This document shows, piece by piece, positions 1-64,000 of a stretch of DNA of 64,000 nt. Position numbers and translations under genes: made by a program. Below the pieces are notes generated by a model. That model was not told the origin of the DNA. It did no database searches and saw only the letters and a program-made list of their open reading frames with translations. Numbering within the stretch: the first letter of the stretch is position 1; each line of letters opens with the position of its first letter. The stretch comes from Halodesulfovibrio spirochaetisodalis (GTDB lineage Bacteria > Desulfobacterota > Desulfovibrionia > Desulfovibrionales > Desulfovibrionaceae), in contig NZ_JXMS01000002.1 of NCBI RefSeq assembly GCF_001672295.1, positions 62,001 to 126,000 of the forward strand. The letters run 5' to 3'.

Positions 1-818
1 AGGTCTTCAAGGTTTCCAAAAATAGACTTCATCATTTTGTAGACCAGCTCTTCAGAGACATCTGCACGCGCTACAAAGTTGTGACGATATGCAAGAGAAC
101 GAACCGATTTTTTCTGACCAGGGTATGTTCCGGCAGGAAGGTCGGTTATAAAGTACATCGGATTGTCTTTAAGAAGCTGCTTAAGCTTACTTTCATCAGC
201 AGGAACCCAGTTAAGTTCGCGAGTCTGTGCCAAGTCCATCAGCGGAGCAAGTGGAATTGCACCAAACCACATTGCAGCATCTAATTGACCATTTTTCATT
301 TTTTCAGTCATCTCTGGAAGGGTTTCAGAGAATGCTTCAAAATCATCACGAGTAAAACCAGATGCGCTGAGATACTTGAAGTTGTCTGCACGGGCGAGGG
401 AGCCCGGAGGTCCCACGCCAATACGTTTTTGGGCAATATCACCAATAGCGCTGATATTAGAATCCTTCAAAGCTGGTAATTGCTGGTACGCAATCTGGTG
501 TGAAAACATACCAAGCACCGGTACAGGCTTTTGATAAATGCCTTCACCTTTGTATGCCTGAAGGGCTGCTCCAGGAGCAGTAAATGCAAACTCAAGGTCA
601 CCAAGTCCCATCAAGTAAAGGTTGTGGATTCCACCTTTAGTTGCTTCCACTGTAAAATCAATCTCAGGAATCTCACGTCCAACTACATCAGCCACACCTG
701 CCCCCATGGTGTAGAGAGCCATACCTACCGGGTTGGTTCCCACAGAAACAAAGGTTCTGGCAAATGCACTGGAATGGAATGCCAGCAGCATAAGCGCTGC
801 AATAATAATGCGTTTCAT
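1..818 (-). CDS. TAXI-family TRAP transporter solute-binding protein (3' end missing)
   Basis: This is the periplasmic substrate-binding subunit of a TRAP transporter, which captures a small organic anion for ion-driven uptake. The reading frame runs off the left edge, so about 272 codons are visible. The start ATG at 818 follows a good AGGAG site. The N-terminus MKRIIIAALMLLAFHSSAFA is a typical signal peptide, followed by FVSVGTNPVG and MGAGVADVV, which are characteristic of the TAXI (TTT) binding-protein family. It starts 15 bp after the fused TRAP permease and lies in the same transcript as choline-sulfatase. Substrate is not readable from sequence; the operon partner suggests an organic compound linked to choline-O-sulfate or another sulfate ester, which is inference. 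Confidence 0.85.
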   Translation of the reverse strand, partial: MKRIIIAALMLLAFHSSAFARTFVSVGTNPVGMALYTMGAGVADVVGREIPEIDFTVEATKGGIHNLYLMGLGDLEFAFTAPGAALQAYKGEGIYQKPVPVLGMFSHQIAYQQLPALKDSNISAIGDIAQKRIGVGPPGSLARADNFKYLSASGFTRDDFEAFSETLPEMTEKMKNGQLDAAMWFGAIPLAPLMDLAQTRELNWVPADESKLKQLLKDNPMYFITDLPAGTYPGQKKSVRSLAYRHNFVARADVSEELVYKMMKSIFGNLED

Positions 819-833
819 ATATTGCTCCTTCTA

Positions 834-2798
834 CTAGCTGCTGACAGGTGCAGAGTTGGCAGCAAGGTTTTTACCGCCTTTCATCTGTGATATTGCCGCA
901 AGAGCAAACATTAAGCCGCCAAGAGCGTTACCGCGCCAATCCGGATACACCAGAAGCACAGAACTAATAGCAAACAGTGCACGCTCCCATATGAAGCATG
1001 GACGTTTCCAGAATCCTACAACTGCAATCGCCAAGCTATATACACCGATCAACGCAGTAATCAGCGCGCTGACAATCTCCATTGGTTCACCTATTGCCAC
1101 CAACTCCGGACCATACACAAACATATATGGTACGATGTATGTTGTGATGCCAATAAAGCAAGCGGTGAACCCTGTCTTGTTAGGATCAGTTTTCGCAATA
1201 CCAGCCGCAGCGTATGCTGCAAGAGCAACTGGTGGAGTAATTGCGGAGATGATACCGAAGTAGAATATAAACATATGGGCTGCGATTGCAGGTACACCGG
1301 ACATCTCTAACGCAGGGGCCACAAGTGCAGCGAGCAGGATGTACGCTGGCGCGGTCGGAAGCCCCATTCCGAGAATAAGAGAGGCGCACATTGTAAGAAG
1401 GAGTAGAATGAACTTAGAACCACCAGCTACTGCAATAAGCATTGCAGATAATTTTAGCGGAAGACCGGTGATTGTAACTGCACCAATAACAATACCTGCA
1501 CTCGCACATGCCACAGTTACAGGGAGCATATTCATGGTTCCGTCAAACAACGACCAGAAGAATTTTTTCACATCCAGCCATGTTTCACGACGAGCAAAGC
1601 TAATAATCACAGTACCAACAATTGTCCAAAATCCTACGTACATTGCTGAGTAACCAGCGACTAATAAGCCAATGAGCAAAGCAATAGGAAGGAACAGGTG
1701 CATGCCTTTTGAAACTTGATCCATGCGTGGAGCGTCTTTATCAAGACCGGTTTTCAAACCGAGGCGCAGGGCTTCAAAATGAACAATTGCAAACTGTGAA
1801 AAGTAAAAAAGTAATGCTGGGATTGCTGCCGCCAGAGCAACTTCGCTATATGGGATACCGATAGTTTCTGCCATCTGGAACGCTGCGGCACCCATGATTG
1901 GAGGAGCCAGCTGCCCACCTGATGAGGCAACAGCAACCACCGCTGCTGCAAAGTTTCTGGTGTACCCTGAGCGCATCATCAAAGGGATGGTCAAAGAACC
2001 AGTTGTAACAACGTTTGCAACAGTACTGCCGGAAAGCATGCCAAGTAAGCCACTGGAAACAACAGCTGCTTTAGCAGGTCCACCAACAGAGCGCGCCGTA
2101 GCAAGACGAGCAAAATCTACAAAGTACCTTGAACCTCCTGAGCGATCCAGAAACGCAGCAAACAGGATAAAGAGGGCAATAACAGTTGCACATACACCAA
2201 GCGGAACACCCATGATGCCGGATTGTGTAAGGTACATCTGATATGCAATACGGCCTATTGAATACCCTCTATGCGCTAAAATCCCAGGTAGGAAATTACC
2301 AAAGTGAGCGTACAGCAGTGCAACAGCACAGATAATTGCTAGTGCGTTGCCCACAACACGGCGTACACTTTCGATCAGTAATACTGTCAAAACGATTCCG
2401 AGCAGCAACTCGAAATCTGTTGCCAAACCACCACGTTCTGCAATCACCTGGTAGTTCAAGGTCATGTAGATTCCCGGCAAGGCAGCAAGTCCAGCAAGAA
2501 TCAAGTCGTAAACAGGAACTTTATAGCCCCCGTCTTCAGTTTTATTTTTCTGTCCTCTAATCGATACGGTCAGAAAGATTAACGTCATCATAAAAGATAA
2601 GTGCAAACTACGCTGGATAAGCGCAGTAAATACACCAAATGCGCCAGTATACAGATGGAAGACTGCCAATCCCACTGCAATAACTGCCACTATGTATCCT
2701 ACAACTTTAGCCGCAACAGGATACATCAATATATTCAAGATGCCTGCTGAAGCTCCCGGCGGGGAGCTTGTTATATGAGTTTTTTCCTTATCGTGCAC
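834..2798 (-). CDS. TRAP transporter permease, fused 4TM/12TM (DctQM-type) subunits
   Basis: This 654-residue, very hydrophobic protein is the membrane part of a TRAP transporter in which the small (4TM) and large (12TM) subunits are fused, the architecture normal for TAXI systems. Visible landmarks are the N-terminal hydrophobic block (about residues 25-130), the conserved large-subunit core with SSGLLGMLSGSTVANVVTTG and GGQLAPPIMGAAAF, and the later GLPTAPAYI and TPPVALAAYAAAGIAKTDP motifs. It begins 35 bp after the choline-sulfatase stop and ends 15 bp before the TAXI binding protein, so the three form one operon. It moves substrate across the inner membrane using an ion gradient. Substrate unknown. 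Confidence 0.9.
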   Translation of the reverse strand: MHDKEKTHITSSPPGASAGILNILMYPVAAKVVGYIVAVIAVGLAVFHLYTGAFGVFTALIQRSLHLSFMMTLIFLTVSIRGQKNKTEDGGYKVPVYDLILAGLAALPGIYMTLNYQVIAERGGLATDFELLLGIVLTVLLIESVRRVVGNALAIICAVALLYAHFGNFLPGILAHRGYSIGRIAYQMYLTQSGIMGVPLGVCATVIALFILFAAFLDRSGGSRYFVDFARLATARSVGGPAKAAVVSSGLLGMLSGSTVANVVTTGSLTIPLMMRSGYTRNFAAAVVAVASSGGQLAPPIMGAAAFQMAETIGIPYSEVALAAAIPALLFYFSQFAIVHFEALRLGLKTGLDKDAPRMDQVSKGMHLFLPIALLIGLLVAGYSAMYVGFWTIVGTVIISFARRETWLDVKKFFWSLFDGTMNMLPVTVACASAGIVIGAVTITGLPLKLSAMLIAVAGGSKFILLLLTMCASLILGMGLPTAPAYILLAALVAPALEMSGVPAIAAHMFIFYFGIISAITPPVALAAYAAAGIAKTDPNKTGFTACFIGITTYIVPYMFVYGPELVAIGEPMEIVSALITALIGVYSLAIAVVGFWKRPCFIWERALFAISSVLLVYPDWRGNALGGLMFALAAISQMKGGKNLAANSAPVSS

Positions 2799-2833
2799 TT
2801 CTTCCTCCTCGTTTGCGCGAACCCAATTAACAC

Positions 2834-4369
2834 CTATTTAAAAGCAGACTCGTTTTCAATACGCGGAATTCGCGCAAAAGCTTTGGTCTGCACAGCGCCA
2901 GCTTTGCGTACATACCGCTGGTCATCATTTTCAAAAACTTTGTAAGCCCATACCGGATCATTATCAGTCTGTTTTGCAATGAAAAGACGACGTTTCTGAC
3001 TGGCAAGGATTTGTTCACGGATTTTTGTAGGATTCCAACCATCAAGAGCTACAGCGTTAAGCTCTTTACGGAGGTCAGCGTATTCTGGAAGGTCAGCAAT
3101 GTTGGTCAACTCAAGAGGATCATTAGCAAGATCGTACATAATATCATCATGACCGTGGGTGTAGATATACTTCACAGAGCCACGTCTAACCATACGACAT
3201 GGCGCAAGTGCCCCTTCACCAGTATATTCAACAATTATCTGGTCAAGACGATCGTCATCTTTACCGTCTTTCAGAAGCGGTACCAAGGACGTGCCTTCAA
3301 ACTCGTCAATAACTTCATAGTTTTCACCGTTAGTTACGATATCAAGAACTGTCGGTGTCAAATCCACGAGAGACACGCATTTCTCAATTCGCTTCGGAGA
3401 GAACAGGGAAGGACAAGAAATAATGAGTGGTACGGTTGCAGAGTATTCGTAGAAGAGTTGCTTGTACCACTGACCACGCTCGCCGAGCATGTCTCCGTGG
3501 TCTGAGGTAAAGATAATGACGGTATCTTCGTACAGGTCACAATCTTTTAGCGCTGCTACAAGATTCCCCACTTTTTCATCAAGTGCGCTTACCATGCCGT
3601 AGTATGCATGGCGGGAATTACGAATCTGATCATCGGTTGGCTGATCGAGATCGCCTGCATGCGCGTAGTAAATCCACTTGGACATAGGGTCCATGTCTTC
3701 TTCTTTCATGGCAGGCACTCTTGGCATGTCGATTTCGTCCGAATCATACAGATCCCAATGCTCGGGACGACAAATAAACGGAGAATGCGGCTGGGTAAAA
3801 GAAACTGTCAGGAAAAATGGACGTTCTTCGTATCGTGCAAGGTCAAAAATCTTGCGAACACCGAAGTATTCAACTTCGTCATCATAGTCGATCTGAAGAC
3901 TTCGTTTGCATTGGCCGGAGTTAACAACTGCGCTCAAGTTGATGCCGGTCGGTCGGTCACCAAGACCTTTTTCCCAGTTAGGAGCCCAGGAGAAGTTTGA
4001 CGGGTAGATGTCTGTTGTTACACGTTCTTCATACCCATGAAGCTGATCAGGACCTACAAAGTGCATTTTGCCGCACAGGGTAGTGCTGTATCCCATGCCA
4101 CGAAGATAATGCATAAGCGTAGGAGTCTCTGCCGGAGCTTCTGTCGCATTATCCCATACCCCTACAGTGTTTGCGTAACGCCCTGTGAGCATAGACATGC
4201 GGGAAGGAGCACAAAGCGGGAAGTTACAGTAAGAATTTTCGAATACAACGCCTTCACTGGCGAGTTTGTCGAGGTTAGGGGTTTTTACCACCTGATGACC
4301 ATATGCAGGAAGTACCTTCGCAGTCATCTGATCTACTTGAATTAAAAGTATATTATGCTTTTTGGACAT
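2834..4369 (-). CDS. betC: choline-sulfatase (BetC-like type I sulfatase)
   Basis: This is a type I sulfatase of 511 residues. The formylglycine motif is CAPSR at residues 53-57 in the context YCNFPLCAPSRMSMLTGR, and the N-terminal metal ligand lies in LIQVDQM. A second metal/active-site block reads FTSDHGDMLGERGQWYK. The last 50 residues (RRLFIAKQTDNDPVWAYKVF and following) match the C-terminal extension typical of choline-sulfatases, so hydrolysis of choline-O-sulfate to choline and sulfate is the most likely reaction. There is no signal peptide, so it is cytoplasmic and would act after uptake, fitting the co-transcribed TRAP importer. Cys53 would need a formylglycine-generating or anSME-type maturase that is not in this window. 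In a sulfate reducer both products are useful. Other small sulfate esters remain possible. Confidence 0.8.
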   Translation of the reverse strand: MSKKHNILLIQVDQMTAKVLPAYGHQVVKTPNLDKLASEGVVFENSYCNFPLCAPSRMSMLTGRYANTVGVWDNATEAPAETPTLMHYLRGMGYSTTLCGKMHFVGPDQLHGYEERVTTDIYPSNFSWAPNWEKGLGDRPTGINLSAVVNSGQCKRSLQIDYDDEVEYFGVRKIFDLARYEERPFFLTVSFTQPHSPFICRPEHWDLYDSDEIDMPRVPAMKEEDMDPMSKWIYYAHAGDLDQPTDDQIRNSRHAYYGMVSALDEKVGNLVAALKDCDLYEDTVIIFTSDHGDMLGERGQWYKQLFYEYSATVPLIISCPSLFSPKRIEKCVSLVDLTPTVLDIVTNGENYEVIDEFEGTSLVPLLKDGKDDDRLDQIIVEYTGEGALAPCRMVRRGSVKYIYTHGHDDIMYDLANDPLELTNIADLPEYADLRKELNAVALDGWNPTKIREQILASQKRRLFIAKQTDNDPVWAYKVFENDDQRYVRKAGAVQTKAFARIPRIENESAFK

Positions 4370-4435
4370 GACTTCTCCATAGAAAGATTTATCTTCTATG
4401 AAGAACTACACAATACGGAGGATAGTGAAAAATTA

Positions 4436-4465
4436 ATTGTACTAATAAACGATAGTAGTTGTGAA
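4436..4465 (-). promoter_or_regulatory. candidate sigma-70 promoter for the betC-TRAP operon
   Basis: Read on the minus strand, TTCACA and TACAAT are separated by 18 bp, each one base off consensus. The -10 box lies about 65 bp upstream of the betC start. This is a pattern match only. Confidence 0.4.
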
Positions 4466-4518
4466 TATGAAGCTGAATTAACAAGATGTATTAAGTGTTC
4501 CACTATCTCCCTCTCCAG

Positions 4519-4551
4519 CCCTTACAGTGAAAGCTGTGAGGGATTTTTTTT
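4519..4551 (+). terminator. orphan intrinsic terminator on the plus strand
   Basis: CCCTTACAG and CTGTGAGGG form a 9-bp stem with one wobble and a 6-nt loop, followed by an A and eight T on the plus strand. No plus-strand gene precedes it; betC runs the other way. It may end a small RNA transcribed from the 4370-4518 region. Confidence 0.6.
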
Positions 4552-4693
4552 GTATCCAATCTTTGAGCGGTACTAAGTTACTAAGCAGTCTTCCAAAATT
4601 TATGCTTGGGAGAGAGTGGGAAAACGGAATGATACCATGCTTCATTATGGCTCAAAAATTAAGCCATTAAACAAGATAAGATAAACATGATTC

Positions 4694-4729
4694 AAAAAGG
4701 CTCTTTCCAGCCAGTTGGAAAGAGCCTTT
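4694..4729 (-). terminator. intrinsic terminator of the ald operon
   Basis: AAAGGCTCTTTCC and GGAAAGAGCCTTT (positions 4696-4708 and 4717-4729) form a long perfect stem; on the minus strand it is followed by TTTT. It lies about 245 bp past the ald stop. I see no gene in the 4730-4974 spacer. Confidence 0.75.
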
Positions 4730-4974
4730 GATTTATCATCCCGAGTAGTTTTAGTACTACTTGGGGTAGTTGTTATGTACTCATCTGAAACGGGTAATTA
4801 CAGATGAGGAGTTATTGTTGCTATTAAGTGGTACCGCAACAATGGGGAGAACAGTTTCTCTTGCTGCGGGAAAACTGTTCTGGTTTGTGAGTATAGTACT
4901 GAACTGGATATCCTCTACAATGTTGCTACTCTATGTGTATCAAGAACTGTTTGAGCAGCGGGGTGATCTAGTTA

Positions 4975-6087
4975 CTATAAGACCTCACTTGCTGGTGTGT
5001 ATGGGAGATCAAAGGCATCACATACGGCTCTATATGTAAGTTTGCCTTCATGAACATTGAGTCCGAGCTTTATCTCTTTGTTATCGATACAGGCTTGTTT
5101 CCAGCCTTTGTTTGCAATTTCAATGGTATATGGAAGTGTTGCGTTGGTGAGTGCCATGGTGGATGTCATTGGCACAGCACCCGGGATGTTGGCAACGCAG
5201 TAGTGGACTACGCCATCTACTTCGTATGTAGGTTCTGTGTGGGTGGTTGGCTTGGAAGTTTCAAAGCAGCCGCCCTGATCGATTGCAACGTCTACCAGTG
5301 CAGAGCCTTTCTTCATGAGCTTCAGATCGTCGCGGGTGATAACAGCAGGAGCTTTTGCGCCCGGGATTAATACAGCACCCACTACAAGATCCATTTCAGG
5401 AAGCAGACGCTGAATAGCGCCTTTAGAAGACATGAGTGTAGTGCAGTTTGCAGGCATTACATCATCCAGATAGCGCAGGCGATCGAGGTTGATGTCCATG
5501 AGATATACCTGTGCACCGAGACCGCACGCCATCTTAGCTGCCTGTACTCCGACAACGCCGCCGCCGATAACCATAACCTTGGCAGGCTCAACACCAGGAA
5601 CGCCACCAAGTAACTTACCAAGGCCACCATTTGTTTTTTCAAGAGCTTTGGCACCTTGCTGGATAGCCATACGCCCTGCAACTTCTGACATCGGTGTAAG
5701 AAGCGGAAGGGATTTGTCTGCTTTTTGAATAGTCTCGTATGCAATGCAGGTTGCACCGGATTCCATCAGAGCTTTTGTCTGCGGTTCATCCGCTGCAAGA
5801 TGCAGATAGGTAAAGAGGATTTGTCCCTTACGGAGCATACCGTATTCTGAAGGCTGAGGCTCTTTAACGTGCATCACCATGTCTGCTTTCTTGAAAATTT
5901 CAGCAGGTGTTTCAATCATGGTTGCACCAGCAGCGATATATTCTTCATCACTGAAGCCGGAGCCTACACCGGCATTTTTTTCAACCAGCACACTGTGACC
6001 GTTAGCGATAACAGCAATAACGCCTGCCGGAGTCATGCAGACGCGGTTTTCTTTGACCTTAATTTCTTTAAGAATCCCAATAATCAT
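4975..6087 (-). CDS. ald: alanine dehydrogenase
   Basis: This 370-residue protein is full length for NAD-dependent alanine dehydrogenase, which interconverts L-alanine with pyruvate, ammonia and NADH. The N-terminus IGILKEIKVKENRVCMTPAG is the family signature, with the conserved lysine in HVKEPQPSE, the catalytic His in YLHLAADE and the dinucleotide fold in VMVIGGGVVGVQAAK. It is the last gene of the catabolic operon, 27 bp after the aminotransferase. Its likely job is to regenerate the pyruvate consumed by the aminotransferase while releasing ammonia. Alanine dehydrogenase plays this role beside taurine-pyruvate aminotransferase in Bilophila wadsworthia. Confident. Confidence 0.95.
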   Translation of the reverse strand: MIIGILKEIKVKENRVCMTPAGVIAVIANGHSVLVEKNAGVGSGFSDEEYIAAGATMIETPAEIFKKADMVMHVKEPQPSEYGMLRKGQILFTYLHLAADEPQTKALMESGATCIAYETIQKADKSLPLLTPMSEVAGRMAIQQGAKALEKTNGGLGKLLGGVPGVEPAKVMVIGGGVVGVQAAKMACGLGAQVYLMDINLDRLRYLDDVMPANCTTLMSSKGAIQRLLPEMDLVVGAVLIPGAKAPAVITRDDLKLMKKGSALVDVAIDQGGCFETSKPTTHTEPTYEVDGVVHYCVANIPGAVPMTSTMALTNATLPYTIEIANKGWKQACIDNKEIKLGLNVHEGKLTYRAVCDAFDLPYTPASEVL

Positions 6088-6114
6088 TACGTTGTCCTTA
6101 CATGGATTAGTTAT

Positions 6115-7485
6115 TTATAGCGCTGCAAGAGCGTTATCTACTGCGGTTACAATTTCATCGATATCTGCTTTTGTGGAGATAAGCGCAGGGCTGAAGCAGA
6201 GGTTGTTGTTGTATTTTTCGAATGAACGGTTGGTTCGTCCGATGATTACACCGTTCTGCATACAGTGGCCTGCAATCTTCATGGTGACAGTTTCATCAAC
6301 CGGCTCTTTTGTGGTGCGGTCTTTTACCAATTCCATTCCTTGGAAGAGGCCGACTCCACGGACATCACCGATAATGTCATATTTGTCTTTCAGTTCAAAA
6401 AGACGGTCCTGCATATACGCACCCATGGTCGTTACATTTTCAAGAAGGTTTTCTTCTTCAACGATTCGCATGTTTTCAAGTGCAGCAGCAGGGCCTGCTG
6501 TGCAGCCACCAAATGTGGATATGTCGCGGAAATAACGTTCACGGTCTGATGGATCTGCCTTAAACTGCTCAAAGATTTTTTCAGTGGTAACAGTACAGGA
6601 TATAGCTGCATAGCCAGAGGCAACTCCTTTTGCCATGGTTACCATGTCTGGCGTGAAGTCGTAGTTCTGGTAGCCAAACCACTTACCTGTACGTCCGATG
6701 CCGCATACAACTTCATCAATGTGGAGCAGGACATCGTATTTGTCGCAGATCTCGCGAATAATCGGGAAGTACTCAGGTGCAGGAGGGATAACACCGCCGC
6801 CTGCCGTAATAGGCTCAAGAATGATGCCACCGACAGTGTCTGGCCCTTCTTTTAGAATAAGCGTTTCCAAAGCGCGGGCGCACTCGATATCACAATTACC
6901 GTATTCTTTACCGAACGGGCAGCGGTAGCAGCAGCAATGTTCCAGTTCTGCAAAGCCAGAAAGGAAGGGGCCGTACTGCGCTTTACGTTCGGACTGACCT
7001 GTTGAGCTTAGTGCAGCAATGGTTGTTCCGTGGTAGTCACGGTCTCTGTAAATAATTTTGTGTTTCTTACCGTTGTTGTTGAAGTGAGCAAGCTGGCGGA
7101 TGATCTTGTATGCTTTTTCGTTCGCTTCGGAACCGGAGTTGGAATAGTACACTCGGCTGAAGCCCGGCATTTTATCGATCAATTGATCAGCAAATTGTGC
7201 TGCGGGAACATTACCCGCGGTATTAGCAAAGTAGCAGAGCTTAACAAGCTGGTCGCGTACAGCATCAGCCATGGACTCACGTCCGTAGCCGACGTTAACA
7301 GTCCATACTCCGCCGGAAACAGCATCAAGATATTCTTTGCCCTTGGCATCTGTGATGCGCATGCCTTTGCCTTCTACAAAAACTGGCGGGTCGTTTTGTT
7401 CAAACGGTTTATGCTGGGTGATGTGGTGCCAGCAACGTTCTTTGTCATTTTCAACAGCTTTGATTGGATCAAATGGGTTGCTCAT
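6115..7485 (-). CDS. class III omega-aminotransferase, taurine- or beta-alanine-pyruvate type
   Basis: This is a PLP-dependent class III aminotransferase of 456 residues. I chose the ATG at 7485 (MSNPFDPIKAVENDKE) because an AAGGAA site precedes it; the frame extends 81 codons upstream without family similarity. The PLP lysine lies in TMAKGVASGY, the cofactor-binding Asp in HIDEVVCGIGRTGKWF, and the cysteine-rich CCCYRCPFGKEYGNC segment resembles taurine-pyruvate aminotransferases. It would transfer an amino group to pyruvate, making alanine for the neighbouring alanine dehydrogenase. With taurine the product is sulfoacetaldehyde, but no sulfoacetaldehyde reductase, Xsc or isethionate lyase is present here. 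With beta-alanine the product is malonate semialdehyde, which the operon's CoA-acylating dehydrogenase could use. Substrate is open. Confidence 0.8.
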   Translation of the reverse strand: MSNPFDPIKAVENDKERCWHHITQHKPFEQNDPPVFVEGKGMRITDAKGKEYLDAVSGGVWTVNVGYGRESMADAVRDQLVKLCYFANTAGNVPAAQFADQLIDKMPGFSRVYYSNSGSEANEKAYKIIRQLAHFNNNGKKHKIIYRDRDYHGTTIAALSSTGQSERKAQYGPFLSGFAELEHCCCYRCPFGKEYGNCDIECARALETLILKEGPDTVGGIILEPITAGGGVIPPAPEYFPIIREICDKYDVLLHIDEVVCGIGRTGKWFGYQNYDFTPDMVTMAKGVASGYAAISCTVTTEKIFEQFKADPSDRERYFRDISTFGGCTAGPAAALENMRIVEEENLLENVTTMGAYMQDRLFELKDKYDIIGDVRGVGLFQGMELVKDRTTKEPVDETVTMKIAGHCMQNGVIIGRTNRSFEKYNNNLCFSPALISTKADIDEIVTAVDNALAAL

Positions 7486-7570
7486 AGGATTATTCCTTGT
7501 AGATACATAGTGTTGGAAGGCGCAATGTCTGAGCGCCTTGATGTAGTAAATTTGCGTGGGTATCAGTGAT

Positions 7571-7602
7571 GACCGGAGAATCTGGCAAGAGATTCTCCGG
7601 TC
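7571..7602. other. perfect 13-bp intercistronic hairpin
   Basis: GACCGGAGAATCT, loop GGCAAG, and the exact complement form a strong stem between the permease and aminotransferase genes. Neither strand has a T-tract, so it is more likely an mRNA processing or stability element than a terminator. Confidence 0.6.
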
Positions 7603-7633
7603 AAGAAGGAAGGTGAATGGAATTAGTTGCTTG

Positions 7634-9112
7634 TTAGTTCTCTGCTGTACGGGAGCCGGTAGCTTTTTCTTCTGTATCAAAGAACACAGGAATAGAGCTG
7701 TCACCGAAGATGCTTCCGCGGATTTCAAGTTCTGGAGTGTTACGTACCGTTGGGATTTGGATCATGTAGAATCCAATGCCCATAACAACCCAGATAACCA
7801 TGAGGATCCAAGGCTCTGTGCCGATGATAGCCGGAGAGCCGGGAACAGTGAGCATTCCGAGGATAATGAAGGAAGCTACTGCGCCAAGAACGCTAACCAT
7901 GTTTTTCTCTCCACGTGCTGCAAACATTTTGTAGCTTGCAAGGCAGGTAAACATATACGCGATAACAGTTCCTACTGAACACATGTCAACAATCCATCCA
8001 ACAACAGCACGTCCTGCCCAAGGTGTGAGAAGGCTGATGGCGATTGTGAAGATAATTGCGTTATGCGGAGTGTGGTAGGTTGGGTGAACTTCTCCGAACC
8101 ACTGTGGAAGGAATTTACCGCGGGCAATGGAGAAGATGAGTCGTGTTGTAGCAAGGTAGAATCCGTTCATGCCTGTACAGACAGCACCGAGAACAGCTGT
8201 GCCGAGCACAACACTACCGAATTTACCAAGTGCCAAGTGGGCAACAGCACCGGTAGCCCAGGCGTGATCCTGAGCGAGCAGCTCTTTGTATGGAATAACG
8301 CTGCCAACGCAGAATGTAACAAGTGTGTACAGAAGAGCTCCGATACCGATTGCGCCGAGCATAAGAACACGTGCTTTTTTAGGTGAGAAAGAGAATTCTT
8401 CTGCTGCTTGCGGAATAGTATCGAACCCTACGAACAGAAATGGTGCGATGGCGACAACTGTTACGATTGCAGCGATCTTGGATTTTCCTTCAGCAAAGTG
8501 AGGAATAAGGTTTGAAAACGCGAATGTGTCAGTGCTGACCACACCGAATGTCATAGCGATTACGCCGAAGGTAAGGGCAAATGCGAGAATAAGCTGAATA
8601 CTGCCGGCAACACTTACACCACGGTAGTTCATGATGCCGAACATGAGGATGGCTGCGGACATAATGAGGACTTCGCCTACATATACGTCCCAACCGGCAG
8701 CGGTGTACAGGTAACCGAATTCAAATACCCCCGGCATGAGGAAACGTGCCAGAAGTGCAATTGCAGAGGCGTTGATACCGACAATGCTTAAGTATCCAAG
8801 AACCAGCGCCCACCCACAGACGAAGGCTCCGGTTGGGCCAAAACCGGCATATGCGTAGGCAAATTCACCACCGGCAACAGGGTAGTGCTCAATCATATGA
8901 CTGTAGCTGAGGGCTACAATACTCATGACGACACCACCAATGGCGAAGGCTATGATAGTGGCCAGAGGGCCTGCATTAGGCAGAAAGGATATGCCGGGAA
9001 GTACAAAGCAGCCCCAGCCGACGATACAGCCCAGAGCCAGTGCTCCAACCTGCCAGGGAGATAGGCTTTTTTCCAGTTTGCCACGTTCTGAGTTTTGAGA
9101 TGTTCCAGCCAT
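7634..9112 (-). CDS. APC-superfamily amino acid permease
   Basis: This 492-residue membrane protein has about 12 hydrophobic segments. TM1 carries GALALGCIVGWGCFVLPG, the glycine-rich substrate-binding stretch of the APC (amino acid-polyamine-organocation) superfamily, and the conserved PVAGGEFAYAYAGFGP and FVGFDTIPQAAEEF motifs follow. I chose the ATG at 9112 (MAGTSQNS) because GAGGAG lies just upstream; the frame could extend 23 codons. It sits between the semialdehyde dehydrogenase and the aminotransferase in the same direction, so it is probably the importer of the operon's amino acid, taurine or beta-alanine being the candidates. Specificity cannot be read from sequence. Confidence 0.85.
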   Translation of the reverse strand: MAGTSQNSERGKLEKSLSPWQVGALALGCIVGWGCFVLPGISFLPNAGPLATIIAFAIGGVVMSIVALSYSHMIEHYPVAGGEFAYAYAGFGPTGAFVCGWALVLGYLSIVGINASAIALLARFLMPGVFEFGYLYTAAGWDVYVGEVLIMSAAILMFGIMNYRGVSVAGSIQLILAFALTFGVIAMTFGVVSTDTFAFSNLIPHFAEGKSKIAAIVTVVAIAPFLFVGFDTIPQAAEEFSFSPKKARVLMLGAIGIGALLYTLVTFCVGSVIPYKELLAQDHAWATGAVAHLALGKFGSVVLGTAVLGAVCTGMNGFYLATTRLIFSIARGKFLPQWFGEVHPTYHTPHNAIIFTIAISLLTPWAGRAVVGWIVDMCSVGTVIAYMFTCLASYKMFAARGEKNMVSVLGAVASFIILGMLTVPGSPAIIGTEPWILMVIWVVMGIGFYMIQIPTVRNTPELEIRGSIFGDSSIPVFFDTEEKATGSRTAEN

Positions 9113-9296
9113 GATAACTCCTCGTTTGGATATACGGTTTGCGCATTGAGCGCGATTCTTCCTCCGATGGCGGACATTCATAAGCGTCTACGTGTAACGT
9201 GCTGATATGAAATATAAACAATTTCAAAAGAACGCGGATAAAATGTATCCGCAATATGTGTGCTGGTGAGAGGCAGACGCCTATAGAAATTAAGAA

Positions 9297-9322
9297 GGAA
9301 GCCCGCGTGAAAGCAGGCTTCC
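9297..9322. other. hairpin after the semialdehyde dehydrogenase gene
   Basis: GGAAGCCCGC, loop GTGAAA and GCAGGCTTCC form a 10-bp stem with one mismatch, 18 bp past the mmsA stop. On the minus strand it is followed only by TTCTTAATTTC, so at most a weak terminator; it may tune expression within the operon. Confidence 0.5.
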
Positions 9323-9339
9323 CTGAGGCTTGCAACTAA

Positions 9340-10881
9340 CTACGATGCTACACAGCTTCGTACATTAGCGTTCGCAGGTTTTGCTTTACCGGCACGGACT
9401 TCCGGATCCGGGTGGTACGTGCGGACGGTGACAACTTTGTTCTGGGTGTAGAAATCTACCGCATCTTTTCCCTGAACTTTATCGGTGCCCACGAGGGAAC
9501 CTTTGATGCCGCCAAATGGTAAATATGGATGCGGAGCACAGATACCGACGTTTACGCCGATCATGCCAACCTCTGCCTCACGGCTGAAGGTTTCCGCGTA
9601 GTGCATATTCTGTGTAAAAATACATGCTCCGTTACCAAACTCGGAGCCGTTGATGAGATTGACCGCGTCATCCAGATCTGTAACTTTTACAATGGATACC
9701 AACGGGCCGAAGACTTCAGTAGAGAACACAGGGTTACAAGGTGTTACATCCTTGAGTACTGTTGGCCCCACATAGAAGCCGTTTTTATCTTTTTCCGGTA
9801 CATCAGGGTTACGTCCGTCAAGAAGGAGTGAGCAGCCGCCACCGTGTTCAAGGGCGATATCGACGTATTTTTCTACATTCTCTTTTGCATCCTTACTGAT
9901 GAGTGGCCCCATGTAGACACCGTCGTCCATGGCGTTCCCCACAACGACCTTCTTGGATGCTTCAAGGATGCGTTCGCATACTTCATCATATACTTCAGGA
10001 ACAACACCAACGATGGAACCGGCAAGGCAGCGCTGCCCTGCTGAGCCGTAACAGGAGTTAAGGAAGTTATCGATAAAGATGTCCATATCAGTATCTTCCA
10101 TTACAAGGAGCATGTTCTTTGCTCCGCCAAGAAGCATGGAGCGTTTTGCATTGGCACCAGCTGCTTTAGCCATGGCTTTAGCTGTAGGTGTTGAGCCAAC
10201 GAGGCAAACACCTGCGACACGTGCGTCTTCATACCAAGGAGCAGCAACGCTGCGGCTGCCGTAGATAACGTTTATGACACCTGCAGGGATTTGAAGCTCC
10301 ATGAAGATTTCGATCATCTTCTGCATAAAGAGTGGAGATTGAGTGGACGGCTTGTAGATGAATGTGTTGCCAGTTGCGATTGCAACAGGAATAAACCATC
10401 CGAAAACAAGCGCCGGGAAGTTGAACGGAGCTACACCGCCAAAGACACCCAGTGGCTTCTTAACAACTTTACCGTTGATGTTATTGGCGATGTTATCGAG
10501 GGTGTCACCTTGAATAAGGGTAGGCACGCTCGCTGTGGCTTCAAGGATTTCAATAACTCTACGAACTTCACCACGGGCTTCGGAAATGTGTTTAGCCTGA
10601 TCAATAGCAATGGAGTACGCAAGAGCTTCCTGTTCACGCTCCATCAATTCGCGCATTTTGAAGATATATCCCATGCGCTTGGCAATCGGGGTGTTTTTCC
10701 AGGTCTTGAATGCTTCCGCAGCAGTATCAATTGCAGTTTGTGCAAGAGCATCGCTACCCATAGGAACTTCACCGATAACTTCTCCAGTGGACGGGTTGTA
10801 TAGTGGAGTAAAATCGGTACCTTTCTCTTCAACCCATTCACCGTTTATGTAGTGTTTGATGGTGTAAAATTCGTTTGCCAT
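9340..10881 (-). CDS. mmsA: CoA-acylating (methyl)malonate-semialdehyde dehydrogenase
   Basis: This 513-residue aldehyde dehydrogenase belongs to the methylmalonate-semialdehyde dehydrogenase family, which converts malonate semialdehyde to acetyl-CoA and CO2, or methylmalonate semialdehyde to propionyl-CoA, using NAD and CoA. Family landmarks are the N-terminus HYINGEWVE, GVFGGVAPFNFPALV, the nucleotide-binding turn VGSTPTAKA, the catalytic cysteine in GSAGQRCLAGS and the C-terminal PFGGIKGSLVG. It is the first gene of the operon, behind a sigma-54-type promoter, with a GGAG site before its ATG. Together with an amino acid permease, an omega-aminotransferase and alanine dehydrogenase it makes a coherent route from beta-alanine to acetyl-CoA plus ammonia. 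Acting on sulfoacetaldehyde would be unusual for this subfamily. Confidence 0.9.
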   Translation of the reverse strand: MANEFYTIKHYINGEWVEEKGTDFTPLYNPSTGEVIGEVPMGSDALAQTAIDTAAEAFKTWKNTPIAKRMGYIFKMRELMEREQEALAYSIAIDQAKHISEARGEVRRVIEILEATASVPTLIQGDTLDNIANNINGKVVKKPLGVFGGVAPFNFPALVFGWFIPVAIATGNTFIYKPSTQSPLFMQKMIEIFMELQIPAGVINVIYGSRSVAAPWYEDARVAGVCLVGSTPTAKAMAKAAGANAKRSMLLGGAKNMLLVMEDTDMDIFIDNFLNSCYGSAGQRCLAGSIVGVVPEVYDEVCERILEASKKVVVGNAMDDGVYMGPLISKDAKENVEKYVDIALEHGGGCSLLLDGRNPDVPEKDKNGFYVGPTVLKDVTPCNPVFSTEVFGPLVSIVKVTDLDDAVNLINGSEFGNGACIFTQNMHYAETFSREAEVGMIGVNVGICAPHPYLPFGGIKGSLVGTDKVQGKDAVDFYTQNKVVTVRTYHPDPEVRAGKAKPANANVRSCVAS

Positions 10882-11065
10882 GAGAGAGACTCCTTATGTC
10901 CTGATCAGGTACGTGTGCACCCGGTTTTATGATCCAGTAAAAGGTTTCGCCTTAAACAAGGCACAGTATGTCTTCATCATTTGGGTTGGAAACGGTACGG
11001 GTCTTATCCCATTGTGTCGCCCGTACACAGTTTCCAAAGATATATGCTGAAATCATCTCTCTAAG

Positions 11066-11081
11066 AGCAAAGTTGAGACCA
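11066..11081 (-). promoter_or_regulatory. candidate sigma-54 promoter of the mmsA operon
   Basis: On the minus strand the sequence is TGGTCTCAACTTTGCT: GG and GC are exactly 10 bp apart and TTGCW is perfect, while the CAC part of the -24 box is degenerate. It lies about 185 bp before the mmsA start. Confidence 0.55.
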
Positions 11082-11179
11082 ACTTGAAATTCTCTGTTTT
11101 ATATTCTTTAAAATAAGGGTGTTACCTGTTTGAAGCCTTCGGCTGGGTATGCATGGCTTTTTTTCGCTCAGTGTTATAC

Positions 11180-11323
11180 GGGGCAAGGAAGCCCCTTGAT
11201 TGCATGAGGGTGGTTTGGAGGGCTTGGATTATCATGGGGATCAATGGGGCATTTTTGCCACGTGAAAAACATTCTTATGAAAGTGTCGTATGTGTGGGGA
11301 TAAGCACGGGGCAAAAAAGCCAC
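11180..11323 (-). promoter_or_regulatory. three 16-bp imperfect palindromes, likely activator (UAS) sites
   Basis: Three related 16-mers occur at 11180-11195 (GGGGCAAGGAAGCCCC), 11246-11261 (GGGGCATTTTTGCCAC) and 11308-11323 (GGGGCAAAAAAGCCAC). Spacing is 66 and 62 bp, close to six helical turns. They sit 100-240 bp upstream of the sigma-54-type promoter, the usual distance for enhancer-binding-protein sites. They could instead serve the plus-strand hydrolase. The rest of the 10882-11483 gap shows no gene. Confidence 0.5.
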
Positions 11324-11483
11324 ATTGCAAGATGCGTTATTAGCGTTCCTTAATGAAAATGGGGCTGCCTTATAGAAGTAAGGATGTAATAGCAGCTTTT
11401 AGCAGGAGAATCGGAACAGTTTTCTTGGTGTGATCTTTGCTCAGTAGTTTTTGGATGGAAAACCTTATTACGCAGGAGACACT

Positions 11484-12077
11484 ATGAAGACGTTCTTTTT
11501 CTTTGGAGATTCCCTGACATTAGGGGTGAATGACAAAAGCATGCTCGGCTGGACAGGGCGTTTTGCTGCAACTGTAGGCTTACCCGTTCCACCAACTACT
11601 TTTTATAATTTAGGGGCGCGAAAAAATACCAGTCAGGCTGTTGCGTCCCGCTGGAAGTCTGAAGTGGATCGAAGAACATTGCCTGAATCGGATGTGCGGC
11701 TGATGTTCTGTTTTGGTGTTGTTGATATGGCAGCACCACAGGGGGATGTGCTTGTTCCCCTCGAGCAATCTGTAGCGAATTTGAAAGCTGTTTTGGATGA
11801 TGCTGTTTCGGCGTTCTCTCAAAACAATGTTCGTGTTCTCAGCCCGTTTCCTGTGACACAGGAAGAACATTGTGATCGTGTTGAAGCTTTGAGCGCTGCG
11901 TATGCAGCTGTGTGCAGGGACGCGGGAGTGGTATATATCGATATTTTGTCGCACCTTGTTGGAACTGAAGCATACATGAATGACTTGAGTGACGGGATTC
12001 ATCCGGGAGGGCGCGGGTGTGCGATAATTGCAGAATACTTGCAGCAGCAAGGTATGCTGGCTGACTGGCTTATGTAA
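11484..12077 (+). CDS. SGNH/GDSL-family hydrolase
   Basis: This is a 197-residue esterase-like protein. The GDSL block is FFFGDSLTLGV near the N-terminus with the nucleophile Ser10, the block with the conserved Asn/Gly region is less clear (YNLGARKNTSQ), and the catalytic Asp-His pair lies in LSDGIHPGGRG near residue 178. The ATG at 11484 has a CAGGAG site; there is no signal peptide, so it is cytoplasmic. Family members hydrolyse esters of lipids, carbohydrates or acyl thioesters. It ends 86 bp before the sensor kinase in the same orientation and may be co-transcribed with it. The substrate cannot be predicted. Confidence 0.8.
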   Translation: MKTFFFFGDSLTLGVNDKSMLGWTGRFAATVGLPVPPTTFYNLGARKNTSQAVASRWKSEVDRRTLPESDVRLMFCFGVVDMAAPQGDVLVPLEQSVANLKAVLDDAVSAFSQNNVRVLSPFPVTQEEHCDRVEALSAAYAAVCRDAGVVYIDILSHLVGTEAYMNDLSDGIHPGGRGCAIIAEYLQQQGMLADWLM

Positions 12078-12163
12078 GTAACATTTCAGTGCCTTCACGG
12101 CGTGACGCCTGATAATGCGTGTCGTTTCCGGTGAAGGCGCTGTTGTACTGTAGGAGAGAAACC

Positions 12164-15100
12164 ATGCGTGTGCGGTCGCTCATTGTTCTTGGCATAATTC
12201 TTTTATTGATAGGGCTACACTTTACCTATCAGAAAGTGTTGGAGCATCTTAATGATACAGAAGCTGCGGTGGAGCGGATTATTGAGAATAAAGAATTTGT
12301 CTGGGCAAACTATACCGAGAAAGAGCGCGCATGGTTATCAAAAAACAATACGGTTAATGTTGGAGTCGATAAGAATTTTTTCCCTATTGAAGGGCTAGAT
12401 AACGAAGGACAATACATTGGGGTTGCCAGTGATTACCTGCGTATTCTCGAAAAATTGACAGGGCTTAGCTTTACTATTTCTGTTGCAGGAGACTGGTCCA
12501 ACGTGTTGGCAGCTGTTAAGTCAGGTAAACTCGACATGCTTGCAGCTCTTGCCCCAAGTCCAAACCGTTCTGAATATCTCGCTTTTACAGAATCATATAT
12601 TGATATGCCCGGGATTATTGTTGTTCAGCGAGGCAGCGGAGAGGACTTAACTCTGGCTGACTTGAAGGGGAAAACCGTAGCAGTTGTAAAACGGTATGTG
12701 TGGCATGATCATCTGGAAGAGTTTTTTACAGGTATTAATCTTGATATCGTAAAAGACAGTCAGGAAGGGTTGCAGCATGTATCCTTCGGGCAGGCAGATG
12801 CAATGGTGGATTTTCAGTTTAGTATTACCCATAAAATTAAGCAGAGCGGTATTCTGAACTTACAGGTTGGGGGAGAGGTTGATTTAAAATCCGGCATAAC
12901 AATGGGGGTACGAAAAGACCGTCTGATTTTACGTGGAATTTTAAACAAGGCACTTAAACACATAACAGCAGAAGAAAAAAACGCCATTGCTGGAAAGTGG
13001 TTAAAGGTCGTTGAAAGCAGCTCGATGTCGGACAGTGCCATTGCTGTGATGGTGGCCTTTACATTGAGTTTGGTCGTTGCCACCTGTTTTACATTACTCT
13101 GGAATATATCACTTAAACGAATTGTTGAACAACAAACGTGCAAGCTGAATCGGGAATTGACAAAGCGAGATAATGTGGAAGCTGCACTTCGCAAAAGTGA
13201 GGAGCGTTACCGCCGGATTTTTGAGAATATTCAGGATGTTTATTTTCAGGCAAAACTTGATGGTTCGATCAAAGAGGTTAGCCCTTCCGTAAAGCGTGTA
13301 TTCGGATGCACGCCGGAAGAGGCACAGCAGCTATCTGTAGCAGATTTTATTGAACCTTCTGTGCTTGAAAATATGTGGAGTGAATTGCGCAAGAAAGGAG
13401 AGCTTGAAGACTATGCCTTTGTTTTTAAGTCCTCAAAAGAAAAGATATATTGTTCTGTGACAGGGAAATATCTGCGGAACAGCCTTGGGGAGCCAATAGA
13501 ATTTGTGGGTTCAGTCCGCAACGTGACCACCCGTGTGCAATATGAGGAAATGCTTAGTAAGGCTAACCTTGAGCTTGAGTCACGTGTTGAAGAACGTACC
13601 CGTGATTTACAGACCATGAATGAAGCGTTGCAGCGCTCCAAAGAAGAGGCAGACGCGGCAACAAGAGCTAAAAGTCAGTTCCTTACCAGTATCAGCCATG
13701 AGCTCAGGACGCCACTACATGCAATTATTGCCTTTACCGAGCATGTCCGCTCCTTAGAATCGTCGTCCCTTGTCCGTAAATACCTTCGCAATATTCTCGA
13801 CTCGTCATTTACTTTGCTGGATATCATCAATGATCTTCTGGATTTTTCAAAGATCGAAGCAGGGCACGTGGTGCTGGAGCGTGTACCATTTATGCTTGAT
13901 CACTGTGTACAGCGGGTTTGCAACCTTGTTCTGGCACGGGCTGCTGCTCAGGATCTTGAGTTTATTGTTGATTTGCCGCCCACAGTTCCGGCTAAGCTTA
14001 TTGGGGACTCCGGCAAATTGCAGCAGATCATTTTAAACATCGCCAGTAATGCCCTTAAATTTACCCCGTCCGGTGGAACTGTGACCCTTTCCTTTGACTA
14101 TCACATAAAGGGGGAACAAGAGATATGGCTTCAGTGTTTCGTGCATGATACCGGCATCGGAATTCCTGAAGATTCACTTGACCAGTTGTTTGTTCCATTC
14201 CAGCAGCTTTCCGGCAGTGATCTCTATAGTTACGGAGGCACCGGACTTGGGCTGAGTATCTGCAAACGCTTTGTAGAGAGCATGGGGGGCGGGATAAGCG
14301 TGGAATCAGAAGAGGGGAAAGGAACCCTCTTTGCCTTCTCGGTGCCATTGCTTTTACAGAAAGATGCTATGGAGCGTCCTTCAGTACCGGAAGCGCTATC
14401 TAACCTCACCGCACTACTTGTTACTAAATCAGAACGTTCGGGAACGGCTATGCGGCGTCACTTTGATTATGTCTCAGTGAATACCGAGATCGCTTACGGG
14501 GTAGAGGCCGCAATTACACGTCTGAAGTCTGATGCACCTAAGCCTGATGTAATTTGTATAGGGCATAATATAGCAGCTTCGGAGCACCCTGAACGGTTGT
14601 TTAATTCAGAATATGATGAAGATATTCCAGTCTTAATGCTGGCAGCCAAAAACGATAAGTTGTCTCTTTCTGAGCGCTCATTGCCTGAGAGGGTTCATTT
14701 ATTCACAGAGATTTTAACTCATAGGATGCTGCAGCATGCCTTATGTACTATTTTTGGCGCAGAACCACTTATTCCTTTGGAAGCAAGTACTCCATATGCA
14801 GAACGAACGGGTAACTGTGTTTTTAAAGGCGTAAAGATTCTTGCCGCAGAAGATACGCAGACCAACCGTGATATTTTACAATTACTGCTTAACCCCACCG
14901 GTGCAGAGATTGTCTTTGTGACGAATGGACTCGATGCAGTTGAAGCTGTTCGTCATAATTCCTTTGATGTCATTTTGATGGATGTGCAGATGCCCCAAAT
15001 GAATGGTTGCGAGGCCGCTATGGCTATTCGCAAAGAGCTCGGGGTGGCAGATGTGCCGATCATTGCTCTTACTGCACATGCAGTGAAGGGAAGCCGGGAG

Positions 15101-15841
15101 AGGATGCTTGAGGCTGGTATGGAATTTTTCCTGACAAAGCCGTTTGGCAAGGATTCCCTGTATTCTGCCATAAATACTGCTTTGGGGACTCTGGGGCTTG
15201 CAGAAAATTATTGTTTATTAGCAGAGTGTTCGAGTCTAGTGTTGCCTTCTTCGATTGACAGTGAAGTGGCGAACCGTTTGGGCTTGCCACAGGATGAATA
15301 CGATGTGTTGTTAAAACAGTTTGCCAAAGAGCATGAATGCACTGTCTCTTCTATGCAGAGCTTGGGGGATGAACAAGATTATTTGCAGCTTGAAGCAGAG
15401 GCGCATGCTTTTACCGGCGCAGCGTCTAATATCGGAGCAGGAGAATGTGCAGCGCTGGCTAAACAGATAGAATTGCATGCGGGCAGACTTACAGATGGTA
15501 TTGGCAACGTGACTGATATTAACGACTTGTTAGTAACCCTGAATCGAGAGTTGCAGCTACTTGTTGAGGAAATTCACACGATGATTCCTGATAAAGATAG
15601 TCGTGATGGTCATAAGCTGGTGGCGCAGTCAATAGATGCTCATGACGATGTGCTTATTATGGAGCTGGCCAATGCGTTGGAGCTGACAAACCCCTTGCGA
15701 ATTGAAGAGTTGCTGCCTCAGGCGGAGTCTTTATTGTCGTACGATGATTTTGCAGAACTTGAAGCACTGGTTATGGATTATGAATATGAGAAGGCACATT
15801 CATATTTATTACAGTGCTGGCAGACAGCAGTAAACGGATAG
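12164..15841 (+). CDS. hybrid sensor histidine kinase with periplasmic amino-acid-binding-like domain
   Basis: This 1225-residue phosphorelay kinase starts at the ATG at 12164, which has a GGAGAG site. Order of domains: TM1 (residues 5-22); a periplasmic SBP_bac_3-type domain (about 60-285, with VGVDKNFFPIEG and DMLAALAPSPNR), the fold that binds amino acids and small organic ligands; TM2 (about 293-316); PAS (345-455); HisKA with phospho-acceptor His512 in SISHELRTPLHAI; HATPase with GTGLGLSICKRF; a degenerate receiver lacking clear acidic residues; a canonical receiver with VILMDVQMPQMNG; and an HPt domain with AHAFTGAASNIGA. Eighteen bases separate it from a sigma-54 response regulator. 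It probably senses a periplasmic amino acid or sulfonate and controls the divergently placed catabolic operon; that link is inference. Confidence 0.9.
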   Translation: MRVRSLIVLGIILLLIGLHFTYQKVLEHLNDTEAAVERIIENKEFVWANYTEKERAWLSKNNTVNVGVDKNFFPIEGLDNEGQYIGVASDYLRILEKLTGLSFTISVAGDWSNVLAAVKSGKLDMLAALAPSPNRSEYLAFTESYIDMPGIIVVQRGSGEDLTLADLKGKTVAVVKRYVWHDHLEEFFTGINLDIVKDSQEGLQHVSFGQADAMVDFQFSITHKIKQSGILNLQVGGEVDLKSGITMGVRKDRLILRGILNKALKHITAEEKNAIAGKWLKVVESSSMSDSAIAVMVAFTLSLVVATCFTLLWNISLKRIVEQQTCKLNRELTKRDNVEAALRKSEERYRRIFENIQDVYFQAKLDGSIKEVSPSVKRVFGCTPEEAQQLSVADFIEPSVLENMWSELRKKGELEDYAFVFKSSKEKIYCSVTGKYLRNSLGEPIEFVGSVRNVTTRVQYEEMLSKANLELESRVEERTRDLQTMNEALQRSKEEADAATRAKSQFLTSISHELRTPLHAIIAFTEHVRSLESSSLVRKYLRNILDSSFTLLDIINDLLDFSKIEAGHVVLERVPFMLDHCVQRVCNLVLARAAAQDLEFIVDLPPTVPAKLIGDSGKLQQIILNIASNALKFTPSGGTVTLSFDYHIKGEQEIWLQCFVHDTGIGIPEDSLDQLFVPFQQLSGSDLYSYGGTGLGLSICKRFVESMGGGISVESEEGKGTLFAFSVPLLLQKDAMERPSVPEALSNLTALLVTKSERSGTAMRRHFDYVSVNTEIAYGVEAAITRLKSDAPKPDVICIGHNIAASEHPERLFNSEYDEDIPVLMLAAKNDKLSLSERSLPERVHLFTEILTHRMLQHALCTIFGAEPLIPLEASTPYAERTGNCVFKGVKILAAEDTQTNRDILQLLLNPTGAEIVFVTNGLDAVEAVRHNSFDVILMDVQMPQMNGCEAAMAIRKELGVADVPIIALTAHAVKGSRERMLEAGMEFFLTKPFGKDSLYSAINTALGTLGLAENYCLLAECSSLVLPSSIDSEVANRLGLPQDEYDVLLKQFAKEHECTVSSMQSLGDEQDYLQLEAEAHAFTGAASNIGAGECAALAKQIELHAGRLTDGIGNVTDINDLLVTLNRELQLLVEEIHTMIPDKDSRDGHKLVAQSIDAHDDVLIMELANALELTNPLRIEELLPQAESLLSYDDFAELEALVMDYEYEKAHSYLLQCWQTAVNG

Positions 15842-15865
15842 TGGAACGGGTAACAGGATATGACG

Positions 15866-17653
15866 ATGAGAGATAAGCCGATTATTTTAGTTGTTGACGA
15901 TAACCCGATCAATTTGCGTGTGCTGGTTAAGAATCTTCAGGCAGAATATGATTTACTGGTTTCAAAAAACGGTAACTCTGCATTAAAGAACGCTCTGAAG
16001 CATCTGCCGGATATAATTCTACTCGATATCATGTTGCCGGATATGGACGGTTTTTCTGTATGCGAAGCGCTGCAGCAGGATGAGAAAACAAGCTCGATCC
16101 CCATAATTTTTATTTCCAGTGTTCATGATCCGGTACAGAAAACCCGTGCATTTGCTGCTGGAGGTGTGGACTATGTAACCAAGCCGTTTCATCAGGCAGA
16201 AGTCATGGCGCGGGTACAGACGCACTTGCAGTTAAAAACAATGCGGGAAGTGCTGGAGCAGCAAAAGGAAGTTGTGAGCCAGCAACTGACAGAAAAAAAC
16301 AGGCAGTTATCCACGTTGATGGATAACCTGTTTGGTATTGCCTACCGCAGTAATACTGATGCGGAGCGCACGATGCAGCTTATGAGTGTTGGAACGACGC
16401 CACTTACTGGGTATTCAGTCGAGCACTTTACACATAGCAGCGGAACCTCTTTTATGTCCGTTGTCTTGGAGAAAGATAGAGCAGAACTGAGCAGACGCAT
16501 TGAAGAAGCGTTGTCCCGCAAAGAGCGGTTTGAATGTGAATACCGCATTGTGCTTAAAAATGGTGAACATAAATGGGTTCGAGAACAGGGAGTTGGTCTC
16601 TACAATGATGCTGGTGTGGCATACGCAGTAGAGGGCTTTATATCTGATGCCACAAAAAGTAAAACTCAGGAGCTGGGCATACGTAAGGAGAACTCTGCGT
16701 TAAAAAAGAAAATGCAGGCGCATTATCTTGAAAATATTGTCGGCGACTCCGAGCCGATGCAGAATCTGTATGAAATGATCCTCAAGGCCGCTGGGACAGA
16801 TGACAATGTGATTGTATATGGCGAATCTGGAACAGGTAAGGAATTGGTTTCTCGTGCGGTGCATGACCATAGCACCCGCATTAATGGTAACTTTGTACCT
16901 GTTAACTGTGGAGCAATACCGGAGCACCTGTTTGAAAGTGAGTTTTTCGGCCATAAAAAAGGGGCATTTACCGGTGCTGTGGCAAACCGCCGAGGGTATC
17001 TGGAGCAAGCAGACGGTGGAACGCTTTTTCTTGATGAGCTTGGAGAGATAAGCCAACTCGGTCAGATTAAATTGCTTAGAGCCATTGAGGGTGGCGGGTT
17101 TACACCTGTCGGTGGTACAGGTGTTGTACATGTTAAGCCGCGCATTGTTGCCGCAACAAACCGTGACTTAATGGAGATGGTAACTGCCGGTGCCATGCGC
17201 AGCGATTTTTACTATAGAATTCATGTTGTTCCGATTTATATCCCGCCGTTGCGTGATCGTAAACAAGACATCCCTCAGTTGATAGAGCATTTTATGCGCA
17301 TGTTCCCGAAACTGGATGAGTGCTCCCCTATTACACCGGAAGTTATGAATGCTTTTGTAACCTACGATTGGCCGGGTAATATTCGAGAATTGCAAAATGC
17401 CCTGCACCAATATCTCCATCTCGGGACGTTGGTTCTTGGTGGAGAGCAGATTATCAGCGGCTGCAGTTCCACGAGAAAGGATTGTATTCCACAGGAACCG
17501 TTAGAAAAGGCATTGGCACGTTTTGAACGCCAATACATAGTAGATGTTCTTAAGCATAATGCTTGGCGCAGAATGACAACAGCAAATACATTACAGATAG
17601 ATCGAAAAACACTTTTCCGTAAAATGAAGCAGTATGACATTGTTGAGGGGTAA
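15866..17653 (+). CDS. sigma-54-dependent response regulator (REC-PAS-AAA-Fis)
   Basis: This is an NtrC-class activator of about 595 residues. The receiver comes first, with the acidic pair VVDDN and the phospho-Asp in LLDIMLPDMDG. A PAS-like domain follows (about 150-265), then the AAA+ domain with Walker A GESGTGKE, the sigma-54-contacting GAFTGA loop and Walker B TLFLDELGE, and finally a short Fis-type helix-turn-helix ending DRKTLFRKMKQYDI. Start at 15866 is preferred over 15860, because AGGA is then 7 nt away. It directly follows the hybrid kinase, so the pair should work together. The three repeated palindromes and sigma-54-like promoter in front of mmsA are its best candidate targets. 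Confidence 0.9.
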   Translation: MRDKPIILVVDDNPINLRVLVKNLQAEYDLLVSKNGNSALKNALKHLPDIILLDIMLPDMDGFSVCEALQQDEKTSSIPIIFISSVHDPVQKTRAFAAGGVDYVTKPFHQAEVMARVQTHLQLKTMREVLEQQKEVVSQQLTEKNRQLSTLMDNLFGIAYRSNTDAERTMQLMSVGTTPLTGYSVEHFTHSSGTSFMSVVLEKDRAELSRRIEEALSRKERFECEYRIVLKNGEHKWVREQGVGLYNDAGVAYAVEGFISDATKSKTQELGIRKENSALKKKMQAHYLENIVGDSEPMQNLYEMILKAAGTDDNVIVYGESGTGKELVSRAVHDHSTRINGNFVPVNCGAIPEHLFESEFFGHKKGAFTGAVANRRGYLEQADGGTLFLDELGEISQLGQIKLLRAIEGGGFTPVGGTGVVHVKPRIVAATNRDLMEMVTAGAMRSDFYYRIHVVPIYIPPLRDRKQDIPQLIEHFMRMFPKLDECSPITPEVMNAFVTYDWPGNIRELQNALHQYLHLGTLVLGGEQIISGCSSTRKDCIPQEPLEKALARFERQYIVDVLKHNAWRRMTTANTLQIDRKTLFRKMKQYDIVEG

Positions 17654-17748
17654 GTTTCTGGTTAGAGTAAAGCTATTAGATATAGCATGTATCTATATTT
17701 ATTGACACATTTCTTTGGGTATGGTCTCTAATGGGAAAGGAGTGTGTA

Positions 17749-18066
17749 ATGAGTAAAGTATGTATGAATGTTCTTATTTCTTTGTGTCTTATTTCATTTT
17801 TACTTTTGGGTGGCGGGTGTTCTTCTGCTCCGGAAATTGATGCTTCATCGGATGCAGCTTTTAAGGCATCAATACAAAATATTGTTAAATCTATACCGGA
17901 AAATAAGCGGAAAGAGTTTCAAAAGACAATCACAGGTATGGGCGTTCTTGTAGCACTTGCTAAAGAGGGGAATGAGAAAGAGATTCGTAAGTTCTTTGAT
18001 GGAATGACTTACGATGATATTATGGAAAAGGCTCAAGAGATGCGCGAAAAAATGAGAAACCAATAA
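17749..18066 (+). CDS. small lipoprotein (DUF6694-like)
   Basis: This 105-residue protein begins with a lipoprotein signal peptide ending in the lipobox LLLGGGC, so the mature protein is probably lipid-anchored at Cys24. A helical, charged body follows (KSIPENKRKEFQKTITGMGV, then FDGMTYDDIMEKAQEMREKM), resembling small DUF6694-type lipoproteins. The ATG at 17749 has AAAGGAG 6 nt upstream; an earlier in-frame ATG lacks a site. It ends 7 bp before another secreted protein, so the two are probably co-transcribed. Function unknown. Confidence 0.7.
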   Translation: MSKVCMNVLISLCLISFLLLGGGCSSAPEIDASSDAAFKASIQNIVKSIPENKRKEFQKTITGMGVLVALAKEGNEKEIRKFFDGMTYDDIMEKAQEMREKMRNQ

Positions 18067-18073
18067 TAATGTT

Positions 18074-18433
18074 ATGAAAAAACTACTATTTGTTTTTTTA
18101 TTTAGCGTAGTCGCTCTTCCTGTATTTGCCGCTGACTTTGTAAGCCCCATTAATTTTACACCGACTGATGAAAGTAAGAGGGCTGTAATTGAGTACATTA
18201 GACAGAACGTAAAGCAGGAATATTCCAAAATCGGGATGGATTCCGAAAGTACGCTACGTATGATGGAAAAGGAAAATTTGGTAGCATTCAAAAAATTGGT
18301 TACAGCTAACGATACAGAGTTACTAGCTCGAGTTATTGATCAATATTGCAGAATTGGAATGTGTAATTATGTGACGCTTCAAATGATGTATGAGCAAGAA
18401 GTAAAAGCAAAAGGTGAGTCCCTTAAATGGTAA
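18074..18433 (+). CDS. small secreted protein of unknown function
   Basis: This 119-residue protein has a clean signal peptide, MKKLLFVFLFSVVALPVFAA, giving a mature protein of about 100 residues. The mature part is mostly helical and has two cysteines close together (IDQYCRIGMCNYVT) that could form a disulfide. It sits 7 bp after the small lipoprotein, ahead of a strong terminator, so both form a two-gene envelope operon. I do not recognise the family. Confidence 0.65.
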   Translation: MKKLLFVFLFSVVALPVFAADFVSPINFTPTDESKRAVIEYIRQNVKQEYSKIGMDSESTLRMMEKENLVAFKKLVTANDTELLARVIDQYCRIGMCNYVTLQMMYEQEVKAKGESLKW

Positions 18434-18480
18434 TACGCCTGTAGCTTCTTTTTTGTATCGAATCATGCTGCCATTGTATG

Positions 18481-18517
18481 AAATAAAAAAGCGCCCCTTG
18501 TGGTCGCTTTTTTATTT
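18481..18517. terminator. bidirectional intrinsic terminator
   Basis: AAATAAAAAAGCG and CGCTTTTTTATTT form a perfect 13-bp stem with T/A-rich flanks on both sides. It ends the two-gene envelope operon. The convergent VOC gene stops 122 bp further on. Confidence 0.85.
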
Positions 18518-18639
18518 CAATGAGTTACGTTTTGTAACGACTTTTCCGTATTGTTGAAGTTAGGTTGCATTATAGGGAAGCTACGTAGTCTGAATGCCAA
18601 GGCGTAACGGATAGAATACTTCTTAAGATGATTAGCAAA

Positions 18640-19089
18640 TTAGACAAATCCAAATCTTACAGGGTCTGGATTAAAGTATTGTTTTCCATCTTCGCTGAGT
18701 TCAGCCAGTTCAACAACATATCCACCTTGAGTTTCAAAACGACCTTGGAAGCCTATAGGAACTGGTGACTTAGCTTGGAGCACTTTCATCCCTTTTGCTT
18801 CAGCAAGTGTTAATGCTGCTTCCATGTCATCTGTCCAATACAATACTTTGGTACGTTCCAGATACTCAGGAAATCCTTCAAGAGATTCTGTGATGACAGC
18901 GGAGATATTTCCATAGGGTGAGAGCAGGGCGACAACTTGCAAGTTATTCAGTTTTGGCATGGTAAAAACATATTCTAATGTCGCTTCAAAATTCTCTAAG
19001 TAGTTTTTTACGAAGTCTGCTCCGTCAGATGGTTTTAAAAAGACACGGATATATTCTTTGCTGGTAAAAAGTGATGTAAGCTTGTCCAT
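18640..19089 (-). CDS. VOC (glyoxalase/bleomycin-resistance) superfamily protein
   Basis: This 149-residue protein has features of a single-subunit VOC fold: an N-terminal strand with FLKPSDGADFVKNYLENF, a central VLYWTDDMEAALTLAEAKGM typical of the inter-module helix, and a C-terminal GRFETQGGYVVELAELS strand with the usual acidic residue. The ATG at 19089 follows AAGGAAAAGG; the frame extends 36 codons upstream without a better start. VOC proteins include isomerases, dioxygenases and antibiotic-binding proteins, so function is open. Monocistronic. Confidence 0.6.
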   Translation of the reverse strand: MDKLTSLFTSKEYIRVFLKPSDGADFVKNYLENFEATLEYVFTMPKLNNLQVVALLSPYGNISAVITESLEGFPEYLERTKVLYWTDDMEAALTLAEAKGMKVLQAKSPVPIGFQGRFETQGGYVVELAELSEDGKQYFNPDPVRFGFV

Positions 19090-19431
19090 TACCTTTTCCT
19101 TATATTTATACGTTTGGATGTTTGCTATAAGGGGCGAGCCTTGTTGCGACCTTGTTGTTTTTTGAAGCAGAAGAGGGCAGAGGAGTCGTAAGTTCAATGC
19201 AACTTTTTCAATGAACCATACTGATAATAGTACTCTGCCTAAAAAAAGGTAATATTATTACATGCTATTGTATGTGAGGTGGAAAATCTCATTAAACTTA
19301 ATGAGTACCTTCTTTTTTAAGGGAAGGGCACTTGTGTTAGGATAAATATGAGGTGTTGGAGCTTGGTTCTTCGTATTGATCAAACAGGAATAATACAATA
19401 TAATAGTAATTATTACTAATTTGGAGTTGCT
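19090..19431. other. divergent intergenic region, no gene seen
   Basis: This AT-rich 342-bp gap lies between the divergent VOC and membrane-protein genes. It should hold both promoters, but I see no convincing -35/-10 pair, operator or RNA structure. Confidence 0.5.
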
Positions 19432-20337
19432 ATGAGTCGTTTAGAGCCTGCGTCTAACCTGTTTGATATACTGCATCAGTTTTGGGAAAATCCAAAAACA
19501 GAGCGGGCTGTTGCCCAGCTTTTGATTGTTATTTTTATTCTGGGATTATTGGGGATTGAGCTGAATCGCCAAGGGTGGCTGCCGGATAGTATTGCTGCAA
19601 TCACTCCGTTGAACCATTTTTATGCAGTGAACCTTGCGTTTACGATGCTGCTTGTTTTGGAAGTATTGAGTTTGATTTTCGTACTCTCCACTTCTGTAAG
19701 TAAATCTCTGGGCAAGCAGATAGAAATTTTAACGCTTATTCTGCTTAGAAATTCTTTTAAAGAATTGTCGCACATGCACGAACCGATATCTGTCGTGCTG
19801 GATTTCCAACCTCTTTTGCAAGTAGCTGCATCAGGTGTAGCTGCTCTGGTGATTTTTGTAATTTTAGGTGTGTATTATCGGGTGCAACGTTTTCAGGGGT
19901 ACTTGAATGATCCTGTTGAACGTATGCGATATGTCCTAACAAAGAAGATCATAGCATTAGTGTTGTTTTTTGCCTTTTTAATAATTGGAGCCTACGACGC
20001 TGTGGACTTTCTTGTGTATGGCAACCGGCACGACTTCTTTACAACATTCTACACCGTACTCATTTTTGCCGATATTTTACTGGTGCTTGTGACGCAGAGG
20101 TTTATGCCAAGTTATCATGCTGTGTTCAGAAACTCCGGTTATGTTATAGCCACTGTGTTTATGCGTATCGCGTTGTCTGCTCCAGCATACTATGCAGCAG
20201 GAATCGGCGTTGCAGCAGCCTTGTTTGCACTTAGTGTTGCATATGCGACCAGTGTTTTTTGTCATGGCTCTCTTTCTACAGTCAGTTTAAAAGGGGAGAA
20301 AAGGAAAACATGTTCCGGTGCAAGTACGGATGACTAA
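19432..20337 (+). CDS. multipass membrane protein of unknown function
   Basis: This 301-residue protein has about seven hydrophobic segments (for example AQLLIVIFILGLLGIEL, LLVLEVLSLIFVLSTSV, VAALVIFVILGVYY, IIALVLFFAFLIIGAY and ILLVLVTQRF), with a short polar C-terminal tail. I do not recognise the family. It is monocistronic, with a strong terminator 20 bp after its stop. Membrane location is clear; function is not. Confidence 0.6.
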   Translation: MSRLEPASNLFDILHQFWENPKTERAVAQLLIVIFILGLLGIELNRQGWLPDSIAAITPLNHFYAVNLAFTMLLVLEVLSLIFVLSTSVSKSLGKQIEILTLILLRNSFKELSHMHEPISVVLDFQPLLQVAASGVAALVIFVILGVYYRVQRFQGYLNDPVERMRYVLTKKIIALVLFFAFLIIGAYDAVDFLVYGNRHDFFTTFYTVLIFADILLVLVTQRFMPSYHAVFRNSGYVIATVFMRIALSAPAYYAAGIGVAAALFALSVAYATSVFCHGSLSTVSLKGEKRKTCSGASTDD

Positions 20338-20356
20338 TAGGAAGGTATTGAAAAAG

Positions 20357-20388
20357 AAATCCCGCAGCAATTGCTGCGGGATTTTTTT
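20357..20388 (+). terminator. strong intrinsic terminator
   Basis: AAATCCCGCAGCAA directly followed by its complement TTGCTGCGGGATTT forms a hairpin and a T-run. It ends the membrane-protein gene; the convergent MFS gene stops at 20406. Confidence 0.9.
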
Positions 20389-20405
20389 ATGAATACAAGC
20401 TCAAA

Positions 20406-21605
20406 TCAGGTGGTTGCCACTTGTGTTCGTGGGGTATTAATTTGAGAAATTAGAATTAGCGCCACTGGCTGTACTAATGCGAGAACGATAGACAGGAGAC
20501 CGACCCACTGCATATTTATGAGTATTCCGCCAGTGCCAGTGGTTAAAATGGCAGATGCGGCCAGTGCTCCCACTCCGTTTCCAAGGTGTTGAATGGAGGA
20601 CAACAAGGACATGAACGCAGCACGTTCATATGGTTTGGGAAGTTTTGAAGCTTCTGTTGTTGCAGAAATATTTCGAAAGCACACCATTCCCATAAACATT
20701 ACGAAATTAATTAAGATAGAAAATTGCGGCTGGTGCATGAAGCCGTCGTAGAGAAAGTAGACAAGCAGTAACGTGCCTACAATATTGGTCGGAAGTGGCC
20801 CTATTTTATCAGATGCTCTTCCGCCCAGTTGAATGAGAACTAAGCTGAATACCCCGCCAACCAGATAGAGGAAACTGAGAGATGCGCGCGGGTAGCCGAG
20901 GTTGAGCTGAAAGTACGCTGAGATGTTTGGAATAATGGCGTATGATGAGACCATCGCAGTACCCATCATGAAAAATGCCAGAATGTACTGTTTGTTAGCG
21001 AGTAATTTTGTTAGCGAGACGACCTGTTTTTTATTGTCCAGATGCTCTGTCATTGAAGGTGTAAACTGTATGACAAGCCATAGCGCAATAAACCCCAGAA
21101 TAGAGATACCGTAAAACGGTGTACGCCATGATCCCATACGGGCAAGTTCCAGACCGAACGGTATGGCGGCAATGGAGGAAATAGAGAACATGCCCATGAC
21201 AATAGCCATTGCCTTTCCACGTCGCTCCGGCGGAACTGCGTCACAAACAATGGAGTAAGCGATAGCGGCAGCAGGCCCTCCAAAGCAACCAGCCAGAATT
21301 CTTGCTGCGGTCATTGATGTCAGATCCCAGCAAAATGCAGCTAAAAGCGTGGAGAAGGATAGCCCGAAAACAGTAACAATGGCGACGTGTTTACGATCAA
21401 ACCTGTCCAGAAATTTTGCGCATACCAGACCGGCAAAACCCACTGCCAGTGTGTAGCAGCCGCAAATAATACCGATATCAGCGTTGGTAATCGGTAATTC
21501 CTTTGAAATATCAGGCCCTAAAGGCATGACCATCATAAAATCAATAATATTGATGAGCTGTATTAGTGCAGCAATCCATACAATTCTTTTTTCGTGTTTT
21601 TGCAT
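20406..21605 (-). CDS. MFS transporter (drug/efflux type)
   Basis: This major-facilitator protein of about 399 residues has twelve predicted membrane segments. The loop 2-3 motif appears as AKFLDRFDRKHVAIVT, and the sequence after TM1 (IIDFMMVMPLGPDI) fits multidrug and small-molecule efflux members. Start at 21605 is set by AAGGA 6 nt upstream. It follows the O-methyltransferase in the same direction, across a 143-bp spacer containing an inverted-repeat element, and would be under the same MarR repressor. Probable exporter of the methylated or parent aromatic compound; this is inference. Confidence 0.8.
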   Translation of the reverse strand: MQKHEKRIVWIAALIQLINIIDFMMVMPLGPDISKELPITNADIGIICGCYTLAVGFAGLVCAKFLDRFDRKHVAIVTVFGLSFSTLLAAFCWDLTSMTAARILAGCFGGPAAAIAYSIVCDAVPPERRGKAMAIVMGMFSISSIAAIPFGLELARMGSWRTPFYGISILGFIALWLVIQFTPSMTEHLDNKKQVVSLTKLLANKQYILAFFMMGTAMVSSYAIIPNISAYFQLNLGYPRASLSFLYLVGGVFSLVLIQLGGRASDKIGPLPTNIVGTLLLVYFLYDGFMHQPQFSILINFVMFMGMVCFRNISATTEASKLPKPYERAAFMSLLSSIQHLGNGVGALAASAILTTGTGGILINMQWVGLLSIVLALVQPVALILISQINTPRTQVATT

Positions 21606-21659
21606 CATTCTTCCTTGTGAATAGAGGGGGCTGAGTGTTGTTCGTATTAATAGCGAAAT

Positions 21660-21746
21660 GATACTGTGATGCGTTCTGGCGATGGATTACGGCCGGACAA
21701 AAGCAGCTTACATGTGAGCTAGCGTATTCGAACGCACCACAGTATC
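21660..21746. repeat. 87-bp inverted-repeat element between methyltransferase and MFS genes
   Basis: Arms GATACTGTGATGCGTTC (21660-21676) and GAACGCACCACAGTATC (21730-21746) pair over 17 bp with one mismatch. The 53-nt interior holds a second hairpin, AGCTTAC-AT-GTGAGCT. There is no T-tract, so it is not a simple terminator. Confidence 0.6.
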
Positions 21747-21751
21747 GGGAG

Positions 21752-22768
21752 TTATTGTGGTTTTTGAGCTGCGATTAATAGCCCTGTGCCTGTTTGGGAA
21801 ACAGGCTGGCAGCGAATGTTGATAAGGCCGAGATCAGCAAGCACGGAGGTCAGATCTTCTTGCTCAATAAAGTGGGAAGGATATCCGCTAAATCTGGTCA
21901 GGAGCTCAAGCGAAGCTTTCATTTGCTCGTTTCCTTGCTTGGAAAGACCGGAGTAATGATGAGATACAAACCAGCCTCTCGGTGTAAGCGCCTGTACAAA
22001 GCCTGCAAGAGTGTCGTGAAGCTTGTTTTTGAAAGCATACAGGACGTGAGATGAGAGAAGCAGGTCGAATGATTCGAGCGGAAGTTGTTCATTTCGTAAA
22101 TCGATTCCGCAGGTGACGATTCTATTTTTAAATCCGGCAGTGATGCATCTTTTTTGAGCAAGTTCCGCAATAGGTGGAAGATCGAAAATGGTGCCTTGCA
22201 TTTTTGAGTTTTTTTCCAGAATTGCCATGGAGTACAGTCCGTGGTTGCCTCCGATATCTCCCATGGTCGAGAAGTGCGTAAAGTCAGGCAAGCCAGTGAC
22301 AAACTCGGTTACGGGCAGCAGACTGGTGCTTCTTGCCTCTTGCGCGCATCCTTCCATTGCCTTGGTAACAGCCCATTCATTGTCAGTTTTGTCTCTTTGG
22401 TTATCACTGAATAATAATCGAGTGATGGAGTCTTCAATAGCGTTATTGAACTTCATGATGAGCTCAATATTGTCTCCTTGGTAGAGTGGTGATTCACTGA
22501 CTAAGAATTCCGAAGAAAAAGTTGTGTTGCGGTATTTTCCGCTTTCTTTTGATAATAAATCGACTGCAGTAAGCAGTTCCAGTACGCACTCCAGACGGTC
22601 AGGAATAACACCCAGTTGTCGGGCAAGTGGTGACGGTGCAATGGGCTGTGCTTCTGTGAAATCAAAAAGCTTTAGCTCTACGGCACTGAGAATAACTTTG
22701 GTTGATATTGATTCCACAAGCATGGTGCGCATTGGTTCAAAATTAGAACAAGGTTGTGTTGTAATCAT
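21752..22768 (-). CDS. SAM-dependent O-methyltransferase (acetylserotonin/caffeate-type)
   Basis: This 338-residue protein has the two-part architecture of class II O-methyltransferases: an N-terminal winged-helix dimerisation domain (about 15-100, KVILSAVELKLFDF and LARQLGVIPDRLECVLELL) and a Rossmann SAM-binding domain with MGDIGGNHGLYSMAIL, followed by FDLPPIAELA. Enzymes of this type methylate hydroxyl groups of phenols, polyketides or indoles. Its ATG has AGGAG, and a perfect palindromic operator lies 12 bp upstream. The order is marR, methyltransferase, MFS. Position beside a reductive dehalogenase operon suggests methylation of (halo)phenols, but no substrate can be proven from sequence. 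Confidence 0.8.
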   Translation of the reverse strand: MITTQPCSNFEPMRTMLVESISTKVILSAVELKLFDFTEAQPIAPSPLARQLGVIPDRLECVLELLTAVDLLSKESGKYRNTTFSSEFLVSESPLYQGDNIELIMKFNNAIEDSITRLLFSDNQRDKTDNEWAVTKAMEGCAQEARSTSLLPVTEFVTGLPDFTHFSTMGDIGGNHGLYSMAILEKNSKMQGTIFDLPPIAELAQKRCITAGFKNRIVTCGIDLRNEQLPLESFDLLLSSHVLYAFKNKLHDTLAGFVQALTPRGWFVSHHYSGLSKQGNEQMKASLELLTRFSGYPSHFIEQEDLTSVLADLGLINIRCQPVSQTGTGLLIAAQKPQ

Positions 22769-22780
22769 CTTTGGCTCCTG

Positions 22781-22801
22781 AGTGTTTAGCTACTAAACAC
22801 T
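22781..22801. promoter_or_regulatory. MarR operator in front of the methyltransferase
   Basis: A 21-bp perfect palindrome: nine-base arms AGTGTTTAG and CTAAACACT around CTA. It lies between the marR stop and the methyltransferase start. A close copy lies at the marR start, so this is the probable binding site of that MarR protein. Confidence 0.75.
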
Positions 22802-22813
22802 TTGGCAAAAAAA

Positions 22814-23272
22814 TTACTTTAAATAATTATCCATCCATAAATTCAGTTGGTTAGTCAGTTCGACAACAGTATTAAATGACTTGTCGTCAAGTTGCTCTAG
22901 GTATTGAGTAAAAAGTTTATTATGTTCTCTATGAAACTCCCTGTGATTTTGACAGGCGGTCTTTCCTTTCGGGGTGGTTCGGATAACAACTCGTGACTTG
23001 TGATCACTTGCGGGTTCTTTGACCACAAGTTCTTTTTTGACGAGTTTATTAATCAGTTGGGAAATTGCACCCTTAGTGACTCCGAACTCTTCTGCAAGCT
23101 CAGTTACTCCAACCCCGTTTCTACAGTTTATTGCTTCCAGCATGTGTATTTCTGCAGGGAACAAATTAACACCGACCCCAAAATCAAAGTCTTTTCGGTC
23201 TATTACTGTGTATTTGTAGAGTGCATGTCCCAAGCTTTTCATAAGCGGTGTGATGTCTTCGTAAGTTCGCAT
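22814..23272 (-). CDS. MarR-family transcriptional regulator
   Basis: This 152-residue winged-helix repressor has the MarR core: INCRNGVGVTELAEEFGVTK then GAISQLINKLVKKELV (recognition helix) and the wing DHKSRVVIRTTPKGK. I prefer the ATG at 23272, since a TTG at 23308 would put an operator copy inside the gene, but the ATG lacks a clear ribosome site and the TTG cannot be excluded. It is 45 bp upstream of the methyltransferase. Palindromes of the same sequence lie before both genes, so it probably represses itself, the methyltransferase and the MFS pump until an aromatic ligand binds. Confidence 0.85.
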   Translation of the reverse strand: MRTYEDITPLMKSLGHALYKYTVIDRKDFDFGVGVNLFPAEIHMLEAINCRNGVGVTELAEEFGVTKGAISQLINKLVKKELVVKEPASDHKSRVVIRTTPKGKTACQNHREFHREHNKLFTQYLEQLDDKSFNTVVELTNQLNLWMDNYLK

Positions 23273-23277
23273 AAAAA

Positions 23278-23297
23278 AGTGTTTAGCTGCTAAATAG
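23278..23297. promoter_or_regulatory. second MarR operator at the marR start
   Basis: AGTGTTTAGCTGCTAAATAG matches the methyltransferase operator at the left arm and the start of the right arm (TTTAG-N3-CTAAA). It lies 6 bp upstream of the chosen marR ATG, consistent with autoregulation. Confidence 0.65.
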
Positions 23298-23486
23298 TCA
23301 GCCGTCAATTCTTCAGCGTTATTTTTTGCGATAGCTGATACAATGGATTAGCTTGAATGGAGAATGGAGCAGAACGTTTCTACGCCGTTCAAAGATGGGT
23401 ACTTCTGTTTTGATTTCTCAAGAAAGCTGTTCAGCCTTGCTGAAGCTTGTAGGATAGTCGTGCTGATGCTGTAGAAGGAAGAATAT

Positions 23487-24875
23487 ATGAATGATATTAC
23501 TCGTGCTGACGTTACCCTGAAAGATATTGCCAAGTTGAAAGAAGATGATCATTTTTTGTCTGCAATTGTAGATAGTATTCCCGATGGTATTTTGATTATT
23601 ACTTCTGATTATAGGGTTGTTGCATGTAATAAAGCCTTCAGCTCGATGTTTCAGTTTGAGCAGTACGAATTTTTATATTCACTTGCTCCGTTGGATACAA
23701 TTCCCAACTTTTCTAATTCCCCCACAGACAAAATATTGCGCAAGACATTAGAGAAGTGTCCAACTGTGTGTGAATACAGGGTGAGACAACGTCTACCGCG
23801 TGGCAGTACTACAGTTCTGGCAATAACGGTTACTCCCCTCAAAGGGGTTAAAAATCTTACTGGCGCTTACATCCTGTTGCTTCGGGATATCACGCAGCTG
23901 GTTAACTATGAAGAAAAACTCATTAATTTAACGCAGTATCATAATATTGTTGGTAGCAGTCATGGAATGCAGCAGCTTTTTACGGTGCTTAAACAGCTTG
24001 CTACTGTAAATACAACTGTTTTGATTACAGGTGAGTCAGGAACCGGTAAGGAACTGGTTGCAGAAGCACTCCATTTTGGCAGCACGCGGTACTCAGGCCC
24101 CTTTGTAAAATTGAACTGTTCTGCTTTACCGGAAACAATGCTGGAGAGTGAGCTTTTTGGACATGCAAAAGGAGCGTTTTCAGGTGCAGTGTCGGCTCGT
24201 AAAGGCCGTTTTGAAATTGCAGATGGAGGAACGCTTTTTCTTGATGAAATCGGGGAAGCCTCACAAGCTATCCAAGTAAAGCTGCTTCGGTTTCTTGAGT
24301 CTAAAGAATTCGAGCGGGTTGGGGAAAGCCACACGATTAAATCAGATGTGCGTATTGTAACGGCCACCAATGCTGATCTGGCTGCAATGGTTGAAAAAGG
24401 AACATTCCGAAGGGATTTGTATTATCGCCTTTCAGTTATGTCTGTAGCTGTTCCTCCGCTTCGTGAACGTGGAGGGGATATCAAGTTGCTGGCAGAGTAT
24501 TTTCTAAAAAAATATGCCCAAGAATTTGATAGAGATATTAGCTCATTTGCAGCGGAAGTGTTAGCGCGCTTTGTGCAATACGACTGGCCGGGGAACGTGC
24601 GGGAATTAAAAAATGCAGTGGAGCATGCTGTGCTGCTGTGTCTGAATACTCAGATTCAATTGGCAGATTTGCCAAAAAATATTTTGGAACAAAAAGTTGA
24701 GCCCATAGCCTCAACTCGTTCCTCTAAAGTGCAGGGAAGTCATTTTTCCAAAGAGGCTGTTATTTCCGCAATGGAAGAAGCTTATTGGAAGAAAACCCGA
24801 GCCGCAAAAATTCTCGGAGTTCATCGAACTACGCTCTATCGGCTTCTGGACCGGTACGGTATACGAAATCGATAA
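23487..24875 (+). CDS. PAS-domain sigma-54-dependent activator, candidate regulator of the rdh operon
   Basis: This 462-residue activator has an N-terminal PAS domain (about 20-135, DSIPDGILIITSDYRVVACN) and no receiver, so it senses a ligand or redox state directly. The AAA+ domain follows, with Walker A GESGTGKE and Walker B TLFLDEIGE. The sigma-54 contact loop reads GAFSGA rather than GAFTGA. The C-terminal Fis-type helix-turn-helix ends AKILGVHRTTLYRLLDRYGI. The gene is transcribed toward the reductive dehalogenase operon, which has a near-consensus sigma-54 promoter 146 bp downstream of its stop and a tandem palindrome between them. It is therefore the likely activator of rdhBCA in response to an organohalide or phenolic effector; this is inference from position. 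Confidence 0.9.
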   Translation: MNDITRADVTLKDIAKLKEDDHFLSAIVDSIPDGILIITSDYRVVACNKAFSSMFQFEQYEFLYSLAPLDTIPNFSNSPTDKILRKTLEKCPTVCEYRVRQRLPRGSTTVLAITVTPLKGVKNLTGAYILLLRDITQLVNYEEKLINLTQYHNIVGSSHGMQQLFTVLKQLATVNTTVLITGESGTGKELVAEALHFGSTRYSGPFVKLNCSALPETMLESELFGHAKGAFSGAVSARKGRFEIADGGTLFLDEIGEASQAIQVKLLRFLESKEFERVGESHTIKSDVRIVTATNADLAAMVEKGTFRRDLYYRLSVMSVAVPPLRERGGDIKLLAEYFLKKYAQEFDRDISSFAAEVLARFVQYDWPGNVRELKNAVEHAVLLCLNTQIQLADLPKNILEQKVEPIASTRSSKVQGSHFSKEAVISAMEEAYWKKTRAAKILGVHRTTLYRLLDRYGIRNR

Positions 24876-24887
24876 CACACCAACACT

Positions 24888-24922
24888 ACAAAGTGTCGCG
24901 ACATAATGTTGCGACACTTTGT
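24888..24922 (+). promoter_or_regulatory. tandem TGTYGCGACA palindromes (UAS) that also form a terminator-like hairpin
   Basis: TGTCGCGACA (24894-24903) and TGTTGCGACA (24907-24916) are 10-bp palindromes in tandem, about 105-125 bp upstream of the sigma-54 promoter, a normal enhancer distance. Together they fold into a 16-bp hairpin followed by TTTCTTTT, so the site may also terminate the activator gene. Confidence 0.6.
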
Positions 24923-25020
24923 TTCTTTTGTATCCCTTCTTTTATCCTTCTTCATGAAGGGTGTTCTGTAAAAATAATTAAAAACATATAGTTATCTAGA
25001 TCTTGTCGTGACGTTTGAGT

Positions 25021-25036
25021 TGGCACTCATGTTGCT
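25021..25036 (+). promoter_or_regulatory. sigma-54 promoter of the reductive dehalogenase operon
   Basis: TGGCACTCATGTTGCT matches the -24/-12 consensus (TGGCAC, N5, TTGCW) with GG and GC exactly 10 bp apart. It lies 34 bp before the rdhB start. Confidence 0.85.
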
Positions 25037-25069
25037 CTGTATATATCAACTTTACGTAAGGAGATGTGT

Positions 25070-25351
25070 ATGGACGCTGCATGGTTTGTATTGGGCGTGC
25101 TGACAACAGTCAGCTGCATGGGAGTCTATAAGGTCTACAAGGCAATGACGCTGTCATGGGCTGAGTGGAGCGCTTTGGTTTCAGGAATCCTTCTTGTTCT
25201 GTTTTCCCTTGCTTGGGGAGCAGGAAGTTATTTTGAAGGTGTTCCCCGCGCAGCAAGCATGGGCTTTGTTGTCTTTGGTATTCCTGGTGTGTTTTTGTTG
25301 CTCATAAGCGGAAAGCGAATGGCTGCGAAGCGGACTGCAGGCGGACAATAG
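25070..25351 (+). CDS. rdhB: reductive dehalogenase membrane anchor (RdhB/PceB-like)
   Basis: This 93-residue protein has three hydrophobic segments and the conserved pattern of dehalogenase anchors: SWAEWSALVSG at the second segment, then SYFEGVPRAASMGFVVFGIP, where the acidic residue and PRAA are typical. RdhB proteins tether the periplasmic dehalogenase to the inner membrane. The ATG at 25070 is chosen over 25064 because AGGAG is then 6 nt upstream. First gene of the operon, directly behind the sigma-54 promoter. Anchor genes more often accompany rdhA immediately; here rdhC and apbE lie between. Confidence 0.85.
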   Translation: MDAAWFVLGVLTTVSCMGVYKVYKAMTLSWAEWSALVSGILLVLFSLAWGAGSYFEGVPRAASMGFVVFGIPGVFLLLISGKRMAAKRTAGGQ

Positions 25352-25355
25352 TCAG

Positions 25356-26723
25356 ATGTCTTCTTGTCTTTCTTCACAGACCGGTTCTCAAACAGGACGC
25401 TCCTTTTCCGTGAAAGGAGTGGTTTATCTGGTTGGGATACTTTTGCTGGCAATTGCCTACTGGTACGGGACGGTACTGACTCCCCAGAACCTTGATTCAA
25501 TTATCCGCACCAAGTTTTCTCAGTATACAATAGAGCGCGTACAGGAAAAGCCACCTGTGTACTCGCTGCATGCTGCAGACGGAAAGCAATTCTGGCTGGG
25601 GATTGGAGAAGGTAAAGGCTACGGCGGCACCATGAATGTTGCCGTGTTGATCAAGCCGGATGGCTCAATTCAACAGCTTGATATTCTCACGCATAAGGAA
25701 ACCCCCGGTTATCTGATTCGTGTTTTGAGTAAACCGTTTTTTACGTATCAGTTCAGAAGCAAGGATGTGAGCGATTCCTTCCGTATTGCTAAGGATGTGG
25801 ATGCGGTCAGTGGCGCAACGATCTCCTGCAGAGGCATAACTGAAGCGACCCGTAATGCAGCGCACCTTGTGGCAACCGGATATCTAAAACGGAATGTCAC
25901 ATGGGAGCAGACTGCTATTCAGTTCGGCATACGGGAGGCCGCATTGCTTCTTCTTATAGGAGCAACCTTTATTCCTTTGGTGTTTCGTAACAAGATGCTG
26001 CGAAACCTCTACTACGCTCTGACAATTGGTGTGCTGGGCTTCTGGCTGAACGCCTCCCTTTCTATTTCAAGCATATCTGCCCTCACCATGGGGTTTGTAC
26101 CGGACTACCATACGACGCTTACATGGTGGATTCTGACACTGAGCAGCCTTGGTGCAATTGTGCTGTTGGGCAGGAATATTTACTGCAACAAACTCTGTCC
26201 GTTTTTCGCTGTTCAACTGTTTTTGGGAAAAATAGGTATTAAGCTGAAGTTGCCTTTATGGGTTCAGAAACACGGTACAACTGTGGCTGATTTTTTACTG
26301 TGGAGCAGCCTGCTGATTATCTTTTTGTCCAGAACACCTGCTTTTGGTTCCTTTGAACCGTTTGCACTTGCCTTCTCTTTGGAGGGGGTAGGAGTGCAAT
26401 GGTACATTTTACCCCTCACCATAGCGGGCAGCTTATTTATTACACAATACTGGTGCCGCTTGTTCTGTCCGGTAGGACGTCTTTTCAGTGTCCTGCTCCG
26501 TACACGGCGTACTTGCATTGCTCATTGTAGGAATACGCAGACTGGAAGGAACAATGAATGCGCAAGCATGCAGAACGGAAGAAACTGTGAACGTCATACA
26601 TCGCAGAAGGATTCAGCATCAACGACATTTTCTGTTTTGTGTACTGGCTTTTTCTACGTGCTTACGTTGTTTGCTGTCGCCATGTTTTTTGCCCAGTCAG
26701 TGGTAGATTTTTTAGGAAGGTAG
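25356..26723 (+). CDS. rdhC: RdhC/NosR-like FMN-binding membrane protein
   Basis: This 455-residue membrane protein has one N-terminal TM (about 22-40), a periplasmic FMN-binding domain ending in DVDAVSGATIS (the SGAT threonine is the usual covalent flavin site), then five or six TM segments. Two cysteine motifs, CNKLCPFF and CRLFCPVG, resemble the CxxxCP motifs of NosR/RdhC proteins. Such proteins are thought to pass electrons across the membrane or help maturation of the partner reductase. It starts 4 bp after rdhB and ends 6 bp before the apbE-like gene, whose product would attach the FMN. The C-terminal loop (residues about 385-425) is cysteine-containing but not a ferredoxin domain. Confidence 0.85.
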   Translation: MSSCLSSQTGSQTGRSFSVKGVVYLVGILLLAIAYWYGTVLTPQNLDSIIRTKFSQYTIERVQEKPPVYSLHAADGKQFWLGIGEGKGYGGTMNVAVLIKPDGSIQQLDILTHKETPGYLIRVLSKPFFTYQFRSKDVSDSFRIAKDVDAVSGATISCRGITEATRNAAHLVATGYLKRNVTWEQTAIQFGIREAALLLLIGATFIPLVFRNKMLRNLYYALTIGVLGFWLNASLSISSISALTMGFVPDYHTTLTWWILTLSSLGAIVLLGRNIYCNKLCPFFAVQLFLGKIGIKLKLPLWVQKHGTTVADFLLWSSLLIIFLSRTPAFGSFEPFALAFSLEGVGVQWYILPLTIAGSLFITQYWCRLFCPVGRLFSVLLRTRRTCIAHCRNTQTGRNNECASMQNGRNCERHTSQKDSASTTFSVLCTGFFYVLTLFAVAMFFAQSVVDFLGR

Positions 26724-26729
26724 TTTGCT

Positions 26730-27707
26730 ATGCAATCAGAATTAACTCGGAGAGTATTTCTTAAAAAGATAGGTCTGCTCGGGGCAGGTGTTGCTGTCTC
26801 ATCACTTGGTGTCATCAGTGTTATTTCTGCTGAATCGGAATATCCAGAAATAAGCAGGCAGTTTTTGACTATGGGCACGCTACTTCAAATTACCGTGCGC
26901 GGTATGAGCAGAGGACACGCAGAAGATGTTATTGCGGATGCATATGAAAGCGTTTTGCCTGAGGTTGAGATTCTTAATCGTCACAGTTCTGCATCGGCTC
27001 TCTCTGTCCTGAACAGCAATGGGCATCTAAAAAATCCGCCAGAGTCCTTACGTCGCGTTCTTACTAAATCGCTTGCTGTGTACAGGGGAACTCGCGGGGC
27101 ATTCAATCCGTCCGTAGCTCCTGTCGTTCAATTGTTGGAAAAAGGAATTTCTTTATCCCCATCTGACCAGCGTGATTTGCAAAAGTTACAGAACATGGAC
27201 TCAGTCACTGTATCACCACAGCACATTACACTTGGCAGTCGGGAAATGCGTCTGACTCTGGATGGAATTGGTAAAGGCTACGTGGTTGATATGCTTTCAA
27301 AGCGGCTGACTGAACTTGGTGCAGGAACCCATCTTGTGAATGCTGGTGGCGATATTGTCGCCCGCACCGCAGAAAGTTCTCAGGAACCTTGGCGTATTGG
27401 AATTCAGTCACCGGTACAGGAAGGCATAGTAAGCACTGTTTCTTTGCGCAATGCTGCCATTGCAACATCAGGCAACTATGAACAAAAATTTTCACATATC
27501 ATTCCGCATGCGGGCTTGAGCCGCCTTCCTTTGAGTACAAGTGTCGTGGCTCAGTCATGCGTAACAGCAGATGCGCTGGCTACAGCAGCTTTTGCAAATC
27601 CTGCAGCTGTGGATGCTTGTACGTTGATCGTGGATGAAACTGGAAAAATGCAGCGCAGTACTTTCTGGGTGCGGGATATTACAGAATTTGAGAATAAAAG
27701 GGGGTAG
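26730..27707 (+). CDS. ApbE-family FAD:protein FMN transferase
   Basis: This 325-residue protein is an ApbE flavin transferase, which uses FAD to attach FMN to a threonine in exported FMN-binding domains. It begins with a twin-arginine-like signal (TRRVFLKKIGLLGAG), then TMGTLLQITVRG. The catalytic core includes RGAFNPSVAPVVQL, LDGIGKGYVVDML, LVNAGGDIVA and the metal/FAD-binding AIATSGNYEQ and SCVTADALATAAF. It sits between rdhC and rdhA with 4-6 bp gaps. The SGAT motif of the adjacent RdhC is the obvious substrate. A dedicated ApbE in a dehalogenase operon supports covalent flavin in its electron pathway. Confidence 0.9.
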   Translation: MQSELTRRVFLKKIGLLGAGVAVSSLGVISVISAESEYPEISRQFLTMGTLLQITVRGMSRGHAEDVIADAYESVLPEVEILNRHSSASALSVLNSNGHLKNPPESLRRVLTKSLAVYRGTRGAFNPSVAPVVQLLEKGISLSPSDQRDLQKLQNMDSVTVSPQHITLGSREMRLTLDGIGKGYVVDMLSKRLTELGAGTHLVNAGGDIVARTAESSQEPWRIGIQSPVQEGIVSTVSLRNAAIATSGNYEQKFSHIIPHAGLSRLPLSTSVVAQSCVTADALATAAFANPAAVDACTLIVDETGKMQRSTFWVRDITEFENKRG

Positions 27708-27711
27708 AGGA

Positions 27712-29022
27712 ATGACTATGCCAAATACGAATGAAACAGTAAGCCGTCGCAGTTTTCTTAAACTGACTTCGGCAAGTGTAATGAGTGCAGCAGCGGCTGC
27801 CGCTAGTGTCGGTATGACAGCTGAAGATGTAATGGCGAAATCGTATGATGATTTCCCTGTTCCGCTTTCTAAAGACTTTGCCCCTCATTCGCAGAGAGAC
27901 TTAGTTCTTACAAGGGCTGCTGCAGGAATTAACCCTGAGCTTACAAAGATGCTTAAACAAGTTGGTAATCGTGAGCCGCAGGAGGACATTCCGGGTTATA
28001 GCCAGTTGGATAACGCTCTTACAGCGGCAAGTTGGGCAGTGCATGATGTGTTGATGCCGGGAGACTCCGCAGGAATTACGAATACCGGAGTGAACTCCTG
28101 GGACTTGTATAATAAAGATAAAAACTCGAATGCATTTCAATTTGAAAATCCGCAGCACGCTTCAATTGCAATCAAAAAAGCAGCACAAAGTTTTGGCGCG
28201 ATTAATTGCGGTATTGCACGTCGCGATGAGCGCTGGGACTATAAAGAGTTTTTCTCACCGGGAAGAGGCTCCTTTGGCTGGGAAGATTTTCCGTTTGAGC
28301 CTAAATCCGTGATCGTGATGGCTGTACCTATGGACTACCATATGATTTCTACCTCCCCAGCGTGGACTTCTTCAGGTACAGTTGGAGACGGCTATTCACG
28401 TATGGCTAAGGTGGCGACATGTATCGCACAGTTTATGCGTGGATTGGGCTACAATGCCATTTGCGCAGGTAACAGTATGGCCAACAGTGTAGCGTATGGC
28501 ATTATGGCGGGCTTGGGAGAAGGCGGACGCAACGGAGCGCTTATTATGCCGAAACATGGTCCCCGTTTCCGTATCTGCAAGGTGTATACGGACTTTGAGG
28601 GAGCGGAGTACGACAAGCCTATGACCTTTGGCGTGGCTAGTTTTTGTGAACGGTGCAAACGCTGTGCGGACGCATGTCCTTCGAAGGCTATTCCTCATGA
28701 TGACAAGCCGTCGTTCATGCCGACGTATTCGACGAATCCTGACGAGACATGGAATAACCAGAAAGGGATCTATAAATATTATAGTAACTCAAAAAAATGC
28801 CTTAAATTCTGGGGTGAGAATGGGAACGACTGTTCAAACTGTATTTCTTCTTGTCCATACAATAAACCGGACTTCTGGCATCACCGCCTAGTGGATGTTA
28901 TGAATACTATTTCTCCGGGTGCTGTGCACACCATGATGCGTGAAATGGATATTCTGTTCGGCTACGGTAAGGTTGGCGATCCAGAAAAAGTTGTTAAATT
29001 CTGGAGTACGGCAGAGTTTTAG
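27712..29022 (+). CDS. rdhA: reductive dehalogenase catalytic subunit (RdhA)
   Basis: This 436-residue protein is a corrinoid iron-sulfur reductive dehalogenase. It has a twin-arginine signal SRRSFLKLTSASVMSAAAAA, so it is exported folded. The C-terminal half carries both [4Fe-4S] motifs: CERCKRCADACPSKAIP and, about 45 residues later, the separated cysteine plus CSNCISSCPYNKP. The middle segment (FGAINCGIARRDERWDYKEF, FEPKSVIVMAVPMDY) is typical of the family. It removes halide from an organohalide as terminal electron acceptor, using cobalamin. The start is at 27712 or 27718. Last gene of the operon. Related marine deltaproteobacteria debrominate bromophenols, which I take as the likeliest substrate class without proof. 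Confidence 0.93.
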   Translation: MTMPNTNETVSRRSFLKLTSASVMSAAAAAASVGMTAEDVMAKSYDDFPVPLSKDFAPHSQRDLVLTRAAAGINPELTKMLKQVGNREPQEDIPGYSQLDNALTAASWAVHDVLMPGDSAGITNTGVNSWDLYNKDKNSNAFQFENPQHASIAIKKAAQSFGAINCGIARRDERWDYKEFFSPGRGSFGWEDFPFEPKSVIVMAVPMDYHMISTSPAWTSSGTVGDGYSRMAKVATCIAQFMRGLGYNAICAGNSMANSVAYGIMAGLGEGGRNGALIMPKHGPRFRICKVYTDFEGAEYDKPMTFGVASFCERCKRCADACPSKAIPHDDKPSFMPTYSTNPDETWNNQKGIYKYYSNSKKCLKFWGENGNDCSNCISSCPYNKPDFWHHRLVDVMNTISPGAVHTMMREMDILFGYGKVGDPEKVVKFWSTAEF

Positions 29023-29048
29023 GGCGATATGATTTACGATGGAATAAG

Positions 29049-29079
29049 AGTGCGGTGCCGATATGCGCCGCACTTTTTT
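29049..29079 (+). terminator. terminator of the rdh operon
   Basis: AGTGCGG and CCGCACT enclose a 12-nt loop and are followed by TTTTTT, 27 bp after the rdhA stop. Confidence 0.75.
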
Positions 29080-29222
29080 ATGGAGTCTGACCTCATTTAG
29101 TTGGCGTAACAGGTTCTAACAGAAACTCAGTATGGTATGAGGTATGGAACTATAAAGCCTGCAGTGCGGCATGGTGCAGTGAATACTCACGTTGCGGCGA
29201 GATAGACTCACGAAATATGATG

Positions 29223-29265
29223 TGTGAAACATATTGAGACACATATTGTGAAACACCTTGAGACA
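29223..29265. repeat. two 19-bp direct repeats at 24-bp spacing
   Basis: TGTGAAACATATTGAGACA (29223-29241) and TGTGAAACACCTTGAGACA (29247-29265) differ at two positions. The spacing puts them close to two helical turns apart, so they may be a regulator's binding sites for the purine permease 200 bp downstream. Confidence 0.5.
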
Positions 29266-29315
29266 AGCTTAGTACTCTTCTTGCGCTCAAATATGATTTA
29301 GTGCATGGAGTGCGT

Positions 29316-29338
29316 GCCGACCGCCTTGGATGGTCGGC
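29316..29338 (+). other. hairpin upstream of the purine permease
   Basis: GCCGACC and GGTCGGC form a 7-bp stem followed by TTTGCTGTTGTT. A second hairpin, GCACCTT-CTGA-AAGGTGC, lies near 29380-29396. The 29080-29467 gap may thus be a structured leader, but I do not recognise a purine riboswitch in it. Confidence 0.4.
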
Positions 29339-29467
29339 TTTGCTGTTGTTAATGAGCAGAATCGCATTTCAGGGAGCACCTTCTGAAAAGGTGCGGCAAT
29401 CTGTACAGGGACTGTACAGGACGTTGAGGTAAGGGGATGCGGCTATGCTAGTAAGGAGGATCTTGTT

Positions 29468-30781
29468 GTGAGCAAGGGATTTCTTGAGCGTATGTTCAAG
29501 CTGTCCGAGAACGGTACTACTGTAAGCACAGAAGTAACTGCGGGCCTGACTACTTTTATGACTATGGCGTACATTCTGGCTGTAAACCCTGCGATTCTCG
29601 GGGCTGCTGGAATGGACCCGGCTGCGGTGTTTACTGCATCTGCAGTGTCCGCAGTTGTTGGTACATTGATTATGGCGTTGTTTGCTAACCTGCCTTTCGC
29701 GCTTGCGCCGGGCATGGGTTTGAACGCATTTTTCGCCTACACCGTAGTTCTTACCATGGGCTACAGCTGGCAGACTGCGCTTACCGCGGTTTTCCTTGAA
29801 GGTATTATCTTTCTGATTCTTACCGGTACCAACATCCGTGAAGCAATTGTTAACAGTATTCCTGTAAACCTTAAGCGTGCGATCTCTGCTGGTATCGGCT
29901 TCTTTATCGCGCTCATCGGTTTCAAGAATGCTGGAATTGTTGTTTCTTCTAAGGCCACCCTCGTAGCAGCAGGAGACATTGCCTCCGCAGGCCCTATGGT
30001 CTGTATCATCGGTCTTATTGTTATCGGTGTGCTTTTCTCTAAAAAAATCAAGGGTGCTTTGCTCATCGGTATGTTTGTAGCTACCGTTGTAGGTATTCCT
30101 CTCGGTGTTACCGATTTAAGCACATTCAGCACCGAACACCTGTTCAGCGTACCAAGCCTGTCCCCGCTCTTTATGCAGCTGGATTTCTCCAATGTATTCT
30201 CTTTGGACATGCTCATCATCCTGTTCACATTCCTGTTCGTAGATATGTTTGATACTGTAGGCACCCTTATCGGTGTTACAGCTAAAGCGAACATGCTTGA
30301 TGAGCGTGGTCGTGTACCGAATGCAAAGCAGGCATTGTTTGCGGATGCTATCGCAACTACTGCTGGTGCATGTCTCGGTACCTCCACAGTAACCACTTTC
30401 GTAGAGAGTGCTGCTGGCGTAGCAGAAGGCGGCAGAACCGGTCTTACCGCGTTCACCACTGCAATCCTGTTTGCACTGGCTCTTCTGTTAGCTCCGTTAT
30501 TCCTCGTTATTCCGGCTCAGGCAACAGCTCCTGCTCTTATTACTGTAGGTATGTTCATGATGAGCCCGATTCGCGAAATCGATCTTGACGACTACACTGA
30601 AGCAATCCCTGCGTTCCTGTGTATCGTTATGATGCCATACACATTCAGCATCGCAGAAGGTATCATCTTCGGCCTTACTTCATTTGTAGTACTTAAACTG
30701 CTCACAGGCCGTCGTGCTGAAATTCCTAACCTTGCGTACATTCTTGTTGGTTTGTTTGTGCTGAAATTCCTGATGCACTAA
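29468..30781 (+). CDS. NCS2-family purine permease (AzgA/PbuG-like)
   Basis: This 437-residue permease starts at GTG (29468), preceded by AAGGAGG. It has about 12 membrane segments and the AzgA-like signatures TAGLTTFMTMAYILAVNPAI near the N-terminus, NLPFALAPGMGLNAFFAY in TM3, and FVDMFDTVGTLIGV in the middle. This subfamily imports hypoxanthine, guanine or adenine by proton symport. It stands alone between a structured leader region and a strong terminator. Codon use is more GC-biased than its neighbours, as for a well-expressed gene. Which purine base is carried is not readable. Confidence 0.88.
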   Translation: MSKGFLERMFKLSENGTTVSTEVTAGLTTFMTMAYILAVNPAILGAAGMDPAAVFTASAVSAVVGTLIMALFANLPFALAPGMGLNAFFAYTVVLTMGYSWQTALTAVFLEGIIFLILTGTNIREAIVNSIPVNLKRAISAGIGFFIALIGFKNAGIVVSSKATLVAAGDIASAGPMVCIIGLIVIGVLFSKKIKGALLIGMFVATVVGIPLGVTDLSTFSTEHLFSVPSLSPLFMQLDFSNVFSLDMLIILFTFLFVDMFDTVGTLIGVTAKANMLDERGRVPNAKQALFADAIATTAGACLGTSTVTTFVESAAGVAEGGRTGLTAFTTAILFALALLLAPLFLVIPAQATAPALITVGMFMMSPIREIDLDDYTEAIPAFLCIVMMPYTFSIAEGIIFGLTSFVVLKLLTGRRAEIPNLAYILVGLFVLKFLMH

Positions 30782-30806
30782 CAACTGACTTTTTTCGCTA
30801 AATAAG

Positions 30807-30837
30807 GCCCCTTGTGCTTGCACGAGGGGCTTTTTTT
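30807..30837 (+). terminator. terminator of the purine permease gene
   Basis: GCCCCTTGTGC-TT-GCACGAGGGGC forms an 11-bp stem followed by seven T. The 225 bp that follow, up to the next gene, show no further feature I can support. Confidence 0.9.
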
Positions 30838-31062
30838 GTTGGTTCTGCCATGTTGTTGACACGTAATAGAAGCAGAGAAAATGTACGAAGAGAGCACTAC
30901 CCAGCCGGCATATTGTGCGCGGTAATTTTGCACGCACTTCAGGTGATCTTCTGATATTCATATTCTGCTGGATATCTACATTCAACAGGTTGCGTTATCA
31001 TAGTTTTTTCCTGCTGATATTGGGATAGTAAAAGTAAGCTTTTTTATCGAAAGGAGTTTGCC

Positions 31063-32031
31063 ATGGCCCGTGAACTGAGCAGTAAATTCATGAATGACTT
31101 GCACGAGAACGGCCCTATGTATCCGTTCCTTGAGTTTGTTCGAAAGGATACTTCGCTGGATATGCAGATCCGGTCGGACGAAGTCCATATTTATTACAGA
31201 GGAATTGCGTTGCTGATTGTCCGGCTGCGGGCTGGTAAATACGATATGCTGTTTAATCAGAATTATCTGACGAAAAGCTATCATGTGGAAATGCCTAGCG
31301 TGGATAATACGCTCATGAATGATCCAGAGCGTTGGGTAGGTATTTTCGCAGAGTTGAAAACCTGTATTGATGTGTACTTGTCCTGCAATGAAAAAACTGT
31401 CTACTCCTGTGAAGAACAGGTTGTGGTAAAAGACTTTTTGCAAACAGCAATGCGCGAGAACAACTATTCTGCCGTTGCGCCGAGGACTGATTACCATATT
31501 ACGGATATTGATTGCCAAAGTTCGTTTTCTACGGGCGCGGTTGTTCGTTTTGATATGCTCGGGTTGTATCTTCCAACAGCCATAGGGGCAGAAATTGAAC
31601 CGGATCCTGCATTGGCAATTTTCTCTATGCGTTTTGGTGCCATGAACTTGATCGGGCCATATGGTGTAATTCCGTTTCTTGAGAAGATGTATAAGCTTGT
31701 AGAAGGCACCCACGCTATGACAGAGCTGGCAGCAGAGGTGGAAAATGTATTCTATCAGCGAAAACAGTTGCTACTTCCGGGAAGTCAGGTTGGAGATAAG
31801 AACGGGCTGAGCAGTATTGTTGGCAGAAAGCCGCATCTTGTGATCAACTTGGCTAATCAGGAACCTCAGGGCGCACATCTGCGAGAGCTTATGGACTCTA
31901 AACAGCTACGTAGTGTCGTTGGCTTATTAAGCGATGCCGTGGATGTGAAGTTTGTCCATGCCCGTATGACTGGATACGGTATCTATAGAAAATGCCTCTA
32001 CTCTATAGAGGAAGTGGGTAAGGTGTTGTGA
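31063..32031 (+). CDS. conserved-looking cytoplasmic protein of unknown function
   Basis: This 322-residue soluble protein has a good AAAGGAG site before ATG 31063, and its own terminator. There is no signal peptide or membrane segment. Visible pieces include an N-terminal acidic/basic mix with LLIVRLRAGKYDMLFNQNY, a middle FDMLGLYLPTAIGAEIEPDPALAIF and a C-terminal GIYRKCLYSIEEVG. It is moderately rich in charged residues and has no nucleotide-binding or metal motif that I recognise. Monocistronic. I cannot assign a family. Confidence 0.65.
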   Translation: MARELSSKFMNDLHENGPMYPFLEFVRKDTSLDMQIRSDEVHIYYRGIALLIVRLRAGKYDMLFNQNYLTKSYHVEMPSVDNTLMNDPERWVGIFAELKTCIDVYLSCNEKTVYSCEEQVVVKDFLQTAMRENNYSAVAPRTDYHITDIDCQSSFSTGAVVRFDMLGLYLPTAIGAEIEPDPALAIFSMRFGAMNLIGPYGVIPFLEKMYKLVEGTHAMTELAAEVENVFYQRKQLLLPGSQVGDKNGLSSIVGRKPHLVINLANQEPQGAHLRELMDSKQLRSVVGLLSDAVDVKFVHARMTGYGIYRKCLYSIEEVGKVL

Positions 32032-32064
32032 TACAGTTTGTACCACTGTTAAATAAAATTTTTG

Positions 32065-32096
32065 AAAAACCTCTGCAATATCGCGGAGGTTTTTTT
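32065..32096 (+). terminator. terminator after the 31063 gene
   Basis: AAACCTCTGC and GCGGAGGTTT pair with one internal mismatch around AATATC and are followed by a T-run. Confidence 0.85.
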
Positions 32097-32246
32097 GTTA
32101 GTGAGTGCTAATCTGATAGGTTTTTGTAGAGAGCTATGGACATAATTGTTCGCAGCAAGCTAATATCTTCATGAGTTTTTATTGAAATGGAGCCATAGTC
32201 TTGCATGGCAAAGCATTGAATGCATAACGCTGGAGAGCGGTGAAAC

Positions 32247-32951
32247 ATGCTGAAACCCGATGCGGAAATTACACAGAAGATAACTTCTGTTGTAAAAAGA
32301 AAATATAAAAACGTAGCAGAATCACTCACTAATCAGTTTAGATATCCAACGGGAAAAGAAGGACTACAAGGACTTGGGTACCCCGAAGAACTGATTGAAG
32401 TACTGCCTGACGATGTGGCAAAGTGGTACTGTGGGGTAGGAAATCCTCTTTCGCTCAGCCCAATTGAATCTGGAGAAAACGTTCTGGATTTGGGATGTGG
32501 TGCTGGTGTGGACAGCATTTTGGCTGCTAAATTGGTTGAACCGTTAGGAAGTGTTGTGGGCGTCGATTTGTCAGAAGAAATGATAGAACGTGCTCTGCGC
32601 AACAAAGAGCTTGCTGAGGCATCCAACGTAACATTTCAGACAGTGGACGATACCGAATTACCCTTTGAAGACGGTCAATTTGATGTTGTTACAACCAATG
32701 CCATGTTGAATCTGGTTGTTGATAAAGTTCGGATGATACAAGAGGTATTCAGGGTTTTGAAAAAAGGTGGCCGGTTCCATATTGCTGATCAGATTCTCGT
32801 TGGTGAAGCAATGTCTCAGGAACAGGCTGTTGAAAGCTGGTTTAAATGACAAGGTGGAGCCATACCGGAAACGGAGTTTCTGGCACTACTTAACGAAACA
32901 GGCTTTACCAGTGTAACCAAGGTTGCGGAAACGGGCTGGAAAAGCTCTGAT
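32247..32951 (+). CDS. ArsM-like SAM methyltransferase, probable selenoprotein (Sec at residue 201)
   Basis: This methyltransferase has YCGVGNPLSLSPIESGENVL and the SAM-binding LDLGCGAGVDSILAAK, then GVDLSEEMIERA, FDVVTTNAMLNLV and FRVLKKGGRFHIAD, all typical of arsenite-methyltransferase relatives. The frame meets TGA at 32847-32849 after ESWFK, yet coding sense continues: QGGAIPETEFLALLNETGF. In relatives the corresponding motif is W-x-x-C-x-x-G-A, with a conserved cysteine exactly where the TGA falls. A hairpin suited to a bacterial SECIS follows. I therefore read the TGA as selenocysteine, giving 234 residues to the TGA at 32949. A further oddity: near the end the frame slips, and reading one base on from 32944 gives the expected tail SSDVTMGMLFFAVK to 32988. 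It could be a decaying gene; I favour a selenoprotein. Confidence 0.65.
32865..32883 (+). promoter_or_regulatory. candidate bacterial SECIS hairpin
   Basis: CCGGAAAC, loop GGA, and GTTTCTGG form an 8-bp stem with one G-U pair. The loop begins 24 nt after the TGA and starts with G, which fits the usual bacterial SECIS geometry (loop 16-37 nt downstream with an early G). Flanking bases can extend the stem imperfectly (GCCA with TGGC, alternative pairing). Confidence 0.55.
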
Positions 32952-32996
32952 GTAACAATGGGGATGTTGTTTTTTGCTGTAAAGTAAACACGATGA

Positions 32997-33029
32997 AAGG
33001 ATGAGCAAACTGCTCATCCTTTTTTTAAT
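32997..33029. terminator. shared bidirectional terminator
   Basis: AAAGGATGAGCA-AAC-TGCTCATCCTTT is a perfect 12-bp stem followed by T-run on the plus strand. It lies between the convergent methyltransferase and secreted-protein genes and overlaps the latter's stop codon. Confidence 0.85.
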
Positions 33030-33687
33030 CATCAAAGCGCAGGATTACACCACCAGAATATTGAGGAAGCGGTTGATAAAATTCTTTTGACGGGAGTACT
33101 GTCAGTACATCGTTTTCTAACGAGATTGTTCCGGCAAATTTAATTCCTAGCGGCAGAGAACCTATGAGTGTCAACGTTGGCAAAACAACAGGGGTTACTT
33201 CCTCTTTAAAGGAAATTTCTTCTGAGTCTGTATAGATAAAAAAGAGTAGGGTATGAAAAATTCCTGAGCCGCCAGCCGTCGACATTGTATGAACAACCTG
33301 AATACCTGTTGTTGTTGCTCCCACGAAAATATACCCAAATTCTGACTCACTTTTTGTATAGTACACAAACGGCATTGCCTGCGAACTACGTACACGTACT
33401 TCACTGAAAAACTGGTTGCTGATGTTGGCGTTATGGACGTTTACAGAAATAATCTGGCTTCCGTTATCTGAGAGAGGGCCTTGCATTTCTTCCACTATTC
33501 TGGGGTTGATGAATTCTTCTTTATGGAAAGTGTAGGTGGCATTTTGCCATTGTGGAGAAATAGCCCATTCATGAGAAAGCACTTTCTCAACAGGTGGAGG
33601 AAGTGTTTTTTCTGCGGCATAGGAGTAAAATACAATTGTTCCTGCGAGAAGCAGCATTACTGCCAGTGAGTGTATGGTACGTGTCAT
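33025..33687 (-). CDS. secreted protein of unknown function
   Basis: This 220-residue protein has an N-terminal signal segment (SLAVMLLLAGTIVFYSYAAE) and a mature part rich in beta-type sequence: FFSEVRVRSSQAMPFVYYTKSE, FGYIFVGATTTGIQVVHTMST and LPTLTLIGSLPLGIKFAGTI. No cysteines are present in the mature protein. It follows the oxidoreductase gene by 23 bp in the same direction, so the two may be co-transcribed. I do not recognise the family. Confidence 0.65.
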   Translation of the reverse strand: MTRTIHSLAVMLLLAGTIVFYSYAAEKTLPPPVEKVLSHEWAISPQWQNATYTFHKEEFINPRIVEEMQGPLSDNGSQIISVNVHNANISNQFFSEVRVRSSQAMPFVYYTKSESEFGYIFVGATTTGIQVVHTMSTAGGSGIFHTLLFFIYTDSEEISFKEEVTPVVLPTLTLIGSLPLGIKFAGTISLENDVLTVLPSKEFYQPLPQYSGGVILRFDD

Positions 33688-33710
33688 AATATCCTCCTGA
33701 TATTGTGCTG

Positions 33711-34703
33711 CTAAGCGATAGTAATAACCTGTTTGCCTTTGATGTGCCCTTGAAGCTGGGTATGCATTGCATTGGTGACAGCCGTATCCGTGAAGGGGAT
33801 TTCCGTTACAGGTAGCGGGCGGATAGTCCCTTTGGCTATTGCGGAGAACATTTCAGTACCCATGTTTGCGAGGCGTTGTTGTGCTTCAAAGTTACCTGAT
33901 GTGTATGCACCTCCAAGCGCGATAACATGTATGGTAGGTGCGACTCTGAAAATATCTGCGTCGTTTCCATGTGGTATGCCGAGAAGGCTTGCGTACTGTC
34001 CTTCATGCTTGAGAAGGGAGATATTGCGAGGGGAAGCGCTGTACCCTACAGTATCAAGAACTGCATCCAGCCTTTCATTATCATTGGCATGGAGGATTTC
34101 TTTTTCCAGCTGTGGATGTTTGTAATTAAGGATGTGGTCTGCACCAAGAGCTGCTACGTAGCCATAGTTTTTTGGTGAGCATGTTGTAATGACACGTAGT
34201 TTACGCATCTTGGCTATTTGGATGGCAAATCCTCCAACTCCGCCTGAACCTGCCTCGATGAGTATGCTCATACCTGCTTTGAGATTGAGTCTGTGGGTCA
34301 GGCTAAGCCATGCAGTCATTCCTGCGCAGGGAACAGATGCAGCTATACTGGCTGGAAGTTCTTCAGGGATTTTAAAGAGTACATGCTCTGGTAGTTCGAT
34401 GTATGTGGCAAATGCACCGCCGCAGATAACATTCCCATGCCATGCGACACGGTCGCCTGTTCCAACCAGAGAAACATCTTCTCCTACCTGAACGATCTCT
34501 CCTGCTCCATCAAGACCGGGGATAAACGGCAGTCTCCATTGCGGATGACCTGCAATGGCCAACTTGGCATCAACAGGATTTATTCCAGCCGCATGGATTT
34601 TAATGATGACATGCCGTGGAGCCGGTTCGGGAACATCTGTTATTCCCTTAGTAAGATAAAAATTTTTACCAATATCTTTGAGGTAGAGTGCGGTTTTCTG
34701 CAT
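33711..34703 (-). CDS. quinone-oxidoreductase-type MDR dehydrogenase
   Basis: This 330-residue enzyme belongs to the medium-chain dehydrogenase/reductase superfamily, quinone oxidoreductase branch. The N-terminal GroES-like part has HAAGINPVDAKLA and PFIPGLDGAGEIVQVG; the NADPH-binding motif is AGSGGVGGFAIQIAK. The zinc-binding cysteine cluster of alcohol dehydrogenases is absent, as expected. It reduces quinones or activated alkenes with NAD(P)H. The ATG has AGGAG, and a perfect small palindrome 17 bp upstream suggests control by a TetR-like repressor not present nearby. Substrate unknown. Confidence 0.85.
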   Translation of the reverse strand: MQKTALYLKDIGKNFYLTKGITDVPEPAPRHVIIKIHAAGINPVDAKLAIAGHPQWRLPFIPGLDGAGEIVQVGEDVSLVGTGDRVAWHGNVICGGAFATYIELPEHVLFKIPEELPASIAASVPCAGMTAWLSLTHRLNLKAGMSILIEAGSGGVGGFAIQIAKMRKLRVITTCSPKNYGYVAALGADHILNYKHPQLEKEILHANDNERLDAVLDTVGYSASPRNISLLKHEGQYASLLGIPHGNDADIFRVAPTIHVIALGGAYTSGNFEAQQRLANMGTEMFSAIAKGTIRPLPVTEIPFTDTAVTNAMHTQLQGHIKGKQVITIA

Positions 34704-34720
34704 GAAATACTCCTGCGCGC

Positions 34721-34737
34721 TAACGTATGTAACGTTA
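34721..34737. promoter_or_regulatory. palindromic operator before the MDR oxidoreductase
   Basis: TAACGTATGTAACGTTA has exact 6-bp arms TAACGT/ACGTTA around a 5-bp centre, 17 bp upstream of the start codon. Such sites are typical for TetR/AcrR repressors. Confidence 0.5.
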
Positions 34738-34754
34738 AGAATATTGGGTATAGT

Positions 34755-34916
34755 ATGCGCTGCCGAACGGGATTGTGCCAGTATTCATATGCAGACGGAG
34801 TGAAATTGCCCTCGATTACTTTGTTAGAGCAGGCATTGCGGGAGGCGTGCAGGCGTTTGTCCGGCACTAAGAATTTATTGATTGGCTATTCCCAATATTC
34901 TGGTGTGAAAACATAA
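34755..34916 (+). CDS. possible 53-residue small protein
   Basis: An open frame (MRCRTGLCQYSYADGVKLPS...) ends in YSQYSGVKT directly at a very strong terminator, which argues for a transcript here. The central part LLEQALREACRRLSGTKNLL looks like an amphipathic helix. The ribosome site is weak (TTGGGTA), so translation is uncertain. The stretch could instead be a non-coding small RNA. No family recognised. Confidence 0.35.
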   Translation: MRCRTGLCQYSYADGVKLPSITLLEQALREACRRLSGTKNLLIGYSQYSGVKT

Positions 34917-34948
34917 AGCCCCTGATCGGAAAGATCAGGGGCTTTATG
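34912..34948. terminator. very strong hairpin terminator
   Basis: A perfect 16-bp stem, CATAAAGCCCCTGATC with its complement, around GGAAA. It defines the end of a plus-strand transcript after 34755. Confidence 0.8.
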
Positions 34949-35141
34949 TTTGTGTATGAGTAGAGGGAAAGTGTGGTTTAGGTGATTAGGTTAGATTCAG
35001 TCCCCCACTCTCTCCCTCAGCGGTGCGATTACCAGAACCGCAGCAGGGAGTGCATCTGAAATGCAAGAGTGAAGAACAACCGTATTATCGAAACTTGTAC
35101 TCACCTTACAGTGAGAATTGTACATCAAATTTGCCAGACTG

Positions 35142-35181
35142 GTGCGGCAGGTATGCTGGTTGATTTTCACACCTGCCGCAC
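35142..35181. other. hairpin downstream of zraP-like gene
   Basis: GTGCGGCAGGT and ACCTGCCGCAC form a perfect 11-bp stem around an 18-nt loop, just past the zraP-like stop (minus strand). It lacks a T-tract, so it may be a weak terminator or stability element. Confidence 0.5.
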
Positions 35182-35192
35182 AATCTGTGTCG

Positions 35193-35684
35193 TTAGTCGA
35201 AGAGCCTAGAGAAGAAGCCCTTCGGCTTAGGGGCGCTGCCATCTGGTTTCTGAGAGTCTTCTGTTGCGGAATCAGAAGCAGTGTCAGCGGGTCGGAACGC
35301 ATCATTATTATCTGTCCAGCTATTTGAGGGGATGAAGCCGTACTTTTTCATCATTCCTTCTTCGAACACAACACGCTCTGCATGCAGCTTGGCGCGGAGT
35401 TCTTTCATGGCGTTCACGATCTTTTGAATATCATTCACTTCGGCATTCGGGTTGTTTGTAAGTGCGCGAAGCATGGTTCTTTTTGCCCAGAGTTCCTCAC
35501 GGAGAGGGCGTGTCTTTTCTGCGTACGCCTTGGTTATTTGGTGCACCTCTTTTCGTTGAACATCGGAAAGCGTTGATTGAGGGGAAATAGCTTTTTCGTG
35601 TTCAGCGATTTCAGTGGCGTCGGCAACAGTGCCGCTGGCGATTGAGAATACAAGCATTAAAGCAATGAAAAGACGAATAGTCAT
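35193..35684 (-). CDS. ZraP/Spy-like periplasmic metal-stress protein
   Basis: This 163-residue exported protein has a signal peptide (MTIRLFIALMLVFSIASGTVADA) and a helical core with LSDVQRKEVHQITKAYAEKTRPLREELWAKRTMLRAL, then a second helix with NAMKELRAKLHAERVVFEE. These are features of the Spy/CpxP/ZraP heavy-metal-sensor and chaperone family. The ATG at 35684 has GAGG. It is divergent from a sensor kinase and sigma-54 regulator, exactly the arrangement of zraP and zraSR in enterobacteria, and has its own sigma-54 promoter. Likely function: periplasmic zinc-responsive chaperone that also dampens the kinase. The acidic/Pro-rich tail is unusual. Confidence 0.75.
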   Translation of the reverse strand: MTIRLFIALMLVFSIASGTVADATEIAEHEKAISPQSTLSDVQRKEVHQITKAYAEKTRPLREELWAKRTMLRALTNNPNAEVNDIQKIVNAMKELRAKLHAERVVFEEGMMKKYGFIPSNSWTDNNDAFRPADTASDSATEDSQKPDGSAPKPKGFFSRLFD

Positions 35685-35898
35685 TTGTATACCTCGTATA
35701 TGTAAATGCAAAACGGATATGAAAAAGAGCAGTAAAAAGTGTTTTGCACAGTAATCTTTTTTAGGGCGCAGCGTCACGATTTCCTGAAAACAATATCTGT
35801 TGCCATACAATGAGAGGGTGAACTCATTTTACGTGACGCTACGCTCTATACGCTTCAGCAGCCAGTCGGGGGAGCTAGCTTGCTTATGGTTTCTACAT

Positions 35899-35914
35899 AG
35901 CAACGGGTGTGCCA
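35899..35914 (-). promoter_or_regulatory. sigma-54 promoter of the zraP-like gene
   Basis: On the minus strand the sequence is TGGCACACCCGTTGCT: a perfect TGGCAC-N5-TTGCT. It is about 215 bp before the ATG, giving a long 5' leader. Confidence 0.8.
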
Positions 35915-36022
35915 AAAAAATGAAAAATGCAATTATGCTTGTATTACAGTAAGATAAAAAAAGTGGTGCTATTTTTTGTAGAACGCGGTAGAGACGCAAT
36001 GTATAAAATCTTTACGTTTTGC

Positions 36023-36052
36023 CTAAAACGTTTAGAAATTAAACGTGTTTTA
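36023..36052. promoter_or_regulatory. paired sites for the ZraR-like activator
   Basis: CTAAAACGTTTAG (36023-36035) and TTAAACGTGTTTTA (36039-36052) are two related palindromes. They lie 110-140 bp upstream of the -24 element of the zraP-like promoter, and just before the kinase gene. The rest of the gap shows nothing else. Confidence 0.6.
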
Positions 36053-36110
36053 TTTTAATTACCTGTAATTATAGAATATAAAAAGAATGCAACATGGAGC
36101 GAAGAGCGCA

Positions 36111-37988
36111 ATGCGTTCAAAAAATACACGAAAGAGAACATCGTCGAGCTGGATGGTTTCACCATATTGTATTGTGGGCGTTATTTTGCTGGTCGGGCTT
36201 GGGGTAGCCTCACTTACGTACAATACAATATTGCAGAATAAAAAAGCATACGTGCGCTTGTATGAAGATAAAGGTGCTTCCCTGATTACCTCTGTCGAAG
36301 CAGGGGTACGTACCGATTTGCGTAGTAAAAACTCTACGATCCGCTTGAAATTACTCCTTGATGAAATGGCGAACAGACCAGAAATTTTCTTTATTGCGAT
36401 TACATTCAGCGACGGAACCATTATGCAGAGCAGTTTTAAAGAAGGCTTGCAGCGCATGGAAAAGTCTTTTTTGCAACGCGTTAAAAATTTGGAAGCTGAG
36501 CCAAAAGAGCGATCTGTAATATACGATGCTAATCAACGGCAGGTGTTTCTTGCGTACAGAGAATTCACTCCGCTCAGCCGTCTTGCTGTCTGGGATAAAT
36601 TGGAGAAGGAGAGGACGCTTAAGCCGCTAGAGGGGTTCATTAAGCTTTTTAAGAAAGATAGAGCTGCACAGGAAGCCATGCCACGTAATACAATGGCTAA
36701 TAAAAAGATTGATACGCGGCAGCTTGCAGCTGATGTGGAGTCGTTTCTTGGTCCGGTAGGAGAGGAAAGAAATCCTCCTGTAATTTATGTGGGGCTGGAT
36801 GGTAGACCATTAAAAGAGTTGCAGCGGGCTAGTATTGTACAGGCTGTTGTTACCAGTGGCAGTGTACTTTTGTTGGCTGTTGTCGGATTCATTTCTTTGT
36901 ATTGGGCGCACCGTGCCCAGCGGTCAAAACGTAAAGCCGGACGGAGTCAGGCTATGGTTCAGGAGGTTATGTACAACCTTCCTGATGGATTGATCGTAAC
37001 GGACAGTAAAGATCAGATCGTTTACATGAATGAATTGAGTAGGGTTCTGCTCCATTGTGAACAAGATATTACTGCCGGAGCAGATGTTGCACAGGTACTG
37101 CTTCCTGATCTTGTGCCGTACTACCTTGAGGCTCGTGACGGTTCGTTACGTCGCGAACAGGTACTTGAGCTTTCAACTGAAGAGGTTCCGTTGCTGCCTG
37201 TCGGTGTGACTGGCTCTGTCATTAAAGATGATCAGGGTGGTGTTGTGGGAACTGTGTTCCTTATACGTGATCTTCGTGAGATGCATAGTTTGCAGACCGA
37301 GGTTGAGCGTAAAGGTAAGCTTGCCGCTATTGGATCACTTGCCGCTGGTGTTGCACATGAAATTAGAAATCCACTTAGTTCCATCAAAGGTGGCGCAACC
37401 TATTTGAAGTCACAGTTTTCCCAAGGTAGTGCCGGAGAAAAGACTGCTGCAATTGTAATTGATGAAGTTGAGCGTCTTAATCGAGTAATTACAGATCTCA
37501 TCGGTCTCTCCCGTCCGTCAGATTTAAGTCTCAAACCTGTGGATGTAGCAGGTATTATTGAGCACTGTACAGGCCTGATAGAGCAGGAGGCAGAGTTGCG
37601 GGATGTGGAACTATCCGTATCTATACCGGACGCAGCGCCGCAGGTCATGCTGGATGCTGACAGATTTTCACAGGTATTACTTAACTTGTGTCTGAATAGT
37701 CTGGATGCCATGGATTCTATGGATAACGGCGGGAAATTGCAGGTTTCAGTTGTGCCCGATGCGCAGTCCACAAGTGTCATCGTTGAAGATAATGGCGAAG
37801 GAATGGACACGGAAACAAGAGACAGGATTTTCGAACCGTATTTTACCACCAAATCACACGGTACAGGACTTGGATTGTCCGTAGTGCATAAGATTATAGA
37901 AGCCCATAACGGAATTATTCGCGTGTTCTCCACTAAAGGAAAAGGGACACGATTTGTAATACAGCTGCCTTGTATGGATAAGGAATAA
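36111..37988 (+). CDS. ZraS-like sensor histidine kinase
   Basis: This kinase of about 625 residues has TM1 near residues 17-37, a large periplasmic domain (about 38-240; starts with NKKAYVRLYEDKGASLITSVEAG), TM2 (SVLLLAVVGFISLYW), a PAS domain (VMYNLPDGLIVTDSKDQIVYMN), HisKA with GVAHEIRNPLSSIKG and HATPase with GTGLGLSVVHK. The start at 36111 is chosen because of GGAG/AAGAG upstream; 36087 is also in frame. It precedes the sigma-54 regulator by 2 bp and is divergent from the ZraP-like gene. Probably senses envelope or zinc stress and phosphorylates its partner. Confidence 0.85.
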   Translation: MRSKNTRKRTSSSWMVSPYCIVGVILLVGLGVASLTYNTILQNKKAYVRLYEDKGASLITSVEAGVRTDLRSKNSTIRLKLLLDEMANRPEIFFIAITFSDGTIMQSSFKEGLQRMEKSFLQRVKNLEAEPKERSVIYDANQRQVFLAYREFTPLSRLAVWDKLEKERTLKPLEGFIKLFKKDRAAQEAMPRNTMANKKIDTRQLAADVESFLGPVGEERNPPVIYVGLDGRPLKELQRASIVQAVVTSGSVLLLAVVGFISLYWAHRAQRSKRKAGRSQAMVQEVMYNLPDGLIVTDSKDQIVYMNELSRVLLHCEQDITAGADVAQVLLPDLVPYYLEARDGSLRREQVLELSTEEVPLLPVGVTGSVIKDDQGGVVGTVFLIRDLREMHSLQTEVERKGKLAAIGSLAAGVAHEIRNPLSSIKGGATYLKSQFSQGSAGEKTAAIVIDEVERLNRVITDLIGLSRPSDLSLKPVDVAGIIEHCTGLIEQEAELRDVELSVSIPDAAPQVMLDADRFSQVLLNLCLNSLDAMDSMDNGGKLQVSVVPDAQSTSVIVEDNGEGMDTETRDRIFEPYFTTKSHGTGLGLSVVHKIIEAHNGIIRVFSTKGKGTRFVIQLPCMDKE

Positions 37989-37990
37989 TA

Positions 37991-39364
37991 ATGCCAGCGC
38001 ATATTTTAATTGTTGATGATGACAGTTCACACCGCACAGTTCTCCGCACTATTATTGAAGACTGGGGGTATGAGGTTTCGGAAGCTCCAGACGGTGAGAC
38101 TGCGGTGGCTATGACGCAGGAACGCCCATACGATACCGTGCTTATGGATATTCGCATGGGAGCTATGGACGGTATTACTGCTCATAAGCATATAGCAAAA
38201 CATAACCCGTCTATTCCGGTTCTGATTATGACAGCGTATTCGTCTATTAATACGGCTGTAATTGCTCTGAAACAGGGTGCGTATGACTATTTAATTAAGC
38301 CCCTCGACTTTGATGTGCTGAAGCTTACTATTGAACGTATGCTTGACCATACACGGTTGGTGGAAGAAAATCGGTCGCTTAAAGAAAAAGGTGCTGACAA
38401 CAACCAGTTCGGCATGGTCGGTAACAGTGACCGGATGCATGAACTTGTTGAAACCATTACCACCGTGGCACCGACACATGCTCCGGTATTGATCACTGGT
38501 GAGTCCGGTACCGGTAAGGAGTTAGTTGCAAAAGCTGTTTTTCAGGCAAGCGAACGCTCATGTAAGCCGTTTGTTACGATTAACTGTGCTGCACTGAGTG
38601 AAAGTTTGTTGGAATCAGAGCTGTTCGGTCATGAAAAGGGAGCATTTACAGGAGCGGATAAGCGCAGGGACGGCTTGTTCTGGCAGGCGGACGGCGGAAC
38701 CATTTTTATGGATGAAGTGGGAGAGATACCCCTTTCTCTGCAGGCGAAACTCTTACGCGTATTACAGCAGGGTGAATTGCAGCGGGTAGGTAGCGATGCC
38801 ATTTTGCATGTAGATATTCGAGTTATTGCTGCCACCAACAGGGACTTGCAGGAAGAAGTGGCTAATAAGACATTTCGTGAAGACCTGTATTATCGCTTAA
38901 ATGTTATCGGGCTGGAAGTACCTTCCTTGCGGGAGAGACAGGCCGATATTCCTTTGCTGGCTGAACATTTTATGAAAATATATGCAGATAAGTATAGTAA
39001 GAATGTTGTCGGGTTTTCACCGCAGGCAATGGATGCTCTGGTAAATAACCCATGGCCGGGAAATATTCGTGAGCTTGAAAATACCATGGAGCGCGCTGTT
39101 ATTATGGCTACAGCAGAGTATATTACGGACAGAGAGCTTCCTGCCAGTTTGCGTAACAGTGTACCGGAACCTGCAGCAAGTCCACGAGGTGGAGATCTTC
39201 CGCTTGGCGATGTCTCTTTGGAGAATCTTGAAAAACGAGCTGTTCAGGCTGCACTCAAGAAACATAAAAAGAAAGTGGATGCGGCCAATGCATTAGGGAT
39301 AACCCGTGCAACACTGCATAGCAAAATCAAAAAATATGGTCTTGAAGAGCAGAAGAAAAAATAG
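37991..39364 (+). CDS. ZraR-like sigma-54 response regulator (REC-AAA-Fis)
   Basis: This 457-residue NtrC-family regulator starts 2 bp after the kinase. Receiver: LIVDDDSSHRTVLRTII, phospho-Asp in TVLMDIRMGAMDG, and Lys in DYLIKPLDFD. AAA+ domain: Walker A GESGTGKE, GAFTGA loop, Walker B TIFMDEVGE. C-terminal Fis helix-turn-helix: AANALGITRATLHSKIKKYGL. It should activate the sigma-54 promoter of the divergent ZraP-like gene through the paired palindromes in between. A strong terminator follows, so the pair forms one unit. Confidence 0.9.
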   Translation: MPAHILIVDDDSSHRTVLRTIIEDWGYEVSEAPDGETAVAMTQERPYDTVLMDIRMGAMDGITAHKHIAKHNPSIPVLIMTAYSSINTAVIALKQGAYDYLIKPLDFDVLKLTIERMLDHTRLVEENRSLKEKGADNNQFGMVGNSDRMHELVETITTVAPTHAPVLITGESGTGKELVAKAVFQASERSCKPFVTINCAALSESLLESELFGHEKGAFTGADKRRDGLFWQADGGTIFMDEVGEIPLSLQAKLLRVLQQGELQRVGSDAILHVDIRVIAATNRDLQEEVANKTFREDLYYRLNVIGLEVPSLRERQADIPLLAEHFMKIYADKYSKNVVGFSPQAMDALVNNPWPGNIRELENTMERAVIMATAEYITDRELPASLRNSVPEPAASPRGGDLPLGDVSLENLEKRAVQAALKKHKKKVDAANALGITRATLHSKIKKYGLEEQKKK

Positions 39365-39390
39365 GCTGTAGCTGCAAGAGGATAAGAAAT

Positions 39391-39433
39391 AAACAGGGAG
39401 TATCTCTTAAAAGAGATACTCCCTGTTTTTATT
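39391..39433 (+). terminator. terminator of the two-component operon
   Basis: A near-perfect 18-bp stem, AAACAGGGAGTATCTCTT with its complement around AA, then TTTTTATTTTG. Confidence 0.9.
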
Positions 39434-39582
39434 TTGTCGAGGCAGGAAACAGTAATGAGGGATTGTAAAGTAAATGAGGAGGTCGGGTGTGCATATCTCA
39501 TTGTACTGAAAACAAAAAACTGCATTAATAGAAAATGCGGTCAGGTTTTGAAGGCAGGTTAACGGATACGTGGTGTAGGTAT

Positions 39583-40386
39583 ATGGCACAAAGAAGCATA
39601 CGTCAGATTGTGTACGATACAATGTACTTGCAGAACACGCTTGCAGGGAAGATTTTTAATGTCTTTCTGATAGCTTGTATTGTGTTGTCAGTGATGGTTG
39701 TGCTCGCGTACTCCATTCCTTCGGTTGCGGCGGAATACTGGTTTGCCGTAAATTATTTGGAATTTTTTTTTACGGTACTTTTCACCATAGAATACCTGCT
39801 CCGTGTCTGGTGCACTCCTTCTCCGAAGTCGTATATATTCAGTTCTTTCGGTGTGATAGATTTTCTTTCTATTGCGCCGACATGGGTTACAATTCTTTTT
39901 CCGCTGTTCCCATCGCTGGCGTTACTGCGTCTTTTTCGTGTTTTGCGCATACTCCGGTTAGTAAAGTTATTACAGTATTTGAACGATACGTATTTAATGG
40001 TTCAGGTTTTGCGCAACAGCCGGCGTAGAATAGCCGTGCTTTCGTTGTGGATTCTTGTGCTGGTCGTCATCTTCGGAACGCTTATGTACGTTATTGAAGG
40101 TCATGCGCATGGATTCACATCGATTCCTATTTCCATATATTGGGCCATCGTTACACTGACTACAGTAGGATACGGTGACATAACACCGCAAACTGTTCTT
40201 GGTAAGATTGTAGGCGCAGTTATTATGTTGATCGGCTATAGTATGATAGTCGTACTGGCGGGAGTGATATCGCAGAAATTTACAGAAGCAAAAACAAATG
40301 TTCAGGAGAAAGTTTGCAGTGCATGCGGTGGAGATGGGCATGCTATTGATGCAGTATACTGCAAGCACTGTGGCAATCTTTTGTAA
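39583..40386 (+). CDS. voltage-gated potassium channel (Kv-like) with zinc-ribbon tail
   Basis: This 267-residue inner-membrane protein has six TM segments. The S4 voltage-sensor helix reads LRLFRVLRILRLVKLL with arginines every third residue, and the selectivity filter is TLTTVGYGDITP. The last 25 residues carry CSAC and CKHC, a four-cysteine zinc-ribbon-like module, not usual for bacterial Kv channels. The start at 39583 (MAQRSIRQ) is preferred to 39535 by a TAGGT site and family length. Monocistronic. It probably sets membrane potential or osmotic balance, fitting a marine host. Confidence 0.88.
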   Translation: MAQRSIRQIVYDTMYLQNTLAGKIFNVFLIACIVLSVMVVLAYSIPSVAAEYWFAVNYLEFFFTVLFTIEYLLRVWCTPSPKSYIFSSFGVIDFLSIAPTWVTILFPLFPSLALLRLFRVLRILRLVKLLQYLNDTYLMVQVLRNSRRRIAVLSLWILVLVVIFGTLMYVIEGHAHGFTSIPISIYWAIVTLTTVGYGDITPQTVLGKIVGAVIMLIGYSMIVVLAGVISQKFTEAKTNVQEKVCSACGGDGHAIDAVYCKHCGNLL

Positions 40387-40568
40387 GTTGTTGCATACTT
40401 TTTGTATGTTTTTTTGATGTTGCCTGTTTTATTAACACATATTAACATACTTGATATGTGGTACATACAGCAGAATATACGCACTTCTTAACCGCAATAT
40501 AGCTGCGCTGCGACTGGCTATATTGCCAGAAACTATTTTAACCAAGCACTCACAGAACACCTAGGGTT

Positions 40569-40647
40569 CACAGTACGTTGCGTTGTCAGATCGTGCATGC
40601 GGTAACGTTCTTTTGTCGCGATTGTAATCTGGTAATAACGTACTGTG
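40569..40647 (+). other. structured region before the TPR gene
   Basis: CACAGTACGTT (40569-40579) and AACGTACTGTG (40637-40647) are exact complements 57 nt apart. Inside, CAGAT (40587-40591) pairs with ATCTG (40627-40631). Another hairpin, GCAATATAGC with GCTATATTGC, lies at about 40494-40524. The gap 40387-40705 therefore looks structured, perhaps a regulatory leader, but no known riboswitch or tRNA is recognisable. Confidence 0.45.
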
Positions 40648-40705
40648 TGCATTATCCCCAGCATACCCGCGTGGTGTTTAGACACGGCCGAAGGTTGGAG
40701 CTCTC

Positions 40706-42061
40706 ATGTCGATTGAAAGTGTTTTAGCTAAAATGGAATTTAGAAAATTCGAGGCTAGCATAATCGACTTTTTCATGAAGAAAAACGGCTATGCCATAGT
40801 CTTGACCGAGGACACCAACTTTACGACACTTTTGCGGCAAACACTCAATAAGCATTTGGGATTGCGAAACAAGTGTTTTTCGCAAGTTAGTTCAGTTGAA
40901 GAAACCCTTAAACTAATTAAGAAAGAGCTTGCATCCGACAAAAAATTATTAGTTTTTATCGAGCGTATTTTTAAAGATAAAGAAATGTCATCGCTGGTTC
41001 GTAAGATTAAAGACGAATACAGTAAGTGCGTGGTTTTTATAACCATGACAGAGGCTCCTCGTGAGCAGTTTATTCTTCTGCACGAACTTGGAGCGGACAA
41101 CTTTATCACTAAACCTATCGCTATTAATACGTTTATTGAGAAGGTTGCTCATAGCATTAAGCCGCAAAGCAAGGTTAGTCAGCTTGTTGAAATTGCGAAA
41201 ACTATGCTGGAGCAAGGCGCTTATGAAGATGCAGCTAATGTTGCAAAGACAGTCCTGAAGGCGAAACCGGGACATTCTGCTGCTCTTCTTGTTATGGGGG
41301 ATGCCTACAAGGGCTTGAAGAAGTATGAACAGGCGCATAAATGTTACATGGGAGCAGGGGATTCAGCACCGCTGTTTCTTGATCCTTTAAAAAAACTCGC
41401 AGATTTGTATGGTGTTGCCGGAGTAAAGAAACGGCAGCTCGATTGTCTTACCAAGCTTGATAAAATGAGTCCGCTGAATGTTGAGCGAAAGCTTGATATT
41501 GGGTCGATATATGTTGATCTGGGGAACTTTGTCAGTGCAGATGCGTATTTCGAGGGCGCGTTGCGTCAGGCTAATAAAGAGGCAATGGATTATCTGGGCA
41601 GTGTGTCACAGCGCATTGCCACTGCGTATGAAGAGCAGGACCCACAACGTGCAGAGCAATATTTACGCCGGGCTTTGCGTGTAAAGGGTGACAGTCTTGA
41701 TAAAGGGGATGTGGATACCTTTAACACTCTTGGTATTGTTTTGCGTAAACAAGGCAAGTGGCGTGAGGCTGTCCAGGAATACAAGCGTGCTCTTCAAGTA
41801 TCCAGAAAGGATGAAAATCTTTACTACAATATTGCCGTGGCCTCGGCTGAGGGGAAAGATTTTGCACAGGCTGTGGCCTGCCTGAAGAAAGTGATTCAGT
41901 TGAATCAGGAATTTGTACGTACGGAAACAACCGTTGCGTATAATATGGGGCTGATATTCTATAAGGGCGGAGAGATGGAGTTGGCTAGAGTTCATCTTGA
42001 AACCTGCCTTGATCTTGATCCGAATCACGCAGGTGCAAAAAAAGTTTTATCACTTATGTAA
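40706..42061 (+). CDS. receiver-like domain plus tetratricopeptide-repeat protein
   Basis: This 451-residue cytoplasmic protein starts with a CheY-like domain (about 25-150: AIVLTEDTNFTTLLRQTL, FITMTEAPREQ, and the Lys in ADNFITKPIAIN) followed by about seven TPR units (for example YEDAANVAKTVLKAKPGHSAALL and GKWREAVQEYKRALQVSRKDENLYYNIA). The position of the phospho-acceptor Asp reads FIERIF, a Glu, so the receiver is probably not phosphorylated or is fixed in an active-like state. TPRs mediate protein binding. Partners cannot be deduced: no chemotaxis or flagellar gene is adjacent. Confidence 0.85.
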   Translation: MSIESVLAKMEFRKFEASIIDFFMKKNGYAIVLTEDTNFTTLLRQTLNKHLGLRNKCFSQVSSVEETLKLIKKELASDKKLLVFIERIFKDKEMSSLVRKIKDEYSKCVVFITMTEAPREQFILLHELGADNFITKPIAINTFIEKVAHSIKPQSKVSQLVEIAKTMLEQGAYEDAANVAKTVLKAKPGHSAALLVMGDAYKGLKKYEQAHKCYMGAGDSAPLFLDPLKKLADLYGVAGVKKRQLDCLTKLDKMSPLNVERKLDIGSIYVDLGNFVSADAYFEGALRQANKEAMDYLGSVSQRIATAYEEQDPQRAEQYLRRALRVKGDSLDKGDVDTFNTLGIVLRKQGKWREAVQEYKRALQVSRKDENLYYNIAVASAEGKDFAQAVACLKKVIQLNQEFVRTETTVAYNMGLIFYKGGEMELARVHLETCLDLDPNHAGAKKVLSLM

Positions 42062-42080
42062 GATTTTTTCTGAAGAAATA

Positions 42081-42164
42081 AAAAAGACAGCCTTTTTTTC
42101 TTAAGTTGTTGTACAGTCCTATGCAGAGTAAAACAACAAAGGAAAGAAAGGCTGTCTTTTTTTT
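42081..42164 (+). terminator. very long hairpin after the TPR gene
   Basis: AAAAGACAGCCTTT (42082-42095) pairs with AAAGGCTGTCTTTT (42147-42160), and inner segments (TTGTTGT with ACAACAA) extend the pairing with a few mismatches. It ends in eight T, so it can terminate transcription, but the 84-nt size is unusual. Confidence 0.65.
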
Positions 42165-42311
42165 GTACTGAAAAAACAGGAAAAATGTTTTCTGAGATGT
42201 AAGATGGAAAGGATAACATTTTTGAAATTGCACTACTTGAGGTTATCTGCAAAAATTGATATAGATCGAATCACATCATGAAAAGAATATCTTCCTTAAG
42301 GAGGGGCGGAA

Positions 42312-43484
42312 GTGGCACACACTAAAGTAAACAAAACTATTGCTGAGATTAATGAGCGAATTCGTTCCGGTAAGGCCGTTGTATTGAACGCTGAGGAAAT
42401 GACCGAAGCGGTACGTACAATGGGTAAAGAAAAGGCTGCCAAAGAGGTGGACGTAGTTACAACCGGTACTTTTTCGCCGATGTGCTCATCCGGTCTTCTC
42501 TTTAACATCGGCCAGAAAGAGCCACCAACAATCAAGACATCCAAGGTTACTCTTAACGGCGTGCCTGCGTATGCGGGGCTTGCTGCTGTTGACGGATATC
42601 TGGGCGCGACGGAGCCGAGGGAAGATGATCCCCTTAACAAGGTGTATCCGGGACAGTTTAAATACGGCGGCGGTAATGTTATTGAAGATCTGGTAGCAGG
42701 GCGCACTGTTTCATTGCGTGCTGAAGCCTATGGTACTGATTGCTATCCGCGTAAATCGTATGAAAAAGAGATTACGCTTGCAGATCTGCCTCATGCTGAA
42801 CTGTTTAACCCTCGTAACTGCTACCAGAACTACAATGCTGCTGTTAACCTTACCAGCCGGATTGTGTACACCTACATGGGGCCACTTAAGCCGAATATGC
42901 GCAATGTAAACTTTGCGACTGCAGGTTGTTTATCGCCATTGTTTAATGATCCGCTGTTTAAGACTATCGGGCTTGGTACACGTATCTTCCTTGGTGGCGG
43001 TATCGGGTATGTTATTGGTGCAGGTACGCAGCATGTTCCTAATCCTAAACGTAATGAACGCGGTATTCCTCTTTCTCCTGCCGGTACGCTGGAGTTGAAA
43101 GGTGATTTGAAACAAATGGAAGCCAGATACTTGCGTGGCTTGAGCTTCATAGGCTACGGTAACACCATGAGTGTCGGGGTAGGTATTCCTATTCCGGTGC
43201 TTAATGAAGAGATTGCCTGGTACACTGGTGTGGCAGACAGTGATATTGAAATGCCGGTAAAAGACTACGGGCACGATTATCCGAATGGATTGCCGCGTGT
43301 ACTCCAGCATTGTACCTATGAAGAGCTGAAGTCCGGTGAAGTGGAGATTATGGGCAAAAAGGTTGAGACAGTGCCTATGACCAGTTACCCGATTTCACTT
43401 GAGATTGCAGACAAACTTAAAGAATGGATTCAAAAGGGCGAGTTTCTTTTGAGCGAACCAGTGGAAAAAATTCCCGCATGGTAA
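42312..43484 (+). CDS. DUF39 homocysteine-biosynthesis protein
   Basis: This 390-residue protein begins with GTG after AAGGAGG. It matches the DUF39 family by VTTGTFSPMCSSGLLFNIGQ, NGVPAYAGLAAVDGYLGATE, GGGNVIEDLVAG and FLGGGIGYVIGAGTQH. In methanogens and Desulfovibrio this family takes part in an alternative route from aspartate semialdehyde and sulfide to homocysteine, working with a NIL/ferredoxin protein that is not next to it here. The conserved cysteines in FSPMCSSG and TAGCLSP are candidates for carrying sulfur. The stop overlaps the start of a LarE-like sulfur transferase, so the two are translationally coupled. Confident family, moderate function. Confidence 0.88.
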   Translation: MAHTKVNKTIAEINERIRSGKAVVLNAEEMTEAVRTMGKEKAAKEVDVVTTGTFSPMCSSGLLFNIGQKEPPTIKTSKVTLNGVPAYAGLAAVDGYLGATEPREDDPLNKVYPGQFKYGGGNVIEDLVAGRTVSLRAEAYGTDCYPRKSYEKEITLADLPHAELFNPRNCYQNYNAAVNLTSRIVYTYMGPLKPNMRNVNFATAGCLSPLFNDPLFKTIGLGTRIFLGGGIGYVIGAGTQHVPNPKRNERGIPLSPAGTLELKGDLKQMEARYLRGLSFIGYGNTMSVGVGIPIPVLNEEIAWYTGVADSDIEMPVKDYGHDYPNGLPRVLQHCTYEELKSGEVEIMGKKVETVPMTSYPISLEIADKLKEWIQKGEFLLSEPVEKIPAW

Positions 43485-44284
43485 ATACTGCTAAACTTCA
43501 AGCCCTTGAGTCTAAACTCAAGGGCTTTTTTTCTCCTGTTCTGGCCTTTTCCGGTGGAGTGGACAGTCGTTTTCTTGCCCACATCATGCATCGTGCAGAT
43601 ATTGAATTTACTGCAGTGCATATTACAGGCGAGCATGTTCCTCGTGCAGAATCTGCAAAGGCGCTAAATTGGCTGCAGACTCATGATGTGCCGTACAAAG
43701 CGTTACGTCTGTCACCTTTGTCCATGCCTGAGATTGCGGCAAATGACAAAATGCGTTGCTATCATTGTAAGCATCTGTTGTTTTCCACCATTAAGCGTAT
43801 GGTGGAAAGCAATAGTATTGGTGACAGCGAGCCAGTAATTTTAGATGGCACAAACGCATCGGATCTTGGAGAATACAGGCCGGGATTGAAGGCGCTGGAA
43901 GAGCTTGGTGTTATCAGTCCGCTTGCATTGTGCGGAATTACCAAAGACGAAGTGCGTGAGTTTGCTCGAGCTACAGGGATGGAGCATGCTGACCAGCCTG
44001 CTACTCCCTGCCTGCTGACGCGTTTTTCTTATGGTACTGTTCCGGATATTCATCTTTTACAAAAGGTTGAAGAGTGCGAGGCGGCGTTAAAGCGCTATGG
44101 ATTGCAAAACTTTAGAGTGCGGATTCTGGATGATGGCTCGCAGCTATTGCAGGTCGCAGCCGCAGAAAAAGGCATGCTGCATAAGCATCATGACGCTATT
44201 GAAGAAACGCTGAACAATTCAGGTTTTACTTCTGCTCAAATTCACTGTTCTGAACGGGTGAGCGGCTTTCACGACCGAAAATAG
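43478..44284 (+). CDS. larE: LarE-like ATP-dependent sulfurtransferase (PP-loop)
   Basis: This 268-residue PP-loop ATPase starts at the ATG at 43478, overlapping the DUF39 stop by 7 bp. The pyrophosphate-binding loop is FSGGVDSRFLAHI; MRCYHCKHLLF holds the cysteines expected for LarE-like sulfur transferases, and DGTNASDLGEYRPG and DQPATPCLLTRF complete the signature. LarE supplies sulfur for the nickel-pincer cofactor of lactate racemase by sacrificing a cysteine or using a cluster. No larA, larB or larC is here. Overlap with a homocysteine-synthesis gene suggests a different sulfur-delivery role; that is inference. Confidence 0.8.
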   Translation: MVNTAKLQALESKLKGFFSPVLAFSGGVDSRFLAHIMHRADIEFTAVHITGEHVPRAESAKALNWLQTHDVPYKALRLSPLSMPEIAANDKMRCYHCKHLLFSTIKRMVESNSIGDSEPVILDGTNASDLGEYRPGLKALEELGVISPLALCGITKDEVREFARATGMEHADQPATPCLLTRFSYGTVPDIHLLQKVEECEAALKRYGLQNFRVRILDDGSQLLQVAAAEKGMLHKHHDAIEETLNNSGFTSAQIHCSERVSGFHDRK

Positions 44285-44373
44285 AATCATCTGTTGAGTG
44301 ATGCTTTGCTGGACAACAGGTTGCTTCTACTGTATCATCCCGACTTTCGAAAAGACCGCTAAGGAGAATTACA

Positions 44374-44484
44374 ATGGCTCATAAGAAACATGAACGTAAG
44401 AAAGAACTTGATCGTCGCCGTCATCGCCGTAAAAAAGCAATGAAACTTCGCATTAAAGAAGCAGTTGCTGCTAAGAACGCATAA
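44374..44484 (+). CDS. 36-residue basic small protein (DUF6800-like)
   Basis: The small open frame MAHKKHERKKELDRRRHRRK... is strongly basic, with an AAGGAG site 7 nt upstream, and ends in EAVAAKNA. It resembles DUF6800 mini-proteins found in Desulfovibrio relatives. The charge suggests nucleic-acid or ribosome binding, but function is unknown. It is too short for usual gene finders; the good ribosome site and family-like sequence make it credible. Confidence 0.75.
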   Translation: MAHKKHERKKELDRRRHRRKKAMKLRIKEAVAAKNA

Positions 44485-44572
44485 GCTTCTTTACGATAAA
44501 TTATCGGCTGCTTACAAGCTCGGTAATGTTTTCCTGCTGCATTGGCAGGCTGGAAAACGGCATTTTTCTTGG

Positions 44573-44607
44573 CAGCGGTTTCATGTTTATTAACAGTGAA
44601 GCCGCTG
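44573..44607. other. hairpin between DUF6800 and fmdB genes
   Basis: CAGCGGTTTCA and TGAAGCCGCTG form an 11-bp stem with one wobble. The following CAGCTTTTCTAG is only weakly T-rich, so it may be a weak terminator. Confidence 0.45.
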
Positions 44608-44647
44608 TTCAGCTTTTCTAGTTTTTGTATTGTTGATGGAGGGTATC

Positions 44648-44917
44648 GTGCCCATTTACGAATATCGCTGTAATGCGTGCGAACAAATTTTTGAAGAATG
44701 GACTACATCCTGTACTGAGGGTGATGAGTCCATTACTTGTCCTGTCTGCGGTGGAGTAGCTGAACGCATTATCTCCAACACTACCTTTGTATTGAAAGGC
44801 GGTGGCTGGTATGTTTCCGAATATGGAAAAAACAGTGCGGCATCAAACCCCGCTAAAAAGGACATTCCATCCGATTCTTCCGGGTGTTCCAGTTCCTCAT
44901 CCTCTTCTGCATCTTGA
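44648..44917 (+). CDS. FmdB-type zinc-ribbon protein
   Basis: This 89-residue protein starts at GTG 44648 after GGAGG. The FmdB signature is complete: MPIYEYRCNACEQIFEEW, then CPVCGGVAERIIS, forming a four-cysteine zinc ribbon, followed by FVLKGGGWYVSEYG. The tail is low-complexity (SSGCSSSSSSSAS). FmdB proteins are putative regulators with no firm role. It is 85 bp upstream of purB in the same direction and may be co-transcribed. Confidence 0.85.
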   Translation: MPIYEYRCNACEQIFEEWTTSCTEGDESITCPVCGGVAERIISNTTFVLKGGGWYVSEYGKNSAASNPAKKDIPSDSSGCSSSSSSSAS

Positions 44918-45001
44918 TAGATATTTTTCGGCGGCCTGTATTGGCTGCCTTTTTTGTGCATAGCAATCGTTAACCGCAACCTTATGTAAGAGAACGCTAA
45001 A

Positions 45002-46297
45002 ATGATCGATCGTTATACTCGCCCTGAAATGGGTCAGCTCTGGACGCTTGAAAACAAATTCCGCGTCTGGCTCGAAGTTGAAATCGCAGTGTGTGAGGCG
45101 TGGCACCGCCTTGGCGAAATCGATGATGAAAGTATGCAGCAGATTCGTGAGAAGGCCGATTTTGACGTGGACCGTATTCTTGAGATTGAGGAAACCACAC
45201 GTCATGATGTGATTGCTTTCCTCACTGCTGTTGAAGAAAAAGTAGGCCCGGCGGCTCGCTTTATCCACCTTGGCTGTACATCTTCCGATATTGTGGACAC
45301 AGCCAACGGCGTTCTGCTTTCCCGCGCAGGTGATATCATTCTCAAAGACTTTGAAAAAATGCTTGAGACACTGAAAACTATTGCGCACGAAAATAAAGGT
45401 CGCCTGTGCATGGGCCGTACTCATGGAATCCATGCAGAACCGACAAGCTTCGGCCTGAAGATGGCTGGTTTCTACGCAGAGTTTAAGCGTCATTATGAAC
45501 GTTTTAAGGCTGCTGTAGAAGGTGTTCGTGTCGGTAAAATTTCCGGCGCTGTGGGTACAATGGCAATGATTCCTGCTGAAGTGGAGTCTATTACCTGTGA
45601 ACTGCTCGGTCTTGCTGTGGACCCTATCTCCACACAGGTGATCAACCGTGACCGCTATGCTGCTTACTTTACCGCGCTGGCTGTTGCGGCGGGTGGTATT
45701 GAGCGTCTTTGTGTTGAACTGCGTCACCTGCAACGTACAGAGGTGCTTGAAGCTGAAGAAGGCTTCCGCAAGGGACAGAAAGGTTCTTCTGCAATGCCGC
45801 ATAAAAAGAACCCGATTTCTGCGGAAAACCTTACAGGCCTTTCCCGCCTTGTTCGCACAAACTCAGTTTCCGCAATGGAGAATCAGGCGTTGTGGCATGA
45901 GCGTGATATCAGCCACTCTTCTGTGGAGCGTGTAATTATGCCGGATACCACAATCCTCATGAACTACATGCTCAATCGTTTGTCCAACCTTGTTTCCAAC
46001 TTGCGTGTTATTCCTGAAAATATGGATCGCAACCTTGTTGGTTCTATGGGGCTCTTTTTCTCCCAGCGCGTACTGCTTGGCCTTGTTGAAACCGGAATGG
46101 GGCGTCAGGATGCGTATGTAATGGTGCAGAAGTGTGCTATGGAAAGCTGGGATACAAAGCAACTTTTCGAAGATCTGGTACGAAAAGATCCTGAAATCAG
46201 CACGCGTATCGCACCTGAAAAAATGGATGAAATCTTTGATGCAACCTACTACCTGCGTCATGAAGATTTAATTTTTGACCGTGTATTCAATTCTTAA
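45002..46297 (+). CDS. purB: adenylosuccinate lyase
   Basis: This 431-residue enzyme of the fumarase/aspartase superfamily catalyses two steps of purine synthesis: SAICAR to AICAR and adenylosuccinate to AMP. The N-terminus MIDRYTRPEMGQLWTLENKF is a PurB hallmark, as are the TSSDIVDTA segment, GRTHGIHAEPTSFG and the catalytic flexible loop GSSAMPHKKNPISAENLTGL. Length is normal for the short bacterial form. It is followed 31 bp later by pyrE, so purine and pyrimidine genes share a transcript. Confidence 0.97.
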   Translation: MIDRYTRPEMGQLWTLENKFRVWLEVEIAVCEAWHRLGEIDDESMQQIREKADFDVDRILEIEETTRHDVIAFLTAVEEKVGPAARFIHLGCTSSDIVDTANGVLLSRAGDIILKDFEKMLETLKTIAHENKGRLCMGRTHGIHAEPTSFGLKMAGFYAEFKRHYERFKAAVEGVRVGKISGAVGTMAMIPAEVESITCELLGLAVDPISTQVINRDRYAAYFTALAVAAGGIERLCVELRHLQRTEVLEAEEGFRKGQKGSSAMPHKKNPISAENLTGLSRLVRTNSVSAMENQALWHERDISHSSVERVIMPDTTILMNYMLNRLSNLVSNLRVIPENMDRNLVGSMGLFFSQRVLLGLVETGMGRQDAYVMVQKCAMESWDTKQLFEDLVRKDPEISTRIAPEKMDEIFDATYYLRHEDLIFDRVFNS

Positions 46298-46328
46298 CAG
46301 ACTTATATAGTGATTAATGGAGCGGAAA

Positions 46329-46901
46329 ATGGCAGAACTTAAAAAACGTCTTGCAGAACTTCTTTACGAGAAGTCTTACAAAGAAGGTGATTTCACTCTC
46401 GCATCTGGAAAAAAGAGTGATTACTACTTCGACTGCCGTCAGACCGCTCTGCACCCTGAAGGTGCCTGGTTGATCGGCAACCTGTTCTACGAACTCATTT
46501 GCGGCCTTGAGAATGCTGCTGAAGTAAAAGGTGTGGGCGGTATGACACTTGGTGCAGACCCGCTTGTAAGCTCCACTTCTGTTATCTCTTTCGAGAAAGG
46601 TGGACACCTCCCTGCACTTATCGTTCGCAAGCAGCCTAAAGGGCATGGTACCGGACAGGGTGTTGAAGGTCTTGCCAACTTTGAAGAAGGCGACGTGGTT
46701 GTCATGCTTGAAGATGTAGTAACAACAGGTGGTTCTGTTATTACTGCAATTGAACGCATTGAAGCTTCCGGCCTCAAGGTGTCTTGCGTATGCGCTGTGC
46801 TTGATCGTGATGAAGGTGGTCGCGAAGCACTTGCAGAGCGTGGCTACAACCTTGTATCTATCTTTGATCGTAAAGAACTTGTAGCGCTTGCGACTAGCTA
46901 A
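46329..46901 (+). CDS. pyrE: orotate phosphoribosyltransferase
   Basis: This 190-residue enzyme joins orotate and PRPP to give OMP in pyrimidine synthesis. Signatures are FTLASGKKSDYYFDCRQTAL, VGGMTLGADPLV, IVRKQPKGHGTGQ and the PRPP-binding VVMLEDVVTTGGSV. The ATG at 46329 is used because GGAG lies 6 nt upstream; 46317 is in frame. It is the last gene before a good terminator. Confidence 0.96.
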   Translation: MAELKKRLAELLYEKSYKEGDFTLASGKKSDYYFDCRQTALHPEGAWLIGNLFYELICGLENAAEVKGVGGMTLGADPLVSSTSVISFEKGGHLPALIVRKQPKGHGTGQGVEGLANFEEGDVVVMLEDVVTTGGSVITAIERIEASGLKVSCVCAVLDRDEGGREALAERGYNLVSIFDRKELVALATS

Positions 46902-46924
46902 AAGTCTTTATACGGAGTTATAAT

Positions 46925-46957
46925 AAAGTGCTTCCGCATGGGAGCACTTTTTTTTTA
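46925..46957 (+). terminator. terminator of purB-pyrE
   Basis: AAAGTGCTTCC and GGGAGCACTTT pair around GCAT with one wobble, followed by nine T. Confidence 0.88.
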
Positions 46958-47100
46958 CATTTTTTTTGTATGCACAAAGCCGCAATTCCTTGACAATTTT
47001 CCTTCTCTCATGTCCTTTGTCAGTTTGGATTTACATTTCAATAGCTTTTTTAACTGCTCTAGGTTTGTGGAGAGTTTTTCTCTCCGAGATAAGGATGTTC

Positions 47101-48357
47101 ATGCGCCCGTTCCCGTACTTCTTACTGACTTGCATCTTTCTTAGCGTATCTGTTGTTCCTGTCTTTGCCGGTTGGCAAGCTGTGGTGGCTGAGGAAGCCA
47201 CAGAGCTCCCCATGCTTGTTACTGTGGATAAATCCGAGCAATCTGCGTTGTTTTATGGACAAAAAGCCAGCGAGCTTACATCGCAGAAAGTTCCGTGCAG
47301 CTCTGGACAGGTGAAGGGTGATAAGTGGCGTGAAGGTGACAGGAAAACTCCTGAAGGTGTCTACTTTGTAGAGATGAGGCGTACAGCCGGATTAGACTAT
47401 GCTTTGTATGGTAACGAAGCGTATACATTGAATTATCCTAACCCGGTAGACAGGCTGAATGAGAAAAGCGGCCATGGTATTTGGATACACGGAAGAGGTG
47501 CTCCTATTGTTCCTAGAGAAACAAAAGGATGTATTGCTTTAAATAATCCGGATATTGCCGATTTATATACGAAGGTGACAACAAACACTCCTGTCATTCT
47601 GGCAGAACAGGTTGCACCTTATTTGCGCGCAGGCTCAGAGGTGGATGTGCTTAAAGAGAAGACTCAGCAGTGGATTGCTGCTTGGCAGAACCGTTCTCCT
47701 GAGTTTTTACAAATGTTTTCACCGGAAGCTTTTACAAAAAGTATGGATGAATCGTTTGAAGCTTTCGCACAAAGAAAACAGCGTCTTTTCAAAAGATTAC
47801 CATGGATTATTACATGGACTGATGATGTAAACGTTCTGCAGGGCCCTGATTACTGGGTAACATGGTTCGATCAGTACTACAGAGCGCCGAATCTTGTTTC
47901 TCAAGGAATTCGCCGCCTTTACTGGCAAAAAAATAATGCCGGTAAGTTCATTATTGTCGGTATGGAATGGAAAGAAAGGAAAAATGGTATAGAAAAGGCG
48001 TACCTTGACGCTAAGGCTGCAAATGTGCATAACTTTCTTGATGCTTGGGTCACTGACTGGAAAAGCGGGTCAGTTGAGGGGTACATCAGCAGGTATGCGA
48101 AGAATGCGGTGCAGGGGACACGACGGGGGATCAAAGCCATTGCTGATCATAAAATTGATGTATGGCAACGTGCGAAACCTGCGCAGATCATGCTTTCTGA
48201 CATAGAGATGACCTTGTCCGGGCGAGGGCTTGAAGTAAGCATGGATCAATACTATGGAGACAGTACCGGATACACAGACCAGGGTAGAAAAACATTAGTT
48301 TTACTGCCGCAAGGTGACCAATGGGTCATTGTAAGTGAAGAGTGGAGATCCAAATAG
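47101..48357 (+). CDS. L,D-transpeptidase (YkuD) with C-terminal NTF2-like domain
   Basis: This exported protein of 418 residues crosslinks or trims peptidoglycan by L,D-transpeptidation. The start at 47101 gives the signal peptide MRPFPYFLLTCIFLSVSVVP and an AAGG site 8 nt upstream. The YkuD domain (about 40-190) has KWREGDRKTPEGVYFVE, the catalytic His in IWIHGRG and the nucleophilic Cys in ETKGCIALNN. The C-terminal part (about 200-415) holds two repeated segments, each like an NTF2/Cds6-type domain (WIAAWQNRSPEFLQMFSPEAF and FLDAWVTDWKSGSVEGYISRYA), typical of envelope partner-binding modules. A membrane protein gene follows with no gap. Confidence 0.85.
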   Translation: MRPFPYFLLTCIFLSVSVVPVFAGWQAVVAEEATELPMLVTVDKSEQSALFYGQKASELTSQKVPCSSGQVKGDKWREGDRKTPEGVYFVEMRRTAGLDYALYGNEAYTLNYPNPVDRLNEKSGHGIWIHGRGAPIVPRETKGCIALNNPDIADLYTKVTTNTPVILAEQVAPYLRAGSEVDVLKEKTQQWIAAWQNRSPEFLQMFSPEAFTKSMDESFEAFAQRKQRLFKRLPWIITWTDDVNVLQGPDYWVTWFDQYYRAPNLVSQGIRRLYWQKNNAGKFIIVGMEWKERKNGIEKAYLDAKAANVHNFLDAWVTDWKSGSVEGYISRYAKNAVQGTRRGIKAIADHKIDVWQRAKPAQIMLSDIEMTLSGRGLEVSMDQYYGDSTGYTDQGRKTLVLLPQGDQWVIVSEEWRSK

Positions 48358-49053
48358 ATGAGCGAAAAGTATAGTGTCCTCATAATGCGTGATGATACCA
48401 ACGTGCGGCGATACAGGGTGAGCCCTTCAAGCCTGCGTATGCTCTTAATAGTACTTTCCTGTGTTGTTTTAGTCGCTGTGTGCGGAATTTTTACGAGTGC
48501 TTCTTTATGGAAAAAGAATACAGCGCTTATGAACGAACGACATGGTATTCAGAAAGAACTTAGAGATCTGAAAGTGTATGTTGAACGCTTGGAGAACATC
48601 GAACAAATTTTACAGTCCAATGATCCGGAAGAGCTACAGGCGTTATTTTCTTCCATGAGCGTTGCGGCTTCGACAGAACTTCCTCCCCCGATTGACCTTT
48701 CTTCCATGTTACAAAGTATTGATACAGACATGGTGGAAGTATCTAACCTGAAGTTGCAAAAGGCGACAGGCGGTAACCTGAGATTGTCCCTCAAGCTGGA
48801 CAATAAGAATGCTAAAGGCAATATCCGTGGCTCCATTCTCCTTTCTTTTATTACAAAGAATGGAAAAGTGGTTGTGGTTGATGCCAATAAAAAAGATATG
48901 GACTTTAGCATAAACCGCTTTAAACGTATTGTGACAACATTTACTGTGCCTGAATCAATATTGTTGAATGAGGCATATGCATTGCAGTTAAGTATTACAA
49001 ATAAAAAGACAACATTGTTACAGCGTATTTACCCGATGAAAGAGCTGTTGTAA
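48358..49053 (+). CDS. single-pass membrane protein with coiled coil
   Basis: This 231-residue protein starts at the base after the L,D-transpeptidase stop, so it is surely co-transcribed and probably coupled. It has a short cytoplasmic tail, one TM (LLIVLSCVVLVAVCGIFTSA, about 27-47), a coiled coil (ALMNERHGIQKELRDLKVYVERLENIEQIL) and a periplasmic beta-rich domain. The N-terminal part resembles the membrane/coiled-coil leader of M23 peptidase family proteins, but no LytM catalytic domain is present. A role in organising peptidoglycan remodelling with the transpeptidase is inferred. Confidence 0.7.
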   Translation: MSEKYSVLIMRDDTNVRRYRVSPSSLRMLLIVLSCVVLVAVCGIFTSASLWKKNTALMNERHGIQKELRDLKVYVERLENIEQILQSNDPEELQALFSSMSVAASTELPPPIDLSSMLQSIDTDMVEVSNLKLQKATGGNLRLSLKLDNKNAKGNIRGSILLSFITKNGKVVVVDANKKDMDFSINRFKRIVTTFTVPESILLNEAYALQLSITNKKTTLLQRIYPMKELL

Positions 49054-49171
49054 GTTTTGTTGAAGAAAATTTCTTGTCGTTAGTTCTGTATATTTTACTT
49101 AAAAAGGGTAACGGTAATACCTAGCTAGTTGCCGAAATATTGCTGAGAAAAATTACTGAATAGCATGCATT

Positions 49172-49208
49172 AATCCGCTCTTGACATTATGTCATGAGCG
49201 GATTTTTT
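49172..49208 (+). terminator. terminator after the transpeptidase operon
   Basis: AATCCGCTCTTGACAT pairs with ATGTCATGAGCGGATT with one mismatch, then TTTTTTG. It also faces the convergent GNAT gene. Confidence 0.85.
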
Positions 49209-49230
49209 GTAAGGAGACTAAAATAGATTA

Positions 49231-49653
49231 CTAAGGGAAGATCATCACTAACTCAGTAAACCCTGTATGTTCATCCTGCTGTTCAGATAAAAATCTGAAT
49301 CCACATTTTTCGTAGAAAGATATACTCTTGTGGTTGGCTTTATAAACCGTAAGCTGCAGGGTCTTGCGAAGTTCTTTAGCTTTTGCAATGAGCTCTTTGC
49401 CAATTCCCTTACCCTGACAACATGGTGAAACAAAAATAGCTGCAATCGTGTTTTCGTATAGTGAGATGAAGCCGTTAACGTCATCCACATCTTCGTAGAC
49501 ATAGGTTTCAGCAGCTGGAAGATAGATTGCTCGCATGTCTTTGGCTTTTGCTGTCCAAAAATCTTCAGAAATAAAGTTGTGAGCCTGAATAGAGCTTTCA
49601 AGCCAAATTTGGATGACTGGTTCCATATCCTCTTTTTGAAATGGGCGTATCAT
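49231..49653 (-). CDS. GNAT-family N-acetyltransferase
   Basis: This 140-residue enzyme has the GNAT fold: N-terminal IRPFQKEDMEPVIQIWLESS, acetyl-CoA-binding IFVSPCCQGKGIGKELIAKAK (the Q-x-x-G-x-G/A motif) and the C-terminal NHKSISFYEKCGFRF. It resembles YiaC-type lysine or small-molecule acetyltransferases. The ATG at 49653 has GAGAAG upstream; a TTG two codons earlier is less likely. It stands downstream of ntrX in the same direction at 85 bp. Substrate unknown. Confidence 0.85.
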   Translation of the reverse strand: MIRPFQKEDMEPVIQIWLESSIQAHNFISEDFWTAKAKDMRAIYLPAAETYVYEDVDDVNGFISLYENTIAAIFVSPCCQGKGIGKELIAKAKELRKTLQLTVYKANHKSISFYEKCGFRFLSEQQDEHTGFTELVMIFP

Positions 49654-49738
49654 ACTCAATACTTCTCTTTATACTATGCAGAGTAAGCACACGTGTCTCA
49701 GGACTTTTGCGTATGCGAGCGATAATCTTTTTTTGTGA

Positions 49739-51124
49739 TTATTCTGACTGGATGTTGTATGAGCGGAGTTTGCGGTAAAGATAGCTGCGCTCAAGCCCAA
49801 TTGCTTCGGCAAGGCGGGTGATGTTGCCGTCATACTCTTTAAGTTTGGCTTCAAGAAATGCAGCTTCAAAATGGTTACGTGCTTCTTTGAAGTCGACAGC
49901 CCCACCTGAGATAAGCTGGTCACAGTTTGAGGTCGGCTGTGGCATATATTGATGAAATTCTGGAGGAAGCATCTGTGCCGTTACAGTCTTTCCGCCATAC
50001 ATAATGAGCATGCGCTCGACAAAGTTTTTTAACTCTCGGACGTTTCCAGGCCACGCGTACTGTAAAAGAGCGGTGGTTGCTTCTTCATCAAAGGTCAGTG
50101 GTTTAAAGCCATGTTCTGAGACAAGTGTGGAAATGAAATTGTCAATAAGGGTAATAATATCAGAGCCGCGAACTCGCAGAGGCGGAACATAAATTGGAAA
50201 TACTCGTAAGCGGTAGTAAAGGTCTTCTCTGAAGTTCCCTTCTCTGATTTCATCTTCAAGCTTTTTGTTGGTCGCGGCAATAACCCTTACATTGACCCGT
50301 ATAGTTTTGTTTCCGCCTACCCTTTCAAATGATTGCTCCTGAAGAATACGCAGAATTTTTGCCTGCGTTTTCATACTCATGTCACCAATTTCATCCAGAA
50401 AAAGTGTACCGTTGTCCGCCATTTCAAATTTACCGGTTTTTGATTGATCTGCACCGGTAAAGGCTCCGCGTTCGTGACCGAATAATTCTGATTCAATAAG
50501 TTCCTCAGGGATAGCTGCACAGTTTACAGCTACAAGAGGATTATCTGACCTGCGCGAATGGGCGTGGATTGAACGGGCGGCAATTTCCTTACCGGTGCCG
50601 TTTTCTCCGGTGATAAGCACCCAGGCATCAGTAGGGGCTACGCGTTCAATTTGCTCACGGAGTTCGAGAACAGGTTTTGAGTTTCCTGTAACTTCTACAG
50701 TCTGTTCTGATTTGATGCGGGTTTTAAGGGCAAGGTTTTCTTTACGAAGATTTTGAAATTCCAAGGCCTTGTCAGCAGCGATAACAACTTTCTCCAAGGA
50801 CAGAGGCTTTTCAATAAAGTCATGTGCACCATATTTAATGGCGTTTACGGCTGTTTCAATATTCCCGTGTCCTGAGATCATAATAACAGGCAGTGATTTG
50901 TCGTGCTGCTTGATGTTGGTCAGAACTTCCATGCCGTCCATGCCGGGAAGCCATATATCAAGAAAGACGAGGTTCGGTGAATGCTCTTTGATTGCTTCCA
51001 GTCCCAGTTCACCGCTTTCGGCTTCTTCTACCAAGTAGTTTTCGTCTTCCAGAATACCGCGGAGGGAGAAACGGATTCCTTCTTCATCGTCAATAATTAA
51101 TATACGTGCCTTGGGCTGAGGCAT
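49739..51124 (-). CDS. ntrX: NtrX-like sigma-54 response regulator
   Basis: This 461-residue NtrC-family regulator has a receiver (ILIIDDEEGIRFSLRGIL, phospho-Asp in LVFLDIWLPGMDG, Lys in HDFIEKPLSLE), an AAA+ domain with Walker A GENGTGKE (N instead of the usual S), GAFTGA and TLFLDEIGD, and a C-terminal Fis helix-turn-helix (LAEAIGLERSYLYRKLRSYNI). The LERSYLYRKL ending is typical of NtrX. The NtrY-like kinase lies two genes upstream in the same operon. NtrYX systems respond to redox or nitrogen state in other proteobacteria; the role here is not known. Confidence 0.88.
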   Translation of the reverse strand: MPQPKARILIIDDEEGIRFSLRGILEDENYLVEEAESGELGLEAIKEHSPNLVFLDIWLPGMDGMEVLTNIKQHDKSLPVIMISGHGNIETAVNAIKYGAHDFIEKPLSLEKVVIAADKALEFQNLRKENLALKTRIKSEQTVEVTGNSKPVLELREQIERVAPTDAWVLITGENGTGKEIAARSIHAHSRRSDNPLVAVNCAAIPEELIESELFGHERGAFTGADQSKTGKFEMADNGTLFLDEIGDMSMKTQAKILRILQEQSFERVGGNKTIRVNVRVIAATNKKLEDEIREGNFREDLYYRLRVFPIYVPPLRVRGSDIITLIDNFISTLVSEHGFKPLTFDEEATTALLQYAWPGNVRELKNFVERMLIMYGGKTVTAQMLPPEFHQYMPQPTSNCDQLISGGAVDFKEARNHFEAAFLEAKLKEYDGNITRLAEAIGLERSYLYRKLRSYNIQSE

Positions 51125-51167
51125 AGAGGCTCCATGTGGTAATATAACAGGATGTAACGTTGAGAGG

Positions 51168-52106
51168 TTACTGCTGCAGGATGTTTTTCAGCGCGTCATC
51201 AAGCGACGGATACGTAAAACAGAAACCGGATTCAAGCAGTTTTTCTGGAAGCACTCGTTGACCTTGAAGGATAAGCTCTTCAGCCATTTCCCCAAGAGTC
51301 ATGCGAAGTACTGTTGCAGGGACTCGGAGCCATGACGGTTTTCCGAGCGTTGCTCCCAGTGTATTGCAGAAGGTAGTCATTGTTGCCGGATTTGGTGATG
51401 TGAGATTGAACACGCCTTTGCAGGAAGGGGTGTTAATGATGTGAATTATGGCATCAACCTCATCCTGAATGTGTATCCACGACATGACTTGGTTGCCGCT
51501 TCCGAGAGGGCCGCCGACCCCCATGCGGAAAGGGGGAAGAAATTTTTGCAGGACACCGCCATTCCCCAGAACAAGCCCTGTTCGAACGATAGCACGGCGG
51601 CAGCCGTCACCATCCATGCAGGTTGTGGATGCTTCCCAGTCTTTGCAGACTGAGGCGAGAAATCCCTGACCTGCTGGGCTTTCTTCGGTCATGTAGCTGT
51701 CTTCAGGGGATGAGGGGGAGCCACCGTAGTATCCGATTGCAGAGCACTGGATCGCTACTTTAGGCTTGTCTTCAAGCATGCTGACAGCTTTGCACAATGC
51801 AGTGCCGGCGTTAACACGCGAGCTTCGGATTTTTTCTTTGCGCTCTTCAGTCCAGCGGCCTTCACCGATATTCGAACCGATGAGGTTGATGACGGCATCA
51901 GCGGATTTAATGTGCGTTGCCAGCTGCTCGGGATTTTTACCATCCCACAATGCAAAATCAACATTAAACGAGTGGCCCTCAGGGATGAGGTACCTTCCGC
52001 GTTCTGGGTTGCGTGAAGTGACAACCACATGAGCATCATGTTCAAGCAGACGACTTGTAAGAGCTCTGCCAATAAAACCCGAACCACCAAGAAGTACAGC
52101 GCGCAT
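51168..52106 (-). CDS. TIGR01777-family NAD-dependent epimerase (YfcH-like)
   Basis: This 312-residue extended-SDR protein has the NAD-binding motif LLGGSGFIGRALTSRLL, AVINLIGSNIGEGRWTEERKEKIR, which is diagnostic of the TIGR01777/YfcH group, and the active-site SAIGYYGG. A DUF1731-type C-terminal domain follows (LRVPATVLRMTLGEMAEELILQGQRV). Its reaction is unknown; relatives are linked to cell division or lipid metabolism. It is inserted between ntrY and ntrX, with gaps of 58 and 43 bp, so it is co-expressed with them. Confidence 0.88.
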   Translation of the reverse strand: MRAVLLGGSGFIGRALTSRLLEHDAHVVVTSRNPERGRYLIPEGHSFNVDFALWDGKNPEQLATHIKSADAVINLIGSNIGEGRWTEERKEKIRSSRVNAGTALCKAVSMLEDKPKVAIQCSAIGYYGGSPSSPEDSYMTEESPAGQGFLASVCKDWEASTTCMDGDGCRRAIVRTGLVLGNGGVLQKFLPPFRMGVGGPLGSGNQVMSWIHIQDEVDAIIHIINTPSCKGVFNLTSPNPATMTTFCNTLGATLGKPSWLRVPATVLRMTLGEMAEELILQGQRVLPEKLLESGFCFTYPSLDDALKNILQQ

Positions 52107-52164
52107 TGTTTTGGCTCCATCATGTTCAACGGTTGGAACGACTCCTGTATTGAGTGCCTATCCC

Positions 52165-54372
52165 TTATACCACAGGAAGCTCTACAGTGACAATGGTGCC
52201 ACCGTGCTCTGGGCTATTCGCGCGCACGTAGCCTCTGTGGTCACTGATAATGGATTTTACAATGGTCAGGCCAAGTCCTGTGCCGCCTTTTTTATGGGAA
52301 AAGTATGGTTCAAACAGACGGGAACGTTCTTCCTGAGTAAGTCCGGGGCCGTTATCTTCAACATCAATACGGACAAGTCCTAATGCCTGTTTGTGTTCGA
52401 GAGTAACTGTTACGGTGGCGGTGTCTTTTCCAGCCAGAATTTCCGCGGCATTGGACATAATATTCATGAACACACGTTTCAGTGCGGAGTTGTCCATCTG
52501 AATTATCGGAATTTCATTCAAGCGCTGGTAGTTCCAGCTTATGCCGCTGTGGGAGTTTTTGAATAAGGTGACAAGTTCCTGAAGCAACGGGTCTATTTCA
52601 CCCGGAGCAAGCATAACTTCCGGCAGCTTTGCAAATGCCGAGAATTCTTGAACCATATTCTGCAGTTCTTCAACCTCTTTAACAATAAGGTTGGTGCATT
52701 GGCTGAATGCAGGCTCTTCAATTTGTTTGCCGTACTTACGCTGCAGTCGCTGTGCAGAAAGTTTTATCGGTGTGAGCGGGTTTTTAATTTCATGAGCAAT
52801 TCGGCGTGCTACTTCGCGCCATGCAGCCATGCGCTGCATTTTTTCAAGCTCGGTAATATCTTCAATAACAGCAACAAAACCAAACTGATTTCCATCGTGG
52901 GAAGGCAGACCAATAGCACTGAGGAGCAGTTTAAGCTCACGACCTCTGATAGTAACAGCAATTTCGCGTTTCCAAGGTGATTCAGGAGTAGTTTGGAAGT
53001 GCGTTATCAGTTCTCCTACGAGTTCACCTTCAACACGGTTTTTCAGCAGTGTGCGGACATTCCACCCGATAAGAGCCTGCGCTGAGACACCGAACATGGA
53101 GGCAGCAGCCTTGTTGATGGTAGAAATATGACCGAGTGAATCGACAGAAACTACGCCTGCTGCAGTGTTATCAAGAACAGCCTCAATGTATCTGTTACGC
53201 TGTTCTTTTTCGAGATTTTGTTTTTCCAGCTTTGTATTGGCATCGGTGATACTGTTGCGGCTTTGTTCCAGATCTTCTGCCATGCGGTTAAATGAGCCTA
53301 CAAGAACGCCGAGCTCATCCGTTGAAGTGTCTTCAAGGCGAACAGAAAGGTCACCTTTGGAGATACGTTCTGTTGCTTTTCCGAGGGCAAGGATTGGCTC
53401 TACAAGCTCTTTTGCAAGACGGAATCCGAACCACATAGCGCCTAAAATAATCAGCAGAGTAACAACACCCAGAATAAAGTAGAGCGTTATTTTCAGTGGT
53501 CTTTTAAGCGTGCGTAGCTTTTTGTATTCATCCAGACCGCGTACAATGCGATCGAGTTTGAACATGGTATCTTTACCGATGCTGCGAACAAGAACCAGAT
53601 AGCCGGTTTTTCCTTCATCAACTGGCATAACGCCCACAGCATAGTCAGAAGCGCCACCAGGCCATATGAGAGACCAAAAACGGGGATTTTTTTCTAAGTT
53701 GCCCCAGTTAATACGGCTTTTGGTTTCTTCCCATACTTTCTCAATATCTTTATTTCCGTGCCAGTTCTGCTCGGTGCGTTTGGGCGTCATTACACCGACA
53801 ACGGTAAGGTTGTATTCGGAGCGTTTTTCTTCAAGAAATGAATCCATTCCTTTTCCGCCCCATGCAAATTCGCGTTTACGGATTTGGGTAATGATGTATG
53901 TACTGAAATGCTCAAGATCATTTAGTGAATCAGAATAGAATGCCTGTCCGATATCAAGCGCTGTCTCCATGGATGTTTCTACCTGATTTTTGAACCAGTA
54001 ATCCACGGAGGTTTGCACAAACTGAGTACTGATAACAAACATGAGTGCTGTCGGGATAAGAGACAGGCACATGAAAACAAGTACAAGGCGCGTTCGCAGG
54101 TGCGAGCCCAGTACTTTGCGGCGGCGTTCGAGGATAAGTTTAATCCCGTTACGCAGAACAATGAAGAGAATAAGGAGAACAAGGATAAAGTTTAAGTTGA
54201 ACAGGGCGAGGAAAAAATATGAATCCACGCCAAGGTATTTAAGCTCAATCCATGTAAGGGCAATAATAACAAGGAAGATGACAGCCGCGACAATGAGTTC
54301 GCGTTTGCGACGTTTTTTTTCGCGCGCGTCGATTGCGTTGACTATAATTGTGCCCTGATCATGAGGGGTCAT
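52165..54372 (-). CDS. ntrY: NtrY-like sensor histidine kinase
   Basis: This 735-residue kinase has three or four N-terminal TM segments (LIVAAVIFLVIIALTWIEL, FILVLLILFIVLRNG, LVLVFMCLSLIPTALMFV), a periplasmic stretch, another TM (ITLYFILGVVTLLIILG), a HAMP domain (LVEPILALGKATERISKGDL), PAS (VLDNTAAGVVSVDSLGHIS), HisKA with ARRIAHEIKNPLTPIKLSAQRL and HATPase with GTGLGLTIVKSI. The long multi-TM input and KNPLTPIKLSAQRL motif are NtrY hallmarks. It starts 18 bp after the DUF4390 gene. Its partner is the NtrX-like regulator downstream. Confidence 0.9.
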   Translation of the reverse strand: MTPHDQGTIIVNAIDAREKKRRKRELIVAAVIFLVIIALTWIELKYLGVDSYFFLALFNLNFILVLLILFIVLRNGIKLILERRRKVLGSHLRTRLVLVFMCLSLIPTALMFVISTQFVQTSVDYWFKNQVETSMETALDIGQAFYSDSLNDLEHFSTYIITQIRKREFAWGGKGMDSFLEEKRSEYNLTVVGVMTPKRTEQNWHGNKDIEKVWEETKSRINWGNLEKNPRFWSLIWPGGASDYAVGVMPVDEGKTGYLVLVRSIGKDTMFKLDRIVRGLDEYKKLRTLKRPLKITLYFILGVVTLLIILGAMWFGFRLAKELVEPILALGKATERISKGDLSVRLEDTSTDELGVLVGSFNRMAEDLEQSRNSITDANTKLEKQNLEKEQRNRYIEAVLDNTAAGVVSVDSLGHISTINKAAASMFGVSAQALIGWNVRTLLKNRVEGELVGELITHFQTTPESPWKREIAVTIRGRELKLLLSAIGLPSHDGNQFGFVAVIEDITELEKMQRMAAWREVARRIAHEIKNPLTPIKLSAQRLQRKYGKQIEEPAFSQCTNLIVKEVEELQNMVQEFSAFAKLPEVMLAPGEIDPLLQELVTLFKNSHSGISWNYQRLNEIPIIQMDNSALKRVFMNIMSNAAEILAGKDTATVTVTLEHKQALGLVRIDVEDNGPGLTQEERSRLFEPYFSHKKGGTGLGLTIVKSIISDHRGYVRANSPEHGGTIVTVELPVV

Positions 54373-54390
54373 AAAAATACCTGCGTATTA

Positions 54391-54978
54391 TCAGTACGTG
54401 AAATCCGTTGAATATTGTATCGGAGGGGCAGGATCCCATGACCAGAAGAAGAAAGATTTGCTGAGCCACTCAGGCACGTCGGTGTTAATCATCTCGACAT
54501 AGAGAGTTACTCTGTAATCATTACCGGAAGTCATTAAGGTCGTGCTTCCCACAGGAAGGGTGATAGATCTCCATGCTCCTTCCAGTAACTTTCGTAAACT
54601 TTTATTTCGATGCGGTGCTTTGTCGTCAGGCAGTGTGAGGAAATACTCTTTGGTCAATGTGTCGTAATAAAGAAGGCTTGTGACACTGGTTTCGGTCAGA
54701 CCTTTTCTAAACCAGTAGGAGCGTGGTTTGGACAGGTTTACCTGACAAAATAGTTCAACTTGCACTCCTTCTGTGAGTAACAGACGGAGTTGATCAAGCT
54801 GGGTGACTCCAACACCGAAGTTGAGCATCAGAGCACCGTCAGTTTCAGCAAGGCGAAATGAGGTCAGTCTCATCTCCTGTGATACAGCATGGGCTGATGA
54901 CGGCAGGGATATGCTGAAAATACAGAGCGCTATAGTGGAGAACAACAAGGTTCGTATGAAGGAGGATACTTGAGTCAT
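54391..54978 (-). CDS. DUF4390 exported protein
   Basis: This 195-residue protein has a signal peptide (FIRTLLFSTIALCIFSISLPSSAHA) and a mature domain with LRLAETDG-like strands, VQVELFCQVNLSKPRSYWFRK, TKEYFLTLPD and YRVTLYVEMINTDVPEWLSK, which match DUF4390. Such genes are commonly found right before ntrY, as here with an 18-bp gap, so it is probably an accessory periplasmic factor for the NtrY sensor (inference). ATG 54978 is preferred to an upstream TTG. Confidence 0.8.
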   Translation of the reverse strand: MTQVSSFIRTLLFSTIALCIFSISLPSSAHAVSQEMRLTSFRLAETDGALMLNFGVGVTQLDQLRLLLTEGVQVELFCQVNLSKPRSYWFRKGLTETSVTSLLYYDTLTKEYFLTLPDDKAPHRNKSLRKLLEGAWRSITLPVGSTTLMTSGNDYRVTLYVEMINTDVPEWLSKSFFFWSWDPAPPIQYSTDFTY

Positions 54979-55235
54979 AGGTCTCTGCTTCGTTAGAGTC
55001 AATTGGTTCGCATCTGAGTATGCGGGATTCTGGCATACTGTGCAGTTCTTGGCAAGCTGCCGGTTTCCCGATGAATATATTTATTTCAGTATGATAGATT
55101 GTAAAGAGTAGTGAAAAAATCTGACAAAAAAAGCGCAGTAACGTGTCCTTTTCTCAAAAAAGAGCACATGTTTTGTGTGTCGCTTTTGCAATATGCTGTT
55201 GTTCTTATCAAAAATAAGATTATGCGACAGTATAG

Positions 55236-56165
55236 CTATTGATGTTCGCCCTGCAAAAATATGTCGACTTCGTCACGTTTCGGAATAGAAGTCTGTGCAC
55301 CGAGACGTGTTACGGAAATTGCCGCAGCAGCATGTGCAAATCTGATTGCGTCATCCATATTTTTTTCTTCAAGTAGTGCGGTTATAAGTGCACCGTTAAA
55401 GACATCGCCGGCTGCTGTTGTGTCCACAGGGCTGACTGTAAATCCCTTGATGATGCGTGAGCCGCTTTCATCACTGATAAAAGCTCCTTTGCTGCCAAGA
55501 GTAATAACAACCTTTTTTACACCTTTTGTATGAAAGACAGCTGCAGCTTCTTGTGCATCTTCTGCTGTTGTTACGGTCACGCCTGTTAACAGCTCAGTTT
55601 CTGTTTCATTGGGAGTAATCATGGTGATATTTGCCAGCAGCGAATCTGGAAGCGGACGGGCAGGCGCTGGGTTGAGGACAACATTTTTTCCTGCTGCGTG
55701 TGCTGCTTTTGCCATCATTTCAATGGTGACCAGTGGCGTTTCAAGCTGCATGAGAATAGTGTCGGCATTGTCGAGTAATGACATGTGCGGTTCAACAAGC
55801 TCTGGCAGTAAGTGGGCATTAGCTTCCGCAGAAATTCCAATGGAGTTTTCTCCTTTGCTGTCCACATAGATAATGGCAATACCTGTCGGTGTGTTCGGTA
55901 AGGAGATAACGCCACTTGTGTAGATATTGTCTTTTGCAAAAGCTGTGAGCATGTTTTTGCCGAAATCATCATCACCTACGCAGGCGATGAGAGAAATATC
56001 TGCGCCAAGGCGCCCTGCAGCAACAGCCTGATTGGCTCCTTTACCACCGGGAACAACACGGTACCCGTGTCCTGTGACCGTTTCACCCGGACGGGGAAAA
56101 GAGTCTACCTGAAGGATATGGTCGGCATTAACGCTTCCAAGAACAACCAGTTTTTTCGTAGCCAT
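55236..56165 (-). CDS. rbsK: ribokinase
   Basis: This 309-residue PfkB-family kinase phosphorylates ribose to ribose 5-phosphate. Signatures are the N-terminal VLGSVNADHILQVDSFPRPGE, GGKGANQAVAAGRLG and the C-terminal catalytic DTTAAGDVFNGALITALLE with the base Asp. It is the last gene of rbsDACBK. A 207-bp spacer with a perfect hairpin separates it from rbsB, which may reduce its expression relative to the binding protein. The 230 bp beyond its stop hold no clear gene. Confidence 0.95.
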   Translation of the reverse strand: MATKKLVVLGSVNADHILQVDSFPRPGETVTGHGYRVVPGGKGANQAVAAGRLGADISLIACVGDDDFGKNMLTAFAKDNIYTSGVISLPNTPTGIAIIYVDSKGENSIGISAEANAHLLPELVEPHMSLLDNADTILMQLETPLVTIEMMAKAAHAAGKNVVLNPAPARPLPDSLLANITMITPNETETELLTGVTVTTAEDAQEAAAVFHTKGVKKVVITLGSKGAFISDESGSRIIKGFTVSPVDTTAAGDVFNGALITALLEEKNMDDAIRFAHAAAAISVTRLGAQTSIPKRDEVDIFLQGEHQ

Positions 56166-56313
56166 AGTAACTCCGCAAAAAGCTTGTAACCGAGCGCCTT
56201 ATATGTGCAAGCCCTGTCTCATACTTTGCGTTATGGATGGGTTAACAAGAAGAAAGTACACATTTTACCAGCTCGATATGTATCGCTGGCCAAAAATAGA
56301 TGTATTCGAGTGA

Positions 56314-56343
56314 GTCAGGGCTGATATGAATATCAGCCCTGAC
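56314..56343. other. intercistronic hairpin between rbsB and rbsK
   Basis: GTCAGGGCTGATA, loop TGAA, and its exact complement form a perfect 13-bp stem 30 bp past the rbsB stop. No T-tract follows, so it probably protects the upstream rbsB message or partially attenuates rbsK. Confidence 0.6.
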
Positions 56344-56372
56344 TTGTCAGAATAGTACTCTGTCAGAGCAGA

Positions 56373-57251
56373 TTATTTTTTGATTACCTGAAGTGGAACA
56401 GGGATATTTGCTTCCACTTTTTCACCTTTAAGAATTTTGCCCGCAGTTTCAACACCAAGAGAGCCGATGAGCGCAGGCTGCTGCGCGATGGTTGCTGCCA
56501 TGTCGCCGCGCTTTACTGCCTCAATACCGTCATTTGTGCCGTCAAAGCCCACGATAACAACGTTTTTGCCTGCTGCCTTAACAGCTTTTACTGCGCCGAG
56601 AGCCATTTCGTCGTTCTGTGCGAATACACCCTGAACTTCTGGCTGCGCCGCAAGCAGGTTTTCCATTACATTGAGACCCTTGATGCGGTCGAAGTCTGCT
56701 GGCTGGCTTGCAAGGAGAACAAAGTCGTTCGCTTTAACTGCCTGTGCAAAACCTTCGCCACGGTCACGGGCAGCAGATGTGCCTGCGATACCTTCCAGCT
56801 GGATAACTTTTGCACCTTTGCCAAGCAGCTGCGCCATGTAATCACCAGCCATTTTACCGCCTGCTACGTTATCAGAAGCAATGTGGCTGGCAACTTTCCC
56901 GCGGGTTGCACCGCGGTCAAGAGTAATAACAGGAATGTTGGCGTTATTGATCATACGGATCGCATTGGATACCGCATCAGAATCAGTAGGGTTAATAAGG
57001 ATTGCTTTAACGCCGCGAACAGTGAGATCTTCAACGTTAGCAAGCTCTTTGCTAGGGTCGTTCTGAGAATCGAGAACGATAAGCTCAAAGCCCATTTCGT
57101 TTGCTTTTTTAACAGCACCGTCTTTCAGGGAAACAAAGAACGGGTTGTTTAATGTAGAAACAACCAGTGCAATGGTGTCTTTAGCATGTGCAGGAATGCA
57201 GAGAGCCAGTGTAAGAGCTAGAGTAGCAGTAAAACCAAAGAATCTTTTCAT
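56373..57251 (-). CDS. rbsB: ribose-binding periplasmic protein
   Basis: This 292-residue protein starts with a signal peptide ([20 protein letters not shown]) and is highly like enterobacterial Rbs[75 protein letters not shown] and [13 protein letters not shown], which hold the ribose-contacting residues. It delivers ribose to RbsCA. The match to gammaproteobacterial sequences is unusually close for a sulfate reducer, hinting at transfer. Confidence 0.95.
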
Positions 57252-57278
57252 TTTAGTTTCTCCTTAGAATGGGGGGTC

Positions 57279-58229
57279 TTATTTGCTTTTCGTATCAATG
57301 AGTACTGCCAGAAGAATAACCAGTGCTTTGGCAATCATCTGGTAGTACGATGAAACATCAAGCAAGTTGAGAGCATTGTTGAGAACACCGATAATCAGGG
57401 CACCTAGCAGGGTGCCGATGATGGTGCCTTTGCCGCCCATCAGGCTTGTTCCGCCCAAAACAACAGCAGCAATGGCATCAAGTTCGTATCCTGCACCAGC
57501 CGTTGGCTGTGCAGAAGAAAGACGTGAGGTGACGATAAGGCCGGCCAGAGCAGAAAGCAGACCGCACATGGAGTATACGGCAATTTTAATGCGGTCGACA
57601 TTAATGCCGGAAAGGCGTGTCGCAGCCTCGTTACCACCCAACGCATAGATATATCTTCCAAGACGGGTATGGTTCAGCAGGTACCAAGCCGCAAGGAAAG
57701 TGAAAGCCATAATCCAGATAGGAACAGGAATCCCGAGCATGTGACCTGTGCCAATAAAGGCAAAGCTGTCCGCTACATCAGTGAATCCTGTAGAGATAGG
57801 ACGTCCGTCTGTGTAAACAAGGGTCAGTCCTCGTACCAGCGTCATGGAAACCAGTGTGGCGATAAATGCCTGTACTTTTCCCTTCGCAATGACGATTCCG
57901 CTGAAGCCACCGACGATAGCTCCGGCAGCGAGTGCTGCAGTTACAGCAATAAATACCGGCAATTCGCTGGCAATGAGCGAGGCGCTGATAGCGCCGCACA
58001 GCGCAAGTATTGAGCCTACAGAAAGGTCGATTCCGGCTGTAAGAATAACCATGGTCATCCCTACAGCAATAATAGCATTAACGGCAGTTTGCCTGAGGGT
58101 ATTCAGAATATTGCCGGTGGTGAAAAAGTTCGGGTTAAGCAGCGATACCACAATGACCATGATGATGAGTGCAATGAGCGTCTTTTGCTCTATAAGTCTT
58201 GTGGTGAGTGTTTTTTTTGCAGTTGTCAT
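57279..58229 (-). CDS. rbsC: ribose ABC transporter permease
   Basis: This 316-residue membrane protein forms the ribose channel with about eight to ten TM segments. Motifs AVGMTMVILTAGIDLSVGSI, GRYIYALGGNEAATRLSGI and AVVLGGTSLMGGKGTIIGTLLGA are characteristic of RbsC/AraH-type permeases. It lies between rbsA (12-bp gap) and rbsB (27-bp gap). Confidence 0.95.
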   Translation of the reverse strand: MTTAKKTLTTRLIEQKTLIALIIMVIVVSLLNPNFFTTGNILNTLRQTAVNAIIAVGMTMVILTAGIDLSVGSILALCGAISASLIASELPVFIAVTAALAAGAIVGGFSGIVIAKGKVQAFIATLVSMTLVRGLTLVYTDGRPISTGFTDVADSFAFIGTGHMLGIPVPIWIMAFTFLAAWYLLNHTRLGRYIYALGGNEAATRLSGINVDRIKIAVYSMCGLLSALAGLIVTSRLSSAQPTAGAGYELDAIAAVVLGGTSLMGGKGTIIGTLLGALIIGVLNNALNLLDVSSYYQMIAKALVILLAVLIDTKSK

Positions 58230-58241
58230 ACGGGTGCTATC

Positions 58242-59741
58242 CTAGCGCTTCTTACCTACAGCGCAGGCCATAATGTTTTCCTGATTTGCTTCTGCAGCGG
58301 TAAATTCTCCACTGATACAGCCTTCATGCATTACAATAATACGATCGCTCATTCCTAAAATTTCCGGCATGTCTGAAGATACAAGAATGATACTCATGCC
58401 TTCTTTTTTAAAGGTGTTGATGAGCTGATAAATTTCTTTTTTTGCCCCCACATCAACACCACGGGTAGGCTCATCCAGAATAAGTATCTTAGGGCGTGTC
58501 ATAAGTCCTTTGGCAATGGCAACTTTTTGCTGATTGCCGCCGGAGAGGTTACCCACTGGCTGATGTCTGCCCGGTGTTTTGATGTTGAAGGTATCAATAT
58601 ATTCGTCCACGGCATCGCGCTCTTTGCTGTGGTGCAGCTGACCTGATGCGTGGCTGAAATGCCTGAGTGCAGAGAGCGTCATGTTTTCTTTGACGGAAAG
58701 CCCTAAGACAAGGCCGTCTGCTTTGCGGTCTTCGCTGATAAACGCGATTCCTGCATCAAGAGCATCTTTCGGGGTATTGATAGTAATTTTCTTGCCATTC
58801 AGATTGATACAGCCGTCTGTGAGCGGGTTGGCTCCGAATATGGCTTTCATGAGCTCAGTTCGTCCTGCCCCCATCAGTCCGGCAATACCGACAATTTCAC
58901 CTTCGCTTACCTGTAAGCAGACTTGGTTGACTCCGGCAGCAGAAATATTGTCTGTTTCAAGACTCACGTTGCCTTTGGCCACAGCTATACGCGGATACTG
59001 GTCTTCCAGTTTGCGGCCCACCATTAGTTCGATAAGCCTGTCTTCGGTAATGTCTTTTACTGGCATTTCCGCAATAAATTTACCATCCCGCAGGATAGTG
59101 ACATCATCACAAATTTCAAAAATTTCTTTCAAACGGTGAGAAATGTACACAACCCCGTAACCAGCGTCGCGTAGTTCATTGATAACAGTGAAAAGTGCCC
59201 GCGTTTCAGTGTCGGTGAGTGCATCAGTCGGTTCATCCATGATGATGACACGTGATTCGAACGACAGCGCTTTGGCAATTTCCACCATCTGCTGTTCACC
59301 GATACCCAGATCGCCAAGCCGTGTTTTTGAAGAGCGGGTAACACCAAGGCGCTGCAGCAACTCGTCTGCTTCACGGTACATGGTATTCCACTGAATGTTG
59401 CCGAATGCTCCAGTTTTTTCTCTACCGAGGAAAATGTTTTCAGCAATGGAGAGTTCCGGCAGGAGGTTCAACTCCTGATGGATAATAGAAATTCCTGCGG
59501 CCTGTGACTGGGCAGGGCCTTTAAATTCGGTTTTCTTACCGAGGTAGGTCATGCTTCCGGCATCACGTTTATATATACCGGTAAGCACTTTCATGAGTGT
59601 AGATTTTCCTGCGCCGTTTTCGCCCATAAGCGCCATGACGCGTCCAGCTGTAACTGTAAGGTTTACGCCGTCCAGTGCTTTTACACCGGGGAAGCTTTTT
59701 TCAATACCTTCCAGCTTGAGTAGCTCTGTTCCCATACGCAT
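58242..59741 (-). CDS. rbsA: ribose ABC transporter ATP-binding protein
   Basis: This 499-residue protein has two ABC domains in tandem, as in all RbsA/MglA-type transporters. The first has Walker [10 protein letters not shown] and the signature [15 protein letters not shown]; the second has GLMGAGRTE in place of a full Walker A and signature [16 protein letters not shown]. It energises ribose import. The ATG at 59741 follows AGGAG closely; MGTELLK at 59735 is an alternative. It starts 6 bp after the rbsD stop. Confidence 0.95.
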
Positions 59742-59747
59742 AGACTC

Positions 59748-60167
59748 CTAGAAGACGACACCGGACTTCAGGGTGATGTTGGCATACGGAGTAAATTCGC
59801 CGGTTCGAATAACAGCAACACTGTTCTGTGTATTTACTTTATATTCTTCATGGCTGACGTAGGAAATGGAAATTTCTTTGTTCCGCTGCTCTGCAATTAT
59901 GGAAAAGAAGGTAGTTACCTTGCTATGGAGCTCAGGGCTTACGTTAGGAAATTCTTTTGCAAGCTCGACGGACTCTACTTCCATTTCAGAAACGACAGCC
60001 TTTAGTGTGTCCATAAAGGAAGGCACACCTTCAGATAAGGCCAGGTCAATGCGTTGAACATGTTGAGGGATTGGTAAACCTGCATCGCAGATTGTCAATG
60101 CATCAAAGTGTCCCATTTTTGCAAGAGTGTAGGACACTTCAGAGTTAATAAGAGTCGCTTTTTTCAT
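59748..60167 (-). CDS. rbsD: D-ribose pyranase
   Basis: This 139-residue protein interconverts pyranose and furanose forms of ribose so that RbsK can phosphorylate it. Signatures are LAKMGHFDALTICDAGLPIP, with the catalytic His, and AVIRTGEFTPYANITLKSGVVF at the C-terminus. The ATG at 60167 has a GGAG site 5 nt upstream; the frame extends 37 codons further without family similarity. It is the first gene of the operon. Confidence 0.95.
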   Translation of the reverse strand: MKKATLINSEVSYTLAKMGHFDALTICDAGLPIPQHVQRIDLALSEGVPSFMDTLKAVVSEMEVESVELAKEFPNVSPELHSKVTTFFSIIAEQRNKEISISYVSHEEYKVNTQNSVAVIRTGEFTPYANITLKSGVVF

Positions 60168-60281
60168 ATGCGCTCCAGAAAGCCAATGGGTGTATATACA
60201 TGTAATTCTGCTTAATTCAGCAGAAGTAGATAAAATTGCCTTGTAAAGTTCGGTAGCAAAAAAATGAGCCGAACACACGGG

Positions 60282-60295
60282 TGTAACTGGTTACA
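60282..60295. promoter_or_regulatory. candidate operator of the ribose operon
   Basis: TGTAACTGGTTACA has perfect 6-bp arms and lies about 115 bp before rbsD. It could bind a LacI-type repressor such as RbsR, but no rbsR is in the window. From here to 60545 I see no other feature. Confidence 0.4.
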
Positions 60296-60547
60296 GAAAA
60301 AAATAACACATTACAAATAAAAAAGCGAAAAAGTATCAGTGCCTGAAATTGATTAAAAAACAGTGCGTTGAAGTTGTTTCGGTTGTCTGCAGAAAAACAT
60401 TAAATCACTCTGGATATGCTGGATTGAGCGGTTTGACGATAGTTAAAAGAGTGCTGAATAGTTAGTAAGGCTCTATTTTTATTGAGGGTAACTGTCAGGT
60501 GCAGGGGGAGTTTATTGAGCATCTCAGAGGAAAACGTATGACATACA

Positions 60548-60578
60548 AAAGCCCCTGCGAGATCAGCGCAGGGGCTTT
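60548..60578 (-). terminator. terminator of hydEF
   Basis: AAAGCCCCTGCG pairs with CGCAGGGGCTTT around AGATCAG; on the minus strand TTTTG follows. It is 11 bp past the hydF stop. Confidence 0.75.
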
Positions 60579-60588
60579 GTGTTACACA

Positions 60589-61788
60589 TTATGCATAGAG
60601 CGGTTGAATGACCCGCTCCAGTACACCTTGAACTTTTGAGATAGCTATACCGTAGTTTGTGGTTGGTACGTCGTGTACAGCGAATTCACGCATTCGTCGT
60701 AGCATTGCAGTACGACTCGATTTACAACCTCCACAGACAATTGCCAGGCTGTAGTCTTTAATGTTTTCAGGAAGATCGTCTTCAGAAGCTATGTCAAAGG
60801 ATAGCTTCTTGCCGGTATACTGAGTAATCCAGTCTGCTATTTTTTCATGATCGGTATTGTTGTCCAGTGTATGGTGAGGGCAGCATTCGTGCATAAGTAC
60901 TTTGTCACCGTCTTGCAGTTCATCAATGGTAGAGGCACCTTGTAATAGCTTGGCTAAATTGCCTTTATACCGTGCGAAGACTGTTGAAAAGGTCGTGAGA
61001 GGCACGTGCTTTGGGACTATCGCTGCTATTTCATGGAGTATTTCAGAATCGGTTATAACAAGCACCGGATCTTTTTTGAGCATAGTAAGCGCAGCGTATA
61101 GTTCTGTTTCTTTGACGACCGTTGCCAAGGCATCCGCGTCAAGAACATCTCTGAGAACTTGCATGTGGGATTGAGCAAGTCTGCCTTTGGGAACAGCACT
61201 GTCGCTATGTGGTACCAGCAGCACTGCCTGCGCAGGTGTAATGAAATCGCTGACAAGCTTTGGCTTTTCTATGAGTTCCTTTGGGGCAGTGGCAGTAATG
61301 AAACGTTTTAGTTCATCAATGTTTTCGCCTGTAGTGGCGGAAACTGTAACAATGGAATGTCCGGAGCATGCTTCGAGGTCAGCTTGTGAAGGCGTTGTAA
61401 GGTCAGACTTGTTAAAAACGACGATAACAGGGATGTCCATTTCTGACAGTTCAGTCAGCAACCGTTTTTCTTCCTGCTGCATTCCGTGCTCTGTAACAAC
61501 CAGTATGCCAATGTCTGTTCGCCGTAATACCTTACGGGTTGCAGCCATTCGTTGGAGTCCATCGGTTCCGTAGTCGTCCAGTCCTGCGGTATCGAAAAGG
61601 GTTACTGAGCCAAACGGAAATAGTTCGTACTGCAAGCCAGCAGGTGCGGTGGTCGTACCCGGATGAGCCGATACAATAGCTACTTCCTGATCTGTCAGTG
61701 CATTGATTAAAGACGATTTACCTGCGTTGCGGCGGCCTGTCAGTGTGATAATCAGGCCGGTCTCATTGGGGATTGCAGATATGTTCAT
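60589..61788 (-). CDS. hydF: [FeFe]-hydrogenase maturation GTPase HydF
   Basis: This 399-residue protein is the scaffold that delivers the two-iron subcluster to [FeFe] hydrogenase. The GTPase domain has GRRNAGKSSLINALTDQ, FDTAGLDDYG and VFNKSDLT. A dimerisation domain follows, and a C-terminal iron-sulfur domain has MHECCPHH and CGGCKSSRTAMLRR. The cluster motif usually reads HCxxC; here the residue before CGGC is Val, so the His ligand may be replaced. It starts 2 bp after hydE. HydG is not in the window. Confidence 0.92.
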   Translation of the reverse strand: MNISAIPNETGLIITLTGRRNAGKSSLINALTDQEVAIVSAHPGTTTAPAGLQYELFPFGSVTLFDTAGLDDYGTDGLQRMAATRKVLRRTDIGILVVTEHGMQQEEKRLLTELSEMDIPVIVVFNKSDLTTPSQADLEACSGHSIVTVSATTGENIDELKRFITATAPKELIEKPKLVSDFITPAQAVLLVPHSDSAVPKGRLAQSHMQVLRDVLDADALATVVKETELYAALTMLKKDPVLVITDSEILHEIAAIVPKHVPLTTFSTVFARYKGNLAKLLQGASTIDELQDGDKVLMHECCPHHTLDNNTDHEKIADWITQYTGKKLSFDIASEDDLPENIKDYSLAIVCGGCKSSRTAMLRRMREFAVHDVPTTNYGIAISKVQGVLERVIQPLYA

Positions 61789-61790
61789 AG

Positions 61791-62849
61791 CTAAATCGCG
61801 GGTTGTGCGCGAAAGGTTCGGCGCATGCTGGAGCCGGCTTGGGAACTCAGGGTGAAGCCTGCTTGCTGTACTTGGTGCTGAAGCTGTTTAACCGCTGCAT
61901 GACCTGTACATGCGGGATCATTTTTTCCGGGATAGATTGCGTAGCGGCTGCGTACGTCATCTGGTGTGATGGAAGGCATAATGACATTGGCACCAGCATT
62001 AAGAGCAAGTACCCGGCCTTCATTCTTTTTAATGATTGATAGTGAATCCAGCGCGCTGATGGCGGGAATGTTGGCAGCTGGATTGGCTAATCTGAGCAGT
62101 GCCGTAACGCGCAGGCTTTCAACAAGTCTTCCTTGCTCTGCATGTCGAAGCGGGGTTTGCGGGTGCGGAATAAAGGGTCCGCAAGCAATCATATCCAGCC
62201 CCATAGAACTCAGGAGCAGTAAATCATCTGTCAGTGTTTCTGCTGTCATCCCGGGGAGTCCGATAATAATTCCCGAGCATGTTTCATACCCCAGCCGTTG
62301 CAGCGTTTCAATCCGGTTCAGCCTGTCGTACAGGTGTTCGCCCGGTCTGTAGAGGCTGTAAAGATCTGAGTCGGACGTTTCAATTTTGAGCAGATACCTG
62401 TCGGCTCCACTGTCACGCCACAAACGGTAGACATCGTCGGGGTGGTCGCCAAGAGAGAGTGTGACTGCCAGATTATACTTCTCTTTAATAGCGCGAACTA
62501 CTGTGTAAACAAAATGCGGGTTAACGTCTTCATCTTCTCCGGCTTGCAGGACAATTGTCCCCATGCCCAGAGCATGCGCATTATCCACAGCCTGCATAAT
62601 TTCGTCATGGGTAAGACGATATCGCAGCAGTTCTGTGTTGCTACTGCGTAAGCCGCAGTAATGACAGTTTTTTCTGCAGTATGATGAAAACTCAATGAGT
62701 CCCCGCTGGAATACCGTACTATTAAATAATGCTCGAGCAGTGGCAGTAGCAGCAGTAAACAGGGAGTTGTCTGTGTCGCTGAAGGATGTGCCCTCTTGTG
62801 CGACTGGACTCTTTAAAATCTCAATAATCTCATTACGTGTTAAAGACAT
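61791..62849 (-). CDS. hydE: [FeFe]-hydrogenase maturase HydE (radical SAM)
   Basis: This 352-residue radical SAM enzyme takes part in building the H-cluster bridging ligand. The radical SAM cluster motif is YCRKNCHYCGLR (CX3CX2C). Other signatures are GTIVLQAGEDEDVN and LPGMTAETLTDDLLLLSSMG, with the substrate-binding MIACGPFIPHPQTPL. The ATG at 62849 is preferred because AAGGAAG precedes it; an upstream TTG is also in frame. Transcribed with hydF. Confidence 0.93.
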   Translation of the reverse strand: MSLTRNEIIEILKSPVAQEGTSFSDTDNSLFTAATATARALFNSTVFQRGLIEFSSYCRKNCHYCGLRSSNTELLRYRLTHDEIMQAVDNAHALGMGTIVLQAGEDEDVNPHFVYTVVRAIKEKYNLAVTLSLGDHPDDVYRLWRDSGADRYLLKIETSDSDLYSLYRPGEHLYDRLNRIETLQRLGYETCSGIIIGLPGMTAETLTDDLLLLSSMGLDMIACGPFIPHPQTPLRHAEQGRLVESLRVTALLRLANPAANIPAISALDSLSIIKKNEGRVLALNAGANVIMPSITPDDVRSRYAIYPGKNDPACTGHAAVKQLQHQVQQAGFTLSSQAGSSMRRTFRAQPAI

Positions 62850-62892
62850 AAACAAAACTTCCTTAAAGATAGCAGTTGCGCGCTGCTAGGTT

Positions 62893-62921
62893 GCCGTCAC
62901 CCTAATCTATAGGGTGACGGC
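62893..62921. other. strong hairpin upstream of hydE
   Basis: GCCGTCACCCTA and TAGGGTGACGGC form a perfect 12-bp stem around ATCTA, 44 bp before hydE. It has no T-tract and may be in the hydEF leader or be a terminator relic. Confidence 0.5.
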
Positions 62922-63149
62922 TGAAGCATGTAACCAAGTGCTGCGTGTGTACAATATTAAAGTGCCATATTGTACGCGGATGATGACAGCGGGTTTGGTT
63001 CGCTACAGGTAGAGGTCACGTTCTTCCTGTGAATGCGCTGCAGGCGGAACACCACATCAGTGCGCCTGTAGTAAAACAGTTTTCTACCTAAATGGTGATA
63101 AGGTAGACGCAGTGGCGCAGTCGTCCTCTAAATTTTTGAAATGTAAGGA

Positions 63150-63524
63150 GTGAATTCAGCAGACAATATGCAGAATAAATCCTCAGTTATCCTATTCCAC
63201 GAAGTGTTCGCCAATTCTGCCAAGGCGATAGCATGGTATGAACAATGAAAAGATGATAGCCCGCATGATAACGTTGCTGCGGCTGGTATCAACAAGATGT
63301 CCATTGTTATGACTACGCTAGATAGCACTTCCGGACGGTCAAACTCCGAGGCTCAAAACGCGTCGGACAGGTGTGCGAATAAGGCATGAAATATTGATAC
63401 ATCGAGAGGAGATTTCGACGTAACAGTGCCGCATTCGCGGATGCTCATAATCAAGGCCGTGTATGGCACGGCAAGACGCGGGATGGCAACAGTTCGTTTG
63501 AAACTCATATTATCTAGTTGCTGA
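63150..63524 (+). pseudogene. possible decayed coding region
   Basis: A plus-strand frame of 124 codons from GTG 63150 is interrupted only by two TGA codons (63246 and 63387). Its translation is protein-like, with NKSSVILFHEVFANSAKAIA, NVAAAGINKMSIVMTTLDST and RSNSEAQNASDRCANKA between stops. AAGGA lies just before the GTG, but too close. Downstream, short coding-like segments occur in other frames (for example RLQTIFKDNGVLGER near 63535). I read this as a gene remnant. No family recognised; could be chance. Confidence 0.25.
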
Positions 63525-63900
63525 TGGCAGGCTGCAGACCATTTTCAAAGACAACGGTGTGCTGGGGGAACGGAAATAACTCCCCGTGGATGTTGACAGG
63601 CTGTACTGTCAGCAGAGCACGTACGCATGAAGCTGAACAAGTAGATAATGTGCCGGAGTATTGCGGCTTGGCGAACGCAATACAAAATCTGACCATATGT
63701 TCATGCAGTGCCCACTGCATTGTTGGTATGAAAAATGACCAACATAGTCAGAATGGTTACTATGTGTTTACTTTTTTTGTTCAATAATTACAAATGTTTT
63801 TTGTGTTTACACATCGCCTGTGGTGCGATTGTGAAAAAAATTACAACTAACGTTCCAAGAATATTGAAAATTCATATACGGGGTTGATTATGGATAATAG
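63525..63900. other. no intact gene seen
   Basis: This stretch has only short frames with many stops on both strands. I see no promoter, RNA gene or repeat that I can support beyond possible remnants of a decayed gene. Confidence 0.5.
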
Positions 63901-63907
63901 AAAAAGA

Positions 63908-63939
63908 AAAACCTCTGAACCGAAGGGCTCAGAGGTTTT
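63908..63939 (-). terminator. terminator for a minus-strand gene beyond the right edge
   Basis: AAAACCTCTGA and TCAGAGGTTTT form an 11-bp stem; on the minus strand TTCTTTTTC follows. A minus-strand gene probably ends just right of it; stop codons at 63971 or 63989 are possible, but too little is visible to call the gene. Confidence 0.65.
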
Positions 63940-64000
63940 AGGTGTGACATCCAGAGTGGCAGTGTTGCTCTTATGTGAAAAGAGAATTTAGTTGAGCAGT

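Follow-up and report, generated by a model that had tools for sequence, protein, structure and literature searches.

Does a TGA inside the reading frame of a gene related to the arsenite methyltransferases (ArsM) encode selenocysteine (Sec), and, if so, what would such an enzyme methylate? These questions are raised by a methyltransferase gene in the window, by which we mean the whole 64,000-nucleotide stretch of DNA analyzed here.

An in-frame TGA in a gene under purifying selection

The frame that begins at 32247 on the plus strand is open up to a TGA at 32847-32849 and from there onward to a TAA at 32985-32987. Based on this open frame, on the ArsM fold of its product and on its relatives, we assigned the gene to 32247-32987; when read through, it yields a class I SAM-dependent methyltransferase of 246 residues with one Sec, residue 201. 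A preliminary description of the locus had placed the TGA within the motif ESWFK-TGA-QGGA, where we also find it. It had further counted 33 codons past the TGA and ended the gene at 32951; the frame in fact runs on for 45 codons (32850-32984). Inverted repeats and T runs on the plus strand, seen by eye, flank the gene at 32068-32096 and 32996-33022, as if it were transcribed alone; of the two repeats, our scan lists only the latter, on the minus strand. A promoter scan gave 2 sites, compared with 2.4 in shuffles.

We searched 149 family genomes with the read-through protein and found the TGA in all 28 of the best places, the window's included. Exactly one TGA was present in 27 of them; the remaining place, in a genome that is 66% complete, has two and is broken after the first. 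The 27 family relatives share 41-77% identity with the window protein. Within the genus the gene was found in six of nine genomes, again counting the window's, and its absence from the other three indicates that it is dispensable. A profile of 25 sequences was then run against 395 phylum genomes. Among the matches listed, 25 places scored at least 244 bits, each with one TGA (three of these are members of the search profile itself), after which the next score drops to 203 bits. No version of the clade with cysteine instead of Sec was seen, either among these listed matches or among the best places in the 149 family genomes. A contig scan gave 80 loci with best-segment identities of 27-49%. Homology continues beyond the TGA, which aligns with a cysteine of the homologues. 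In 32 aligned sequences, window included, the TGA is present in every one and the alignment is free of gaps from the TGA onward. The relatives thus share one stop at one site, rather than the unrelated stops at various sites that the preliminary description had named as a sign of decay.

A plain pseudogene, or a 200-residue protein ending at the TGA, was nonetheless considered, given that the standard code reads TGA as a stop and that decay does occur in this group: in L126, one of the relatives, the sequence becomes scrambled within a few residues of the TGA. Such a reading has to contend with the TGA in 28 of 28 best family places and with purifying selection on the codons that follow it. 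In six sequences of one genus (15 non-independent pairs), pooled pN/pS was 0.23 upstream of the TGA and 0.29 downstream, and pS was 0.70 and 0.46, respectively; less synonymous change downstream is expected if the RNA is also constrained. In addition, the modelled ArsM fold continues to the end of the protein, with block pLDDT values of 82-98 over the final 45 residues, and the RNA hairpin described below covaries. On these four grounds we rejected a pseudogene or truncated protein, which we regard as very improbable.

Several other copies of the gene deserve mention. Those at L126 (genome G130) and L129 (G038) are apparently broken by frame shifts, and G038 also holds a copy without a frame break (L128). 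Proteins of genus g38 (L127, L128, L130-L133) have a methyltransferase domain lengthened by inserts of tens of residues, with the TGA and hairpin intact. At L186 (G356), an ArsM-like gene with a cysteine-rich end, CCCCS-TGA-S, reads in frame into a second methyltransferase; this TGA may simply end the first gene ahead of the next, or it may belong to a further Sec protein.

SECIS-like hairpin and selenocysteine machinery

Bacterial SECIS elements are hairpins found close after the TGA, with a short loop that contains G. Judged by this rule, the window has a hairpin of the bacterial form at 32865-32883 on the plus strand, closely 3' of the TGA: CCGGAAAC-GGA-GTTTCTGG, in which 32865-32872 pairs with 32876-32883 (8 pairs, one of them G-U) around a GGA loop at 32873-32875. 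The stem length and loop had been given correctly in the preliminary description; the distance of 24 nt from the TGA that it gave is that to the start of the loop, not of the stem. In isolation the hairpin has an energy of -7.8 kcal/mol (z -2.95). Single-sequence folding returned it from 19-nt and 33-nt pieces of the window RNA, whereas a 48-nt piece took a different structure, so the argument for the hairpin comes from comparison and not from energy alone.

This comparison covered the 32 aligned sequences, with L134-L136 left out as members of the other Sec group and L126 as broken past the TGA. The hairpin is kept in all 32, with 8 of 8 pairs in 30 and 7 pairs in the other two. Pairing was found in 99.2% of cells, compared with 22.9-64.6% when the partners were slid by one to three columns, and RNAalifold, unaided, gave exactly these 8 pairs. 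Cells changed on both sides numbered 22 versus 6.4 in shuffles, none of 500 being as high. Two of the five covariation measures were not above the shuffled control, namely pairs with a double change (3, reached in 132 of 500 shuffles) and further pair types (7, reached in 199 of 500).

As a control for hairpin energy we used synonymous recoding with protein and codon use held fixed, again without L126. The mean z was -2.05 in 51 places that lack both partner cysteines of the arsenic site (see below) and -1.82 in 16 Sec genes that keep both, versus +0.15 in 32 Cys homologues. Values of -1.5 or lower were found in 36 of 51, 9 of 16 and 0 of 32, respectively (Mann-Whitney p 3e-13 and 2e-6). Taken one sequence at a time, the codon tests are weak, with P of 0.04 for the window and up to 0.20 for others.

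The genes that the preliminary description proposed to look for, selA, selB, selC and selD, have their counterparts in the genome, an assembly of 3.61 Mb in 59 contigs, listed as 99.2% complete, with the window on contig C12. We found selA (626 bits, cut-off 268), selB (401 bits, cut-off 242), selD (352 bits, cut-off 125) and a tRNA-Sec (84.6 bits, cut-off 47), the last also called as tRNA-SeC with anticodon TCA by ARAGORN. The selD gene itself contains one TGA, near its N terminus (AAG-TGA-AAK, that is AAGUAAK in one-letter residues), so an in-frame TGA at an expected Sec position occurs in at least one further gene of the genome. The tRNA-Sec model has one more match, barely above the cut-off at 47.6 bits, about 12 kb before the window (G000:C12:50148-50235, plus strand); this is perhaps a tRNA-Ser.

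Readthrough at UGA is known in general, and the codon could instead be read as Trp or Cys by suppression, without SelB. One genome, G109 (490 contigs, listed as 100% complete), would suit this explanation, as it has the gene and the hairpin and no selB above cut-off (best 69 bits). Against it, of the 31 family genomes in which the clade gene occurs, 29 have selB above the cut-off, the hairpin signal is found in Sec genes and is absent from the 32 Cys homologues, and the residue aligns with Cys and not with Trp. Simple readthrough was rejected for these reasons, and we give it next to no weight. Since G109 is split into 490 contigs and sister genomes of its genus do have selB (for example G025, G143 and G133), its missing selB is likely to be an assembly gap. 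G145 (75% complete) also has the clade gene and no selB above cut-off (best 182 bits).

The sequence evidence for Sec at the window TGA is therefore strong: the residue stands at the conserved ArsM cysteine, as the preliminary description had put forward, the relatives have the same TGA, and the machinery is present. Its predicted insertion at residue 201 is, in our judgment, almost certain.

Fold and residues of the arsenic site

The AlphaFold model of the protein has a mean pLDDT of 92.7. Sec201 sits in its least certain inner stretch, where the blocks over residues 181-210 score 75-82. Foldseek ranked As(III) methyltransferases in places 1 to 7, and VIA-align gave Z scores of 24.0 (6cx6), 23.9 (4fr0) and 23.3 (5evj), followed by a different enzyme at 20.9. 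As other enzymes of this fold class reach Z 19-21, the fold alone names no substrate. The window protein combines the ArsM fold with a SAM-binding motif. It shares the fold with CmArsM, CrArsM and human AS3MT (Z 19-24), and is shorter, at 246 residues versus 300-333 in their solved chains.

The arsenic-binding cysteines of CmArsM are, as we take the numbering to be, Cys72, Cys174 and Cys224, which agrees with C72A and C224A entries among the Foldseek structure matches. In the alignment to ArsM structures, Sec201 falls on Cys224, the catalytic chalcogen position of CmArsM and CrArsM. The place of Cys72 is taken by Val64 (codon 32436-32438, plus strand) and that of Cys174 by Ala152 (32700-32702, plus strand), so that, unlike CmArsM, CrArsM and human AS3MT, the window protein lacks two of the three arsenic-binding cysteines and has Sec for the third. 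Valine is invariant at position 64 in 25 sequences, window included, and position 152 is Ala or Gly in the clade rows. The 25-sequence alignment, made without L126-L136, contains a single invariant Sec, and its sole invariant cysteine is Cys84 of the SAM-binding GCG motif, a position at which a few further clade rows have Ser.

The preliminary description had called the protein ArsM-like and suggested that Sec would alter its As(III) chemistry. The label is preferable to ArsM. The chemistry is not supported as put, since Cys72 and Cys174 have been lost in all clade places read, and arsenite cannot be bound by the canonical three thiolates. There is good reason to think, then, that this is not a canonical arsenite methylase.

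Loss of the partner cysteines across the clade

We read the three site positions in 121 aligned rows and dropped 19 partial ones, among them the long-insert proteins of genus g38 (L127, L128, L130-L133), one second domain of L186 and the broken copy L129. Both partner cysteines are lost in 54 rows, and all 54 have TGA at the third place; L126 is counted here and in the tree below. These rows represent 52 distinct places, as L160 and L166 duplicate L123 and L157. In 48 rows both partners remain, and the third place is Cys in 32 of these and Sec in 16. These counts are not frequencies, since a TGA was the reason for fetching the 16 Sec rows, and the lack of a stop the reason for fetching 24 of the 32 Cys rows. 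Since the Cys side was thinly sampled, we read 80 further no-stop rows (79 new places, L331 being a repeat of L218). All 80 have Cys at the third place and 79 keep both partners; in the 80th, L300, the first Cys is shifted by a gap and the partners are kept by eye.

A tree of 100 rows, with duplicates removed and without the 80 extra rows, sets the 52 places that lost both partners apart by a branch of 100/100 support and groups the 16 Sec rows that have both cysteines with the Cys enzymes. Both the tree and the site counts cover the rows fetched among the matches listed. Within this sample, predicted Sec occurs in two settings, one an otherwise canonical ArsM and the other a group in which Sec stands alone. 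In the latter, the predicted Sec is the only chalcogen left of the old arsenic site, its two partners being lost clade-wide among the places read.

Relation to known selenoproteins

Sec-containing ArsM-like proteins and curated families in which they are fused to further domains are already known. The fused families and related selenoproteins are referenced to Haft and Gwadz (2023) and to Haft and Tolstoy (2025). A Sec-containing arsenite S-adenosylmethyltransferase (PRK11873/NF008823) has been listed since 2008, and the enzyme appears in PMC2398784, PMC9312934 and PMC5029168 (in the last with 39 and 41 in two number columns, which we take to be organisms and genes). Cys72 and Cys174 are present in the 16 Sec rows that group with Cys ArsM, whereas the window clade has lost both.

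Three curated families have the methyltransferase domain in common with the window protein: NF041537 (arsenite methyltransferase/AhpD domain selenoprotein), NF041536 (arsenite methyltransferase/DUF2284 domain selenoprotein) and NF047649 (methyltransferase/UXPK-star double selenoprotein). The match of the window protein spans the first 247-248 positions of these families, at 266-299 bits; the protein stops after residue 246, without the AhpD, DUF2284 or UXPK tail. It has one Sec, versus two or three in the fused families, and shares their UxxG motif, which PMC13188914 gives as the Sec form of the arsenite methyltransferase family. Its scores lie below all three cut-offs (299 of 510 bits for NF041537, 299 of 575 for NF041536 and 266 of 460 for NF047649), whereas one fused relative for each family (L165, L163 and L176, in the same order) scored above (605, 591 and 506 bits, respectively) and falls in the window clade. 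The window gene is thus a stand-alone member outside the reach of these models and, as no NCBIfam selenoprotein cut-off is passed, annotation based on cut-offs would probably leave it as a truncated methyltransferase of 200 residues.

Genomic neighborhood

No metal or arsenic genes were found among the three scanned neighbors of the window gene. A 322-residue gene upstream and a 220-residue gene downstream have no family match, and the next neighbor past the latter encodes a quinone-oxidoreductase-like protein. A comparison of neighborhoods within the genus shows the same gene order around the methyltransferase in five further genomes, namely permease, 322-residue unknown, methyltransferase and, on the other strand, 220-residue unknown. 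We looked for a conserved operon around the stand-alone gene in the window and in 19 larger (L141-L159) and 16 smaller (L121-L136) family loci, and none emerged: beyond the genus, neighbors recur mainly within single genera. The cluster that holds the window's response-regulator gene does recur in several loci, and pools a broad protein class. In genus g29, a pair of genes resembling DUF47/PiT phosphate transporters by eye lies just upstream of the Sec methyltransferase at L122, L124 and L158, and a transporter gene occupies the same upstream place at L123.

Upstream of distant fused relatives, an ArsR-family regulator and a VTT-domain gene lie in two genomes (G416, at two loci, and G376), and a VTT gene lies in G251. 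Within a few kb of some fused relatives there are MerR-type regulators of 140.9 and 144.8 bits, just below the mercury MerR cut-off of 150.85, and a heavy-metal P-type ATPase. By analogy, and borrowed for the window gene from these relatives only, such neighbors would point to a soft metal or metalloid. Two MerR-type regulators fused to a thioredoxin-like domain were also seen, within about 6 kb of fused Sec methyltransferases (L235:1798-2613 and L236:12306-12992, both on the minus strand).

Substrate and mechanism

Considering the findings together, we think it likely from the sequence comparisons that the window encodes a stand-alone Sec methyltransferase of ArsM fold in which a lone selenolate would act on a soft substrate with one bond to offer. 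In the mechanism that we propose, SelB, guided by the hairpin just past the UGA, would insert Sec at residue 201. The lone selenolate would then hold a soft metal or metalloid with one bond left, such as dialkyl-arsenic(III) or alkyl-mercury, and SAM would methylate either the held substrate or the selenium itself as a relay. Arsenite held by three thiolates would not be a substrate, and selenium may have been retained because one ligand does the work of three. The role of the selenolate as ligand for a soft substrate is a tentative part of this proposal, to which we give slightly less than even weight. According to PMC3877260, the number of binding cysteines is three for arsenite, two for methylarsenite and one for dimethylarsenite; by ligand count, a site with a lone Sec thus suits a substrate of the dimethylarsenite kind.

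Might the protein still be a true arsenite methyltransferase, with Sec201, Cys62 and a small thiol such as glutathione in place of the three-cysteine site? Sec does align with Cys224, the closest solved structures are CmArsM and CrArsM (Z 23-24), and NCBIfam calls two of the three fused families arsenite methyltransferase. Cys62 (codon 32430-32432, plus strand), two residues away from the former Cys72 position, is a common residue, with Cys in 45 of 53 rows; however, it is Val in 5 and Ala in 3, and with 8 of 53 rows changed it is not a fixed partner. Moreover, the equivalent of Cys174 is lost in every clade row read, and its counterpart in the human enzyme is presumably Cys156. PMC3877260 reports that human Cys156 is required for both methylation steps. 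The three scanned neighbors, furthermore, are not ars genes, and the protein scores 170.4 bits versus a cut-off of 263 for NF008823. An arsenite methyltransferase thus appears unlikely; the name is probably wrong for this clade, and the substrate is probably something other than arsenite.

A further explanation is that Sec is itself the methyl acceptor, with a methylseleno group that is passed on to a partner protein or metabolite, or that serves as a methyl sensor. The single invariant Sec, with Cys84 as the sole invariant cysteine in 25 sequences, is in line with this idea, and the extra Sec-bearing C-terminal parts of the fused relatives could receive or reduce such a group. Yet no AhpD-type part was matched in trans in ten genomes of the genus, the window's included, in a search that had no positive control. 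We consider this explanation about as improbable as that of a true arsenite methyltransferase, and continue to favor the lone selenolate on a soft substrate.

More broadly, these proteins may form an obligately selenium-dependent methyltransferase clade, distinct from the arsenite methyltransferases. In such a clade, a single selenolate would have taken over from a three-thiolate metalloid site and would work by itself, either as the only ligand or as a methyl carrier, on a so far unnamed substrate. This is a suggestion that we advance with some reserve, judging it a little less probable than its opposite. If true, the NCBIfam label 'arsenite methyltransferase' for the fused members would be wrong. 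The clade-wide loss of both partner cysteines is the more interesting part of our findings, as it provides a natural contrast: where the partners are gone, Sec is predicted in 52 of the 52 places read, and where they are kept, either Cys or Sec is found. The clade thus makes it testable what one selenolate does where three thiolates are otherwise needed, and on which metal or metalloid it does so.
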